Assembly: GCA_028284945.1 (NCBI GenBank)
Contig: JANQQJ010000002.1
Span: forward strand, 1 to 58,283
Reading direction: 5' to 3'
Origin: Alphaproteobacteria bacterium
GTDB lineage: Bacteria; Pseudomonadota; Alphaproteobacteria; SMXS01
DNA: 58,283 nt
Part shown: positions 1 to 58,283 of the stretch, in pieces
How positions within the stretch are numbered: the first letter of the stretch is position 1
How the letters are laid out: the number at the start of each line of letters is the position of its first letter
Program-made: the position numbers and the translations under genes
Notes under the pieces: model-generated
The model's database searches: none
The model's input: only the letters and a program-made list of their open reading frames with translations
Told to the model about the DNA's origin: nothing

Positions 1-309
1 ATCCGTGTCATTGGCAATCGACAGGGCAAAGATCGTATTGCCGTCGACAATCTCACTGGTATTGGCGCCGCCGCCAATATCGATCAGGCCAGCGCTCACG
101 TCAGCGCCCTGCGTATCCGACACCACGATTGTTGCCGCCGTCGTGCCGTCAGAGGCGATGATCGCACCGGCGGCTGCGCCACTGGTCGAGATTGTCGGAG
201 AATCCAGATCGATCAGCAGGTTCGGCGTCGTTGCCGCCTGCGCGCTGGTCATGGCACCTGCCGTCAGCGCAAGCGCGCTGACCGTACTTAGAATACGGAC
301 ATTGCTCAT
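1..309 (-). CDS. N-terminus of a second giant repeat-type exported protein (partial)
   Basis: This open frame runs off the left edge of the window, so only 103 codons are visible. It starts at an ATG with a GAGGGG ribosome site just upstream, and an in-frame stop at about 361 rules out a longer start. The protein opens with a Sec signal peptide (MSNVRILSTVSALALTAG...). This matches almost residue for residue the signal peptide of the 1,700-residue repeat protein encoded at 1246-6360 (MGNIRILSTVSAIALTAG...). The following TPNLLIDLDSPTIS segment also aligns with SPNLIVDLGSLTIS there. The two are therefore paralogues in tandem on the same strand. The visible mature part is rich in Ala, Thr, Asp and Gly, with no Cys. 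The likely role is a surface or fibre subunit exported with its neighbour; this is inferred from homology and context. Its full length is unknown. Confidence 0.85.
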   Translation of the reverse strand, partial: MSNVRILSTVSALALTAGAMTSAQAATTPNLLIDLDSPTISTSGAAAGAIIASDGTTAATIVVSDTQGADVSAGLIDIGGGANTSEIVDGNTIFALSIANDTD

Positions 310-413
310 CTGGAACCCCTCAATTTTGAGTGCCGGTCCTTTGCCCCCAAGGCTGCCGGCTTAACTCACGGTCTTCACTGGCCCCAACGGAGATTATGCA
401 ACAATATCAACGT

Positions 414-430
414 CTAGAACCTAGTTTGAT
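414..430 (-). promoter_or_regulatory. Motif shared upstream of two genes of the fibre locus
   Basis: The stretch CTAGAACCTAGTTTGAT lies about 105-120 bases upstream of the left-edge repeat gene. A close relative (CTAAAACCTAGTCAAA, 9622-9637) lies about 160 bases upstream of the first gene of the locus. Both sit in AT-rich leader DNA. I infer a common regulator site or promoter element; chance similarity is possible. Confidence 0.25.
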
Positions 431-502
431 TACTAACATAAATCATGCGAATAGGCAGCTATTTCGCATACAATTTTGGCGAGAACTTAGATCGCGATAG
501 GG

Positions 503-1153
503 TTAGGGCATATTCCCATTATCTCTCGGGAATTCGCGCAATAACGCCAAGAGCGTCTGGGCATCGGGCAGACCGTTAACAGGTAAGCCGCGGGTTTCCT
601 GATAGGACGCCAACGCCTGACGGAGACTGTCAGTATAGGTGCCGTCTTGCGGCCCATTATACAGGGCTTCAGCAGCCAGGGTTTCCTGTGCCCATAGCAG
701 GGTTTCAAAATAGACCTCAACGGCGCCACCATCAGGTGTCGGCACAGACACGATATCGCTATTTGAACGGATTCTATAGGGCTCAAAAAACAGCATCAGC
801 CTTGCCAGCGCAGTCTCAAGCCTGAGCGATTGGTCGCCCCGGCAGATATTGCGCGTCAGGATCGCGACGGTGCTTGAGTCAATAAGGGGCGAAGCGTCTT
901 TTGTATCGGGCTGCATGCGGTTCAGACTACTGAGATAGCCTTCGATCCACCCGATATAGGGCTGAACAGCTTCAGCGCTGGTCCGTTCTGCTTCCAGATA
1001 GTCAGCACAGGATTTGATGCCAAGGCCACGGACGACGTAGTTGCCCAGGCGATCCGCTGCGATCGCGCTCGTAGCGGTGAAAACCAGCACGGCAACGGCG
1101 ATTAAAGCGCCGGCCCACCGCATCGCGGGGCCGTTTTCGGACAGAACCATCAT
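503..1153 (-). CDS. Exported protein with C-terminal peptidoglycan-binding domain
   Basis: After the chosen ATG the protein has a signal peptide (hydrophobic stretch AGALIAVAVLVFTATSA, then AIAADRL). Next comes a helical region with two spaced cysteines (SCADYL and NICRGD), a pattern seen in small periplasmic HdeA/Rap1a-like proteins. The last roughly 45 residues fit the PG_binding_1 fold: a G-x-Y-T-D-S-L-R-Q-A-L-A-S-Y-Q core, then GLPVNG and D-AQTLLALL. The open frame extends 24 codons further upstream, but that stretch covers the terminator region of the preceding gene and is not signal-like. Its position between two giant repeat genes on the same strand suggests a wall-anchoring or assembly role in the same system. 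Specific function is unknown. The start could also be the in-frame ATG at 1123. Confidence 0.75.
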   Translation of the reverse strand: MMVLSENGPAMRWAGALIAVAVLVFTATSAIAADRLGNYVVRGLGIKSCADYLEAERTSAEAVQPYIGWIEGYLSSLNRMQPDTKDASPLIDSSTVAILTRNICRGDQSLRLETALARLMLFFEPYRIRSNSDIVSVPTPDGGAVEVYFETLLWAQETLAAEALYNGPQDGTYTDSLRQALASYQETRGLPVNGLPDAQTLLALLREFPRDNGNMP

Positions 1154-1185
1154 ACCTGCAAGTCTATCCAATGAAGAGATGCTCG

Positions 1186-1220
1186 TAAAACAAACAGGGC
1201 CGGAACGCACGTTCCGGCCC
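1186..1220 (-). terminator. Rho-independent terminator after the giant repeat gene
   Basis: A perfect 10-bp stem, GGGCCGGAAC / GTTCCGGCCC (1197-1206 and 1211-1220), encloses a 4-base loop. On the minus strand it is followed by a T-rich tail (TGTTTGTTTT). It lies 26 bases past the stop codon of the 1246-6360 gene, so transcription of the giant gene probably ends here and the next gene downstream would need its own promoter. A short T-run on the plus side may make it work in both directions. Confidence 0.85.
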
Positions 1221-1245
1221 CGCATTGGTTTTTCTTAGCTTCGGT

Positions 1246-4200
1246 TTACTGACCGATCGAATTGAACGACCGGTTACCGATGGCGCTGGCACCGACGCTG
1301 TTGCCGCTAACCGAAACGCTGCTTGCAGACGCTGCACCCACGCCACTGGCGCCGATGGAAACATCGGACACGGATGCCGAAATGGTCTGGTTGGTGTTGG
1401 ACTGCAGGTTGCCGATCGCAACGCTGGGCCGTCCCGCAGGGGCGCCAGCATTAACCACGATGACGTTAAGCGCATCGTTGCCGATTGCTGTTGCCTGGAC
1501 GTTGTTGTCGTTAACCGAAATCGACCCCTCATCCAAGGCACCGGCCACACCGACACCAATCCCGATACCGGCGATGCTGGCCGTTGTAAAGCCGTCGATG
1601 GTGGCCTGGACGTTCAGGACTGCGTAATCCGCATCGGTCGTTGCGTTAACACCGCCAATACCTGGCGTTAGAGCAAGCGACAGGCCATCGGATTCCTGCA
1701 TGGTGGCTTCAGCACGGGTGATGATCACATTGGTCGTCTGATTGGTCTGCGCCGTTGCGAGCACGTTATTCCGGCTCGCAGACGCCGCCGTATTGTCCAA
1801 TCCACCATCCAATCCGACACCGATGCCATCAATCCCGATTGCGCCGGAAATTGTGGCAACGACCGAAGCATCAAGGGTCAGCTGTTCGTTACCGACCTGC
1901 GCCGTCACGTTACTTTCAGAGCCGGCCTCAATCGTTACACGGTTGTCTGAAATAAAGCCATTTGCAACAGCTTCAATCAGGTTGTCATCGATGCTGATCG
2001 CATCGTTGACGCCACCGGAGCCGATAACCGCACCAATCTGGACGCCTTCACCGACACTCGCCGTTGAGTCCGCACCCAGATTACGCTGGTGATTGAACAC
2101 GGCATGATCGGCTATAAACACATCGGCTGTCCCGGCCGACCCGATTGTTGCGCTTGGGACAATCGTGCTGTCACCATTGATCGACGCACCGGATTCAACG
2201 GTGATCGAGTTGATCGCCGTGCCAACCGTGGCGGATGCCCCGATGATATTGGCATCGACAGAGATACCGACGCCGCCTGGATCAGAGATATCACCGACGG
2301 TCCCGATGCTGCCAATCTGGACACCGAATACCGTGGACGCGACAGAACTGTTTCCATCACGAAGCTGGCGGGAGAACACCGCTGAGCTTGGCGAGTCGTC
2401 ACCAATGCCGACATTAGCAAGCGCCGTAATCGTCAGCTGGTTGGACGCACTGTCAATAACCGCACTGGCGATCATGTCATTTCGGTCTGCGCTGATGACG
2501 CCGGTCAGGACCGTGTCCGCCAGCACTTCGATCGTCGAGTTATTGACAGTCGCCGTCAGAATATCACCCTGTCCGGTTCCGTCATCCGTCATGCCCTGGC
2601 TGTTCACAATCCCGAAGTCGGCGGTCACCGTATCCGGGTTGGGTAGGCCAGCCACGATGGACGGTGTCCCCGTACCGGAGGCGTAGATATTGGTGCCCCC
2701 GACATTCAGCGTCTGGTCCGTACGATTGGCTGACGCCAGCGCCAACATGGCGTTGTCGTCGGCAGTGAGCGCCGAGTCAGAAATCAGAGTGTCCGGGCCA
2801 GCGATGTCATTCGACTGCGCCGCCGTGACCACAATATCCGTATTCGTGATCGATGCGCCGATATTGGGCACATCATCCGTGGACAGCTGAACGTTCCCGA
2901 CGAAGAAGTTGGCTTCGTTGGTGCCGAAATCAGCACCGCCGACATTGACCGAGTCACTGCCACGTGCCTGCGTCACAATGGCATTGCCGTTGGTTGTCAG
3001 CGCTGACTGGTCAACACTGTCAATGTTCGCCGCAACCGTGATGTCGCCATCATCGATAGATGCCAGAACATCAAAAGCGTTTTCCTGCCGCGACCCGATA
3101 CCGAACGACACATTGTCGAACTGCAGATCATTACCGCCAGCGGTGAACAGGAACGCTTCCGCATCCGGTTCTGATGGATCGGTAATGAAGGTCGTGCCAT
3201 CGGCCTCCAGAGTATTCTGGACTGCGTTGACCCGCGCGAAGGCACTCAATGTGTTGTCATTGGCCGACACGTCACTGGCCACGACGCCGGAAATTTCCCC
3301 GATGCCACCAGTGCCGTCGATATCTGCCAGAATTTCCGAGTTGACGATTTCAGACGTGAAACCGACATCGAGAGGATCATCACCGCGCTGGTTCGAGGCA
3401 ATAACCGCAACAGGGCCGCGGCGAGCACCCGGACCATCGTCAGCCGCACTCAGATCAAATGATCCCACATCCAGATTGATGGTGTTCGTCGCGGCATTAC
3501 CTTCAACGAAGGAGGTGATGGAGTTCCGATCCACTTCAACCGGGCTGCGGACCAGGTCACCAGTGCCGTCATTGGTACCAACATTAGAGAAGATATCTGC
3601 ATCATCTATGCTGACAACAACACCTTCGCCGCCGAGAGAATCAAAATACTGATCGTTAACCAGCGACGTCTCGGAATCAGTTCGAGAGATATCGCTGCTC
3701 AGCTGCAGGCTGGGCTCGTCGCCAGACGCCGTTGAAACCAGTGACTGGCTCGTCGCCGAAATGTTAACCGTGTTGTCAGCCCGGTTAAGACGCGCAGAAC
3801 CGGAGATCAGGTTGTCATTCAGCTCGATGCTGGTGTCCGTGATGTCCGTAGCGTCCTGTCCTTCGACATCCAAGTCAAAGCCACCCAGAATCTGCACCAG
3901 CACTTCAACGCTTTGCGTGCCGTTTTCAGCCGCAACTGTTTGCGTGTTGGTCAGCGCAGATGACGCATCGAGGCCCGCAAGCGCCGCGACCGTCAGCTCG
4001 GACGTTGCGTCATTCAGCGTCGCCGCAGCGATACCTTCATTGAAGTTCATGCTGACGCTGCTGCTGGCAATTTCAGCCGAACCGAACTCGATCCGTGCAT
4101 TGATCAAATCCGTAGCCGGATCACCGGTCGAGACCCGCACCGTTACCGGGCCGTTGTCGAGATCTTCAACGGACTGGTCGTTGCTGACCATGAAACCAGC

Positions 4201-6360
4201 CTGGGTATAGCTGACCGGCAGACCGCCAGAGCGATCCACGATCGTGTTGGGCAGAGCCTCCCCGCCATCGTCAACATTCGTGCCCATCACGGAGAGCGAA
4301 TTTGCTTCCGTGGCAAGGTTACCGAACAGCACGGCTTCCATGCGGTTCCGATCAACGCTGAGCGAGGCCTCAATGAACGTGTCTGGATTAGAGTCAACAT
4401 CGATAAGGTCGTTGTCGGCACCAGGGTCCAAAGTCGCGCTTAGGATTGAGCCATCTTCAATGGTCTGCGCGTTCGCCACGCCAGCGGTTGCGCTTACCGT
4501 GGTTGCATCGACACTTAGGCGATTCTGCGTCGTCAGGTTACCGGTTGCTGCGGCCCCCAGGAAATTGTCGGAAATGCTTGCGCTGGCATCCTCGAAATCA
4601 CCGGTTGCCGTCGCCCCAAACGGGTCACCATGGACAACATCAACAGCGATACTAACATCGGAATCAGCGATCACATCGCCGCCATCGACGACCTGATTGT
4701 TCAGCAGGGATAGGTCCGCCGTGATGCTTCCGGTCACCGTTGTCCGGTCCGTTGTGATATTTGATGGCGACGTCGCCGTATCGATCACAACATTGGTGGC
4801 CGAAATAGCCAGAAGGTTATCGGCTTCGTTGCCCGTCGCTTCGGACGACAGGTCGTTTCCATCGACCGTCAAGCTGGCCTCGATGTAGTCCTGCCCTTCA
4901 CCGGCAACATCAACAACGATGCTGGCATTGTTTCCAGCCACCGTATCACCAGTGGTGTACTGGTTGTTATTAACGCCAACCGTTGTATCAAACGTCGGCG
5001 AGCCTTCGATATCGATCGTATTGGTCACGTCATTCGAGGTGGCAACAGCACTGGTCGTATTGTTGTCGACAACAACACTTGATCCATCCAGCCCCTCGGT
5101 GTCGACACGCAGGATCGAGCTATCAACATCCGCCGTGACATTGACGTCATTGATCTGCGTGCTGGAGATAATCATGTCGGACTGAACATTGGTCGAGCTC
5201 GGACCGCCAAGCGAAACCTCGTTGGCCTGCTCTGTCGTCGGTCCTTCCTGCGACACTGTCGGCGCGAACACGATAGAGTTATCCGCCGTATTACCGGTTG
5301 CGTCCGCCGAAATCTCGTTGTTCGTGAACGTCAGGTTACTGTCGATAATGTCGCCCGGCGTGCTCGCATCACTGTCGCCAATAGTCGCGACAATGGTGGA
5401 ATTAGTAACCAGTGCATCATAGTCATCACCGCCGGTATTGATCTGCAGGTTGGCAACCGCAACAGAGCCTTCCAGCTCAACATTGCCGCCCGCCTCAACA
5501 TTAACGATGTTCGTGGCGTCATTGCCCGTCAGTGACGCGTTAATCAGGTTGCTATCGACAACCATCGGTGTGCCAACAACGTCAATGCCGCCATCGCTGT
5601 TCACGTCAAGACCGATGCGGCCAGTGTCAACGATCGCCGATGTCGTGACATCAGAGTTCAACTGAACGCTACCGGCCACGTATGACGCAGCAGCCTCGAA
5701 CTCCCCGACGCCGCTTTCACCGGCGGTCGGGTCGGTATTGAACTGGACCTGACCTTCTTCGTCACTGGTATAGCCCAAAGGCACAGAGCCCACAACGAGC
5801 GCACCGCCGGCGATGTCCTCGCCAACCGAGGTCGTTCCAACATTACCGTTCGTATCTGCGGTGATGCTGTTGCTCGTCAGGTTAATGCTGTCATCTGCGC
5901 CCGCGTCGATCACATCAATCCGGATCTCAGCCCCATCAGTGAGCGAGCTCAGCGTGTTCGCAACATTTGACTGCAGATTGCCAGCGATCGCGCCATTAGC
6001 CGGTGTCACGCCCGTCGCGAGCGCGTTATCGACCTCTGTAACAGCCTCGTTACCCGTGGCATCTGAAAACGCGGTATTGGTATCAACCGTCACAATGTTG
6101 GCTGAACCACCAATGTCTTCGGGCGGGCCAACAATCGCGGGGAAGCCAATCAGCGTATTAAGATTGACCGTCGTGACCGAGCCGGAGGAATTGGCCTGAT
6201 TGTTGACGTCCACCGCCGCAGCCGATCCACCTGTCGGCGAAATCGTCAGCGACCCGAGATCAACGATCAAATTCGGGGAGGTCGACGCATGCGCCGACAT
6301 TGCCACGCCTGCGGTGAGTGCGATCGCACTGACCGTCGACAAAATCCGGATATTACCCAT
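1246..6360 (-). CDS. Giant exported Asn/Gly/Ala-rich repeat protein (putative CsgG-exported fibre or adhesin subunit)
   Basis: About 1,704 residues. It begins with a Sec signal peptide (MGNIRILSTVSAIALTAGV...AMSAHA). The rest is a degenerate repeat with a period of roughly 80-95 residues and about 18 copies by eye. Each unit combines an N-x-Q element (VANLQ, IVNSQ, VLNVQ, IGNLQ) with a block close to DNxxxASAxGNxAxNxIxV. The last copy, GNSVGASAIGNRSFNSIGQ, is the C-terminus. I see no Cys, Trp or Lys in the mature part, many Asp/Asn/Ser/Thr, and no RTX nonapeptides, LPXTG or autotransporter barrel. Alternating small/polar strands with regular N and Q suggest a beta-solenoid or amyloid-like fold. 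The ATG at 6360 was chosen because AGGAAAGGG precedes it and the left-edge paralogue starts at the same point; an in-frame ATG at 6429 would add 23 residues. Downstream of a CsgG-type channel, it is probably the exported structural subunit. The function is inferred. Confidence 0.85.
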   Translation of the reverse strand: MGNIRILSTVSAIALTAGVAMSAHASTSPNLIVDLGSLTISPTGGSAAAVDVNNQANSSGSVTTVNLNTLIGFPAIVGPPEDIGGSANIVTVDTNTAFSDATGNEAVTEVDNALATGVTPANGAIAGNLQSNVANTLSSLTDGAEIRIDVIDAGADDSINLTSNSITADTNGNVGTTSVGEDIAGGALVVGSVPLGYTSDEEGQVQFNTDPTAGESGVGEFEAAASYVAGSVQLNSDVTTSAIVDTGRIGLDVNSDGGIDVVGTPMVVDSNLINASLTGNDATNIVNVEAGGNVELEGSVAVANLQINTGGDDYDALVTNSTIVATIGDSDASTPGDIIDSNLTFTNNEISADATGNTADNSIVFAPTVSQEGPTTEQANEVSLGGPSSTNVQSDMIISSTQINDVNVTADVDSSILRVDTEGLDGSSVVVDNNTTSAVATSNDVTNTIDIEGSPTFDTTVGVNNNQYTTGDTVAGNNASIVVDVAGEGQDYIEASLTVDGNDLSSEATGNEADNLLAISATNVVIDTATSPSNITTDRTTVTGSITADLSLLNNQVVDGGDVIADSDVSIAVDVVHGDPFGATATGDFEDASASISDNFLGAAATGNLTTQNRLSVDATTVSATAGVANAQTIEDGSILSATLDPGADNDLIDVDSNPDTFIEASLSVDRNRMEAVLFGNLATEANSLSVMGTNVDDGGEALPNTIVDRSGGLPVSYTQAGFMVSNDQSVEDLDNGPVTVRVSTGDPATDLINARIEFGSAEIASSSVSMNFNEGIAAATLNDATSELTVAALAGLDASSALTNTQTVAAENGTQSVEVLVQILGGFDLDVEGQDATDITDTSIELNDNLISGSARLNRADNTVNISATSQSLVSTASGDEPSLQLSSDISRTDSETSLVNDQYFDSLGGEGVVVSIDDADIFSNVGTNDGTGDLVRSPVEVDRNSITSFVEGNAATNTINLDVGSFDLSAADDGPGARRGPVAVIASNQRGDDPLDVGFTSEIVNSEILADIDGTGGIGEISGVVASDVSANDNTLSAFARVNAVQNTLEADGTTFITDPSEPDAEAFLFTAGGNDLQFDNVSFGIGSRQENAFDVLASIDDGDITVAANIDSVDQSALTTNGNAIVTQARGSDSVNVGGADFGTNEANFFVGNVQLSTDDVPNIGASITNTDIVVTAAQSNDIAGPDTLISDSALTADDNAMLALASANRTDQTLNVGGTNIYASGTGTPSIVAGLPNPDTVTADFGIVNSQGMTDDGTGQGDILTATVNNSTIEVLADTVLTGVISADRNDMIASAVIDSASNQLTITALANVGIGDDSPSSAVFSRQLRDGNSSVASTVFGVQIGSIGTVGDISDPGGVGISVDANIIGASATVGTAINSITVESGASINGDSTIVPSATIGSAGTADVFIADHAVFNHQRNLGADSTASVGEGVQIGAVIGSGGVNDAISIDDNLIEAVANGFISDNRVTIEAGSESNVTAQVGNEQLTLDASVVATISGAIGIDGIGVGLDGGLDNTAASASRNNVLATAQTNQTTNVIITRAEATMQESDGLSLALTPGIGGVNATTDADYAVLNVQATIDGFTTASIAGIGIGVGVAGALDEGSISVNDNNVQATAIGNDALNVIVVNAGAPAGRPSVAIGNLQSNTNQTISASVSDVSIGASGVGAASASSVSVSGNSVGASAIGNRSFNSIGQ

Positions 6361-6464
6361 CCTAAACCCTTTCCTGGCAGCAGTTTTGCTGGTGGACATT
6401 TCAAGCTCTTCGCGACGTTGATCAATCATAATAATGACCCTTTCAGGCCCCCCTCACTTAAACC

Positions 6465-7346
6465 TTACCACACCGAAGCCGTCAGCGGCACAAACTGGAA
6501 CGTCTGTCCTGGCTTGAACGCGCGCGTATTCGGCGTGATGACGAACCCCAGCTTGGGGTCCTGAATTAGAAACAGACGAGTCGGCCCGCAACAGGGCGGG
6601 AACGGCGACTCTTCCCTGAACCGCCCGACCCGCGGGATGATGTCGACATTGTCGAGCACCGCAACAGGCAGTTCATAAGCATTGCGTTCAACCGGCGACG
6701 GATCACTGGGATCCGAAGCCGTTTGCAAGGCGTCGATCAGCTGGAACGGCGCCGGCGCTTTTGCCGGACGCGGGAAGATGATGATCTTTCCAGCAGCGCC
6801 AGCTGTCTCTTCAGCCAGGTCAGCAACATGGATGACCGAGACACCATCCGCCAATTCTGCGCCAAATGTGGCCCCCTTGGCCACGTGATAGGCATAGCCA
6901 CGGCTCGCACGGCGCATCGACCGCGCCCCATCAATCGGTGCAGCCGGCGTCACCATCGCCGACGTCTCGTCGGAACTCCCGGCATCCGCCTCTACCGGCG
7001 CATTCCGCAGCGGCGCATACTTGCTGACGACTTCTGGCTGTTGCTCAACAATTTCACCGCGCTCAACCGCTAACCGCCGCGCCGATGCCCGCACCAGCTT
7101 CTCCAACCGTGCATTCGGCGCTGGCTCTGCGCCAAAGGTCCCGACTACAGGGGTATCGACCTCAGGCTCTGAGGTAACGGGTTTTTCGACGACGAAAACA
7201 CCATCGACCTCGCCGGACTGCAGCTCTACTTCAGGTACCGGTTCTGTCCCACGATTATCCTCGTTCAACGGCACTGCAAAGCCGGGTGCTGACAGGGCAA
7301 GCCCCGCCGCAAATCCCAAAGCCGACAATGCCGCATACCGTATCAT
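6465..7346 (-). CDS. Exported protein of unknown function, fibre locus
   Basis: 293 residues with a clear signal peptide (MIRYAALSALGFAAGLALS...GFA). The mature half is acidic and low in complexity, with many Val/Glu/Pro (EPVPEVELQSGEVDG). The C-terminal half looks folded: GYAYHVAKGATFGAELADG, a KIIIFPRP strand, and a final segment with adjacent cysteines (PPCCGPTR) ending in FKPGQTFQFVPL. I do not recognise a family. The gene starts 7 bases after the CsgG-OmpA stop codon, within AGGACGATG, so it is translationally close to the channel gene. It is followed by the giant repeat gene. CsgG systems usually encode small periplasmic partners of the channel (CsgE and CsgF in curli). This gene holds the equivalent position, but I see no sequence similarity to them and infer only an accessory role. 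Confidence 0.8.
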   Translation of the reverse strand: MIRYAALSALGFAAGLALSAPGFAVPLNEDNRGTEPVPEVELQSGEVDGVFVVEKPVTSEPEVDTPVVGTFGAEPAPNARLEKLVRASARRLAVERGEIVEQQPEVVSKYAPLRNAPVEADAGSSDETSAMVTPAAPIDGARSMRRASRGYAYHVAKGATFGAELADGVSVIHVADLAEETAGAAGKIIIFPRPAKAPAPFQLIDALQTASDPSDPSPVERNAYELPVAVLDNVDIIPRVGRFREESPFPPCCGPTRLFLIQDPKLGFVITPNTRAFKPGQTFQFVPLTASVW

Positions 7347-7353
7347 CGTCCTG

Positions 7354-8697
7354 TTACTGCCCCGGTCCTGTAGACGTTACATCGAGCGCGATTTCATCAT
7401 CGCGCAGAATTTGTATAACAACCCGGCGGTTAAGCGGTTCGGCAACGCCGTCCGCTGTTGGCACCGCAGGCTGGCTTTCGCCATACCACACGAGCGAAAT
7501 ACGCTCTTTCTTGATACCACGCTGAATCAGCGCCCCCTGAACGACTACTGCGCGGCGGCGCGAAAGTTCGAGATTATAAAGCTCCGCCCCTTCGCGATCG
7601 GTATGCCCTTCAAGCAGCAGATTGGCCGGCTCACCCTGCAGAGCGGCCTCCGCGGCATCATCGATCGTCCGAACCGCCTGTGCCGACAGCTCAGCCGCAT
7701 CCTCTTCGAAGTAGACCGTATAAGTGGTCGGCAGGTCTTCAGGCTCTTCCACAGCAACGGGCTCAGGCTCAGGTTCGGGCTCTGGCTCGTATACACGTGG
7801 CGCCTCATCCGGGCACGGATCCTCGCCGTCGAAATTAATCAATGGCTCATGATCCACATTGCTAACCGCACCCATGAGCTCCAGCACACCAAGCTCAAGC
7901 GCTGTACGTACACCAAGCTGCAGTGGCTCCTGGCTTTTCAGACCAGCATTAATGTCGACCAGAGTGTTCTTGAAGAACTCGAAAAGGTTAATGCCGACTT
8001 CGTAACCGGTAATCTGTTTCTGCAGGCTGGTCGTGCGCACAACCTCCAGGGAAGACGTGTCGACGATCCGGAGGTCAACCGCCACATTAACGGTGAAAAC
8101 GCGGCCCTTACCGCCAATACCGTCTACGGTGGCTTCGATTCCGCCGGAATGAACGTTGTAGTTGAGCTCGGTAATACCGCCGACCAGGAAATAATCCGTC
8201 TCGATCACAGTACCGCCATAATACGGCTTCCAGGGAACATTCTGCGCGCTGCCACCCTTATCGCGCACCTCATGCATACCGCCATCACCGAGATAGCGGC
8301 GGTCGAGATACCGCAATTCCAGCTCGGTCACCTGGGTATCGAAGCGTTCGTGCAAGCGAATCGCGTCGCCCAGCTTGCCAAGCGCCGACATCACCATCAG
8401 AGCACCGCCCTGGGTAATCGGATTGCCACCCTCGGCCTCGCTGAACTTACCGGTGTAGTCCTTAACGTTGCCGACTGTCACCCGCAGGCGCTCACGCCCG
8501 TTATTCTTGATCTTGCGGGCCATGCACTGGAACGACCCTTCCAGCGGCGTCGAATTATCTGTAACCGGAGGGCCCTGAACCGTAGGCGCCTCGGAGTCAT
8601 GACGTTTGTAATGCTCAACCTTAGCGGCACACCCCGCTAACGCCACAATCGAGCTAACAACCGTGATTCGTTTTAGCCATGTAGAACCGGCGATCAC
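7354..8697 (-). CDS. CsgG/HfaB-type outer-membrane secretion lipoprotein fused to an OmpA C-terminal domain
   Basis: 447 residues from a GTG preceded by a strong GGAGGGGG site. A lipoprotein signal ends in the lipobox ALAGC (Cys23), as in CsgG. The first ~300 residues match the CsgG family: VTVGNVKDYTGKF, ITQGGALMVMSALGKLG, DYFLVGGITELNYN, FTVNVAVDLRIVDTSSLEVV, then KQITGYEVG and QEPLQLGVRTALELG. A Pro-Glu linker of alternating EP follows. The end is an OmpA-like peptidoglycan-binding domain: YTVYFEEDAAELS, LEGHTDREGAELYNLELSRRRA, then EPLNRRVVI, with the diaminopimelate-contacting Asp and Arg in place. Known CsgG proteins form a nonameric pore that exports unfolded curlins; HfaB does this for holdfast-anchor proteins. 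The fusion would tie the pore to the cell wall. It lies between a short secreted protein and the exported repeat protein, probably as one operon. An in-frame GTG at 8730 is a weaker start. Confidence 0.9.
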   Translation of the reverse strand: MIAGSTWLKRITVVSSIVALAGCAAKVEHYKRHDSEAPTVQGPPVTDNSTPLEGSFQCMARKIKNNGRERLRVTVGNVKDYTGKFSEAEGGNPITQGGALMVMSALGKLGDAIRLHERFDTQVTELELRYLDRRYLGDGGMHEVRDKGGSAQNVPWKPYYGGTVIETDYFLVGGITELNYNVHSGGIEATVDGIGGKGRVFTVNVAVDLRIVDTSSLEVVRTTSLQKQITGYEVGINLFEFFKNTLVDINAGLKSQEPLQLGVRTALELGVLELMGAVSNVDHEPLINFDGEDPCPDEAPRVYEPEPEPEPEPVAVEEPEDLPTTYTVYFEEDAAELSAQAVRTIDDAAEAALQGEPANLLLEGHTDREGAELYNLELSRRRAVVVQGALIQRGIKKERISLVWYGESQPAVPTADGVAEPLNRRVVIQILRDDEIALDVTSTGPGQ

Positions 8698-8751
8698 GCT
8701 GTCCCCCTCCAATTTACTTCCTGCCCCCACTAACGACCCGTTGACCGGACC

Positions 8752-9462
8752 CTAGTTTAACGACCCAACGTCATTGCCTTCTCTGGCTCCGAAGAATCCA
8801 CAGGCCTCACTACTGTCAACGCTCGCCGTCTGCGGGCTCATGTCGTTCGTCATGGTCGAGTTCAGGGCGACATCACTGACGCCACCCGATGCATTCACAT
8901 TATCCACATTGCTGGAGATCGACGAATTGTCGACACCGGCTGTCTGCGGGCTATCCGTATTTCCCTGACGTGTCCGCGATGACTGTCCGCCATTGGATGT
9001 CGCTGTACCATCGGGGTCATTGATGCTGCCCGTCGCGGTGTCGCTCACCACATTAAACGGATCCGTGCCGATGGTACTATTGAAGCCGCTGGTGTCGGTG
9101 CTGCTGATGTTACCCGTCGCATCGGCGGAAATTGACCCCGGCGTATCGATGATCGGCGAGGACGCAGCGCCTTCGGCAGCCAGCTGGCCTGTGTTACCAA
9201 TCGCCGATGCGGTCAGATTACAGTTGATCTGATCCCCGGCGATATTGGTCACGAAATTATTCGTCGTATCGAAACCATCAAAGAAACCGCCTTCTTTGCG
9301 CTCACGCAGGTCAAGCAAGGACGCCTTGGCGATCTTGTCATTGGCTGTATCAAACTGCCAGGGGCGGCTTTCAAACAGGCCGTTACTAAATGCAACTGAC
9401 GTGCCCATCAGAGCACATACCGCTGAGCACGCGGTGAGCTTTAGAAACTTTGACGACGTCAC
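8752..9462 (-). CDS. Short secreted protein sharing the repeat signature of the giant protein (HfaA/curlin-like candidate)
   Basis: 236 residues from a GTG with an AAGGAGGGGG ribosome site. It has a signal peptide (FLKLTACSAVCALMGTSVAFS). The mature chain is almost lysine-free past residue 60 and rich in Ser, Asn, Asp and Thr. It carries LTASAIGN and ISADATGN, the same SA-x-A-x-GN signature that recurs through the giant repeat protein. It also has a duplicated SPQTA(G/S)VD(N/S)S element near the C-terminus. Two Cys lie far apart (INCNLT and EACGFFG). It is the first gene of the locus, 54 bases ahead of the CsgG-OmpA gene. By analogy with hfaA-hfaB gene order in Caulobacter it may be a minor subunit or nucleator of the same fibre. 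That analogy rests on context and motif, not on alignment. Confidence 0.75.
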   Translation of the reverse strand: MTSSKFLKLTACSAVCALMGTSVAFSNGLFESRPWQFDTANDKIAKASLLDLRERKEGGFFDGFDTTNNFVTNIAGDQINCNLTASAIGNTGQLAAEGAASSPIIDTPGSISADATGNISSTDTSGFNSTIGTDPFNVVSDTATGSINDPDGTATSNGGQSSRTRQGNTDSPQTAGVDNSSISSNVDNVNASGGVSDVALNSTMTNDMSPQTASVDSSEACGFFGAREGNDVGSLN

Positions 9463-9621
9463 TGTCCCGCCCCCTCCTTCGGATTAACCCGCACGAACAT
9501 AGACTCGATTCCTACCACTGCGTCCGCGCTGCAGCAACGGAAAACTTTGTTACGTTTCAAAGGCACTAGCCGAATATTTCCAATTTATCCTAGCAACACC
9601 GCGGCGCCTCTGAGTAGCTTA

Positions 9622-9637
9622 CTAAAACCTAGTCAAA
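9622..9637 (-). promoter_or_regulatory. Upstream element of the fibre locus, related to 414-430
   Basis: CTAAAACCTAGTCAAA on the plus strand. On the minus strand it reads TTTGACTAGGTTTTAG, which includes a TTGACT that could be a -35 box. It lies in the 260-base divergent gap between the fibre locus and the sulfatase gene. The similar element at 414-430 precedes the other giant-type gene. The -10 box is not clear. Confidence 0.25.
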
Positions 9638-9722
9638 AACAATTAACATTGGCTATTACCAACTTGGTCAAGAACAGCCGACCATTATCGATTCCTGAGG
9701 TCAAACAAAACTGGGGGCCAAA

Positions 9723-11240
9723 TTGAGGCGACGCGACTTTTTGGCTGCGACCGTTGGCGGACTCGCGCTGCCACTGATCGGCCCGGCAGCAGCCAAACAA
9801 ACCGGTCAAGACAAGAAAAACGTTCTGTTTATCTGCATTGACGACTTGAATGACTGGATCGGTGCCCTCGCTGAACAACCCGCAGCACATACACCGAATA
9901 TCGATAAGCTGGCCGCCTCTGGAACGCTATTTCGGCACGCCTATTGTCCCGCCCCGGCATGCCGGCCATCCCGCGAAAGCACGCTGCGTGGAATATTGCC
10001 ATATAAATCAGGTGTTTACGGAAATCCAGATACAGTTCCAGACTGGCTGAAATCACAGCCCAGCATCCCTCAACTGTTTCGCGGAAATGGCTACCGCACC
10101 ATGGGCGGCGGCAAAGTTTTCCATGGATCATTCCACTATCGCGGCCTGCAAATGCTGGGTCAGCAGTCCGCGCCCTGGTTTGATGACTACGATCACGACG
10201 CCACCGACACCTGGGACGACTATCACGAGTTTGAGGTGGAATGCCTGCCTGAAAACCCGCCGCTGTCCGTCGCCGGAGAGGGTCCGTTTGATTGGGGAGC
10301 ACTAGATGCAGGACGCCTTATGCCCGACCAGGTGCTTGCGGAGTGGGCCACCAGCAACCTCAAAGCCTCGCACGAGCGCCCGTTCTTTATGGCAGTTGGG
10401 TTCTACAAACCCCACCTGCCTTGGCATTTACCCCAAACCTATTTTGACCTGATCGAGGAAAACTTGGTCAAATTACCGGTGAATCCGGACGATGCGGCCA
10501 TAAGACTTGCAGAAGCGTCAGCCACCATCGGCTCGAACCGCGCAGCCCATCGGGAAATCGTTGATCGGGGCGAATGGCGTGCCGCAATAGTTGGTTATCT
10601 GGCTGCCGTGGCCTTTGTTGACGAGCAGGTCGGAAAAGTCCTTGAAGCGCTGGCTGACGGCCCCAACGCTGACGACACCCATGTCGTTCTCTGGAGCGAC
10701 AATGGCTGGCACCTCGGAGAAAAGCTGCGCTGGAAAAAGTTCACACTCTGGGAAGAGGCCACAAGGGTGCCTCTGATCATCAAACCGGCCGGCACAGCCC
10801 AAGGTAAGATCTGCGACCACCCTGTTTCCGTGCTCGACACGTTCAAGACGCTGACGGCCATGTGCGATATCCCGACATCATCGGACATCGATGGGCACGA
10901 TCTGCGCCCTCTGCTCGACGATCCCGGCCAAGCATGGCCCCATGCGGCGATTTCGGTCTGGGGGCCACAGGCTGCTTCACTGAGACAAAAATCGTTCCGC
11001 TATACCCAGTATCACAACGGATATATCGAGCTGTTCGATCATCGAACGGACCCTGGTGAATGGCAGAATCTGGCAGGTTCTGGGGCTTATGAGACCATTG
11101 AACAGCAGTTCAGCACCATGTTTCCGAAGAATTTCGCAGCGGCGACGCGCGGCAGCCGAACGCGGCAACGGCTTCGCAGGGCGACCTCCTCCACCCGCTG
11201 GATGAAGGCGGCACTTATGCCCGATGTCTGCGAGGATTGA
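9723..11240 (+). CDS. Tat-exported sulfatase (iduronate-2-sulfatase-like)
   Basis: 505 residues from a TTG start with TGGGGG upstream. A twin-arginine signal (RRRDFLAATVGGLALPL) suggests folded export. The core is an alkaline-phosphatase-superfamily sulfatase: NVLFICIDDLNDW supplies the metal-binding Asp pair. ACRPSRESTLRG holds the C-x-P-S-R site whose Cys is converted to formylglycine, with the downstream L-x-G also present. GGKVFHG, FYKPHLPWHLP and SDNGWHLGEKLRWKKFTLWEE complete the active site as in iduronate-2-sulfatase-type enzymes. It probably removes sulfate esters from glycans; the substrate cannot be read from sequence. No sulfatase-maturing enzyme is nearby. The last ~45 residues (RGSRTRQRLRRATSS) are unusually Arg/Ser-rich for this family and may reflect a frameshift near the 3' end. 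Confidence 0.9.
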   Translation: MRRRDFLAATVGGLALPLIGPAAAKQTGQDKKNVLFICIDDLNDWIGALAEQPAAHTPNIDKLAASGTLFRHAYCPAPACRPSRESTLRGILPYKSGVYGNPDTVPDWLKSQPSIPQLFRGNGYRTMGGGKVFHGSFHYRGLQMLGQQSAPWFDDYDHDATDTWDDYHEFEVECLPENPPLSVAGEGPFDWGALDAGRLMPDQVLAEWATSNLKASHERPFFMAVGFYKPHLPWHLPQTYFDLIEENLVKLPVNPDDAAIRLAEASATIGSNRAAHREIVDRGEWRAAIVGYLAAVAFVDEQVGKVLEALADGPNADDTHVVLWSDNGWHLGEKLRWKKFTLWEEATRVPLIIKPAGTAQGKICDHPVSVLDTFKTLTAMCDIPTSSDIDGHDLRPLLDDPGQAWPHAAISVWGPQAASLRQKSFRYTQYHNGYIELFDHRTDPGEWQNLAGSGAYETIEQQFSTMFPKNFAAATRGSRTRQRLRRATSSTRWMKAALMPDVCED

Positions 11241-11352
11241 CCCTGCCACGCACGGTCTTGGCCAGCGCATTCGCGCGAGACTATATTGTAAAGGCCGGTC
11301 GACAGTGCAGACCGAGTGACCGCAGAACACAGGCTCTAGAGGTAGAAGGCCC

Positions 11353-11946
11353 ATGTTATTGAACCATATCAGCTTGGCACTTGCGGCGTTTCTTCTGGCC
11401 ATGATGACAAGCATTGCTCATCCTGCCCGCGCGGAAGTTACGGGGACGGTCGACGTTGTCGACGCGGATACGCTGGAAATGCTGGGGCAAACCATCAAAT
11501 TGCACGGCATCGACGCTATCGAACGGGACCAGATGTGCCTGTCTGGAACCGGCCGGCCCTGGCCTTGCGGGTCGGACGCGGCGGCCTCACTGAGAAGCTA
11601 TATCGGCAGCGCACCGCTGCGTTGCGAGCCCATCAGCAACTTTGCCGGGGCCATTCTCGCCGTCTGTAAGCTCAGTGGCCGCGACGTCGCCGGCTGGGTG
11701 GTCCAGAACGGCTGGGCGCTCGCGGATCGCGGCACCTCGTTCGAATATGTCCCGCAGGAGGAACAGGCCAAAAGCATCCAGGCAGGCATTTGGGGCAGCG
11801 AGTTTGTCACACCGTCGGATTTCCGGGACGGAAAGCGCCTGGAATTGCCTGAGTTTGACCAAAGCAAACCCACCGAGGAACCGGCCCAAAGCGACCCTGA
11901 ACCAACTAACCTGCCCGCTTACGGGCCACTTAACCTCGGACCCTAG
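11353..11946 (+). CDS. Exported nuclease-like protein (SNase / thermonuclease fold)
   Basis: 197 residues with a signal peptide (LALAAFLLAMMTS...ARA). The body fits the staphylococcal-nuclease-like OB fold: VTGTVDVVDADTLEM, IKLHGIDAIERDQ (the usual R-L-x-G-I-D-A-P-E), then AGAILAVCKLSGRDVAGWVVQNGWALAD and QAGIWG. Asp54 and Glu57 match the conserved metal/catalytic D and E. The first catalytic Arg is replaced by Lys49, and no Arg is visible at the second position, so nuclease activity is uncertain. Many alphaproteobacterial members of this family share this drift. A RBS-like AGAAGG precedes the ATG. It is convergent with the cyclase gene downstream. Confidence 0.85.
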   Translation: MLLNHISLALAAFLLAMMTSIAHPARAEVTGTVDVVDADTLEMLGQTIKLHGIDAIERDQMCLSGTGRPWPCGSDAAASLRSYIGSAPLRCEPISNFAGAILAVCKLSGRDVAGWVVQNGWALADRGTSFEYVPQEEQAKSIQAGIWGSEFVTPSDFRDGKRLELPEFDQSKPTEEPAQSDPEPTNLPAYGPLNLGP

Positions 11947-11966
11947 TTTCGCCCGAAGATTCCACT

Positions 11967-12902
11967 CTATCGGATGGCAATCGGATTGACGATCATCTGC
12001 ACCGCACCGGTGATCTTAGGCGCAGACAGGACGAACAGGAACTCATAGGCTTCATCGGCCGCAAGCGCCCGGGAATCGATGTTTTCGAGAATATAAATGC
12101 CGTTTTTCGCGAGAAGAATCTGATGAACCTCAAAATCACCAGCCCCTTCTTCATGCGGTACTACCTCCATGGCAAAACTATCGCCGCCGACCGCGACCAC
12201 ACCCAACGACGCCAGATATTCCGCCCCTTCAACGCCCAGTCCCGGCTCACCGGCCGCAAAAGCCGCCGGGTCTTCATCGAGCATCTTCATCCACCCGGTG
12301 TGCAATAGCACAACATCGCCTTCGCGGATCTCACTACCCTGTTTTTCAAGCGCCGCATCAATATCGGCCCGGTTGATGGCATCGCCCGCATTCATACGCT
12401 CGACACCCTTAAGGCCCGAGATATCGAGCAGGACACCACGGGTGACAATCGGCGGAATTTTCTCAACGCCTAGGCGCGTCAGCCCTGTCGACTTGGAGAA
12501 TTCTGCAGACTTGAACCCATTGTAGTGAACGTTGTCGATTCCGATGTGCCCCAGACCGTCTATCTGTGTACCTACACCAAACCAACCTTCGACAATGTCG
12601 TCGTTGTAACTCGTCTTGGTGTGGCCAAGGGTCGCGCCACCAATCTGATCCGGTTGCACGATATAGATTTTCCAGCCCCGCGGCGGGAAAGCCGGCGTCG
12701 CACTATTGGTTTCGATTCCCAGCGGATAGACCTTGCCGGTCTTAACGAGGCCAGCAGCCGCAACCACCCGTTCCGGTGTCAGCAGATTAGCCGCGCCGAT
12801 CTCGTCGCCTTCGCCGTATTTCGAAGGGTACCAGTCTTCGGCTAAAACCGGCGCGCTTACCAACAACCCGCCTGCCACAATCAGTCCCAAGGAAAATTTC
12901 AT
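11967..12902 (-). CDS. Exported cyclase-family hydrolase (kynurenine formamidase-like fold)
   Basis: About 311 residues from ATG, with a signal peptide (FSLGLIVAGGLLVSAPVLA). The fold is that of the cyclase family (PF04199), metal-dependent hydrolases that include bacterial kynurenine formamidase and isatin hydrolase. The diagnostic metal-binding segment is GVGTQIDGLGHIG, where the usual first His of H-x-G-T-H is changed but the Asp and the last His remain. VVLLHTGW, GVEGAEYLASLGVVAVGGDSF and ILENI are typical of the family. The substrate is unknown; an export signal argues against kynurenine and for an external amide or lactone. GGGGTG precedes the ATG; an upstream in-frame GTG would add eight residues. 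Confidence 0.85.
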   Translation of the reverse strand: MKFSLGLIVAGGLLVSAPVLAEDWYPSKYGEGDEIGAANLLTPERVVAAAGLVKTGKVYPLGIETNSATPAFPPRGWKIYIVQPDQIGGATLGHTKTSYNDDIVEGWFGVGTQIDGLGHIGIDNVHYNGFKSAEFSKSTGLTRLGVEKIPPIVTRGVLLDISGLKGVERMNAGDAINRADIDAALEKQGSEIREGDVVLLHTGWMKMLDEDPAAFAAGEPGLGVEGAEYLASLGVVAVGGDSFAMEVVPHEEGAGDFEVHQILLAKNGIYILENIDSRALAADEAYEFLFVLSAPKITGAVQMIVNPIAIR

Positions 12903-13004
12903 CTGTTTCACCCCATTTGCCTCCACATCCTAGCACAATGGCTTAGACACGCACGGGAGCACGGTCCAGTATCCCTCGCAAAGGTAGAAGCGGGGTTAAG
13001 TAAA

Positions 13005-13982
13005 ATGGAACAAAGAACTCTGGGATCATTGTGGCCGGCCAGTGTGCTGGCATTGGGTGGCGGCGGAACCGGCCAGGTCTGGGGTGAAACCACGCGCGAA
13101 GAAGCCATCGCCACGACCCGCGCGGCTGCCGATGCCGGGATCACCCTGTTCGATATGGCGCCGTCTTACGGGCGCGGCGAAGCCGAAGACGTGATGGGGC
13201 TGGCGTTTGACGGTCCGCCACCGAATGGTGCACGGGTCACGACCAAATGCCAGCTGGGGACGCGTCCCGACAGCGAGGTCCACCCTAAATTGGAACACTC
13301 CCTGCGCGAGAGCATGGCCAGAATGAAACTGGACCACATTGACCTGTTCTTCCTGCACTCGAATATCTGTCCCGACGACTATGTCTATGCCCGCCACACT
13401 GAGTATCAAGATCGGTTTGCGACCAGGTGGTCGCTTTATTCTGAATCGGTTGTTCCGGCGATGGAAAAGCTTGTTCGATCCGGCTTGATTGGCGCCTGGG
13501 GAATCACGGCCACGGGCGTGCCTCGGTCAATCCAGCAGGCGCTGGAACATGATATCAAACCCGCTGCCGCCCAATGCGTTGCCAATCTGGCTGACGCAGT
13601 CGGCAACATGCAGAGCTATGACGAACCGTCCGAACCCCGCACACTCATCGCCAGGGCCAAATCCGAAGGTATCGGCGTGATGGGGATACGCGCCGTTGCC
13701 GCCGGCTCCCTAACGCCTGCCATCGATCGGGACCTGCCGGACGATGAGGCAACGGTTGTGGACTTCAACCGCGCGGCGGATTTCAGGGCACTCTGCGCGG
13801 AAATGGGGGAAGATCCATCCATTGTCGCCCATCGATACGCATTGGGCATGGATGGCATCGATACGGTCGTATTGGGCGTCAAAAACCGCGCCGAACTGGC
13901 GCAATGCGTCGAAGCAGCAGACCGTGGCCCGCTGGACCCTGAAACCGTCTCCAAGATCGATGCATTGAGACTGGGCCAATGA
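13005..13982 (+). CDS. Aldo/keto reductase family oxidoreductase
   Basis: 325 residues, cytoplasmic, TIM-barrel AKR fold. The catalytic tetrad is visible: Asp50 and Tyr55 in LFDMAPSYGRGEAE, Lys81 in TTKCQLG, and His118 in HIDLFFLHSN. GVMGIRAVAAGSL and VVLGVKNRAELAQCVEA near the C-terminus match the nucleotide-binding end. It would use NAD(P)H to reduce a carbonyl or act in reverse. The stop codon overlaps the start of the amidohydrolase gene by four bases (ATGA), so the two are translationally coupled and may act on one compound. The substrate is unknown. Confidence 0.9.
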   Translation: MEQRTLGSLWPASVLALGGGGTGQVWGETTREEAIATTRAAADAGITLFDMAPSYGRGEAEDVMGLAFDGPPPNGARVTTKCQLGTRPDSEVHPKLEHSLRESMARMKLDHIDLFFLHSNICPDDYVYARHTEYQDRFATRWSLYSESVVPAMEKLVRSGLIGAWGITATGVPRSIQQALEHDIKPAAAQCVANLADAVGNMQSYDEPSEPRTLIARAKSEGIGVMGIRAVAAGSLTPAIDRDLPDDEATVVDFNRAADFRALCAEMGEDPSIVAHRYALGMDGIDTVVLGVKNRAELAQCVEAADRGPLDPETVSKIDALRLGQ

Positions 13983-15691
13983 GCCGTTTCAATACGAAAG
14001 CCGCCGCTGCCGTGTTACTGGTCGCACTGGCCGCTTGCACTGAAGACCCAGACCCCATACCCCCACCATCATCTGCAGATCTGATCATTCACGGCGGCTC
14101 TATCGTCACCGTAGACGACTCTACGCCATCAGCCGAAGCCGTTGCCGTCCGCGATGGACTGATTCTCGCTGTCGGCGACGAGGCCGATGTCATGGAGACC
14201 AAAGGCGATGACACTGAAGTCATCGATCTCAAGGGCAAAGCGCTTCTGCCTGGATTCATCGATGCCCATGGGCATTTGACGATGGTTGCATCCACGGGTG
14301 CGATGGTGAACGTCGCCTCGCCACCGGTTGGCAATGTACAGACAATCGAGGATCTGAAAGCCGCCCTCGCCGCACGCAGAGATGAACAGCCGGAAGGATG
14401 GATCGTCGGCAACGGCTATGACGATTCGCTGCTGGAGGAAGGACGTCATCCCACCCGTGCTGACCTTGACGACGTCTCGACCGATCGGCCCATTGTCTTG
14501 ATCCATGTTTCAGCGCACCTGGCGGCGGCCAATTCCAAGGCTCTGCAACTGGCAGGCATCACCGCCGACACAATCGATCCCAAGGGCGGACACATCAGGC
14601 GCGAAGAGGGCACGACTGTTCCTAACGGTGTTTTGGAAGAAAGCGCGATGTTCCAGGCGCTGGGAGCCCTTCCGCAAGCCACGCCCGAAGAAGAGTTGGC
14701 GCAGCTTCATGTAGCCCAGCAGACCTATGCGCGCCATGGCATCACCACGGCTCAGGACGGCTTTACCCAGGCAACCACACTCGCGCTGCTTCAGTGGGCT
14801 GCTGACCGCAACGCCCTGATGATCGATGTGGTCGCCTTTCCCGGCGCAGTCACCGCACCCGACCTCATTGGTGACACGCGGGTCGGGCACTACAAAAACC
14901 GGCTGAAGATCGGTGGTGTGAAGATGCTGTTGGATGGGTCGCCACAGGGCAAAACCGCCTATTTGAGCACGCCCTATCACGTCGCGCCCAATGGTAAGCC
15001 TGATGACTATGTCGGCTATCCCGCCATGCCGGATGACGACGTCGACGCCCAGGTTGACCAGTTCTATGCCCAAGGCTGGCCAATCATTGCTCATGCCAAC
15101 GGCGATGCCGCGGCGGAACAGCTGATCAACGCGGTCGAGAAAGCCGAAGCCACGCATCCCGGCGGCGACCGGCGCACGGTGATGATCCACGCGCAAACCG
15201 TCCGCGACGATCAATTGGACCGCATGGCGGCCCTCGGCATGATCCCATCCTTCTTTGTCGCCCACACCTTTTTCTGGGGCGACTGGCACCGGGACTCCGT
15301 GCTGGGCCCTGAGCGTGCTTATCGGATCAGCCCGGCCGCCAGCGCCGGCGAAAAAGGCATCACCTACACCTTCCACAATGACGCCCCTGTGGTGCCGGCT
15401 GACGTAACCAGGCTGATTTGGACGGGGGTCAATCGGCGCTCCCGCAGCGGTGATATTATTGGCCCGTCTGAGCGCGTGTCCCCGATGGACGCAATACGCG
15501 CCGTGACGATCAGTGCCGCCTATCAGAACTTTGAAGAGGACGAGAAGGGCTCCATCACGCCGGGCAAGCGTGCCGATCTTGTTGTTCTGTCCGCTAGCCC
15601 CCTGGAGGTCGACCCCATGGCAATCAAGGACATTGAAGTCCTTCAGACCTTCAAGGACGGCCGGTCGATTTTTGAGGAACCCGCTGACTGA
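13979..15691 (+). CDS. Amidohydrolase family 3 lipoprotein (YtcJ-like)
   Basis: 570 residues. The N-terminus has a lipoprotein signal with lipobox ALAAC (Cys20) followed by a Pro/Asp-rich spacer, so it is probably membrane-anchored in the periplasm. The body is an amidohydrolase_3 metal hydrolase of the YtcJ type: ADLIIHGGSIVTVDD, LLPGFIDAHGHLTM with the H-x-H metal motif, KMLLDGSPQGKTAYL, IIAHANGDAAAEQLINAVE, FHNDAPVVPAD, then ITPGKRADLVVLSASP. It probably hydrolyses an amide or cyclic amide outside the cytoplasm. Coupling to a cytoplasmic aldo/keto reductase is odd given the lipoprotein signal. Confidence 0.9.
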   Translation: MSRFNTKAAAAVLLVALAACTEDPDPIPPPSSADLIIHGGSIVTVDDSTPSAEAVAVRDGLILAVGDEADVMETKGDDTEVIDLKGKALLPGFIDAHGHLTMVASTGAMVNVASPPVGNVQTIEDLKAALAARRDEQPEGWIVGNGYDDSLLEEGRHPTRADLDDVSTDRPIVLIHVSAHLAAANSKALQLAGITADTIDPKGGHIRREEGTTVPNGVLEESAMFQALGALPQATPEEELAQLHVAQQTYARHGITTAQDGFTQATTLALLQWAADRNALMIDVVAFPGAVTAPDLIGDTRVGHYKNRLKIGGVKMLLDGSPQGKTAYLSTPYHVAPNGKPDDYVGYPAMPDDDVDAQVDQFYAQGWPIIAHANGDAAAEQLINAVEKAEATHPGGDRRTVMIHAQTVRDDQLDRMAALGMIPSFFVAHTFFWGDWHRDSVLGPERAYRISPAASAGEKGITYTFHNDAPVVPADVTRLIWTGVNRRSRSGDIIGPSERVSPMDAIRAVTISAAYQNFEEDEKGSITPGKRADLVVLSASPLEVDPMAIKDIEVLQTFKDGRSIFEEPAD

Positions 15692-15756
15692 GATGGATAG
15701 TGCTTGGCCCTTGCGCTAAAAGAGAGCCTTGAGGGGAAACGGGGAACGCAGCGACA

Positions 15757-17364
15757 GTGCCGCCACTTCAGTCGAGCATTCAGTCGAAGTCTGACCAATT
15801 CAAGGCCAATGCCGACGCCTTGTCAGCGACGGTGGGCGACCTTAGGGACAAGGCATCGCAGATTGCGCTGGGCGGCAATGAACGCAGCCGCCAGCGTCAT
15901 CTGGACCGGGGCAAGTTGTTGCCGCGCGACCGGGTGGAACAGCTGCTTGATCCGGGCACACCGTTCCTGGAGCTCTCGCAGTTCGCCGCCTATGGCCTTT
16001 ATGACGACACCATCAACGCTGCCGGCCTGATCACCGGGATTGGCCGGGTTTCCGGCGTCGAATGCATGATCGTTTGCAACGACGCGACGGTGAAAGGAGG
16101 CACCTATTACCCGGTCACCGTCAAAAAACACTTGAGGGCACAAGAGATCGCTCGCGAGAACCGGCTGCCCTGCATCTATCTGGTGGATTCAGGTGGCGCC
16201 AACCTACCCAACCAGGACGAGGTGTTTCCCGACAAAGAGCATTTTGGGCGCATCTTTTTCAATCAAGCAACCATGTCGGCGATGGGCATCCCCCAGATTG
16301 CCGTGGTCATGGGCTCCTGCACTGCGGGCGGCGCTTATGTGCCGGCCATGGCCGACGAGACCATCATTGTGCGCAATCAGGGCACGATCTTTCTGGGTGG
16401 CCCGCCGCTGGTGAAAGCGGCAACCGGTGAGGTGGTTTCCGCTGAAGACCTCGGCGGCGGGGCCATGCATGCCGGGACCTCGGGCGTGGTCGATCATCTG
16501 GCAGCCAATGATGGCCATGCGCTGGCCATCGCGCGGGATATCGTGGCCAATCTGAACCACCAAAAGACCGTGCCGCTGGCCCTGCGCGATCCGGAAGAAC
16601 CGCTGTTCGACGCATCAGATCTATACGGCATTATTCCTGCGGACACCCGCCAGCCCTATGACGTGCACGAGGTCATCGCGCGGCTGGTTGATGGCTCACG
16701 CTTTGACGAGTTCAAAGCGCTTTATGGCGAAACCCTGGTTTGCGGCTTTGCCCATCTTTGGGGATACCCGGTTGGTATTATCGCCAATAACGGAATCTTG
16801 TTCTCAGAAAGTGCGCAAAAAGGCGCGCATTTCATCGAGCTGTGCTGCCAGCGCAAAATCCCGTTGATCTTTTTGCAGAACATTACCGGCTTCATGGTCG
16901 GCCAGAAGTATGAAGCAGGCGGTATCGCCAAGGATGGCGCCAAAATGGTGACCGCCGTCGCCAGCGCGCAGGTGCCAAAATTCACCGTCGTCATTGGTGG
17001 CTCCTACGGTGCAGGCAACTATGCCATGTGTGGCCGCGCCTATGCGCCCCGCTTTCTGTTCATGTGGCCCAATGCCCGCATCTCTGTCATGGGCGGCGAA
17101 CAAGCCGCGACAGTACTGGCGACAATCAGGCGCGACGGTCTGGAAGCCCGCGGCGAGGAATGGTCAACCGAAGACGAAGCGGCGTTCATGGGTCCGATCC
17201 GCGCGCAGTATGAAGAACAGGGACATCCCTATTTCGCCAGTGCGCGCCTATGGGACGATGGCATCATCGACCCGGTGGATACGCGGCTTGTGCTGGGGCT
17301 TTCCATCTCGGCCAGCCTGAACGCCCCGATCCCCGAAACCCCATTCGGCGTCTTCCGGATGTAG
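15757..17364 (+). CDS. mccB: Methylcrotonoyl-CoA carboxylase, carboxyltransferase (beta) subunit
   Basis: 535 residues, the usual length for MCC beta. Both halves of the carboxyltransferase crotonase fold are present. The N half has [54 protein letters not shown] and [11 protein letters not shown]. The C half has [43 protein letters not shown] and [12 protein letters not shown]. It transfers CO2 from carboxybiotin to 3-methylcrotonyl-CoA in leucine and isovalerate breakdown. It starts at GTG after a purine-rich stretch and is followed two bases later by the hydratase gene and then the biotin subunit. Geranyl-CoA carboxylase is the main alternative; the short linked hydratase favours the leucine pathway. 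Confidence 0.92.
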
Positions 17365-17366
17365 CC

Positions 17367-18161
17367 ATGACCGATATCCTGCTGACCGAAATTGACGCGC
17401 GCGGTGTCGCGACGATCACCCTGAACCGGCCTGACGTCCATAATGCGTTTAATGACGCATTGATTGCCGCGCTGCACGGTGCGATCGACGCGCTCGGCTC
17501 GGACCCCGCCGTCCGTGTTGTCCTTCTGACCGGTGCGGGTAAGAGCTTTTCAGCCGGCGCTGATCTGGAGTGGATGCGCAAGGCCGCCGGGTACAGCGAA
17601 ACGGAGAACCGCGCCGATGCGATCCGGCTGTCCGAGATGCTGCATGCGCTTGACACCTGTTCGAAGCCGACGGTCGCGCTGGTCAATGGCGCTGCGCTGG
17701 CCGGCGGCGCGGGATTGGTATCCTGCTGTGATTTCGCGATCGGTGTCAGCACAGCAAAATTCGGATTCACCGAGGTGCGGCTGGGCCTGACCCCGGCCAC
17801 CATCTCGCCCTATGTGGTGGGCGCCATCGGGGCGCGCAATGCGAGGCGGCTGTTCTTGACTGCTGAGCGCTTCGACGCGGCCACCGCGCTCGACATCGGC
17901 TTGCTAAGCGAGGTCGTTGATGATGCAGACGCATTGGCAAGGTCAGCCGAGACGCTGGTCAACGACTTACTGTTGGGCGCGCCCGGTGCCCATGGCGCCA
18001 CCAAGGACCTGTTGGCCGCTGTCGCTGATCAGCCAATGAGCAAAGCGCTGCGCGAGGATACCGCCCGGCGGATTGCCGAACGGCGCGCAACCGATGAAGG
18101 CAAGGAGGGCATCGCCTCCTTCTTTGACCGGCGCAAGCCGCGATGGGCGGGGAGCGACTGA
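17367..18161 (+). CDS. liuC: Enoyl-CoA hydratase/isomerase family, probable methylglutaconyl-CoA hydratase
   Basis: 264 residues; the ATG two bases after the carboxyltransferase stop is used, although the frame is open further upstream. Crotonase fold: ITLNRPDVHNAFND, SFSAGADLEWM (oxyanion-hole region), LVNGAALAGGAGLVSCCDF, FGFTEVRLGLTPATISPYV with the catalytic Glu region, and a C-terminal EGIASFFDRRKPRW trimer-forming helix. In a gene set with both MCC subunits the expected reaction is hydration of 3-methylglutaconyl-CoA to HMG-CoA. It abuts the next gene with no gap. The isovaleryl-CoA dehydrogenase and HMG-CoA lyase genes that often accompany this set are not in the window. Confidence 0.88.
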   Translation: MTDILLTEIDARGVATITLNRPDVHNAFNDALIAALHGAIDALGSDPAVRVVLLTGAGKSFSAGADLEWMRKAAGYSETENRADAIRLSEMLHALDTCSKPTVALVNGAALAGGAGLVSCCDFAIGVSTAKFGFTEVRLGLTPATISPYVVGAIGARNARRLFLTAERFDAATALDIGLLSEVVDDADALARSAETLVNDLLLGAPGAHGATKDLLAAVADQPMSKALREDTARRIAERRATDEGKEGIASFFDRRKPRWAGSD

Positions 18162-20162
18162 ATGTTTAACTCTGTCCTCGTCGCCAATCGCGGTGAGATC
18201 GCCCTGCGCATTATGCGCACCGCCAAACGCATGGGCCTGCGCACCATTGCTATCTACTCCGACGCTGATGCCGACGCGCCGCATGTGCGTTTCGCCGACG
18301 AGGCCCATCTGATCGGCCCCGCCCCGGCCAATGAAAGCTATCTGGTGATCGACCGGATCATCGAAACCGCCCAGGCCGCAAGGGCAGAGGCGATCCATCC
18401 CGGCTATGGCTTTCTATCGGAAAACGCCGACTTTGCCGAGGCCTGTGCCGAAGCCGACCTCATATTCGTCGGCCCGCCCGCCAGCGCGATCCAGCAAATG
18501 GGTAACAAGAGCGCCGCCAAGGCCCTGATGGAGGCTGCCGGTGTGCCGGTCGTGCCCGGCTATCACGGGGATGCGCAGGATGACGAAACGCTGGAAACGG
18601 CTGCAAAAGACGTTGGCTACCCCGTTCTGATTAAAGCTGCCGCCGGAGGCGGCGGCAAAGGCATGCGCCGGGTCGATGACCCGGACCGTTTTTCCAAAGA
18701 GTTGAAAGCCGCGCGCCGCGAAGCCATGAGCAGCTTTGCCGACGATACCATGCTGGTGGAACGGTTCGTGTCCAAGCCGCGCCATATCGAGGTTCAGGTC
18801 TTCGCCGACGGCCATGGCAATGCGGTTCACCTGTTCGAACGGGAATGTTCGATCCAGCGGCGGCACCAGAAGGTGATCGAAGAAGCGCCCGCGCCCGGCA
18901 TGACAGACGGTCTGCGCCAGAAGATGGGCGATGCGGCTATCGCCGCAGCCCGGGCTATCGATTATCGCGGCGCAGGCACGGTGGAGTTCATTGTCGACGG
19001 CACCAAGGGCCTGGGTGATGCCGACTTCTTCTTCATGGAGATGAATACGCGGCTGCAGGTCGAGCACCCGGTGACCGAGATGATCACCGGCACCGACCTT
19101 GTCGAGTGGCAATTTCGTGTGGCCGCGGGCGAACCGTTGCCGCTTGCGCAAGACGAGATCAGCATCAACGGCCACGCCATCGAGGCCCGGCTTTATGCCG
19201 AAAACCCGGCGAAGAAGTTCTTTCCCCAGACCGGCACGCTGACGCGGCTGCGCTTCCCGGAGGAAAGCCCGCATCTGCGCATTGACTCCGGCGTACGCGA
19301 AGGCCAGGAGATCAGCATCTTCTATGACCCAATGATCGCCAAGGTCGCGAGTTGGGACGAGACGCGCGACGGTGCGGCAAGCCGCCTGGAAAGCGCTCTG
19401 CGCGAAACCCGCCTCGCCGGCGTGACGACCAATCTGGCCTTCCTGGCCGCCATTGCCGACCATGACGCCTTCCGGTCCGGCGACCTGGATACAGCCTTCA
19501 TCGAAACATATGCCGCTGACCTGATTCCGGAGGCGGCCCCCGCTGACACTGACCTGCTGGCCATTGCCGCCCTCTACGACCTTCAAGAGCGGAGCAAACA
19601 GGCGTCTTCACCAGCTGATCCACACTCCCCCTGGAACGGGAAAAGCGCGTGGCGGATGAACCTTCCCCCTCTCGAAACAATCACATTTGTTGATGGGAAC
19701 ACCGATCGCGCGGTCATTGTTCGCCATCAATCCACTGGCCTCGTGCTGGAAATCGATGGCGGACAAATTGAGGCCGCGTGCAGCGAAGAGGCCAATGGCG
19801 ACCTCGCCGTGTCCCTGGACGGCAAGCGCAGCACAGTCCACGTGGTTGCCGAGGGCGACACGCTCACCATTCTTCGCCACGGCCATGTCCACCAGCTCAG
19901 TCGGTTAGACCCGTCCGCAGCGGCAACCGGCTCCAGTCAGGCTGCCGGGGACATCAGAGCCCCATTGCCGGGCAAAATAACGCAGGTGCTGGCAAGCGCC
20001 GGAGACACGGTTAAGACCGGTGCGCCCTTGATCGTGCTGGAGGCCATGAAAATGGAGCACACATTGACGGCGCCGGGCGACGGCACAATCGATAGCATTT
20101 CTGTAATCGAGGGAGATCAGGTTGGCGACGGCACGATCCTTATCCGCTTTGCCACGACCTGA
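18162..20162 (+). CDS. mccA: Methylcrotonoyl-CoA carboxylase, biotin (alpha) subunit
   Basis: 666 residues. Biotin carboxylase N domain (VLVANRGEIALRIMRTAKRMG), ATP-grasp domain with glycine-rich loop AAAGGGGKGM and the FERECSIQRRHQK and MEMNTRLQVEHPVTE signatures, then a biotin carboxylase C domain. A linker of about 100 residues leads to the biotinyl domain with EAMKMEH; Lys630 is the biotinylation site. The ATG directly follows the TGA of the hydratase gene. With the beta subunit at 15757-17364 it forms the carboxylase that makes methylglutaconyl-CoA. The domain order and length match MCC alpha better than acetyl-CoA carboxylase AccC. Confidence 0.93.
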   Translation: MFNSVLVANRGEIALRIMRTAKRMGLRTIAIYSDADADAPHVRFADEAHLIGPAPANESYLVIDRIIETAQAARAEAIHPGYGFLSENADFAEACAEADLIFVGPPASAIQQMGNKSAAKALMEAAGVPVVPGYHGDAQDDETLETAAKDVGYPVLIKAAAGGGGKGMRRVDDPDRFSKELKAARREAMSSFADDTMLVERFVSKPRHIEVQVFADGHGNAVHLFERECSIQRRHQKVIEEAPAPGMTDGLRQKMGDAAIAAARAIDYRGAGTVEFIVDGTKGLGDADFFFMEMNTRLQVEHPVTEMITGTDLVEWQFRVAAGEPLPLAQDEISINGHAIEARLYAENPAKKFFPQTGTLTRLRFPEESPHLRIDSGVREGQEISIFYDPMIAKVASWDETRDGAASRLESALRETRLAGVTTNLAFLAAIADHDAFRSGDLDTAFIETYAADLIPEAAPADTDLLAIAALYDLQERSKQASSPADPHSPWNGKSAWRMNLPPLETITFVDGNTDRAVIVRHQSTGLVLEIDGGQIEAACSEEANGDLAVSLDGKRSTVHVVAEGDTLTILRHGHVHQLSRLDPSAAATGSSQAAGDIRAPLPGKITQVLASAGDTVKTGAPLIVLEAMKMEHTLTAPGDGTIDSISVIEGDQVGDGTILIRFATT

Positions 20163-20164
20163 TC

Positions 20165-21340
20165 ATGACCCAAGAGAAGAACGCCGCCCTTGGAACCTTC
20201 CTGATCTTTCTGCGCCTGGGGCTGACCAGCTTTGGCGGGCCGGTGGCGCATATCGGATATTTTCGCGAAGCCTTTGTCGCGCGGCACAAATGGCTGAGCG
20301 AAGCAGCCTATGCAGAATTGGTCGCAATCTGTCAGTTCCTGCCCGGCCCGGCCAGCAGCCAAGTCGGCTTTGCCATAGGGCTGGGGCGCGCTGGTTTTGC
20401 GGGTGCGTTTGCAGCGTGGCTCGGCTTCACGATGCCATCCGCCTTAATCATGGCCAGTCTTGCACTGGGTGTCATGGGGGCCGGTGACAGTATCCCGCCG
20501 GGCGTTCTTCAAGGGTTGAAGATCGCAGCGCTGGCCGTCGTCGCCCAGGCTGCCTGGAGCATGGGCCGCACCCTGACCCCGGACGTAACGCGTGCCACGC
20601 TCGCGATCATCGCCGCGGCAGTCATGCTGGTGTTTCCAGGGGTATGGACGGGCGTTTTGGTGATCGCCATAGGCGCCGTTGCCGGACAATTCCTCAAACA
20701 CTCGGCTTCCGGCTCTGTCCAAGATGGACTGAACATCAAGGTCTCCAAGGCCATCGCAGTTGTTTGCCTGGCGGTATTCGCCGTCCTGTTGCTGGGCCTT
20801 CCGTTGGCCGCAGCACAATTCGGTGGCATGACCGCCTTGTTCGATATCTTTTATCGCGCAGGCGCGCTGGTATTCGGCGGCGGTCACGTCGTCCTGCCGC
20901 TGCTGGAGGCGGGAATGGTGCCGGATCATATTGATCGCGAGACTTTCCTCGCTGGCTATGGCGCCGCCCAGGCGATCCCAGGCCCGCTATTTACCTTTTC
21001 GGCCTATCTGGGGGCCGCGGCAGATGGCCTTGCTGCGGCGCTGGTCTGCCTGGTCGCCGTGTTTCTTGGATCCTTCCTTCTTCTGGTCGGCGTGCTGCCG
21101 TTCTGGACTCAGTTACGGGCCAACAAACGCGCAACCACGGCCCTGGCCGGCATTAACGCAGCCGTGGTCGGCCTGATTTTAGCCGCGCTCTATGACCCGG
21201 TCTTTCTGAGTGCCGTCGCCGGGCCCTGGGATCTGGCACTGGGCCTTGCCGGGTTTGCCGCATTGGTATTTTGGAACCAACCGTCCTGGATGATCGTTAT
21301 TGTCTGCGCGGGGCTTGGCTTCCTGCTGCCAACAGCCTAG
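20165..21340 (+). CDS. chrA: Chromate transporter family protein (ChrA, two-domain)
   Basis: 391 residues, almost entirely hydrophobic, with two homologous CHR halves. The first half has LRLGLTSFGGPVAHIGYFREAF and CQFLPGPASSQVG. The second repeats the theme as RAGALVFGGGHVVLPLLE and AQAIPGPLFTFSAYLG. Full-length members are inner-membrane proton-linked efflux pumps for chromate, and many close homologues have no proven substrate. It starts two bases after the biotin carboxylase stop, so it may be co-transcribed by read-through, but a role in leucine breakdown is unlikely. No chrB regulator is present. Confidence 0.9.
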   Translation: MTQEKNAALGTFLIFLRLGLTSFGGPVAHIGYFREAFVARHKWLSEAAYAELVAICQFLPGPASSQVGFAIGLGRAGFAGAFAAWLGFTMPSALIMASLALGVMGAGDSIPPGVLQGLKIAALAVVAQAAWSMGRTLTPDVTRATLAIIAAAVMLVFPGVWTGVLVIAIGAVAGQFLKHSASGSVQDGLNIKVSKAIAVVCLAVFAVLLLGLPLAAAQFGGMTALFDIFYRAGALVFGGGHVVLPLLEAGMVPDHIDRETFLAGYGAAQAIPGPLFTFSAYLGAAADGLAAALVCLVAVFLGSFLLLVGVLPFWTQLRANKRATTALAGINAAVVGLILAALYDPVFLSAVAGPWDLALGLAGFAALVFWNQPSWMIVIVCAGLGFLLPTA

Positions 21341-21371
21341 ATGATGTTTCTGAACCGTCACGAGATGTCCC

Positions 21372-22766
21372 ATGCCCGCAGCCATCATCGATCAATCTGA
21401 TAGCGCCATTCCAATTCTGCCTTTGGCAGGGACCGCACTTTCTGAATGGGCTGATGCGCAGCCCGCCCGCGTGCGCAACTGGATTAAGGCCCAGGGGTTC
21501 AAAGCGGCCGCCGGGTCGATCCTGGTTGTTCCCGCCGATGACGGTCAGGCCGAGCGGGTGCTATTCGGCGTCGGCGACGAAAACCTGGATGCACCATCCC
21601 CATCGCTGTTTCGCGGCCTTCCTGTATCCCTGGATGATGCCATCTATGCATTTGAAGGCAGCCCGACCGAAGGCGCAGCGACAGCTGCTGCACTGGGATG
21701 GTCACTGGGCGCCTATCAGTTTGACCGCTACCAGAACACCAATGGTGACCGCAAAAAGCCAGCCACCTTGGTGGTGCCGGACAATGCGGATGCGGCTTAT
21801 GTCGCCGCTGCCGCCGATGGCGCGGCACTCACCCAGGACCTGATCAATACGCCCGCCAATGATATGGGCCCGGCCGAACTGGCGGACGCGGCGGTCACGC
21901 TTGCCGGACAATTTGGTGCCGAGGCCAGCGTTATCGTCGGCGAGGGCCTGTTGGAGAACAATTTTCCAGCAGTGTACGAGGTCGGCAAGGGCAGCGACCG
22001 CGCACCCCGGCTGGTCGACTTTTCATGGGGCGATGAGAACGCACCCAAGGTCACCCTGGTCGGTAAAGGCGTGGTGTTCGACACCGGCGGCTATGACCTG
22101 AAACCCTCGCAATATATGGCGCTGATGAAGAAGGATATGGGCGGCGCCGCTCACGTTCTGGGGCTGGCCCATATGATCATGGCGATCGACTTACCCATAC
22201 GGCTACGGGTGCTGATCCCGGCGGTGGAAAACAGCGTTTCCGGCAAAGCGTTCCGGCCCAGCGATGTGATTGCCAGCCGCAAAGGCCTCTCCATCGAAAT
22301 AGGCAATACCGATGCTGAGGGCCGGTTGGTGCTGGCCGATGCGCTGGCGCTCGCCTGTGAGGAAAGCCCGGACTTGATCGTCGATTTAGCAACCTTGACC
22401 GGGGCGGCCCGTTCGGCCCTTGGCCCAGAGGTGCCACCCTTCTTTACCGACAGTGACTCATTGGCGGCCACGCTGGAGGACGCAGCACAAAAGACCCACG
22501 ACCCACTGTGGCGCATGCCGCTTTGGGCACCTTACGCCGACAAGCTGAAAAGCAAGATCGCTGATCTGCGCAACGATGGCGGCCCGTTTGCAGGGGCCAT
22601 CACCGCAGCGCTCTTCCTGAAACGTTTTGTTGCGACACCGGACAAGTGGATTCACCTCGACATTTACGCCTGGAACCCTGATTCTAAACCCGGTCGCCCT
22701 GTCGGCGCAGAGGCGATGAGCATTCGCGCGATTTTCGACCTGATTGAACGAAGTTTCTGCAAATAA
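21372..22766 (+). CDS. M17-family leucyl aminopeptidase
   Basis: 464 residues, cytoplasmic. The C-terminal peptidase M17 domain is intact. GKGVVFDTGGYDLKPSQYM gives the first catalytic Lys and metal ligands, MKKDMGGAAHVLG follows, and NTDAEGRLVLADAL is the family signature with the catalytic Arg and metal-binding D and E. LIVDLATLTGAARSALG and HLDIYAWN complete the site. It releases N-terminal residues from peptides using two metal ions and would act on peptides imported by a system such as the Yej importer encoded downstream. The N-terminal domain is shorter and more divergent than in E. coli PepA, so I leave the symbol blank. Confidence 0.93.
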   Translation: MPAAIIDQSDSAIPILPLAGTALSEWADAQPARVRNWIKAQGFKAAAGSILVVPADDGQAERVLFGVGDENLDAPSPSLFRGLPVSLDDAIYAFEGSPTEGAATAAALGWSLGAYQFDRYQNTNGDRKKPATLVVPDNADAAYVAAAADGAALTQDLINTPANDMGPAELADAAVTLAGQFGAEASVIVGEGLLENNFPAVYEVGKGSDRAPRLVDFSWGDENAPKVTLVGKGVVFDTGGYDLKPSQYMALMKKDMGGAAHVLGLAHMIMAIDLPIRLRVLIPAVENSVSGKAFRPSDVIASRKGLSIEIGNTDAEGRLVLADALALACEESPDLIVDLATLTGAARSALGPEVPPFFTDSDSLAATLEDAAQKTHDPLWRMPLWAPYADKLKSKIADLRNDGGPFAGAITAALFLKRFVATPDKWIHLDIYAWNPDSKPGRPVGAEAMSIRAIFDLIERSFCK

Positions 22767-22814
22767 CGCACCCGTAACGGTTGCCTCCTATTTCCCGCTA
22801 ACCATATAAAAGTT

Positions 22815-23159
22815 ATGAGCATTTCATTAACCAACCCGCAGGCTCTTAATCTCTGGCTCGCTGCAACCACCGCCCAGGTGCGTAGTGACGGTCCCGACCT
22901 GACCGCCCGGCAGATGGCGCTGATGCTGACAGTCTATTTGACACCCGCGCCGCATACGGTGCGCGGCCTGGCCGCCGAACTGGACGTGACCAAACCGGTC
23001 ATTACGCGGGCGCTCGACTCGCTCGGTCAAGCAGGACTGTTAAAGCGCCGCCGCGATGAGCTGGACCGGCGCAACGTCCTCGTCGAACGCACCACACGCG
23101 GCACGGCCTTTTTGACCGAACTCTCCAATACCATCGTTGAAGCCGGGCGCTCAGCGTGA
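22815..23159 (+). CDS. Small MarR-family transcriptional regulator
   Basis: 114 residues, short for a MarR protein. The winged helix is clear: LTARQMALMLTVYLTP, then TVRGLAAELDVTKPVITRALDSLGQAGLLKRRRDELDRRNVLVERTTRG, which is helix-turn-helix plus wing with the R/D-rich tip. The usual N- and C-terminal dimerisation helices are shortened. The stop codon overlaps the start of the NlpC/P60 gene by four bases (GTGA), so the pair is coupled and the regulator may control that gene. The ligand is unknown. Confidence 0.88.
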   Translation: MSISLTNPQALNLWLAATTAQVRSDGPDLTARQMALMLTVYLTPAPHTVRGLAAELDVTKPVITRALDSLGQAGLLKRRRDELDRRNVLVERTTRGTAFLTELSNTIVEAGRSA

Positions 23160-24001
23160 GCGCCGATCCGCGGTTGACGCCTGCCCGGGCCGATCTCGCG
23201 GCGGACTTCCTGCGCTCGGTCGTTGAGGCAGAAGCCTACGCCAAGGGCACGATCAAACAAGTTTCAGCAGCAGCAGCGGCCGTGCACGCCGCGCCCGATC
23301 GGGACTCGCAAATGGTCACCCAGGCGCTCATGGGCGAACGGGTCACCATCTATGAAGACAAGGATGGCTGGGCCTGGGGCCAGTTGGGCGGTGACGATTA
23401 TGTTGGCTACCTGCCCTCGGATACCTTGGACGATGTTGGTCCCTCACCAACTCATAAGGTCGGCGTATTACGCACCTTTCTTTATACAGAACCGGATCTG
23501 AAATCCCGCGTGCAGGGGGCCGTTAGTCTGGGAGCCGTGGTTTCCGCCACCGGTACGCAAGCCGAATTCACGAGCATCGCCGGCAGCGGCTGGGCCTTCA
23601 CGGATCACTTGCTGCCGATCGACTATGCCGAGCCGGATTATCTGACCACGGGGGTCCGGTTCATCGGCACGCCTTATCTGTGGGGCGGCAAAACCAGTCT
23701 CGGGCTGGATTGTTCGGGCCTGGTGCAAGTCGCGCTTCAGTTCGCCGGGATCGATTGTCCGCGTGACAGCGACATGCAGGCCACCGCCCTGGGCGAAGAG
23801 GTTGAACAGAATCCATCGGCTGTGCAGCGCGGTGACCTGGTGTTCTTCCCCGGCCATGTCGGGATGATGCTGGACGAGCAAACCATCCTCCACGCCAACG
23901 CCTGGGACATGATGGTGTCGCCACACCCGCTGCGATACGTGATCGCCGAAATCGCCAAGAAGGAAAAGCAGCCGATTAGTGCAATCAAGCGGCTCGTCTA
24001 A
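23156..24001 (+). CDS. NlpC/P60 family cell-wall peptidase with bacterial SH3 domains
   Basis: 281 residues. The N-terminal part has two SH3-like modules (VSAAAAAVHAAPDRDSQMVTQ with GWAWGQLGGDDYVGYLP, then VGVLRTFLYTEPDLKS with GWAFTDHL). The C-terminal NlpC/P60 cysteine peptidase has Cys186 (GLDCSGLVQ), His234 (FPGHVGMML) and His246 (LHANAW) as the catalytic triad. Such enzymes cut gamma-D-Glu/diaminopimelate bonds in peptidoglycan peptides. No signal peptide is evident from the GTG start, so it may act on imported or recycled muropeptides in the cytoplasm. It overlaps the MarR gene upstream. Its stop overlaps by four bases with that of the convergent gene. Confidence 0.9.
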   Translation: MSADPRLTPARADLAADFLRSVVEAEAYAKGTIKQVSAAAAAVHAAPDRDSQMVTQALMGERVTIYEDKDGWAWGQLGGDDYVGYLPSDTLDDVGPSPTHKVGVLRTFLYTEPDLKSRVQGAVSLGAVVSATGTQAEFTSIAGSGWAFTDHLLPIDYAEPDYLTTGVRFIGTPYLWGGKTSLGLDCSGLVQVALQFAGIDCPRDSDMQATALGEEVEQNPSAVQRGDLVFFPGHVGMMLDEQTILHANAWDMMVSPHPLRYVIAEIAKKEKQPISAIKRLV

Positions 24002-24438
24002 CCCAGGAATCTGGGGTCGTTTTTGCTGATCGCAATAATGTCGTCGTTTAAGGAGCTAAGAAAAATCTTAGCGTCGTCGGATGTGACGCAGACAAGATAA
24101 TACTCGCTCTCTAGCTGTTCCGCCGCAACGACCTTACCGGTCAATTCCCGCCACATGGGCGACTCGGTCATATCGACAGACAGAAATGGCGGATCGGTCC
24201 ACTGGCTCTCGGCTGCAATGGATAATACGAAATAGTCGTCGTGCCCGCTGTACGAAGCGTCCGTGTTTCCAGCCCACGAAACAAACACTCGTCGGCCTCC
24301 TTCGAACTCCAAGACAACTTCGCGGTCGAGTTGATGCAACTCAGACTCGTCGTTTGCCCAATCCACGTGGCTTTCGTTCTCAAACAACGAGTACGAGACC
24401 GCGCGCAAGACACCAGGTGCCAGTGGCTTTAGATCCAT
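23998..24438 (-). CDS. Hypothetical protein
   Basis: 146 residues from the ATG that overlaps the stop of the upstream small membrane-protein gene (ATGGATCTAA). The chain is acidic and soluble, with no signal peptide: FENESHVDWANDESELHQLD, VVLEFEGGRRVFVSWAGN, DDYFVLSIAAESQW, then an alternating strand/helix end with KIFLSSLNDDIIAISKND. I do not recognise a family. The overlap with the membrane-protein gene suggests co-translation. The genes upstream and downstream give no hint of function. The stop shares four bases with the convergent NlpC/P60 gene. Confidence 0.7.
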   Translation of the reverse strand: MDLKPLAPGVLRAVSYSLFENESHVDWANDESELHQLDREVVLEFEGGRRVFVSWAGNTDASYSGHDDYFVLSIAAESQWTDPPFLSVDMTESPMWRELTGKVVAAEQLESEYYLVCVTSDDAKIFLSSLNDDIIAISKNDPRFLG

Positions 24439-24608
24439 CGCAGAAAGCCCCAATAGGCCGGCCAGAGCAGGGCCGTCGCGATCGATGCCGGCACCTGGGT
24501 GATCCAGTTGCCATGGCTGTAGACGAAGCCGTCAAAGAACAGCAGATAGACAAGCGTAATCAGGGCACCTGTCCAATAAAGCCGCTTGATCAACTGCCAG
24601 TTCGTCAT
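24429..24608 (-). CDS. Small membrane protein
   Basis: About 59 residues with two hydrophobic segments (TGALITLVYLLFFDGFVY and SIATALLWPAYWGFL) joined by a short polar turn. It is likely an inner-membrane hairpin. Three start codons lie in a row; the last ATG has the best spacing from AGGG. The stop overlaps the start of the next gene by ten bases. No family recognised. Confidence 0.6.
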   Translation of the reverse strand: MTNWQLIKRLYWTGALITLVYLLFFDGFVYSHGNWITQVPASIATALLWPAYWGFLRWI

Positions 24609-24621
24609 CATCACACCCTAC

Positions 24622-24690
24622 CGTCATTCCCGCGACCCAGCTACGCCGGAGCGAAGCTCAAGCTTCGCCGAGGCGAGAAGCGGGAATCCA
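24622..24690. repeat. Intergenic palindromic repeat, ATTCCCGC type
   Basis: The outer arms CATTCCCGC and GCGGGAAT are inverted copies. Inside is a second hairpin, GCGAAGCT / AGCTTCGC, with a 2-base loop. This nested palindrome looks like the dispersed intergenic elements common in alphaproteobacterial chromosomes. It lies between the Yej ATPase stop and the small membrane-protein gene. Confidence 0.6.
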
Positions 24691-24700
24691 GATCAACATC

Positions 24701-26323
24701 TCAGCTGCTCACCGCATCCACATGGGCGACTTCGAGCTCGAACGCGGCCGCCATCAGGGCCTTGGTATAGTCGGTTTGCGGGTCATCAAAAATCTGCGCG
24801 GATGGGCCGTGTTCCACGACCTTGCCGTCTTTCAAGACGAGCACATCATGGGCGAGCGCGCGCACCACCCGCAGGTCGTGGCTGATGAACATATAGGCCA
24901 GATTATACTTGGCCTGCAGGTCACGCAGCAGGTCGACGATCTGCGCCTGGACCGAGACATCGAGCGCCGAGGTCGGCTCATCGAGCACAACAAACCGGGG
25001 CTTCAGCACCAGGGCACGGGCAATGGAAATGCGCTGCCGCTGGCCGCCCGAGAATTCATGCGGATAGCGATGACGGGTTTCCGGGTCCAGGCCAACCTCT
25101 TCTAATGCCTCGCAGACCCGGGCGTCTCGATCCTCTTCAGAAAGCTGCCTTTCATGAACCAGCAATCCTTCTTCAACGATCTGGCCGACCGACAGACGTG
25201 GGCTGAGCGATCCAAACGGGTCCTGGAAGACGATCTGCAGCTCACGGCGCAACGGGCGCATCTGATCGAAAGAGCGTTCGGACAGGTCGTCCCCACCAAA
25301 CTGAATCCGTCCCTGGCTGGAAATCAGCCGCAGGATGGAAAGTCCAATAGTGGTTTTGCCCGATCCGGATTCCCCCACAACGCCGAGCGTATGGCCTGGC
25401 TTGAGGGCGAACGAGACCTCATCCACCGCCCGCACATAGTCGACGGTGCGCCGAAAGAAGCCCTTGGTGATTGGGAAATGGACTTTAAGATCCTCAACTT
25501 CAATCAGGGTTTCTGTAGCCTCGGGCGGCTGCGGGGCCTGGCCGCTGGGCGCGGCACCCAGCAACCGCTGTGTATAGGGATGCTGCGGGTTGGCGAAGAC
25601 CTCCTTGGCGGCCCCGGTCTCCACAATATCGCCCTGGGTCATCACGCACACCCGGTCAGCAAATTTTTCCACAATCGTCAGGTCATGGGTGATCAGCAGG
25701 ATCGCCATGCCCAAGCGCTGCTGCAGATCGCGCAGCAAGCGCAAAATCTGCGCCTGGATCGTGACGTCGAGCGCCGTGGTCGGTTCGTCCGCCACCAGAA
25801 TGTCGGGCTCGTTGGCAAGCGCCATGGCGATCATCACGCGCTGACGCTGCCCGCCGGACAGCTCATGCGGATAGGCTTTCAGCCGCGCCGTGACATTGCC
25901 CAGCCCGACCAGATTAAGCAGTTCGATAACCCGCTCAAGCGCCGCATCGCCGGTCAGGCCCTTATGAACTTCGAGGATTTCGCCGATCTGTTTTTCAACC
26001 GTGTGCAGCGGGTTGAGCGAAGTCAGCGGCTCCTGAAAGATCATCGAAATCCGGTTGCCGCGAATGCCGCGCATGGTCTCTTCACCGGCGCCGATCAGCT
26101 CTGTGCCTTCAAAACGGACAGAGCCTTTTGGATGAAAGGCCGTTGGGTAAGGCAGCAGCTGCATCACCGACAGCGCACTGACCGACTTGCCCGATCCGGA
26201 CTCGCCCACCAGCGCCAAGGTCTCGCCCTTGTCGAGTGTAAAGCTGGAACCTTTCACTGCCTCAACTACGCCGTTTTCGGTGCGGAAGTGGGTTGCTAAA
26301 TCTTTGACCTCCAGCAGGCTCAT
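24701..26323 (-). CDS. yejF: Peptide ABC transporter, dual ATP-binding protein
   Basis: 540 residues with two complete ABC ATPase domains in one chain, as in YejF. Each has a Walker A (GESGSGKS and GESGSGKT), a signature motif (LSGGQRQR and FSGGQRQR) and a Walker B ([12 protein letters not shown] and [12 protein letters not shown]). The oligopeptide-type C-terminal regions follow each domain ([13 protein letters not shown] and [13 protein letters not shown]). It powers import by the YejB and YejE permeases. The start overlaps the yejE stop by four bases. In enterobacteria YejABEF takes up microcin C-like and antimicrobial peptides; the natural cargo here is probably peptides in general. Confidence 0.95.
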
Positions 26324-27396
26324 CCCTTGCCTCCATTGCCGAAGGTCTTGCGCGGATCGAATGCGTCGCGCACCGCCTCGCCGATGAAAATCAGCAGGCT
26401 GAGCATGATCGCGATGGTCAGAAAGGCGCTAATGCCGAGCCACGGCGCCTGCAGATTGTTCTTGCCCTGCTTCAGCAATTCACCCAATGAGGCGGACCCC
26501 GGCGGCAGACCAAAGCCCAGGAAATCGAGAGACGTCAGCGTTGCAATCGAGCCGTTCAGGATGAACGGCAGGAAGGTGATGGTGGCCACCATGGCATTGG
26601 GCAGCACATGTTTGAACATGATGTTTCGGTCTTTCAGGCCCAGCGCCCGGGCCGCCCGCACATAGTCAAAATTCCGCGCCCGCAGGAACTCGGCCCGTAC
26701 CACATCGACCAGCGCCACCCATCGGAACAGGACCATAATGCCCAAGAGCCACCAGAAATTGGGGGTGACAATGGACGACAGAATGATCAACAGGAACAAT
26801 TCGGGCAGGCCGGACCAGACCTCGACAAAGCGCTGCATGTAAAGGTCCGTGCGCCCACCGAAATAGCCCTGCACGGCCCCGGCCCAGACGCCAATGATGG
26901 TGGCAAAGAAGGTGAGCGCGAGCCCGAACAGGACAGAGATTCTAAACCCATAGATCACCCGCGCGGCCACATCGCGCGCCTGATCGTCCGTGCCCAGCGG
27001 ATTATCCAGGCTGGGCGGCGCGGGCGCGGGCACCGGGATTTCCCGGTTGATCGTGTCGGCGGCATAGGGGAACAGCGGCCAGACCATCCAACCGCCGGAC
27101 TCGGTGATCAGTTCTTTAACATAAGGGTCCCGGTAATCCGCCGGGGTTTCAAAGAAACCGCCGAACTCGGTCTCCGGATAGTCCTTGAAGACCGGCATAT
27201 AGATCGAGCCGTTATATTCCAGGATGATCGGCCGGTCATTGGCGATGAATTCAGCAAACAGCGACAAGCCAAACAGAATGCCGAAAATCCACAGCGACCA
27301 ATAGCCGCGCCGATTGGCCTTGAAATTCGACCAGCGGCGCGCATTGAGGGGTGTGACGCGCCAGAACATGATCTTGTCGTTCCGCGGCGCGCTCAC
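26320..27396 (-). CDS. yejE: Peptide ABC transporter permease
   Basis: 358 residues. An N-terminal membrane helix ([20 protein letters not shown]) is followed by a YejE-type periplasmic region of about 110 residues ([21 protein letters not shown]). A DppC-like permease domain with five helices then follows, with the EAA loop [29 protein letters not shown] that contacts the ATPase. The periplasmic insert distinguishes YejE from OppC and DppC. It overlaps its neighbours on both sides by four bases, indicating one operon yejA-yejA-yejB-yejE-yejF. Confidence 0.95.
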
Positions 27397-28511
27397 GAGA
27401 CATCCCGGCTTTCGAAGTCGATGCGGGGGTCAACCAGCACATAGGTCATGTCGCCGATCAGCTTCACCACCAGACCGATCAGGGTGAAGATAAAGAGCGT
27501 CCCGAAAATGATGGGATAGTCGCGCTGGATCAGCGCCTCAAACGCCAGCAGGCCGAGCCCATCGAGGGAAAAGATGAACTCGATCAGCAGGGAATTGGTG
27601 AACAGAATCCCGATAAACGCGGCCGGGAACCCGGCGATCACGATCAACATCGCGTTGCGGAACACGTGGCCATAAAGCACCCGCCGTTCAGCCAGGCCCT
27701 TGGCGCGCGCGGTCACCACATATTGCTTGTTGATCTCGTCCAGGAACGAGTTTTTGGTCAGCATGGTGAGCCCGGCAAAGCCGCCGATGGTCATGGCGAA
27801 GACCGGCAAGGTGATATGCCAGAAATAGTCGCCGATCTGGGCCCAGAAGCCCATGTCTTCCCAGCCATCCGAGGTCAGGCCGCGCAGCGGGAAGATGTCC
27901 CAATAGCTGCCGCCCGCAAACAGCACGATCAGCAGCACCGCGAACAGGAAGCTGGGGATCGCATAGCCGACAATGATCACGCCGCTCGTCCAGGCGTCAA
28001 AGCGTGAACCGTCGCGCACCGCCTTACGGATGCCCAGGGGTATCGAGATCAGATAGACCAGCAATGTGGTCCACAGCCCCAGCGAGACCGAGACCGGCAA
28101 TTTATCCGCAATCAGGTCGATGACCGGACGGCCCTTAAAAAAACTCTCGCCGAAATCGAGTTGGGCGTAACTCGACAGCATCAACCAGAACCGCTCCAGC
28201 GGCGGCTTGTCGAACCCGAATTGTTTCTCAATGCGCTCAACCAGCACCGGATCGAGCCCCTGCGCGCCACGATATTTGCTGTTCTCAGCCCCGCCGGCAT
28301 TGAGCTGAATATCAGAGGTTGCCACCCCGGAATCGCCGCCTGCACCGCCGCCCAGGCGCGCGGTCGCGCCGGCATCGGCACCGGTCAGCTGGGCGATCAT
28401 TTGTTCCACGGGACCACCGGGTGCCACCTGCACCACGGCAAAATTGATCACCAGAATCCCCAGCAATGTGGGGATGATCAGCAGAAGGCGCCGTAGGACA
28501 TAAGCTCCCAT
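27393..28511 (-). CDS. yejB: Peptide ABC transporter permease
   Basis: 372 residues. The first helix ([28 protein letters not shown]) is the DppB-type start. A Gly/Ala-rich periplasmic stretch with [26 protein letters not shown] is characteristic of YejB. The permease domain and its EAA loop follow ([25 protein letters not shown]). It forms the channel with YejE. The stop overlaps the yejE start. It begins six bases after the stop of the substrate-binding protein gene. Confidence 0.95.
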
Positions 28512-28517
28512 CTAGTC

Positions 28518-30374
28518 CTACTTGCCCTTTTTCTCTTGGTCGATTTTGTCTGATTTCGCCGGGTCGAACCACCACAGGTCGATGATACCGCGCGCAAAAG
28601 GCGGCGGCGTTTCCGGCATACCGAACCGGTCCCACCAGGCGACGGTATGAGCCCCTTTGTACCATTGCGGTACGACGTAGTTTGAATGCATCAACACCCG
28701 GTCGAGCGCGTGGACTGCCGAGACCAGGCTTTCACGTGTCTTAGCGTGAATGATGGTCTGGATCAGGGAGTCCACCGCCGGGTTCTTGACACCGGCGAGA
28801 TTGCGGCTGCCGACAACATCAGCCTGCTCAGACCCCCAATAGGTTCGCTGCTCAACACCCGGTGTCAGCGGCATGGTCAGCCGCGTTGTGGTGATATCGA
28901 AATCGAAGTCCTTCACCCGCCTTGTATATTGCGCCGCGTCAACCTGGCGAATGCTGGCCTGGATCCCTAGGCGTTTCAGGCTCTCCGTATAGGGTTCGAT
29001 GATGCGGATGAATCCAGGCTCGAAGATCAGGAATTCGATCTCAAATGGCGAACCATCAGGCAGATGCATCACCCCGCCCTTGATCGACATGCCTGCCCGC
29101 TGCAGGTAGAGCGCAGCCTGACGCAGATTGCCCCTGTTACTGCCTGACCCATCGCTCTTGGGCGGCTGATAGGCCGGACCGAAGACGCTGGACGGCAAAT
29201 CCTTGCGGTACGGCTCCAGCAGGGCGATCTCGGCATCCGTCGGCATGCCGCTTGCTTCCAAGCTGGAGTTTTCGAACATGCTGGTCACCCGTTCATACGC
29301 ACCGAAGAACAGCACCTTGTTGGTCCATTCAAAGTCGAAAGCATAGTCGAGTGCCTTGCGAATCAGCGGGTCCTGAAACTTGGGTTCGCGCGAATTGACG
29401 AAGAACGCCTGGGCGCCAGAGGGGCGCCGGTCGGGCAAGGTATCGCGCACAATCCATCCGGCTTCGACCGCGGGGCCCGTATAGCCGGTCGCCCAGGTCT
29501 TGGAGGTAAATTCTTCGCGCAGATCGTAAGTGCCGGCCAGAAACGCCTCCATACCAATGGACCGTTCCTTGAAATATTCAAACCGGATTTTATCGAAGTT
29601 GAAGCGGCCGACGCTGACCGGCAGATCCTTAGCCCAATAGTCCTTTACCCGCTCATAGGTGATGGTCTGTCCCGGTTTGACATCACCGATCTTGTAAGGA
29701 CCGCTGCTCAGCGGCGGATCGAGCGAGACCGCATTGAAGTCATGTTTTTCATAATAGGCCTTCGAGAGAATCGGTAGAACGGCCACGATCATGGGCAGGT
29801 CGCGGACCGGCCCATCCGGGTTGAAAGTAAACTTGACTTTGCGCGGGCCCAGCGCTTCCGCTTTCTCAACATCGCGTAGCTGAACCGCATAAACCGGATC
29901 GCCTTGTTCCTTAAGCGCGGTCAGAGTCCAAACAACATCATCGGCGGTGATCGGCGTGCCATCGTGCCAGCGTGCCTCCTTACGCAGATTGAAAATCACC
30001 CAGGTCCGGTCTTCCGGCAGTCCAGCGCTTTCTGCGACCAGGCCATAGACCGCATCGGGCTCGTCCCAGGCCCGCGTCATCAACGTGTCATAGACGAGGC
30101 TGCGCGGTTCCTCGTTACGGATGCCCTGCGGCCGGTCGCCCTGCAGAATGAACGCGTTCAGGCTGTCGAACGTCCCCGGGAGCAGATTGTTCATCAATGC
30201 GAGATCGCCGCCTTTCGGGGCGTCGGGATTGACGAAATCGAAGTGCTTGAAATCGGCCGGATATTTCAGGTCGCCAAAGGCCGACAGCCCATGGCTAACG
30301 GTGGTTTCAGCGCGAGACGGGCTTGAAACAGCAATCGCCGCAGCGAGCATCAGCACAAGGGGTCGGAAGATCAT
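28518..30374 (-). CDS. yejA: Peptide ABC transporter, periplasmic substrate-binding protein (YejA-like)
   Basis: 618 residues. Signal peptide (MIFRPLVLMLAAAIAVSSPSRA), then an SBP_bac_5 fold. Diagnostic segments are ALSAFGDLKYPADFKHFDFVNP-like at the N-terminus, WVIFNLRKEARWHDGTPITADDVVWTL, GAQAFFVNSREPKFQDPLIRKALDYAFDFEWTNK, and a C-terminal VPQWYKGAHTVAWWDRFGMP. It captures peptides for YejBEF. A paralogue lies directly upstream, so the importer has two binding proteins. This copy is closest to the permease genes. Confidence 0.93.
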   Translation of the reverse strand: MIFRPLVLMLAAAIAVSSPSRAETTVSHGLSAFGDLKYPADFKHFDFVNPDAPKGGDLALMNNLLPGTFDSLNAFILQGDRPQGIRNEEPRSLVYDTLMTRAWDEPDAVYGLVAESAGLPEDRTWVIFNLRKEARWHDGTPITADDVVWTLTALKEQGDPVYAVQLRDVEKAEALGPRKVKFTFNPDGPVRDLPMIVAVLPILSKAYYEKHDFNAVSLDPPLSSGPYKIGDVKPGQTITYERVKDYWAKDLPVSVGRFNFDKIRFEYFKERSIGMEAFLAGTYDLREEFTSKTWATGYTGPAVEAGWIVRDTLPDRRPSGAQAFFVNSREPKFQDPLIRKALDYAFDFEWTNKVLFFGAYERVTSMFENSSLEASGMPTDAEIALLEPYRKDLPSSVFGPAYQPPKSDGSGSNRGNLRQAALYLQRAGMSIKGGVMHLPDGSPFEIEFLIFEPGFIRIIEPYTESLKRLGIQASIRQVDAAQYTRRVKDFDFDITTTRLTMPLTPGVEQRTYWGSEQADVVGSRNLAGVKNPAVDSLIQTIIHAKTRESLVSAVHALDRVLMHSNYVVPQWYKGAHTVAWWDRFGMPETPPPFARGIIDLWWFDPAKSDKIDQEKKGK

Positions 30375-30418
30375 GGCGCGATCATACCAAAAGCCAGCCG
30401 ATACACATGCCTAAAGCG

Positions 30419-32251
30419 TCACGGAGTGGCGCTTTTGCGGGCGGTGTCCTTCTCCGGATCGGCCCACCAGGTCTGCAGCACACCAATCGAATAGCCCGGT
30501 GACGTTTCAGGCCGCGCGAAACGGTCCCACCACGCCACGCGGAATGTATTGATGTGCCATTGCGGAATGACGAAGTGATGATGCAGCAACACCCGGTCCA
30601 GCGCCTTGCAGGCGACGATCAGGTCCTCGCGGGTCTGGGCAAAAATGATCTTGTCGATCAGCGCATCGATGGCCGGGTTTTCAATGCCGATCAGGTTTTC
30701 ACTGCCGGTCCGCGTCGCTGCTGCAGTGCCCCACATGTCCCGTTGCTCATTTCCGGGCGAATTGGATTGAGCAAAGGTATGGATAAGCATGTCGAAGTCG
30801 AAATCTTCAGTCCGGACCTCATATTGCGACGGGTCAACGACTCGAATGCTCGCTTTGACGCCCAGGCGTTCCAGGTTCTTAATGAAGGGCGACACCACCC
30901 GTTCGAAGGTCGGCTGGCTGAGCAGGATTTCAAAATCCAGTTCTTCGCCACTTTCACTATGGGTCAGCACACCTTTGTTGACCGCCCATCCCGCCTCACG
31001 CAGCAATTCCGCGGCCTTGCGCAAATTACCGCGAATGCCACCGGCACCGTCGGTGGTCGGCACCTGAAATGGTTCGGTAAACACGGCCTCAGGAAGCTGG
31101 TCCTTGAATGGCGTCAACAGGGCCAATTCAGCGTCTGACGGTAAGCCGTCGCTGGCCATGGCGCTGTTGGAATAATAGCTCGTGGTGCGCGTATACTGGT
31201 CGAAGAACAGATTCTTATTCGACCACTCGAAATCAAACGCATAGTTGAGCGCTTTTCGCACCCGGGCATCCTTGAACATGTCGCGCCGGGTGTTGAAGAC
31301 GAAGGCCTGCATGCCGGTCGGGCGCTTGCTAGGCAACGCCTTTTTGACCACATGCCCATCGTTGATCGCCGGAAAATCATATTCGGTGGCCCAGACCTTG
31401 GCGCTGTTTTCCAATATGAAATCAAACTTGCCGGTTTTGAACGCCTCAAACGCCACGGTCTTGTCACGGAAATACTGATAGGTGATACGGTCGAAATTGT
31501 ATTTCCCGACCTCTGCGGGCAGGTCCTTGGCCCAATAGTCATCGACCCGCTCAAAGCTTATCGACCGGCCTGGATTAATATCGCCCACCTTGTATGGGCC
31601 GCTCCCCAAAGGCGGTTCCAATGTTGGCTCGTCGAAGGCGCGGCCTTCCCAATAGTGTTTCGCCAGAATGGGCAGCTGGCCGGTGATGAGCGGCAGTTCG
31701 CGATTACCCGGTTCGTCGAAGGTGAATTTGACTTTCCGCTCACCCGACTTTTCCACCTTGACGATGTTCTTCCAATAAAAGGCATAAAGCGGGCTGCCCT
31801 TGGTCGTCAGCGTCTCGAATGAAAAGATCACATCCTCAACGCTGATCGGGTTACCGTCGTGCCAGCGTGCATTCGGGTTCAGTGTGAATTCGGCCCAGGA
31901 ATGGTCGTCGGGAATCGTCACCGATTCTGCAATCAACGGATAGGCCGCAGACGGTTCGCCGAGCGGATAGCTCATCAGCGACTGATAGGTCAAAGCCATG
32001 CCGCGCGCCGGGGTCCCTTTGACGATAAACCCGTTAAGGCTGTCAAACGTATCGGGCGAGGCGCTGGTGGTGATTTCCCCGCCCTTGGGGGCATCGGGAT
32101 TTACATAGTCAAAATGCTTGAAATCGGGGCCGTATTGCGGCTCGCCGATCAGCGAGAGCGCATGGGTCGTACGGACCTTAACCGGTGCATCCGATGCCAG
32201 GGCCCAGGCCGGCGCGAGCGCCAGCGCAGCGGCGAAAATCACTGTTTTCAT
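30419..32251 (-). CDS. yejA: Second peptide-binding protein of the Yej importer (YejA-like)
   Basis: 610 residues with a signal peptide (MKTVIFAAALALAPAWALA). It aligns along its length with the neighbouring binding protein: FKHFDYVNPDAPKGGEITT, AEFTLNPNARWHDGNPISVEDVIFS, GMQAFVFNTRRDMFKDARVRKALNYAFDFEWSNK, and VIPQWHINTFRVAWWDRFARP. The pair arose by duplication but has clearly diverged, so the two may differ in peptide preference. It is the first gene of the five-gene Yej operon, 44 bases ahead of the second copy. Confidence 0.93.
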   Translation of the reverse strand: MKTVIFAAALALAPAWALASDAPVKVRTTHALSLIGEPQYGPDFKHFDYVNPDAPKGGEITTSASPDTFDSLNGFIVKGTPARGMALTYQSLMSYPLGEPSAAYPLIAESVTIPDDHSWAEFTLNPNARWHDGNPISVEDVIFSFETLTTKGSPLYAFYWKNIVKVEKSGERKVKFTFDEPGNRELPLITGQLPILAKHYWEGRAFDEPTLEPPLGSGPYKVGDINPGRSISFERVDDYWAKDLPAEVGKYNFDRITYQYFRDKTVAFEAFKTGKFDFILENSAKVWATEYDFPAINDGHVVKKALPSKRPTGMQAFVFNTRRDMFKDARVRKALNYAFDFEWSNKNLFFDQYTRTTSYYSNSAMASDGLPSDAELALLTPFKDQLPEAVFTEPFQVPTTDGAGGIRGNLRKAAELLREAGWAVNKGVLTHSESGEELDFEILLSQPTFERVVSPFIKNLERLGVKASIRVVDPSQYEVRTEDFDFDMLIHTFAQSNSPGNEQRDMWGTAAATRTGSENLIGIENPAIDALIDKIIFAQTREDLIVACKALDRVLLHHHFVIPQWHINTFRVAWWDRFARPETSPGYSIGVLQTWWADPEKDTARKSATP

Positions 32252-32310
32252 AGATGTTTGTCTTTCCCGTGCGAAACCAGAGCTAGATATAGCACTGCCG
32301 GGTCCAGGTT

Positions 32311-32336
32311 CAAAAAAGGGGCCGGAAACGGCCCCT
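32311..32336 (-). terminator. Rho-independent terminator after the cytochrome c gene
   Basis: On the minus strand a perfect 8-bp stem, AGGGGCCG / CGGCCCCT, with a TTTC loop is followed directly by a run of six T. It lies 30 bases past the cytochrome c stop codon and separates that gene from the Yej operon on the same strand. Confidence 0.9.
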
Positions 32337-32365
32337 CAATTGATTCAGCGACGAATAGGCGCGCG

Positions 32366-33058
32366 CTAGCTGACTTCGCCTTCACCGGCAGGCGTTTCAT
32401 CGCCCGGCGCATCTTCAGCCGGTGCCTCCTCGCCTTCTGCGGCGGGTGCGTCTTCGCCGTCTTCAGCCGGCATTTCCGGCGCCATCTCTTCGGGCATGGC
32501 GGCCGGTTCCTCAACAGCTGCAACCGGCAAGGGCGGTGGGTTCGCCGTGTTATCACGCATGTAAAGAATCAGATCAGCCCGGTCCTGTGCGTCGCGGATC
32601 CCGCCATAGGCCATTTTATTGCCCGGGATAAAGGCGCGCGGATTCTCGATCCAGTCATCAAGCTCTTCATAGCCCCAGGTGCCGCCGGCATCCATCAGCG
32701 CATTGGAATAGTTAAAGCCATCGATGTGACCATAGGCCGCACCAACCGTGTCATAGAGATTAGGGCCAACCCGGTTGGCGCCGCCATTATCAATGGTGTG
32801 ACAGGTCGCACATTTGCGGAACACCTTGGCGCCGTTAGCAGCATCGGCGACGGCCAGCAGTTCAGCCAATGACGGTTCGGCGACAGCCTCTTCCTCGCCA
32901 CTGCTCAGGTCGGCGAGTTCAACGCCCTCGACAACATAGCCGCGGGCCTCCGCATGAGGCTCGGGGTTCACCACATTGCTGACTTCCCTGATGCCGAACA
33001 CGATCAGCGCGGCAAACAATACCGCGCCTGCCATTTTGTTGAGCTCGAAGCTGTCCAC
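32366..33058 (-). CDS. cycM: Membrane-anchored cytochrome c (CycM / c552 type)
   Basis: About 230 residues from the GTG giving VDSFELNKMAGAVLFAALIVFG, the uncleaved N-terminal anchor typical of CycM; GAGG precedes it. One haem c site, CATCH (Cys83, Cys86, His87), lies in a class I cytochrome c domain with NRVGPNLYDTVG, WGYEELDDWIENPRAFIPGNKMAYGG (Met is the second axial ligand) and DLILYMRD. CycM carries electrons from the bc1 complex to cytochrome oxidase. An unusual Ala/Glu/Pro-rich tail of about 55 residues follows the haem domain. The gene is divergent from pheA, a common alphaproteobacterial arrangement. Confidence 0.92.
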   Translation of the reverse strand: MDSFELNKMAGAVLFAALIVFGIREVSNVVNPEPHAEARGYVVEGVELADLSSGEEEAVAEPSLAELLAVADAANGAKVFRKCATCHTIDNGGANRVGPNLYDTVGAAYGHIDGFNYSNALMDAGGTWGYEELDDWIENPRAFIPGNKMAYGGIRDAQDRADLILYMRDNTANPPPLPVAAVEEPAAMPEEMAPEMPAEDGEDAPAAEGEEAPAEDAPGDETPAGEGEVS

Positions 33059-33211
33059 TATGTTGTCCTCGTTGACACTTAACTGCTGACGATGGACCCG
33101 CCGGTCCAAAATTCGCGCGGAACTTAGCCGCTTCCCCCGCTTATTGGCAAGCCGTATAACCGGGAACCAGCCGCCCGTTTAGGGCATAGGAATAAACCGC
33201 AGGCCAAAGCC

Positions 33212-34081
33212 ATGACGGACGACATCACCGGCGTCTCTCCGGACAAGATTATCGCCTTCCAGGGTGAACCCGGGGCCTATTCGCATCTGGCCTGCCGCAA
33301 TGCCCGCCCGGAAATGGTACCAATGCCCTGCGCAACCTTCGAAGACGTCTATCAGACCGTGTCGGACGGCCAAGCCGGTATCGCGATGATTGCCGTGGAA
33401 AACTCCATTGCCGGCCGGGTTGCCGACAATCACCATTTGCTGCCGGGATCGGGCCTGCACATCATCGGCGAGCACTTTCAGCGGGTGAACCACAAGCTGC
33501 TTGGTCTACCGGACGCGCATTTGGACGATATTACCGATGTCTACAGCCACGTTCATGCGCTGGGCCAATGCCGCAAATTACTGCGCCAGATCGGCGCCCG
33601 CGCCCATGTCCACGCGGATACAGCCGGAGCGGCTCAACATATCGCCGAGCAGGGCGACAAACATATGGGCGCGCTGGCGTCGTCGCTTGCAGCAGAAATC
33701 TACGGTCTGAAAACGCTTGTCAGTGAGGCCGAGGACGCAGCTCACAACACAACACGTTTCCTATTGATGGCGCGGGAACCGAAAACGCCGGCAATCGATG
33801 CGCCAACCATGATGAGTATTGTGTTCCAGGTTCGAAACGTGCCCGCCGCGCTTTACAAAGCGATGGGCGGGTTCGCGACCAACGGCGTCAACATGACCAA
33901 GCTGGAAAGCTATCAACTGGAAGGCAGCTTCCAGGCCACGCAGTTTTATGCCGACATCGAAGGCCACCCGGAAGACCGGTCCGTGCAATTGGCACTGGAA
34001 GAGCTGGAATTCTATTCGTCGACCGTCGTGCAACTGGGCGCTTATCCCCGCGACGCGTTTCGCGACACGGTGGGCGCCTAG
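33212..34081 (+). CDS. pheA: Prephenate dehydratase
   Basis: 289 residues, monofunctional type. The dehydratase domain has IIAFQGEPGAYSHLACRNA, IAVENSIAGRVADNHHLL, GALASSLAAEIYGL and the catalytic-site motif TTRFLLM. The C-terminal ACT domain (PAALYKAMGGFATNGVNMTKLESYQLEG) binds phenylalanine for feedback control. It converts prephenate to phenylpyruvate in phenylalanine synthesis. Its stop codon overlaps that of the convergent nudC gene in the sequence CTAG. Confidence 0.95.
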   Translation: MTDDITGVSPDKIIAFQGEPGAYSHLACRNARPEMVPMPCATFEDVYQTVSDGQAGIAMIAVENSIAGRVADNHHLLPGSGLHIIGEHFQRVNHKLLGLPDAHLDDITDVYSHVHALGQCRKLLRQIGARAHVHADTAGAAQHIAEQGDKHMGALASSLAAEIYGLKTLVSEAEDAAHNTTRFLLMAREPKTPAIDAPTMMSIVFQVRNVPAALYKAMGGFATNGVNMTKLESYQLEGSFQATQFYADIEGHPEDRSVQLALEELEFYSSTVVQLGAYPRDAFRDTVGA

Positions 34082-35025
34082 ACGTCAGACGCGACCCATG
34101 ACCTGATCAGTTGATGGGCGATGGCAAAGGGTGGCGGCACCCAAAGTTCATCGCTGCGCTTTCCCTCCAGCGCCTCACGGACCAGGTCCTTGTCGAACCA
34201 ACGCGCTTCTTCAAGTTCGTCACCATCCACATCGATCGCATCTTCTGTCGCCTCACAGATGCAGCCGATCATCAGCGATGACGGAAACGGCCAGGGCTGG
34301 CTGGAGTGATAATGCACATCGCCGACGATAACCCCGGCTTCTTCCTGCACTTCGCGGCGCACCGCTTCTTCCAGCGATTCGCCCGGTTCGATAAAGCCCG
34401 CAAGGGCGGAAAACATGTGCGGCGGAAAAAACGGCTGGCGGCCCAGCAAACAGCGGCCTTTGGAAATTGCCAGCATGATCACCACCGGGTCGGTGCGGGG
34501 AAAGTGCTGCGCCTTGCAGTCTTCGTTGGTGCAGTGGCGCGACGACCCCGCCTGCCGCATTTCGGTCGGCGATCCGCAGACCGAGCAGAATCCGCGCCTT
34601 GAATGCCAGTCGATCAGCGATTTGGACTGTGCAATCAGTCCTGCATCTTCATGGTTGAGCGACCCGGCGGCCCGCAACGCGTCAAGAAACGTGCCCTGCC
34701 CTGCAAAAGGGCCTTCGCGTTCTGGTTCTTCGAGGATCGATACATCGAACGCAAAATGCGCCCGGCCATCACGCAACCCCAAAAAGACCCAGTTTACACC
34801 CTGATCCACAAATGGCCGGGCAACCGTCCCGTCAACCCAGTGCAGCCGTGGCGATTCGCCCGGATCAAACAGCGGCTTGAGCTGCCAATAGGGCAGAAAC
34901 AGACTGTCTGACGCGGCCAGTAGTTCCTGGATTTTTTCAGGCTTGCCCCGCAGGTGCTCGGACCGGTCGAGCGGATTTCCAGCGAAGGCGTGCGGTCCGT
35001 CCGGACCCGGAATTGTATTCAGCAT
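34078..35025 (-). CDS. nudC: NAD(H) pyrophosphatase, Nudix family
   Basis: About 315 residues from the ATG giving MLNTIPGPDGPHAFAGNPLDR. The frame is open further upstream but that part covers the SRP RNA and is not coding-like. Four zinc Cys (FCSVCG and HCTNEDC) precede the Nudix domain. It begins FPRTDPVVIMLAI and carries the Nudix box GFIEPGESLEEAVRREVQEEAG. The NADH-pyrophosphatase signature SQPWPFPSSLM follows. It hydrolyses NAD(H) and, in studied homologues, removes NAD caps from RNA. Confidence 0.94.
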   Translation of the reverse strand: MLNTIPGPDGPHAFAGNPLDRSEHLRGKPEKIQELLAASDSLFLPYWQLKPLFDPGESPRLHWVDGTVARPFVDQGVNWVFLGLRDGRAHFAFDVSILEEPEREGPFAGQGTFLDALRAAGSLNHEDAGLIAQSKSLIDWHSRRGFCSVCGSPTEMRQAGSSRHCTNEDCKAQHFPRTDPVVIMLAISKGRCLLGRQPFFPPHMFSALAGFIEPGESLEEAVRREVQEEAGVIVGDVHYHSSQPWPFPSSLMIGCICEATEDAIDVDGDELEEARWFDKDLVREALEGKRSDELWVPPPFAIAHQLIRSWVASDV

Positions 35026-35116
35026 GGCGCGCACCTTAGACAACCCGCCGCCCAGAGGAAACCTTGCCGTTGCCGGATCAGCACCCCTTGCGCGGTTCAA
35101 ACAAATGGCCGATATA

Positions 35117-35216
35117 GGAGGCGGGAGGTTGGTGGTGGGCAGGCCACTCGCCAACCCGGTCAGGTCCGAAAGGAAGCAGCCGTAACGAGCCCGGTTTGGG
35201 TCATTATCCAGCCTCC
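35117..35216 (+). ncRNA. ffs: Signal recognition particle RNA (4.5S type)
   Basis: The apical SRP54-binding hairpin is unmistakable: GGTCAGGTCCGAAAGGAAGC followed by AGCCGTAACGA. The ends pair as GGAGGC (35117-35122) with GCCTCC (35211-35216). That gives a single hairpin of about 100 nt, the short proteobacterial form without an Alu domain. A T-rich stretch (TACTTTCTTTT) follows as a likely terminator. It lies directly ahead of dnaX, its usual place in alphaproteobacteria. Ends are accurate to a few bases. Confidence 0.95.
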
Positions 35217-35257
35217 TACTTTCTTTTACGGTCCCATGGACCGCCTGCGCGGACGCA

Positions 35258-37048
35258 ATGACAGAGGCACCTAGCGACACGTCAGATCAGGTGAGCGCCG
35301 ATAGTGGCGACTACCGCGTCCTTGCCCGCAAATACCGCCCCGGCACCTTTAGCGAGCTGATCGGCCAGGAGCCGATGGTACGCACCCTGCGCAATGCGGT
35401 CGAAAGCGGCCGACTGGCTCATGCCTTCGTGCTGACTGGCGTACGCGGTGTCGGCAAGACGACGACGGCGCGGCTAATCGCTCGGGCGCTGAACTGCATT
35501 GGGCCGGACGGCACCCAGCAGGGCGCGACGACCAATCCTTGCGGCCAGTGCGAGCATTGTTTGGCCATTGCCGAATCGCGCCATGTCGATGTCATCGAGA
35601 TGGATGCCGCGAGCCGGACGGGCGTGGACGACGTGCGCGAGATTATCGAGTCGGTGCGTTACGCTCCCTCGGACGCGCGGTTCAAAGTCTACATCATCGA
35701 TGAAGTCCACATGCTGTCGCGCAACGCCTTCAATGCGCTGTTGAAGACGCTGGAAGAACCGCCCGAGCACGTGAAATTTGTGTTTGCCACCACCGAAATC
35801 CGCAAGGTGCCGGTGACGGTGTTGTCACGCTGCCAGCGATTCGATCTGCGGCGGGTGGAACAGAATACGCTGAAGGATTATTTCGCTGACGTATCGGGGC
35901 GCGAAGGCGTCTCGCTCGATGATGAAGCGCTGGGCATGATTGCACGTGCTGCTGATGGTTCCGTGCGCGACGGGCTATCGCTGCTTGACCAGGCCATTGC
36001 CCATGGCGCAGGCACTGTTTCCGCAGAACAGGTCCGCGACATGCTGGGCCTGGCAGACAGGGCCTTGATCCTCGACCTGTTCGAACAGGTCATGGCGGGT
36101 GACATCAAAGCCGCCCTGGCCAATCTGCGCAGCCAGTACAATGCGGGTGCCGACCCGGCGACCGTATTGCAGGATCTGCTCGAGCTAACCCATTGGGTGA
36201 CTCAGTTGAAGGCCGTGCCGGAGGGTGCAGACGATCAGGCCGTGTCTGATGGTGAACGCGATTTCGGCAAACGCCTTGCCGGCCAACTGCCAATGCCGGC
36301 CCTGACCAGGGCCTGGCAGATGCTGCTGAAAGGCCTGGAAGAAACCCGGATGGCGCCTTCACCCATCGGGGCCGCTGAAATGATATTGATTCGGCTGTCC
36401 TATGCTGCCGATCTGCCCAGCCCCGCCGATCTGGTCCGCACGCTGCGCGACGCGCCAGCAGACTCACCGGCGGCTGCAACCACATCAGCCGCCCCTTCGC
36501 CTGAGGGCAATGGCCAGCCGCCCTCGAACGTTCAGCCCGAGGCCGCTGATCCCCGCCCTGCGCCACCGCCGCCCCAGGCACCGACCGGTCATGCACAAAG
36601 CGAGCCCCAGGCCCAGGCAGAGGGCAGCCCGCAACCGCAGAGTTTCGAACAGGTGGTCGCCCTGGTTGCTGAACACCGGGAACCGATGCTGGAAACCCAC
36701 CTGACGGACAATGCACATCTTGTGCGCTTCCAACCAGGCCGTATTGAACTGCGCCTGACCGAACGCGCCCCGCCCGACCTGGCCGGCCGCCTGAGCCAAA
36801 AACTGAGTGATTGGACCGGCTCGCGGTGGGTGGTGTCGGTCAAAGGCGATGGCGGTGACCCGACACTGCAGCAGCAAAAGGAAAGCGCCGAACAAGCGCT
36901 GCACGCGGAGGTGTCCACCGATCCGCTGGTACAGGCGGCGATGGATGCCTTTCCGGGTGCCCGTATCACTGCGGTCATCGAAGAAGAGGCGCCGGAAGAT
37001 CTGGCCCCGATTGACACTGATTCAGAACTGGAAGACGACGATCTATGA
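35258..37048 (+). CDS. dnaX: DNA polymerase III subunit gamma/tau
   Basis: 596 residues. AAA+ clamp-loader core: [20 protein letters not shown], Walker [10 protein letters not shown], zinc Cys in NPCGQCEHC, Walker [11 protein letters not shown] and sensor [23 protein letters not shown] Pro/Ala/Gln-rich linker (about residues 385-450) leads to a tau-like C-terminal domain that contacts the polymerase. It loads the sliding clamp in the replisome. No obvious slippery A-run for a gamma frameshift is visible. The stop overlaps the next start by four bases (ATGA). Confidence 0.96.
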
Positions 37049-37368
37049 AGAAACTGACCGAAATGATGAAGCAGGCCCAGGAAATGCAGGGCCGCATGGC
37101 CGAGATGCAGGACGCACTGGCGGCCGCCGAAATCGATGGCTCATCCGGTGCCGGGATGGTTACGGTCACCCTGTCCGGCAAGGGCGATATGAAGCGCATC
37201 AAGATCGACCCATCGCTTGCCACCGCCGATGACGTCGAAGTTCTCGAAGATTTGATCGTTGCCGCCCACAATGATGCCAAGGCCCGGGTCGAGGCCCATG
37301 CAGCCGAGGAAATGCAGAAGATTACCGGCGGCCTGCAATTGCCGCCCGGCATGGAAATGCCGTTTTAA
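37045..37368 (+). CDS. ebfC: YbaB/EbfC family nucleoid-associated protein
   Basis: 107 residues. Starts with the amphipathic helix [24 protein letters not shown]. The family strand pair ([22 protein letters not shown]) and the C-terminal helix ([28 protein letters not shown]) follow, ending LPPGMEMPF. It forms a DNA-binding dimer. It is placed between dnaX and recR as in most bacteria and overlaps dnaX. Confidence 0.95.
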
Positions 37369-37375
37369 CGCGACC

Positions 37376-37978
37376 ATGCCCCGGCCCATTGTCAGCCCAG
37401 AAATCGATGGACTGATCCAGCAGCTTGCCAAGCTGCCGGGACTGGGGCCGCGGTCTGCGCGCCGGGCCGTTCTGCATCTGTTGAAGAAAGGGCCTTCGGT
37501 TATGGAACCGTTGGCGCGGGCGCTGAGCGAGACCGCCGCCACCATCCGGTCCTGCAGCATCTGCGGCAATCTGGATTCGAACGACCCGTGCCACATCTGC
37601 ACCGACCCCCGGCGCGACCCGGCAATCATCTGTGTTGTCGAAGACGTATCCGACTTGTGGGCACTGGAACGCACCGCTTTCAAGGGCCGTTACCATATTC
37701 TCGGCGGCGTGCTGTCAGCGCTCGACGGCGTGGGGCCGGAAGACCTCAATATCGCCTCATTGATAGAGCGGGCGGGCCTGCCGGAAACCCAGGAAATGAT
37801 CCTGGCCATGAACGCGACCGTCGATGGACAGACCACAGCCCACTACATTACCGACCGGCTACACAATACCGGCGTGAAGGTGACACGGCTGGCCCACGGC
37901 GTACCCGTCGGCGGTGAGCTCGATTACCTGGATGATGGGACGCTGTCGGCGGCCATGAACGCCCGGCTGCCGTTTTAA
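37376..37978 (+). CDS. recR: Recombination protein RecR
   Basis: 200 residues from the ATG seven bases after ebfC; a longer open frame overlapping ebfC is rejected. Helix-hairpin-helix at the N-terminus ([20 protein letters not shown]), C4 zinc finger ([16 protein letters not shown]), Toprim domain ([27 protein letters not shown]), and a C-terminal [22 protein letters not shown]. It works with RecF/RecO to load RecA at gaps. Confidence 0.96.
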
Positions 37979-37988
37979 AGCCTCTATT

Positions 37989-38105
37989 TGTCATCCCCGG
38001 CAAGCAGCCCAAAGGGGCAGTGTGACCGGGGATCCATCTAGACGTCAGAACCCTGCGAATACATGGATGCCCGCTCGCGCCGCTTCGCGCCTTGGCGGGC
38101 ATGAC
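37989..38105. repeat. Intergenic palindromic repeat, GTCATCCCCGG type
   Basis: The element has inverted ends (TGTCATCCCCGG and CGGGCATGACA). It contains two inner hairpins, one with CCCCGG / CCGGGG and the other with GCCCGC / GCGGGC. It fills the gap between the convergent recR and rmuC genes, where it may act as a terminator in both directions. Dispersed elements of this look are common in alphaproteobacterial genomes. Confidence 0.6.
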
Positions 38106-38116
38106 AATAAAGAGAC

Positions 38117-39223
38117 TTACTCCGAAACCGCCTTCACAGCCGGATCGGGGACCAGCCGCAAATGCTGCTCTTCCTCGAGTTCCAGCTCTTCGATCTTGTC
38201 CGCCCGGTTGGTGATTTTGCCGGTTGAGATGCCGATTTCCCGAATGTCTTTTTCGGCCTGTCCAAAATGCTTTTGCAGGTTGTTAACACGGTCGTCGAGG
38301 CGGCCGATGTCCTGCATCAGGGTCCGGACTTCTTTTTGGATCAAATGCGCCTGTTCGCGCACCCGCACATCGCGCAGCACCGCACGGATCGTATTCAGGG
38401 TCGCCATCAAGGTGGTGGGCGAGACAATCCAGACCCGTGCCGCAAAGGACTTTTCGACCACGTCACGGAAGTTGGCGTGCAGTTCGGCATAGACGGCCTC
38501 TGACGGCAGGAACATCAGCGCCGATTCTGCCGTCTCGCCCGGCAATATATATCTGCCGGCAATGTCGCTGACATGTTTTTGCACCGCTACGCGAAAGGCC
38601 CGTTCCGCTGCCACCCGTGCGTCGGATTTTCCCGCATCCTGCAGCGCCTGATAACTCTCCAACGGGAACTTGGCATCGACAGCGATCGGTCCGGGTGGGT
38701 TGGGCATCTTGATCAAACAATCGGCGCGGCGGCCATTGCTGAGGGTTACCTGCATCTCGAAAGCACTGGGCGGCAGAATCGCACTGACCAGATCGGTGAG
38801 CTGGATTTCCCCGAACGCACCGCGCGCCTGTTTGTTTGACAGGATGTCCTGCAGCCCAACCATATCCGTCGACAGCTTGGTCAGATTTTCCTGCGCCTTG
38901 TCGATCACCTGCAACCGGTGCTGCAACTCCCCCAGCGACTTCGCGGTCTTTTCCGCGCTCTGATGCAGCCCTTCGCCCAGGCGCTGTGACACCGTTGCCA
39001 GCCGGTCATCGATCGCCTTTTGCAGCGCGACCTGGTTGTCTGCCAGGGCTTTCAGACGGCCTTCCAACTCTGCCTGGCGACGCCATTCTTCCGGGTCTTC
39101 CTTCGGCTCTTCATCCGGCTTCAATCGAAGCCAAAGAAGCAGAAACCCGAGGACCAGTATAAGCCCGACCCCGCAGATCGCCTGGAACAGCGGGTCGTAC
39201 GCAAAGGCGGGTAAATTCTCCAT
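38117..39223 (-). CDS. rmuC: DNA recombination protein RmuC
   Basis: 368 residues. One N-terminal membrane helix (FQAICGVGLILVLGFLLLWL), a coiled coil (about residues 45-120), then the RmuC nuclease-like domain: SNKQARGAFGEIQLTDLV, ILPPSAFEMQVTLSNGRRADCLIKMPN, IAVDAKFPLESYQAL, and SALMFLPSEAVYAEL. The Glu and the D-x-K residues match the restriction-endonuclease-like core. It limits inversions at short repeats in E. coli. Confidence 0.93.
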   Translation of the reverse strand: MENLPAFAYDPLFQAICGVGLILVLGFLLLWLRLKPDEEPKEDPEEWRRQAELEGRLKALADNQVALQKAIDDRLATVSQRLGEGLHQSAEKTAKSLGELQHRLQVIDKAQENLTKLSTDMVGLQDILSNKQARGAFGEIQLTDLVSAILPPSAFEMQVTLSNGRRADCLIKMPNPPGPIAVDAKFPLESYQALQDAGKSDARVAAERAFRVAVQKHVSDIAGRYILPGETAESALMFLPSEAVYAELHANFRDVVEKSFAARVWIVSPTTLMATLNTIRAVLRDVRVREQAHLIQKEVRTLMQDIGRLDDRVNNLQKHFGQAEKDIREIGISTGKITNRADKIEELELEEEQHLRLVPDPAVKAVSE

Positions 39224-39317
39224 AACCGAATCGTATCACGGCCAAGACTCCCTTGCCCAGCTTGACGGTCTGTCCAGCGGGCACTAAGTACGCTGAACCA
39301 GCAGGAGACAGACATTC

Positions 39318-39839
39318 ATGGCCATCCGCCCTATCATCACTGCACCTGATCCGAGCCTGAAACGGGTGTCAGAGTCTGTCGATCAAGTGGATGACGACTT
39401 GCGCGCGTTGATGGATGACATGCTGGAGACCATGTATGACGCGCCGGGCATTGGCCTGGCTGCGATTCAAATCGGCGTCCCCAAACGGGTAATCGTGATG
39501 GACCTGTCCCTGCGCGAGGAGGGCGAGCCGCCGGAACCCCGCTATTTCGTCAATCCGGAAATCCTTTGGGCATCGGAGGAACTGGCAACCTATAACGAAG
39601 GCTGCCTATCGGTCCCCGAAGAATTTGGTGAAATCGACCGCCCTGCCGCCGTCAAAGCCCGCTTTCTCGACTATGACGGCAAGCAGCAGGAAATTGATGC
39701 CGACGGGTTGCTGGCAACCTGCCTTCAGCACGAGATGGATCATCTGGAAGGCGTGCTTTTCATTGACCATCTGTCACGCATCAAGCGCGATATGATCGTG
39801 CGCCGGCTGGTCAAGGCGCGCAAAGCCGCCGCAGAATAA
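39318..39839 (+). CDS. def: Peptide deformylase
   Basis: 173 residues with all three signature motifs: [10 protein letters not shown] (residues 44-53), EGCLSVPE (Cys96 metal ligand) and QHEMDHLEG (His138, Glu139 catalytic, His142). It removes the formyl group from nascent proteins. GGAG precedes the ATG. Nine bases separate it from fmt, whose product adds the formyl group to initiator tRNA, the usual pair. Confidence 0.96.
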
Positions 39840-39848
39840 ACCCCAGCC

Positions 39849-40772
39849 ATGCGTATCGCCTTTATGGGAACGCCGGATTTCGCGGCGGTCATTCTTGCCG
39901 ACCTGGCCGAGCGGGCGTCTGATCTGGGGCACCAACTTATTGCGGTCTATAGCCAACCGCCACGGGCCGCAGGCCGCGGCAAGAAGACCCGTCTGACACC
40001 GGTGCATAGGCTGGCCGATCAGCTGAACATACCGGTGCATACGCCGGTCAGCCTGAAAGGTGACGATGAACAATCAGCCTTTGCCGCACTTGATCTCGAC
40101 GTGGCGATCGTCGCGGCCTATGGGCTGATCCTGCCGGTGCCCATTCTTGAGGCACCACGCTTTGGCTGCATCAATGTCCATGCCTCACTCTTGCCGCGCT
40201 GGCGGGGCGCCGCGCCGATCCAGCGCGCGATCATGGCCGGCGATGCCAAAACCGGCGTCTGCATCATGCAGATGGAAGCAGGCTTGGATACGGGTCCCGT
40301 TTATCGCCGCCGGGAGATCGATATCGGTCCTGAGATGACGGCGGGCGAGTTGCACGACGAGCTGGCGGCCATGAGCATTGCTCCCCTGCTCGAAGCACTC
40401 AGCGATCTAGGCGAAGGTGCATCGCCCGAGGCACAGCCGGAAGAGGGTGTCACCTATGCCCAAAAGATCGACAAGGCCGAGGCACGAATCGATTGGTCGC
40501 AACCCGCGGCAACAGTAGATCGTCAGATTCGCGGGCTCAGTCCTTTCCCCGGAGGGTGGTTCGAAAAAGACGGTGACCGCATCAAGGTGCTGCGCAGTCG
40601 TCTTGTCGTGGGAAGCGGGCCAGCGGGTGAATGCCTCGATAATGCCCTGACCGTGGCTTGTGGCGACGGCGCTGTGCAATTACTTGAACTCCAGCGCGCA
40701 GGCAAAGGGGCCATGGACGCAGAGAATTACCTGCGGGGCCACCCGATTCCTGCAGGCACTCAGTTAGACTAG
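39849..40772 (+). CDS. fmt: Methionyl-tRNA formyltransferase
   Basis: 307 residues. N-terminal formyltransferase Rossmann fold ([16 protein letters not shown]), catalytic [21 protein letters not shown] with the N-x-H and PRWRG loop, [14 protein letters not shown], then an OB-fold tRNA-binding C-terminal domain ([27 protein letters not shown]). It formylates Met-tRNA for initiation. It lies in the def-fmt-truA cluster. Confidence 0.96.
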
Positions 40773-40786
40773 AGGCTGAACTAGCC

Positions 40787-41533
40787 ATGCCGCGTTACCG
40801 CCTGACCATCGAATATGACGGGGGACCCTTTGTCGGGTTTCAGCGTCAATCCAACGGCCCTTCGGTCCAGCAGGCGATTGAAGAAGCCATCGAGGCGTTT
40901 TCTGGCGAGTCGGCCACCCTGTTCGGCGCAGGCCGGACCGATACCGGCGTGCATGCCGAGGGGCAGGTCGTCCATTTCGACCTAGAGCAGGACAAGAGCG
41001 CGCGTGAGGTGATGGGCGCGCTGAACTATCACCTGAAGCCGAACCCGGTTGCGGTGCTGGAGGCCGACGTCGCCGACCCTGAATTTCATTCCAGGTTCGA
41101 TGCGATTGCCCGTCACTACCGCTACCGGATCATCAACCGGCGCGCGCCGCTGACCTTTGATCAAGGCTATGCCTGGCAGGTCGCCGTTCCGCTGGATGCC
41201 AAGGCCATGCATGACGCTGCGCAACGGCTGGTCGGCTATCACGATTTCACGACGTTTCGGTCAATCCACTGCCAGGCGCAATCGCCCCTCAAAACCCTCG
41301 ACCGGCTGGATGTCATGCGGCATGGCAACGAAATCAGCGTGACCGCTGAAGCCCGGTCATTCCTGCACCACCAGGTGCGGTCGATGGTTGGCACACTGAA
41401 ACTCGTCGGTGAAGGCAAGTGGTCTGCTGATGATGTCCAAGCCGCTTTGGAGGCCGCTGACCGTCACGCGCTGGGGTTCAACGCCCCGCCAGATGGGCTC
41501 TATCTGACCAGGGTTGTTTATCCGCCGAAATAA
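40787..41533 (+). CDS. truA: tRNA pseudouridine(38-40) synthase
   Basis: 248 residues. [18 protein letters not shown] at the start, catalytic Asp52 in [32 protein letters not shown], and [20 protein letters not shown] near the end are all TruA signatures. It makes pseudouridine in the anticodon arm of many tRNAs. Its 3' end overlaps the convergent dapE gene by 16 bases. Confidence 0.96.
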
Positions 41534-42663
41534 CGACGGAGAATCTCCGCATAGATCGCTGTCAGGTTTTCGATATCGTCAACCGAACAACGCTCATCCA
41601 CCTTGTGCATGGTCTGGCCGACCATGCCGAATTCGATCACCGGGCAATAATCCTTGATGAAACGGGCATCGGATGTGCCGCCTGTGGTGCTGAGTTCGGG
41701 CGCACGGCCCAACACGGCCTGGCACGCGTCTGATACCAAAGTCGACAGTTTGCCGGGCGGCGTAAGGAACGATTCGCCGCTGACCCGGACATCCAGATCG
41801 TAATCGACTAATTCCTGATCAAGCGCGTGGCGCACCAGCCGGATCACATCGTCCGATGAATGCTCGCTATTGAAGCGCACATTAAACCGCGCGCGCGCCT
41901 GGGCCGGGATCACATTTTCCGCGCCTTCCGTCGCCTCGATCGCGGTGATTTCCAGATTGGACGGCTGGAAATGGTCGTTTCCACTATCCAGTTCGAGTGT
42001 GTCGAGGCGCGCCAAAAGCCTGATCAGCCGTGGCACCGGATTGTCCGCCAAATGCGGATAGGCAACATGCCCCTGCGCGCCATTGACCGTGATCCATCCG
42101 TTGAGGCTACCGCGCCGGCCAATCTTGGCCATGTCACCCAGCGTCATGGGATTTGTCGGCTCGCCCACCAAACAATGGGTCAGTTGCTCGCCTTCACGGG
42201 TGATCGCGTCGAGCAGCTTCCTCGTTCCGTTGATCGACGGACCCTCTTCATCGCCGGTGATCAACAAACTGATCGAACCATCAAACGGCCCCGCAGCAGT
42301 AAAACGATCCGCCGCAGCGACAAACGCCGCGATCGCCGCCTTCATATCCGAGGCGCCGCGGCCATAGAGCACACCATTCGTTATATCGGCAGCGAACGGG
42401 TCGACCGTCCAGCTGTCTAAATCCCCCACCGGCACCACATCCGTATGCCCGGCAAAACAGAAATTGGGCTGGGCTGTCCCCAGCCGCGCATAGAGATTAT
42501 TGACGTCGGGCGTGCCCTCTTCAGAGAAGACAAAACGTTTGCAATGGAAGCCCAGGCTTTCCAATACGGCCTGCAACACATCCAGCACACCCGCATCCGC
42601 CGGTGTCACACTGGGACAGCGGATCAGCTCTTGAGACAAGGCTATGGGGTCGATGCGCGCCAT
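41518..42663 (-). CDS. dapE: Succinyl-diaminopimelate desuccinylase
   Basis: 381 residues. M20 dinuclear-zinc peptidase fold: [14 protein letters not shown] (first metal His), [14 protein letters not shown] (bridging Asp), [13 protein letters not shown] (catalytic Glu pair), [21 protein letters not shown] and TMHKVDE near the end. It releases succinate in the DAP/lysine pathway. It is followed, in transcription, by nothing on this strand because truA converges on it; dapD lies 25 bases upstream on the same strand. Confidence 0.95.
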
Positions 42664-42688
42664 GGCGCAATCCTATCGCGAAATGGGG

Positions 42689-43534
<846 letters not shown>

Positions 43535-43593
43535 GGTCTTCTCGGCTCAAATCTTGAAAAGGCGCGCCGACCATAGCGGGCGCTTCGGCCAAG

Positions 43594-44286
43594 TCAATCG
43601 GCCAGACCGGCGGCTTTGGCAACCCAGTCGGTCAGGTCCGAGACCACATAGTCGATATGGTTATGGTCTGCCCCGGACGATGACCATTCAGAGCCTGTGG
43701 GAATCCAGACCGTGCCCATGCCGCGGCGATAGGCCGGTGTCAGGTTCTTGGCCATATCTTCGACCATGACGGCGCGGGTGGGATCGACGTTGAACCGCCC
43801 CAGAAACCGGTCGTAAGCGATCTCGCGCGGTTTGGGGTGATAGTCGGCATCGGCGACATCGAAAATTCCATCGAAAACGGTTTCGATCTGCAGCCGCGTC
43901 AGCACCCGTTCCGCATAGGTGCGGTCCGCATTGGTGAAGACATATTTGCGGCCCGGCAGGGCCTCAATCGCCCGGCCCAGGCGGGGGTTTGGCGGAATAC
44001 GACTCATATCCACATTGTGGACGAAGTTCAGAAAGTCGCTGGGGTCGACATGGTGATACTCCATCAGCCCGCGCAAGGTGGTGCCATGGCTGACAAAATA
44101 GTCCTTTTGCAGCTTCGTCGCCTCGACCGGTTCGACGCCCAGCAATTCAGCAATAAAATCGCCCATGCGGGCACCGATCTGGTCGAACAGGCTGCAATCT
44201 GCCGGATAGAGTGTGTTATCGAGATCGAAAGCCCAGACCGTGATGTCTTTGAAGTCGCGGGCAGCCTTTTTTTGTCGAGTTTCCAA
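43594..44286 (-). CDS. HAD-family pyrimidine 5'-nucleotidase
   Basis: About 230 residues. HAD phosphatase of the SDT1 type: VWAFDLDNTLYPADCSLFDQIGARM gives the nucleophile D-x-D. The helical cap includes YFVSHGTTLRGLMEYHHVDP, motif II is KYVFTNAD, and motif III/IV spans PKPREIAYDRFL to VMVEDMAKNLTPAYRRGMGTVWI. It would dephosphorylate pyrimidine nucleotides. No ATG is available upstream of the core; the TTG at 44286, nine bases after AAGGA, is the most plausible start. Neighbouring dapD and argB match the usual alphaproteobacterial order. Confidence 0.85.
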   Translation of the reverse strand: METRQKKAARDFKDITVWAFDLDNTLYPADCSLFDQIGARMGDFIAELLGVEPVEATKLQKDYFVSHGTTLRGLMEYHHVDPSDFLNFVHNVDMSRIPPNPRLGRAIEALPGRKYVFTNADRTYAERVLTRLQIETVFDGIFDVADADYHPKPREIAYDRFLGRFNVDPTRAVMVEDMAKNLTPAYRRGMGTVWIPTGSEWSSSGADHNHIDYVVSDLTDWVAKAAGLAD

Positions 44287-44523
44287 CGCTATAGGTCCTT
44301 GAACATCCAGTCGCCATGTCACATGCCGCTGCGAATGCAACAGATACAAGGCGGCGCATTCGCTGGTTTAGAGGCCAAGTGACGGTTTTGAAAGGGCCCA
44401 GTACGAATCGCTGGCAGCGGAAAGCTGGCCTCAGCCGCCCGCGTCCGCTATAAGGCCCGCCGTCTAGAGCCAAAAACAGAATTGACCATGAGTTCCTCTA
44501 AAGGACTCTAGCCGGAGAGCACG

Positions 44524-45426
44524 ATGCCCGACAGCCGGAGCCTTGAAGACCAGTTATTGACCGCCGCGACCCTGTCGGAGGCGCTGCCCTTCATGCGCAA
44601 ATATGCTGGGGCCACCATCGTCATCAAATATGGCGGCCATGCCATGGGTGATGCAGATCTGGCCGATAAATTCGCCCGCGACATCGTGCTGATGAAGCAG
44701 GTCGGCATTAACCCGGTGGTGGTGCATGGCGGCGGGCCACAGATCAAAGAAATGATGGACCGCCTGCGGATCGAGAGCGAGTTCATCGACGGGCTGCGCG
44801 TCACCGACGCGGCCACCATGGAAATCGTCGAAATGGTGCTGGCCGGCCGCATCAATAAGGAAATCGCCGCCTCGATCAACCGGGTGGGCGGCAATGCGGT
44901 GGGCCTGTCCGGCCGCGATGGCGACCTGATGCTGGCCAAAAAACTAACCCGCACCAAGCGCGACCCGGATTCCAATATCGAACGGGAATTGGACCTGGGC
45001 TTTGTTGGAGAGCCGCAGGCGGTGAACCCGCATGTGCTGGAAGTGCTGGCCGAATCCGACGTGATCCCCGTGATCGCACCGATTGGGTATGGCGCAGAGG
45101 GGGAAACCTTCAACATCAACGCCGATACCTTCGCCGGTGCGGTAGCCGCGGCCACCCATGCCAGGCGGCTTTTACTGCTGACTGACGTCGCTGGTGTGCT
45201 CTCCAGAGATGGCGAGCTGCTTACCCGGCTGACCGATGCCGACCTGCGCGGCCTCATTGAAGACGGCACCGTGGCCGGCGGCATGATCCCCAAGGTAGAA
45301 ACCTGCCTGACCGCCATTAAACAGGGGGTTAAAGCCGCCGTCATCATGGATGGCCGGGTGCCGCATTCCCTGTTGCTGGAACTCTTCACCTCACACGGCA
45401 TCGGGACCCTCATTGGGCGCAATTAG
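44524..45426 (+). CDS. argB: Acetylglutamate kinase
   Basis: 300 residues. Amino-acid kinase fold: [12 protein letters not shown] (ATP site Lys), [69 protein letters not shown], and [18 protein letters not shown]. The N-terminal helix before the core is the arginine-sensitive hexameric type. It catalyses the second step of arginine synthesis. GGAGAG precedes the ATG. Confidence 0.95.
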
Positions 45427-45518
45427 GCTCGTTGGGCGAGCCATATAGCGGCAATCAACTTTCTAGGGTACATCTCTATTGAAGGTGCACGGCCGCGCAT
45501 CTCGAACGGGGAACCCAC

Positions 45519-46310
45519 ATGGTACGCATCGATCAATCGCCGGATGAAACCGTCCTTGCCGCTGTAACAGGCGACATGGCGCAGTGCCGGGTGCCGGTGC
45601 GGGACGACCTGGCCGAAGCCCATGCGCTGGTGCTGACCCGTATCACCATGCCGGGCAATTGGTGGACCGGCGCGGAACGGATCGCGATTGCAGCCGCGGC
45701 ACGGTCGGCCCGCGACTGCAAGTTCTGCGCTGAACGCAAGGAGGCATTGAGCCCCTATACGATCCAGGGCGAGCATGATGTGGATCCGGACTATGCGGGT
45801 GTCCTGCCCGACGCCATCGTCGACCTGATCCATCTCGCCATGACGGATGCCACGCGCATGACCGAGGCGGCAATCCATAAACTGTCTGAGCATGGTCTGA
45901 CCGATGCGCATTATGTCGAGGCGCTGGGTGTCGCTGTCGCGATCCGCAGTATGGATCAGACGTGCCTCGGGCTTGGCGTGCCGTTTCACGCCCTGCCATC
46001 ACCGAAGGCTGGCAACCCTAGCCAAACGCGCCCCGAGGTCGAGCCGGCGGGCGAAGCCTTCGTGCCGATGATGCCGGCGCGGCAACCCGCGCCGCCCGAC
46101 GACGACTTGTGGGATGAAAATTCAATCTTCTATGGCCTGCGGGCGATGAGCCTTGTTCCCGATGCGGTCCGCGACCTGCTGATCCTGGCGCGGGTGCAAT
46201 ATGTGCCGATGGATCTCGCTTCGGATTTTTCCCAGGGCCGTACGCTGGGCCGTGACCAGATGGAACTGCTGGCGGGCCGGGTTTCGGCGATCAACGACTG
46301 TTTTTATTGA
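45519..46310 (+). CDS. AhpD / carboxymuconolactone decarboxylase-like protein
   Basis: 263 residues. The N-terminal half fits the CMD/AhpD helical fold: WWTGAERIAIAAAARSARDCKFCAERKEAL carries a C-x-x-C pair (Cys67, Cys70), as in thiol peroxidase-linked members. MTDATRMTEAAIHKLSEHGLTDAHYVEALG matches the second helix pair. The C-terminal half (LIYGLRAMSLVPD-like FYGLRAMSLVPDAVRDLL) may be a degenerate second CMD unit without cysteines. It may act in peroxide or disulfide chemistry, but the reaction is not established. A related short gene follows 15 bases later. Confidence 0.7.
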   Translation: MVRIDQSPDETVLAAVTGDMAQCRVPVRDDLAEAHALVLTRITMPGNWWTGAERIAIAAAARSARDCKFCAERKEALSPYTIQGEHDVDPDYAGVLPDAIVDLIHLAMTDATRMTEAAIHKLSEHGLTDAHYVEALGVAVAIRSMDQTCLGLGVPFHALPSPKAGNPSQTRPEVEPAGEAFVPMMPARQPAPPDDDLWDENSIFYGLRAMSLVPDAVRDLLILARVQYVPMDLASDFSQGRTLGRDQMELLAGRVSAINDCFY

Positions 46311-46325
46311 ACGGCCTCGCACGCG

Positions 46326-46691
46326 ATGATGCTCAGTTTGAGCATGCAGACAAAGGGCGAGGAGGTCGATTTAGCCGGGATTGTCGAGGGCGGCGATGCC
46401 GTCGATGACCGTGTGCCCCATGCCAAAGCCATCGTCGTCTTCGGCGAAGCGGTATTGCAGGGCACAGACCAGGAACTTGCAGATGCCCGCGCCGCCCTGA
46501 TCGATGCGGTGGGTTGCGACGCCTTTGTCGATGCCGCCGGGGTGATCGGGCACTTTGAGCGCATGGTCCGGGTGGCCGACGCGACGGGCATTCCGCTGGA
46601 TGAGGCCACAGCCGCCGCCACGACAGACATCCGCGATGATCTGGGCATCAACGACTATGCCATGGCCGGCCGGACGGTTGGGCGGGAGTAA
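46326..46691 (+). CDS. Small CMD-like protein
   Basis: 121 residues, soluble and acidic. The C-terminal half (LADARAALIDAVGCDAFVDAAGVIGHFERMVRVADATGIPLDEAT) resembles the last helices of AhpD/CMD-type proteins, which end in A-D-A-T-G-I-x-L-D. The N-terminal third has no clear match. It follows the larger CMD-like gene closely on the same strand. The two may form one functional unit split across two chains. The start has no obvious ribosome site. Confidence 0.6.
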   Translation: MMLSLSMQTKGEEVDLAGIVEGGDAVDDRVPHAKAIVVFGEAVLQGTDQELADARAALIDAVGCDAFVDAAGVIGHFERMVRVADATGIPLDEATAAATTDIRDDLGINDYAMAGRTVGRE

Positions 46692-46714
46692 GGTAGGTTA
46701 AACTTTTCCCAAAA

Positions 46715-46815
46715 CCGTTCGCCCTGAGGAGCAGGCCTAGCCTGCGTCTCGAAGGGTGAATGGTCCCGCCCGTACTTCGAGACGCCCGCCAATGCGGGCT
46801 CCTCAGCACGAACGG
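46715..46815. repeat. Intergenic palindromic repeat, CCGTTCG type
   Basis: Inverted ends CCGTTCGCCCTGAGGAGC and GCTCCTCAGCACGAACGG enclose a second pair, GCGTCTCGAAG / CTTCGAGACGC. It is a long nested hairpin between convergent genes. The CCGTTCGCCCTGAG start is a recurring intergenic element in alphaproteobacteria. It could terminate both neighbours. Confidence 0.65.
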
Positions 46816-46860
46816 GATAGAGGGGCTCGGATTACGCCAGCAGCAAAAACGATAACCACG

Positions 46861-47544
46861 TCAGCCCTGGATCTCGACCACCGGGTCCTCAGCATGGTCC
46901 CAGATCAGGCGGACCGCCGCACCCTTTTGCACATTGTCGACCAGCGCGGGCCGGAAGCAGGCAATATTGGTGCCGCCCTCGTGGCGAACCGAAGGATAGA
47001 CCACGCCGATCCCGCCCTCCTGAAGGATCTCCTGCGCCAGCGCCTGACCGGCGGGATAGCCGGTGAGCGGGTCCGGATCGAGACAGGCGGCGAAATCGAC
47101 CTCCGCTCCACGCAGATCATCAAACGCCCCATGAAAATCCGCCAACCAATCATCCTTGGTGATGTCATCGACCAGATGATCGATTTCCCTTAGCCACCGT
47201 GTGTGGTGCCACGTCACCTCGGCCAGGGCGGTCTCCAGCGCGAAGCCTGCGTACCATGCCCCACGAGGAAAGGCGTTGAACCGCCCGCCGCCGGGGCGTG
47301 GATGGGTGAACGCGGCGTTGATGATGTGCGCGTTGGGAACATGAAACACCAGCTCGTCGCGATTGATGCCCAGGCTTTGGTCGGCCTCCGCCAGCAGCCG
47401 GTCATTGGTCCGACCATCCAGCGCGAAAACATCGGCGGCCTCGTCCGCATTATCATAAAGGTCATCGAGGACAGGCGTTGAAAAGTTGGACGGGATCAAT
47501 CTGTGCGTTTGGGATTGATCCAGCCGCGTGAGGGGCGGCCTCAA
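46861..47544 (-). CDS. RES-domain toxin of a RES-Xre toxin-antitoxin pair
   Basis: 227 residues. RES domain with the key residues in order: Arg in HRLIPS, the GGRFNAFPRGAWYAG segment, Glu in FALETALAEVTWH, and Ser in GIGVVYPSVRHEGG. Characterised RES toxins degrade NAD+. It begins within the last four bases of the antitoxin gene (ATGA), as in known pairs. The chain is full length and seems active. Confidence 0.93.
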   Translation of the reverse strand: MRPPLTRLDQSQTHRLIPSNFSTPVLDDLYDNADEAADVFALDGRTNDRLLAEADQSLGINRDELVFHVPNAHIINAAFTHPRPGGGRFNAFPRGAWYAGFALETALAEVTWHHTRWLREIDHLVDDITKDDWLADFHGAFDDLRGAEVDFAACLDPDPLTGYPAGQALAQEILQEGGIGVVYPSVRHEGGTNIACFRPALVDNVQKGAAVRLIWDHAEDPVVEIQG

Positions 47545-48011
47545 GCCAGCATGCCCCGGCGGCCATCGACCAGCCGGCGGATGGTCTCCAGCGCCGGGAT
47601 GCCGCCCCGCAGCGCATAATCAATCGGCGCGAGACCGCCAAACAGTGGATTGGTGTTCGGCATGGTCATCCAGCGATCCGCCAGTTGCGGGCTGTGTAGA
47701 ATGCGCAATGCCTTGGTAATCCCGATCAGGAACGAGATCCGCTGCAGCTCATCCATGCTGAGGGCGCGGAAGTCGCCCGCCCCAGTATCGACCTTGCGCC
47801 GCAATTCGGCATAGCGCCCGTTCGATACGCCGCCCAGCAGCAGCCGCGCCTGATCGCCCGTGAGGCCCCAGGCTTCGACGATCCGAAAGAAGGCCTTCAA
47901 CGCCGCAGGCGTCAACCGTTGGCGGTCGTCAGCACTATCAAGCCGGACGGCAGCCGGCCCTGCGGGCGCCTCACTGAATTGCGGCTGGGGTTGCGACATT
48001 GCTGGTTCCAT
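47541..48011 (-). CDS. Xre/MbcA/ParS-type antitoxin (DUF2384)
   Basis: 156 residues. An N-terminal helix-turn-helix region (LTPAALKAFFRIVEAWGLTGDQARLLLGGVSNGRYAELRR) is followed by the toxin-binding DUF2384 segment (RISFLIGITKALRILHSPQLADRWMTMPNTNPLFGGLAPIDYALRGGIPALETIRRLVDGRRG). The conserved W-M-x-x-x-N-x-x-F-G-G-x-x-P core is present. It neutralises the RES toxin encoded immediately downstream and should repress its own promoter; a palindrome lies just upstream. The start could also be the ATG at 47999. Confidence 0.93.
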   Translation of the reverse strand: MEPAMSQPQPQFSEAPAGPAAVRLDSADDRQRLTPAALKAFFRIVEAWGLTGDQARLLLGGVSNGRYAELRRKVDTGAGDFRALSMDELQRISFLIGITKALRILHSPQLADRWMTMPNTNPLFGGLAPIDYALRGGIPALETIRRLVDGRRGMLA

Positions 48012-48018
48012 AAATCAT

Positions 48019-48038
48019 ATTGTACATATTCGTACAAT
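48019..48038 (-). promoter_or_regulatory. Candidate autoregulatory operator of the RES-Xre pair
   Basis: A perfect 7-bp inverted repeat, ATTGTAC / GTACAAT, with a 6-base AT-rich spacer lies seven bases ahead of the antitoxin ATG. TATATATTG next to it could supply a -10 box. A second small palindrome, CCATTTATGG, is just beyond. The position fits repression by the Xre-type antitoxin. The role is inferred. Confidence 0.6.
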
Positions 48039-48099
48039 ATATAGTCCATTTATGGATTTATAAAAGAGATTGAGAGAAAAAGAAGCTAGGAATCGTGAT

Positions 48100-48233
48100 T
48101 GCAAGGAGGTCCCTTCTCCGCCGCTTGTCGGCATCGCTCAGGACGCGGCGGGGCCGACGAAGCAATCCAGGATCTTTTGGTTTCTGGATCGCTTCGGCTG
48201 TCAAGCAGCCTCGCGATGACGGAGAATGAGGCG
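48100..48233. repeat. Intergenic palindromic repeat, CAATCCAG type
   Basis: GAAGCAATCCAG (48159-48170) and CTGGATCGCTTC (48184-48195) form a hairpin with one mismatch, followed by CAAGCAGCCTCGCGATGACGG. This block is like the dispersed intergenic repeats of many alphaproteobacteria. It sits between the divergent-looking toxin-antitoxin promoter region and the D-aminoacylase stop. Confidence 0.6.
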
Positions 48234-48248
48234 TCTTTCGGCGACCTT

Positions 48249-49979
48249 CTAAAGCCCCTGGTCGCCGCGCAGCAATCCGCCGGGCAGCGCCCCGGTCGAT
48301 TGTCCATTCTCGAACGTCACCTCGCCGCTTTTGATCGTCGCGCGATACCCGCGGGACGTCTGCAACAAACGGGTGCCACCGGCAGGCAGGTCGGCAATGA
48401 TCTCGGGCGGACCGAGTTCCAGATTTTCCAGATCGATGATGTTGAGATCAGCCAGATAGCCTGGTGCAAGTACGCCGCGGTCGTGCCAGCCGACATGGGC
48501 TGCGTTGCGCTGGGTATAGCCATGCACCAGCGCCTCGACCGGGACGGTCTGCCCGGCCTTATTGCCCTTCGACCAGAGGCCCAGTGATGTGGTGGGGAAG
48601 CTGCCATCGCAGATCGTCGCACAATGCGCCCCGGCATCCGACAACGCATAAAGCGCGTGTTCATGGGTAATCATGCCGTGCACGTCTTTCAGGTCGCCAT
48701 AGCTGAAATTGATCGCCGGGGCATAAAGCAACCGCCGGCCGCCCTCTTCCAGCAAAACGTCATAGGCGTGCTCGTCGAGCGGCTTGCCCAGGCGCTTGGC
48801 TTCGGCTTCCAGCGATGAGTCGGCAGAGGGCTCATAATCCACCGGGTCGGTCATCCGGAACATCCGGTCAAAGCCCTTGGTGATGGTTTCAATCAAACCG
48901 GTGCGGCGGTCGGCCCGGTGTTCTTCGATGATCCTGGCCCGGACCTCGGGCGTCGCCAGCGCCGCCAGCCTGTCTTCCAGCGGCTCGCGATAGAGCTTGC
49001 GCCAGGTCGGGGTGACATAGAACGGGTTGACGGTGGTGGCAAAACTCATGATCAGGCCGATCGGGCGCGGGCCCACCTGACCCCGCACATCAAGCCCCTT
49101 GGCAACCATCTTTTCGATCCGGTCGAAAATCATCCGCCAGCGATCCGGCGCGTCGTCGGTCTGCTGGATGGTAAAGGACAGCCGGCTGTCAGACGCCCGC
49201 GCCAGCATTTCAATCAGGTCCAGCTCGCGTGACGCAAAGGCGTCATCAGCGGTGAGATAGGCATCAGAGATCAGCTGGATCACGCCCTTGCCATGGCCCC
49301 GGATCGCGCGCGCCGCCGCCATCAATTCTTCAGCGGGGGCTGTCAGCGTGCCAATCGTGCCGCCATTACGCGACCGGTGCAGATAGGTCCGCGAGGTGGA
49401 AAACCCGACCGCGCCGGCCGCCAGCGCCTCGGCAATCAGGCTTTCCATCTGCTCGATCTCGGCCTGTGTCGGTTCTTCCTCATGGTCGCCGCCGCGATCG
49501 CCCATCACATAGGCCCGCAGCGCCGCATGCGGCATATGGGCACCGATATCGACGGCAAAGTCGCGCGCATCGATCGCATCTAGATATTCAGGAAAGGTTT
49601 GCCAGTTCCACGTCAGGCCCTCAGCCAGGGCGGTGCCGGGAATATCTTCCACGCCTTCCAGCAGGGCGATCAGCCAGTCATGCTTGTTAGGGTGCGCCGG
49701 CGCGAAGCCGACGCCGCAATTGCCCATCACCACCGAGGTCACGCCGTTGATCGACGACGGCGCCATCAGGCTGTCCCACGACACCTGGCCATCATAATGG
49801 GTGTGGATGTCGACAAAGCCCGGGGTGACGATGGCGCCTTCAGCGTCAAGGGTTCGGTCCGCCGCGCCGACCTCACCGATCTCGGCGATCTTGCCATCCT
49901 TGATTCCGACATCGCCCCGGAACGACGCCTTGCCTGTCCCGTCGACGATCGTGCCACCGCGAATTGCAATGTCGTGCAT
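48249..49979 (-). CDS. N-acyl-D-amino-acid deacylase (D-aminoacylase) family amidohydrolase
   Basis: 576 residues. Amidohydrolase fold of the D-aminoacylase type: AIRGGTIVDGTGKASFRGDVGI, VTPGFVDIHTHYDGQVSWD (H-x-H metal site), TSVVMGNCGVGFAPAHP (the metal-binding Cys of this family), AVGFSTSRTYLHRS, ALYALSDAGAHCATICDGSFPT (metal Asp), and an ending LADLNIIDLENLELGPPEIIADLPAGG. It hydrolyses N-acyl-D-amino acids or related amides. It has no signal peptide and is cytoplasmic. Confidence 0.9.
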   Translation of the reverse strand: MHDIAIRGGTIVDGTGKASFRGDVGIKDGKIAEIGEVGAADRTLDAEGAIVTPGFVDIHTHYDGQVSWDSLMAPSSINGVTSVVMGNCGVGFAPAHPNKHDWLIALLEGVEDIPGTALAEGLTWNWQTFPEYLDAIDARDFAVDIGAHMPHAALRAYVMGDRGGDHEEEPTQAEIEQMESLIAEALAAGAVGFSTSRTYLHRSRNGGTIGTLTAPAEELMAAARAIRGHGKGVIQLISDAYLTADDAFASRELDLIEMLARASDSRLSFTIQQTDDAPDRWRMIFDRIEKMVAKGLDVRGQVGPRPIGLIMSFATTVNPFYVTPTWRKLYREPLEDRLAALATPEVRARIIEEHRADRRTGLIETITKGFDRMFRMTDPVDYEPSADSSLEAEAKRLGKPLDEHAYDVLLEEGGRRLLYAPAINFSYGDLKDVHGMITHEHALYALSDAGAHCATICDGSFPTTSLGLWSKGNKAGQTVPVEALVHGYTQRNAAHVGWHDRGVLAPGYLADLNIIDLENLELGPPEIIADLPAGGTRLLQTSRGYRATIKSGEVTFENGQSTGALPGGLLRGDQGL

Positions 49980-50155
49980 CTGCTTTCCCCTTTACCGATT
50001 CCCTTGCTTGGGCCTTAGATAGCGCGGCACCGCCCAATAATCCAATCCGGGACCGATTTTGGCCAAACGTGCGCCCAATCAGGATTTGCTGGCGAGACTG
50101 CTTTCGCCTATGCTCCGCCGCGATTTGGCGAGTGGATATAACGCTCGCGCTTCGG

Positions 50156-50232
<77 letters not shown>

Positions 50233-50361
50233 ACAATATCGGAACCGTTTCGGTCACGGCGCACGAACCTCGTTCGGGCGTTAGTTTACTCATGCACCGT
50301 TGGTCGATATACCGCCCCCAATCTGTTTAAGCGGCGAGGACTATCACGGCCCATCAGCCGG

Positions 50362-50390
50362 TTGACCACACTGAAATGTTGTGGTGTAAG
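50362..50390 (+). promoter_or_regulatory. Candidate promoter for the TonB-dependent receptor gene
   Basis: TTGACC and TGTAAG are separated by 17 bases, 26 bases ahead of the receptor start codon. CCACA...TTGTGG inside the spacer forms an imperfect inverted repeat that could bind a regulator. No Fur-like box is evident. Confidence 0.3.
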
Positions 50391-50415
50391 CAATTGATAT
50401 TGTTGGGGGATATTT

Positions 50416-52452
50416 ATGTTGAGAATTTTCGGCCTGGGTGTGCTTGTCAGCCTTAAATTAACGGCCACAGCAGCGGCGCATAGCGGTGACTCCACACAGG
50501 ATTTCGACGAAATAATCATCTGGGGCCGGGGGATCGAGCAGATCGGCCAGGCAACGACCGCGTCGGAAGGTCTGGTGGGCTATGCGGATTTGTCGAAGCG
50601 TCCCATCTTGCGGGGGGGCGAGTTGCTGGAGGTCGTCCCCGGTATGATCGCCACCCAACACAGCGGCTCTGGCAAGGCAAACCAGTACTTTCTGCGCGGC
50701 TTCAACCTGGACCATGGCACCGATTTCGCCGCCGACGCTGATGGAGTGCCGGTTAATCTGCCGACCCATGGACATGGGCAGGGTTACCTGGATTTGAACT
50801 TCATCATCCCTGAGCTCGTCGAATATGTCGCGTTCCGCAAAGGGCCCTACCACATGACCAGCGGCGATTTTTCGGCAGCCGGATCAGCCTCTTTCATAAC
50901 CTATGACAGCCTCACCCGGGGGTTTGCCACGGCTGAAATTGGTGAAAATGGCTATTACCGCGGCGTACTGGCGAATTCACACCGGCTGGGACAGGGCGAC
51001 CTGCTCTATGCCGCAGAAGCCCAATTCTATAACGGCCCGTGGGTTCTGGATGAAGATCTGGAGAAGTTCAATCTACTGGTTAAATATACCGGCGACATCG
51101 CGGGGGCCGATGCGCAGTTCATCGCGACCGCCTACCGGTCCACCTGGACAGCGACGGATCAGATTCCACAGCGCGCAGTTGACGATGGACTGATCCCGCG
51201 GCGCGGTTTCATCGATCCCGATCTGGGGGGTGAGACCACCCGGTTTAGTCTAAGTGCGCAGTTTCTGTGGCCGCATATCGAGGTGCGGGCCTATGCGGTT
51301 CACTACGATCTCTCGCTCTACTCAAACTTCACCTATTTTCTGAATGACCCCGTTAACGGGGATGAGTTCGAACAGGCGGATAGAAGATGGGTTCTCGGCG
51401 GTGCGGTAGGATATGAAGACAAAGTCACGTTGTTTTCCCGCCCTGCCACTATCAGCACCGGCCTAACCCTGCGTTACGACGATATCGGCGCCGTCGGTCT
51501 CTACAATACTGCCGCCCGCACCCGTCTCTCGGCGGTGCGTGATGACCGGGTCAAACAACTCCAGGCCGGGTTCTATGGGTCAGTGGAAATGCACTGGACG
51601 GAGCGGTTTCGTACCCGCACCGGTTTTCGCGTTGACGTGCTGGATTACCGCGTTGCCGCCCAGCTGACCGACAATAGCGGCAGCGGCACCGATGCGATCG
51701 TCAGCCCAAAAGCCTCCCTGGCGTGGGAGGCATTTGACGGCATCGAATTCTATGCCAGCTATGGTCAAAGCTTCCATTCCAACGATGTACGCGGCGCGAC
51801 CATCAGCATCGATCCCGTCTCGGGCGAACCGGTTCCGGCGGTCGACGCGCTGGTAAAGGCCGAAGGGGCTGAAGTCGGCGTCCGCTTTGAACTGAAAGAA
51901 AGCCTGTCCGTTGCGGTTGCCGGCTTCTGGCTCGACCTGGACTCCGAATTGGTCTTTGTCGGCGACGCCGGCACCACTGAACCCAATGACGCCACTCGGC
52001 GCTATGGCGTTGAGGCATCTGCCTTCTGGCAGGCGGCCAGCTGGCTGGTTTTCGATGCCAGCGCCGCCTATACCCATGCGCGGTTCAAGGATTTACCAGG
52101 GGAGGACCGTATTCCCAATGCCATCGGCTTTGTCCTGGGGGCCGGGGCCACGGCAAGCTTCCAAAACGGGTTTACCGCCAGCCTGCGCCTGCGCCATTTT
52201 GGCGACGCGCCGCTGATTGAAGACAACAGCGTCAGATCATCGGCCACAACACTGGTCAATCTGGGCTTCACCTATGATTTCGGCCGGGTACAGGCCGGGC
52301 TTGACCTGTTGAACCTGTTTAACGTCAAGGACAACGACATCACCTATTTCTTTGCATCCCGCTTGGCCGGCGAGGCCACCGGCACAGATGATATTCACTT
52401 CCATCCGGTAGAGCCCTTCACCGTGCGGGCACGGCTGAGCCTTCGTTTGTGA
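50416..52452 (+). CDS. TonB-dependent outer-membrane receptor
   Basis: 678 residues. Signal peptide (LRIFGLGVLVSLKLTATAAA), a TonB-box-like DFDEIIIWGR, and a plug domain with LRGGELLEVVPGMIATQHSGSGKANQYFLRGFNLDHGTDFA. The plug continues with GVPVNLPTHGHGQGYLDLNFIIPELVEYVAFRKGPY. A 22-strand-type beta barrel follows and ends in FTVRARLSLRL. It imports a ligand across the outer membrane using TonB energy. The paired His in THGHG and the RGFNLDHGTDF motif mark a subfamily I recognise only as TonB receptors of unknown ligand. The gene stands alone, with GGGGGA ahead of the ATG; no siderophore or metal genes flank it. Confidence 0.93.
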   Translation: MLRIFGLGVLVSLKLTATAAAHSGDSTQDFDEIIIWGRGIEQIGQATTASEGLVGYADLSKRPILRGGELLEVVPGMIATQHSGSGKANQYFLRGFNLDHGTDFAADADGVPVNLPTHGHGQGYLDLNFIIPELVEYVAFRKGPYHMTSGDFSAAGSASFITYDSLTRGFATAEIGENGYYRGVLANSHRLGQGDLLYAAEAQFYNGPWVLDEDLEKFNLLVKYTGDIAGADAQFIATAYRSTWTATDQIPQRAVDDGLIPRRGFIDPDLGGETTRFSLSAQFLWPHIEVRAYAVHYDLSLYSNFTYFLNDPVNGDEFEQADRRWVLGGAVGYEDKVTLFSRPATISTGLTLRYDDIGAVGLYNTAARTRLSAVRDDRVKQLQAGFYGSVEMHWTERFRTRTGFRVDVLDYRVAAQLTDNSGSGTDAIVSPKASLAWEAFDGIEFYASYGQSFHSNDVRGATISIDPVSGEPVPAVDALVKAEGAEVGVRFELKESLSVAVAGFWLDLDSELVFVGDAGTTEPNDATRRYGVEASAFWQAASWLVFDASAAYTHARFKDLPGEDRIPNAIGFVLGAGATASFQNGFTASLRLRHFGDAPLIEDNSVRSSATTLVNLGFTYDFGRVQAGLDLLNLFNVKDNDITYFFASRLAGEATGTDDIHFHPVEPFTVRARLSLRL

Positions 52453-52539
52453 TGGGGTTCCATTGACGCGGCTACCACCGTTGCCAAGAGCCGCCGGGCG
52501 GGCTAGCGTCACGTCTTGAGCAAGATGAGGGAGAAGACA

Positions 52540-52701
52540 ATGAACGACGTGAAAATGGATCCCAGGAGGCTGATCGGCCTTCGGATCGCGGCAGAGAAAC
52601 AATCGCCCATGCAGGCCGCCGCGCTGGCGGCAAAGTCCGGCGTCATCAAATGCAGGGCAGAGCCCATGACCGATGGTCACAAGACCTGGGACAAAGACTA
52701 A
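52540..52701 (+). CDS. Small hypothetical protein
   Basis: 53 residues from an ATG with GGGAGAAG ahead of it. The sequence is charged, with MDPRRLIGLRIAAEKQSPMQ and AALAAKSGVIKCRAEP, and has one Cys. It has no signal or membrane segment. The good ribosome site and isolated position between two genes support expression, but length is the only other evidence. No family recognised. Confidence 0.4.
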   Translation: MNDVKMDPRRLIGLRIAAEKQSPMQAAALAAKSGVIKCRAEPMTDGHKTWDKD

Positions 52702-52822
52702 CCCTACCACCCACGTCCCGGCTTTAATTGTGCCGGATCGCAAGACGGGTTTCTGACGCCTATATTTTACTGCCTGTGTTATCCTAACGGACGGGCACAG
52801 CATTTCTTTTCGGTCATCTGGG

Positions 52823-53710
52823 TTGAAGGCAATCATTACGTCGAAATCTCAACACCTGCTGCCAAAGATGCCGCGGATCGCGGCCTTGCTGACGGTGTTC
52901 TGCTTCATTATCACGGCTCTACCTGCCACCGCCGCACCAACAGGTCAAAGCGCCATCGTTGTGCATGCCAATACCGGCAACGTGATCCTGGCATGCAACG
53001 AGGAGCAAACCCTGTTTCCCGCGTCGCTGACCAAGCTGATGACGCTCTACCTGACCTTCGAGGCGCTTGAACGCGGCACGCTGACGCTGGATCAGGAACT
53101 GATCGTGTCGCGAAAAGCCGCCAGACAGCCGCGGGTCAAACTCGATCTGAAAGCCGGAGACACCATCACTGTCGAAGATGCGATCCTGGCGCTTATCGTA
53201 CGGTCAGCCAACGACGTGGCAACGGTGGTGGCCGAAGCGCTGGCCGGCACGGAAGAGCAGTTTGCCCATATGATGACCACGCGCGCACACCGGCTTGGCA
53301 TGGATGGGACGCTGTTTCGCAATGCATCGGGCCTGCCGAACAAGGAACAGGTCACCTCTGCGCGGGACATGGCGACGCTGGCGGAGGCGATCTGGATGCA
53401 CTTTCCCGGGCGATATGCCTATTTCGAGACCAAGGAATTTTCCTATGACGGCAAGGACTTTGAAAGCCACAACCGCCTGCTGAAAAACTATGACGGCGCG
53501 GACGGGATGAAGACCGGTTATACCCGCGCATCCGGCTTCAATTTGATCGGCTCAGCGATCCGTGGCGGCCACCGGCTGATCGCCGTCGTTATCGGCGGTG
53601 GCACGTCGAAGAGCCGCGACAACTTTATGAAAAAGATCCTCGACCACGGCTTCGACCGGCTGATCAACAATAATGAGTCAGCAAAACAACCGAGTTGCCG
53701 TTTCAAATAG
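52823..53710 (+). CDS. D-alanyl-D-alanine carboxypeptidase (S11 family)
   Basis: 295 residues. A signal peptide (IAALLTVFCFIITALPATA) leads into the S11 serine peptidase domain with all three motifs: S-x-x-K at FPASLTKL (Ser68, Lys71), S-x-N at RSAND (128-130), and K-T-G at GMKTGYTRASG (230-232). The protein lacks the C-terminal beta domain and membrane helix of PBP5/6, so it may be a soluble periplasmic DacF-type enzyme. It trims the terminal D-Ala from peptidoglycan stem peptides. A VanX-like dipeptidase gene lies nearby. The TTG start could be replaced by the ATG at 52868. Confidence 0.9.
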   Translation: MKAIITSKSQHLLPKMPRIAALLTVFCFIITALPATAAPTGQSAIVVHANTGNVILACNEEQTLFPASLTKLMTLYLTFEALERGTLTLDQELIVSRKAARQPRVKLDLKAGDTITVEDAILALIVRSANDVATVVAEALAGTEEQFAHMMTTRAHRLGMDGTLFRNASGLPNKEQVTSARDMATLAEAIWMHFPGRYAYFETKEFSYDGKDFESHNRLLKNYDGADGMKTGYTRASGFNLIGSAIRGGHRLIAVVIGGGTSKSRDNFMKKILDHGFDRLINNNESAKQPSCRFK

Positions 53711-53755
53711 GCGCTGGATGGCTTTATGCTCGGCCCCATCATTGAGGGGAATGAC

Positions 53756-54043
53756 ATGGTCACAGTTACAATCCGGTTGAAGGTCCAGGAGGACAAGGTC
53801 GAAGAATTTGAGGGGTTGGTCTCGCAACTGATCCGCGACGTTCACGCCAATGAACCCGACGCCATTTACGAGGTTCGCCGGGTTCGCGGTCAGCCGCTGA
53901 CCTATCTCTACTTCCTCAGCTTCCCGGATCAGGCGGCCTATGACCGCTATTCAGACGCGGATTATCACACCAGCATGTCGCCAAAGGCTGTGGCCTGCTT
54001 GGATGGCGACCCGGTGTTCGAAGAACACGACCCGTTGCAGTAA
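53756..54043 (+). CDS. Antibiotic biosynthesis monooxygenase (ABM) domain protein
   Basis: 95 residues; the ATG after GAGGGG is preferred to an upstream TTG-type start. The chain is a single ferredoxin-like ABM fold: VTVTIRLKVQEDKVEEFEGLVSQLIRDV, ANEPDAIYEVRRVRGQPLTYLYFLSFPDQAAYDRYSDADYHTSMSPKAVACL. Members act as small cofactor-free monooxygenases or as dimeric binding proteins. The substrate is unknown. Confidence 0.85.
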   Translation: MVTVTIRLKVQEDKVEEFEGLVSQLIRDVHANEPDAIYEVRRVRGQPLTYLYFLSFPDQAAYDRYSDADYHTSMSPKAVACLDGDPVFEEHDPLQ

Positions 54044-54047
54044 CGCC

Positions 54048-54689
54048 CTACCGGACAACAAAGTCGAAATAAGTATCGGGGTAGGGCTCGTTTCGCAGGG
54101 TGAAGTGCCACCATTCCTGCGGAAAGTTCTCAAATCCATGGGCCGCCATGGCCTTGAGCAACATCGAACGGTTGGCCTTCGCAGCTTCGCCTATATCCGG
54201 GCTGGCCGTGTGGCTGCGCGGATCGAAAAAGTCAAAGCAGGTGCCGAAATCGAGCTCGGCCTGATCATCAAGCCGCACCACCGTCAGGTCGGCCGTGCTG
54301 CCACGGCAATGGCTGGACCGTTCTGCCAGGTAACCAAGCCGGAATAGATCAGCTTTGTCCAAGTGCGGGTAATAGATTGCTTTTGCCGCCGGGTCATCAG
54401 GCTGGCTTGACCAGGACAGGAAGTCGGCTACGGCCCGCATCGGACGGTAGGTGTCGAACACCTTAAGAGCCATGCCCCGCGTCCGCAGGTCCCGGTCGAC
54501 AGCGCCGAGCGCCTCGGCGGCAGCATGAGTCATCAGGCACTCCGCTGCTTCATAGCCATCAACCGGGCGGCCAACGAAATTCTCAGCGCCGAAGTAACAG
54601 ACATCCTGAAGTATCTGCGGCGCAACCTCACGCAGCCGCACGAAACCGTCCGGATAGTCAGCTGAGTTACTTACGTGCACGGATGTCAC
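54048..54689 (-). CDS. D-alanyl-D-alanine dipeptidase (VanX/DdpX family, M15D)
   Basis: 213 residues. The VanX zinc site is intact at matching spacing: His127 and Asp134 in SSHCRGSTADLTVV, Glu192 and His195 in QEWWHF, and the transition-state Arg82 in DTYRP. FDFFDPRSH is also a family mark. It cuts D-Ala-D-Ala, either for nutrient recovery (as DdpX) or cell-wall turnover. No VanA/VanH genes are nearby, so resistance to glycopeptides is not indicated. It starts at GTG and converges on the ABM gene. No signal peptide is seen. Confidence 0.9.
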   Translation of the reverse strand: MTSVHVSNSADYPDGFVRLREVAPQILQDVCYFGAENFVGRPVDGYEAAECLMTHAAAEALGAVDRDLRTRGMALKVFDTYRPMRAVADFLSWSSQPDDPAAKAIYYPHLDKADLFRLGYLAERSSHCRGSTADLTVVRLDDQAELDFGTCFDFFDPRSHTASPDIGEAAKANRSMLLKAMAAHGFENFPQEWWHFTLRNEPYPDTYFDFVVR

Positions 54690-54848
54690 GGGTTACATGC
54701 CCTCAATTTACAGTTCTTAACGTGCATCAGGACCACAACTATCCCATATCTAATCTGTGGGGGCCAAAACACGTTTGCGATGCAATCGCAGCGGAGGTCC
54801 CGTGCCTAGAGAATTCCAGATTTTTCCCTCTTGCAGCGGAGCGGCACT

Positions 54849-56177
54849 GTGAAAGCGCTGTTTCAACGGCTACCGCATGCCAAGAGGTTTGGCCTTGTCC
54901 TGACATTTTTGCTTCTGTCGATTCCGCTGATATGCGGTGTCGCTGCGGTATACATCGCTGAAATTCGCAGCGACCTTGCCGAGGTCGCGGGGAGCGAGGT
55001 CCCCCTTGCCGAAAAATCCGCCACCGTGGCCATTGGTGGCATCGGCCAGGCCGTGCTGTTCGAACGCGCCGTCAGGCTGGGTGTTGAGCCCAATCGGTCC
55101 GAGGAAGCCGAGAAAGCCTATCAGGCGACCAAACAAGCCTATTTCGGAATCGGCAACGAGTTGGTTGAAACGATCGTGGCGACAAAGGCGCAGGCGAAGG
55201 CGCTTTTGGTCAACACACGTAACGACGATACCCGCGCAGAAGCACTGTTAATGCACGACCTGTTGCGCGAAATGGAAAACGACTTCAACACGTTTCAGGC
55301 CACAGCGGACCTGGTCTTCGAGTTGTTGGATAATGGCGAAGCGGTCGCCGCGATTGAATTGGCCGCGACAGCATCGCCGCGAAATCTGAAGCTTCGAGCC
55401 CAGATCGAACAAATTTTGCAGGACATTGAGAACTTCACCTCCATTGCTGTTGCAGAAGCTGCAGGCCGAGAGGAGCGCGCGCTGATCACGCTGGGCGTTC
55501 TGCTTTTCCTGGTTTTTGCCGTTGGCACGGTTGCGGGCGTATATTCGCTACGGGCGCTCGGCACCGATTTGATGCGCCGCCAGATCAGAGAGACTCAGCT
55601 GCACCAGCGTGCCAGCTCTGACAAGCTGACGGCCCTGGCAAACCGAAGCCACTTCCGGACACTGGGCGAGAAAGCGCTGCGCGCGGCACGCAGCGACAAC
55701 ATCAACACGGCCATGCTGTTCATTGATCTGGATGGCTTCAAACAGGTCAACGACACCTATGGCCATGCGACGGGTGATACGGTCCTCAAGGAAATTGCGG
55801 ATCGCCTGAAACGGTCCGTCCGGGAAGATGACACGGTCTGCCGTTTGGGCGGAGACGAATTTGCCGTTCATCTGGTAGATGCCCACACGGCTGGTGAGGC
55901 CCGGAACGCCGCACGCCGCATTATCGACTACCTGTCTCTTCCCTATCACGTTGGGACCCAGGAAATCGTGCTGGGCGCCAGCGTCGGCATCGCGATGCAT
56001 CCAGACGATGCCGGCGATATCGACACCTTGCTCAGGCGCGCGGATCAGGCGATGTACGCGGCCAAGGAAAGCGGCGGCAACGCGGTGCTGCTTTTCTCTG
56101 AACTGATGGAAGCGACCGTGCAGGACAGTGACGTCATCCAGTTCGCCCAGACACGGCCAAATGGCACCACCAACTGA
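54849..56177 (+). CDS. Membrane diguanylate cyclase (GGDEF)
   Basis: 442 residues from a GTG preceded by GGAGCGG. Two membrane helices (GLVLTFLLLSIPLICGVAAVYIA and LITLGVLLFLVFAVGTVAGVYSL) flank a periplasmic helical sensor of about 180 residues. The cytoplasmic GGDEF domain has LTALANRSHF, FIDLDGFKQVNDTYGHATGD, and RLGGDEFAVHL. An R-x-x-D inhibitory site (REDD) lies before the GGDEF, so product inhibition is expected. It makes c-di-GMP, which in many alphaproteobacteria promotes surface attachment; a link to the fibre locus is only a possibility. Confidence 0.95.
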   Translation: MKALFQRLPHAKRFGLVLTFLLLSIPLICGVAAVYIAEIRSDLAEVAGSEVPLAEKSATVAIGGIGQAVLFERAVRLGVEPNRSEEAEKAYQATKQAYFGIGNELVETIVATKAQAKALLVNTRNDDTRAEALLMHDLLREMENDFNTFQATADLVFELLDNGEAVAAIELAATASPRNLKLRAQIEQILQDIENFTSIAVAEAAGREERALITLGVLLFLVFAVGTVAGVYSLRALGTDLMRRQIRETQLHQRASSDKLTALANRSHFRTLGEKALRAARSDNINTAMLFIDLDGFKQVNDTYGHATGDTVLKEIADRLKRSVREDDTVCRLGGDEFAVHLVDAHTAGEARNAARRIIDYLSLPYHVGTQEIVLGASVGIAMHPDDAGDIDTLLRRADQAMYAAKESGGNAVLLFSELMEATVQDSDVIQFAQTRPNGTTN

Positions 56178-56262
56178 CGCTTTGATCCTCAACAGGCGCT
56201 AAGTTGCGGCTTCACAACTTCCCCTCATTCGGTCAGTGTGGCCCCGATAGAGGGGTTAGTTC

Positions 56263-56898
56263 ATGGACGATGCCTACCGCTTCAATACCGATCTTCGGGA
56301 TCAGCTTGCGTCGAATCTAAACGGCTTTGAGTACCGCGAACCTGCCGGCTCGTTACCCAAACAGGCTGCCGTTGCCCTGACGATCGTCGATGGCGAGGGA
56401 GAGGCCGACGGCGCATCCATGCTATTGACCCGGCGCACCTCGAAACTGAACAAGCATGCCGGTCAGTGGGCTCTGCCGGGCGGACGGGTTGACCCTGGCG
56501 AAACGCCGTTCGAGGCAGCGCTTCGGGAAATGCACGAGGAAATCAACCTGTCGCTTGATGACAGCCACTATCTGGGCCGGCTGGATGGGCTGGCGTCGCG
56601 ATCGGGATATGCCATTACGCCCTATGTGTTCTGGGCGGACGACCTGTCTGACATGGCACCCAGCCCTGATGAGGTCGCATCGATTCACCGGATACCGCTG
56701 GCCCGCTTCAGCGGTGAGCAGGCGGTTCAACACATTCCTGTCGACGGCAAAGAACAACCCATGCTGCGGCTGCAACTGGGCGAACACCGGATTCATGCCC
56801 CGACGGGCGCGTTTCTGCTTCAACTATGGGAGGTCGGTGTGCACGGCCTGGATGCCCGGGTGGACCATTATCTGCATCCTGATTTCACAAAGAACTAG
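56263..56898 (+). CDS. Nudix hydrolase, CoA pyrophosphatase-like
   Basis: 211 residues. The Nudix box reads GGRVDPGETPFEAALREMHEEINL, with the R-E-x-x-E-E core. LLTRRTSKLNKHAGQWALPGGR ahead of it, with K-H-x-G-x-x-x-x-P-G-G, is the CoA-pyrophosphatase (NudL/YeaB) mark. It probably splits CoA or acyl-CoA into phosphopantetheine and 3',5'-ADP. The C-terminus IHAPTGAFLLQLWEV matches the family end. It is monocistronic or follows the cyclase gene by 85 bases. Confidence 0.9.
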   Translation: MDDAYRFNTDLRDQLASNLNGFEYREPAGSLPKQAAVALTIVDGEGEADGASMLLTRRTSKLNKHAGQWALPGGRVDPGETPFEAALREMHEEINLSLDDSHYLGRLDGLASRSGYAITPYVFWADDLSDMAPSPDEVASIHRIPLARFSGEQAVQHIPVDGKEQPMLRLQLGEHRIHAPTGAFLLQLWEVGVHGLDARVDHYLHPDFTKN

Positions 56899-56945
56899 TC
56901 AGTCAAAATACAAATTTTAAACGTCTTTCATTCAATCAAGTAAAA

Positions 56946-56973
56946 TTGACGCCATTATTTCATTGGATATAGA
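56946..56973 (+). promoter_or_regulatory. Candidate sigma-70-type promoter for the J-domain gene
   Basis: TTGACG and TATAGA are 16 bases apart in a markedly AT-rich gap, 42 bases ahead of the GTG start at 57015. The boxes match five of six and four to five of six consensus bases. Confidence 0.5.
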
Positions 56974-57014
56974 TTCACCAAATCTGACATCATAAAATTT
57001 ATTGGATCAATATC

Positions 57015-57518
57015 GTGCGCAATGCAGACTCTACGGCCAAGGGCCCGCACCACGTTCAAAAAGACCGGCTTTTGGTCGAACTGGAACTCTCATCCGCCAG
57101 CGTTGTCTATGGCTGGCTGTTTGCCCAACGCAGCGCACGGCTATCCGACGCACTCAACGACAGCCGCGATTTCATTCCTTTCGAACAGATAGATGGCGAA
57201 GTGGTCATTATCGCCAAGCCGAGCATCAGCAAGGTGATCGAGATCTGCAATGTGACGGCGATCCTCAACGAGCCGAACCCCTATCGTGTTCTCGGGGCCC
57301 GTCCAAACGATGACATCGACACCGTTCGTAAGCGCTATCATGACCTGCTATCGCGGTGCCATCCTGACAAATTCGCCTCGCGGGATCCGTCGGAGCAGTT
57401 CCTCGAAATCCTGCGCACAGTGACCCAGGCGCTGGTCGAGAACTTCGACAAGATTCGCAACAAGAGTGACACCGCCGGCGTCACGGCGCCTGAAGAGCCG
57501 GCGAACGAACCGGCCTGA
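57015..57518 (+). CDS. Small J-domain protein with N-terminal globular region
   Basis: 167 residues from a GTG. The N-terminal ~85 residues (VELELSSASVVYGWLFAQRSARLSDALNDSRDFIPFEQIDGEVVIIAKPSISKV) form a compact beta region of a kind found in small bacterial proteins. The second part is a J domain: NPYRVLGARPNDDIDTVRKRYHDLLSRCHPDKF, with the HPD motif needed to stimulate Hsp70 ATPase. The tail is Pro/Glu-rich. It is not full DnaJ, as there is no Gly/Phe or zinc region. It probably directs DnaK to a specific client. Confidence 0.85.
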   Translation: MRNADSTAKGPHHVQKDRLLVELELSSASVVYGWLFAQRSARLSDALNDSRDFIPFEQIDGEVVIIAKPSISKVIEICNVTAILNEPNPYRVLGARPNDDIDTVRKRYHDLLSRCHPDKFASRDPSEQFLEILRTVTQALVENFDKIRNKSDTAGVTAPEEPANEPA

Positions 57519-57591
57519 CCACGACAAGCCCAAGGTTCCCTGATGGGCTATCAGACGATAGTCTTGCCCGACATCGTCCGGGGAAGACATC

Positions 57592-58283
57592 ATGCCACTA
57601 AACCTCAGCATCATCGCCACCAGCCAGGACTGGGTGACGCCGCATCTGGGTGAACTGGATGCAACTGGCCTGCACGCGCTCTACGTCGCCGACCACCCAT
57701 CCTTTGCCGTAACAGAATCCTGGACATGGCTGGCCTATGCTGCGGCTATGACAGAGCGGATCAGGCTCGGCACCCATGTAACCGGTGCCCCGTTTTATCA
57801 CCCCACCCGGCTTGCAAAGCAGGTCGCCAGCGTAGACGCACTGTCAAACGGCCGTGCGATTCTGGGCATCGGCACCGCCTATGAAGTGCAGGACTTCAAA
57901 CCGTATGGCTTCGATATGCCGGGATTCAAAGACCGGGTCACGTATCTGGAGGATACGCTAAGCATCCTGAAACAACTTTTTTCGGGCCAGATCGACGGGT
58001 TTCGCGGCAAGTTCCACCGCTATGAGGGCGAGGCAGACTTTGCCCCTTTGCCTGTCCAGAAACCCCACCCACCCTTTGTCATCGGTCTCAATAAGGCCGG
58101 CATGGCGCTGCAGGTTGCCGCCCGATTGGGCGATGCCATCAACACCTGGCAGCTGTCACCGGAACAGGTGGCCGCGCTGAAAGACCCGCTGGCGCAAGCC
58201 TGTGTTGCGGCAGGCCGGACTGAAGACGCCGTCGACATCACCTGCGATGTGGTGATGGCCCGCGATGCCGACCGCAGCAGCGC
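57592..58283 (+). CDS. LLM-class flavin-dependent monooxygenase (partial)
   Basis: The frame stays open to the right edge, with 230 codons visible. It begins with ATG after GGGGAAGACATC. It is a luciferase-like (bacterial LLM) TIM barrel: LGELDATGLHALYVADHPSF, MTERIRLGTHVTGAPFYHPTRLAKQVASVDALSNGRAILGIGTA, and KPHPPFVIGLNKAGMALQVAARLGDAINTW. It uses FMN or F420 with oxygen or a reduced substrate. The substrate is unknown. The C-terminus lies beyond the window. Confidence 0.88.
   Translation, partial: MPLNLSIIATSQDWVTPHLGELDATGLHALYVADHPSFAVTESWTWLAYAAAMTERIRLGTHVTGAPFYHPTRLAKQVASVDALSNGRAILGIGTAYEVQDFKPYGFDMPGFKDRVTYLEDTLSILKQLFSGQIDGFRGKFHRYEGEADFAPLPVQKPHPPFVIGLNKAGMALQVAARLGDAINTWQLSPEQVAALKDPLAQACVAAGRTEDAVDITCDVVMARDADRSS

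Follow-up and report, generated by a model that had tools for sequence, protein, structure and literature searches.

A CsgG/HfaB-family lipoprotein with a C-terminal OmpA domain and its relatives with canonical, altered or absent tails in the Pseudomonadota

The gene at positions 7354–8697 on the minus strand of the window (the whole stretch of 58,283 nucleotides analysed here) encodes a 447-aa lipoprotein of the CsgG/HfaB family with a C-terminal OmpA domain, as seen from the reading frame, profile matches and predicted fold. The start codon is GTG at 8697, with an alternative GTG at 8730. The lipoprotein signal peptide (8629..8697, minus strand) has the lipobox LAGC with Cys23. The Pfam CsgG match (PF03783) covers residues 163–282 (7850..8211, minus strand) and scores 53.8 bits against a cut-off of 20.8. 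It starts at profile position 86 of 210; the N-terminal half of the channel domain is diverged by Pfam. The NCBIfam HfaB profile covers residues 18–278, and the fold match to CsgG (Foldseek and Z-scores) spans nearly the entire channel; the whole channel domain occupies approximately residues 24–290. A Pro/Glu-rich linker of about 45 residues with the run EPEPEPEPEP (about residues 283–326; 7720..7850, minus strand) leads to the OmpA domain (about residues 327–426; 7420..7719, minus strand), seen by Pfam, alignment and fold. The Pfam OmpA match (PF00691) scores 61.1 bits against a cut-off of 27.2 and spans residues 329–424, that is, all profile positions from 1 to 98 of 98. Both domain matches lie in one reading frame.

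The OmpA domain carries the motif EGHTDREG...YNLELSRRRA. Asp367 (GAT, 7597–7599) and Arg382 (CGC, 7552–7554), both read on the minus strand, occupy the mDAP-contact positions, and the context of this pair, EGHTDREGAELYNLELSRRRA, lines up with the Pal/P6 structures. The earlier note, made from the sequence alone, had described a lipoprotein CsgG domain, a Pro-Glu linker and a full OmpA domain with its ligand-contact Asp and Arg at the coordinates given above, and this description holds in all these points, with the gene on the minus strand. The domain search that it proposed places the N-terminal part inside the CsgG superfamily, both by the Pfam score and by the fold. The architecture is kept in five other genomes of the window's family at 72–75% identity, hence the fusion is neither a chance reading frame nor an assembly join. 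An antisense reading frame of 539 aa (7021–8640, plus strand) overlaps the channel gene, but it is not a gene, as what similarity it shows in relatives only reflects that of the coding frame.

The channel gene belongs to a run of minus-strand genes separated by short gaps and encoding, in this order, the 236-aa protein, the channel, and proteins of 293, 1727 and 240 aa. Directly upstream of the channel gene, in the HfaA position, is the gene of a secreted Asn/Gln/Ser-rich protein of 236 aa (8752..9462), recognised by its reading frame, NxxQ motifs and the family loci. It shares with HfaA the gene position and a short Asn/Gln (NxxQ) motif, and the profile match between the two is weak (57%). 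No Pfam or NCBIfam family matched this protein. Its homologues in at least 57 loci have a strongly conserved N-terminal block, PWQF.TA.DK......D....KKGG(Y/F)YD.F, which could be an export signal. Next after the channel gene is that of a 293-aa secreted protein (6465..7346), whose C-terminal part is kept in the syntenic loci of the family. The HfaD position is occupied by a Cys-free surface protein of 1727 aa with Asn/Gln repeats (1246..6429). It contains 17 NxQ motifs, compared to 4.2 in shuffled sequences, and has orthologues of 1731–1732 aa in two genomes of the family and a relative of 2159 aa in Halomonas. The last gene of the run encodes a 240-aa secreted protein with a Pfam PG_binding_1 domain (503..1225), so that wall-binding domains of two kinds occur in the run, OmpA in the 447-aa protein and PG_binding_1 in the 240-aa one.

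Other genomes of the window's family have relatives of the genes for the 236-, 447-, 293- and 1727-aa proteins in matching positions. Farther relatives mostly show the order of a small secreted protein, the channel, and a protein of 1000–2500 aa. The 240-aa protein has no homologue in the fetched syntenic loci of the relatives, and for this reason the membership of the PG_binding_1 gene in the system is doubtful. The arrangement resembles the Caulobacter holdfast anchor operon, hfaABD, in which HfaB is the core of the anchor, required for HfaA and HfaD to arrive at the surface (PMC6707917).

An AlphaFold2 model of the monomer, built from 40 aligned relatives (mean pLDDT 69.9), features a confident channel core, a disordered linker and a confident tail with the beta-alpha-beta-alpha-beta-beta arrangement. 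The channel part matches CsgG with a Foldseek E-value of 2.5e-10 and Z up to 14.1 (rmsd 8.4 over 189 residues); for the structure 6l7a, Z is 13.3 with rmsd 4.9 over 182 residues. Long hairpin strands are seen in the model where CsgG has its barrel hairpins. The tail matches OmpA domains, among them that of Pal (4g4w) with Z 7.8 and rmsd 3.5 over 102 residues, but the C-terminal domain of IF3 matches it as well as Pal does. The predicted match to Pal is therefore near the level reached by common alpha/beta arrangements and alone is no proof of an OmpA domain, so that the assignment rests mainly on the sequence profiles. In a model of a variant-type protein the tail is not among the structural matches listed; since the channel fills this list, this is no evidence against the fold.

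With the HfaB equivalog profile (NF037935), the 447-aa protein scores 223.8 bits, below the cut-off of 300, and the other members of its clade score 189–240, whereas the HfaB controls from related genomes score 401.6 (L081) and 393.4 bits (L082). In the midpoint-rooted tree of the channel domain (95 rows), the clade of the window protein comprises 64 rows with support 99/99 and stands apart from the HfaB clade. The protein is not an HfaB equivalog; it is a member of a sister clade present in alpha-, beta- and gammaproteobacteria. By analogy, it would work like HfaB, from a family sister to it. Both are CsgG-type lipoprotein channels, 37–44% identical in the channel domain, and in both cases the gene is situated between that of a small secreted protein rich in Asn and Gln and that of a larger surface protein with repeats. 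However, members of the HfaB clade end in a short Pro/Ala/Tyr-rich tail and have no OmpA domain, and the protein in the HfaD position is much larger at the window locus (1727 aa). CsgG of E. coli shares the channel-domain fold, the lipoprotein nature and, presumably, the secretion of repeat proteins, but the identity is about 25%, the OmpA domain is absent, and no curli csg genes adjoin the channel gene of the window. The OmpA domain, in turn, is a full-length homologue of the Pal/OmpA C-terminal domains (PF00691) with the mDAP-contact Asp and Arg; here it is linked to a secretion channel, whereas those are standalone or follow a beta-barrel porin.

The distribution of the fusion was assessed at several levels. 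In samples of 385 genomes of the class and 398 genomes of the phylum, the phylum matches listed all being from the window's own class, full-length canonical fusions among the matches listed are seen only in the window's family. There, six of ten genomes have the canonical fusion, and one more has a fragment where a contig ends. A channel-profile search of 84,980 species genomes was then used to fetch 80 loci. An OmpA-like tail is present in 69 of these, absent from eight, and three are cut by a contig end, yielding 69 of 77 assessable loci (on named contigs). Hence the architecture is more widespread than the earlier note had supposed, and many Pseudomonadota have a CsgG/HfaB-like channel with an OmpA-like tail. 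That note had also contrasted the fusion with HfaB as lacking the domain; this is true for the canonical HfaBs sampled, which form the sister clade, but the protein is no oddity, as the OmpA-like tail is the rule in its own clade. A class-wide search around the Halomonas genome, covering 369 genomes with a threshold of E below 1e-30, added no other fusion. No prior description of a CsgG–OmpA fusion was found in the literature searched (open-licence papers only).

The tails outside the canonical set were recognised by profiles. The profile constructed from the seven canonical tails converged in two rounds and recovered the other tails with zero false positives, most of them at E-values from 1e-10 to 1e-4, the best shuffled sequence scoring 0.48. 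An independent profile of 25 non-canonical tails finds Pal structures (E 1.6e-5), and hhalign gives it 97% against the canonical set. The Pfam OmpA profile matches 20 of these 25 at E up to 1, mostly below the cut-off. In practice, the names HfaB or CsgG hide the extra domain, and most variants score below the Pfam OmpA threshold. The OmpA-like domain is absent from several close relatives (L034, L089, Nevskiaceae, Aureimonas). The tails of the Nevskiaceae, Aureimonas and L034 were considered as diverged OmpA domains and rejected, the hhalign probability being under 1% with no profile match. In four Nevskiaceae loci (L111, L112, L114, L144) the tail ends, instead, in a conserved APLLPQTGRPD...GQ.GPRGIGP.ASRRPR.

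The ligand site divides the tails into two groups. In the seven canonical members, from the window's family and Halomonas alkaliantarctica, G-H-[TA]-D, the Asn and the Arg are invariant, including the Asp and Arg of the mDAP pair in all seven; within the clade, only these keep the canonical wall-binding signature. In the 66 non-canonical tails the Gly is mostly Ala, the His is replaced by Arg in 60, and the Asp position is Thr, Ser or Asn in 61. In 63 tails the position before the Asp site is Asp or Glu, in 63 the Asn is replaced by Arg, and 65 retain the ligand Arg. Most of them share an altered site, R-[DE]-x-E...R...R, with the Asp moved, Arg in place of Asn and the ligand Arg retained. As the typical variant shows no length change between these positions, the site seems to have been rebuilt, and the effect is probably not that of a shifted alignment. 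The variant tails of the Comamonadaceae and sphingomonads are attached to homologous channels of the same clade and share the architecture, gene order and OmpA-like profile, differing in the site itself, where GHTD has become A-R-D-T and the Asn an Arg, while the ligand Arg is retained.

Both kinds of tails are under purifying selection and are not decaying. In the window-type group, the median dN/dS is 0.14 for the tail and 0.10 for the channel, and about 0.29 for the linker, which is relaxed; the ranges in three separate groups are 0.12–0.14 for the tails, 0.05–0.11 for the channels and 0.29–0.35 for the linkers. In PapS of Rhodospirillum, mutation of the Arg equivalent to Arg382 abolishes mDAP binding in vitro and raises protein mobility (PMC11369160). 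Judging from the altered residues, the ligand of the tail has probably changed in most relatives, or the wall is contacted in a different manner; some variants may still bind a wall peptide, given the ligand Arg kept in nearly all of them. Since most members of the clade have a changed ligand site, wall tethering cannot be assumed to be the general function of the fusion.

As for the origin of the tails, the channel distances correlate with the tail distances (r = 0.86), and the tree requires at least six state changes among the three tail classes by parsimony. This allows either one ancestral gain followed by several losses, or separate gains of the canonical and variant tails. Sequence similarity is indecisive, because some standalone OmpA domains resemble the variants as well as the fused canonical tails do, and two of them (L022 and L029) are even more similar to the variant tails. 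A single origin of all OmpA-like tails was considered and is not demonstrated, since the variants resemble some standalone OmpA domains no less than they resemble the canonical tails of the fusions.

CsgG is a lipoprotein with a periplasmic C-terminus, and its published structures have C9 symmetry. By analogy with it, the 447-aa protein would form an oligomeric beta-barrel pore with a periplasmic vestibule, exporting the adjoining Asn/Gln-rich surface proteins, that is, the 236-aa protein and the adhesin-like 1727-aa protein. With a periplasmic C-terminus, each subunit would hang its OmpA domain on the flexible Pro/Glu linker. In the window's lineage, where the mDAP-binding pair is intact, this domain would grip the peptidoglycan and keep the pore, together with a surface fibre or anchor, in place under load or shear. 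We regard as fairly probable the reading in which the protein is an outer-membrane channel for the neighbouring repeat proteins, held against shear by OmpA arms gripping the peptidoglycan in this lineage. The nine arms per pore suggested by the earlier note would be a reasonable extrapolation from CsgG, and the fixation of the export site, also suggested there, would follow from CsgG and characterised OmpA domains taken together. Tethering seems not to be essential to the channel, as the canonical Asp and Asn have been lost from the majority of its clade and several close relatives have no such domain. The Caulobacter anchor complex spans the outer membrane, and the mechanism of polysaccharide-adhesin anchoring is largely uncharacterised according to its authors (PMC6707917); in one lineage, a channel that brings its own wall-binding domain would directly answer the problem of envelope retention under load.

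An alternative is that the OmpA-like domain serves mainly for docking in the periplasm, its partner being a substrate, an accessory protein or a wall ligand in modified form, and that the peptidoglycan contact in the window's lineage is incidental or ancestral. Nearly all of the 66 non-canonical tails, indeed, lack the GHTD/N signature and share R-[DE]-x-E with Arg for Asn, they are under purifying selection like the channel, and by profile comparison they belong to the OmpA fold (hhalign 97%; E about 2e-5 for the Pal profile). However, the invariance of the canonical pair in the six family genomes and Halomonas makes a wall ligand the simplest explanation there, and the retained Arg leaves room for wall-peptide binding in some variants. 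We consider a mainly docking function unlikely. Less probable still, indeed very unlikely, is that the 447-aa protein, with its CsgG fold, forms a ring or scaffold in the periplasm and no trans-membrane pore, similar to TolB-N, PelC or FlgT, and that the OmpA domain makes it an envelope scaffold. TolB, PelC and FlgT do match the channel model at Z about 10, and FlgT works beside MotY, an OmpA-domain protein, in the Vibrio flagellar ring. Yet CsgG matches clearly better than these (Z 13–14), including the long hairpin strands, which are absent from PelC and TolB, the NCBIfam HfaB profile spans the whole channel domain, and the neighbouring genes encode secreted repeat proteins.

Besides the wall-anchored export channel preferred for the window's lineage, the clade as a whole may be described by an OmpA-like periplasmic module that acts as a wall anchor in one branch and in most others has a remodelled pocket (R-[DE]-x-E...R...R) that takes another ligand. 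We put the chances of this description slightly short of even. If it is true, the module would be a way to place or regulate pores exporting amyloids or adhesins. As the clade contains channels with canonical tails, with altered tails and with none, it provides a natural comparative contrast.

The source genome has two Poly_export proteins and two further CsgG-domain proteins. One of the latter (L170, G000:C6:9406-10014) is a secreted protein of 345 aa scoring 99.7 bits, adjoining very large proteins; the other (L172, G000:C18:8208-8711) has 324 aa and an apparent SH3-like tail at the C-terminus. Several Variovorax, Novosphingobium and Sphingosinicella genomes have two copies of the channel operon (L122/L123, L135/L148, L132/L153, L136/L160, L126/L162), some of them tens of kilobases apart on one contig. 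In Variovorax paradoxus (L031, CP063168.1), a variant channel operon resides on a 293-kb plasmid and is flanked by two genes with EAL domains (c-di-GMP phosphodiesterase type) and a Crp/Fnr regulator.
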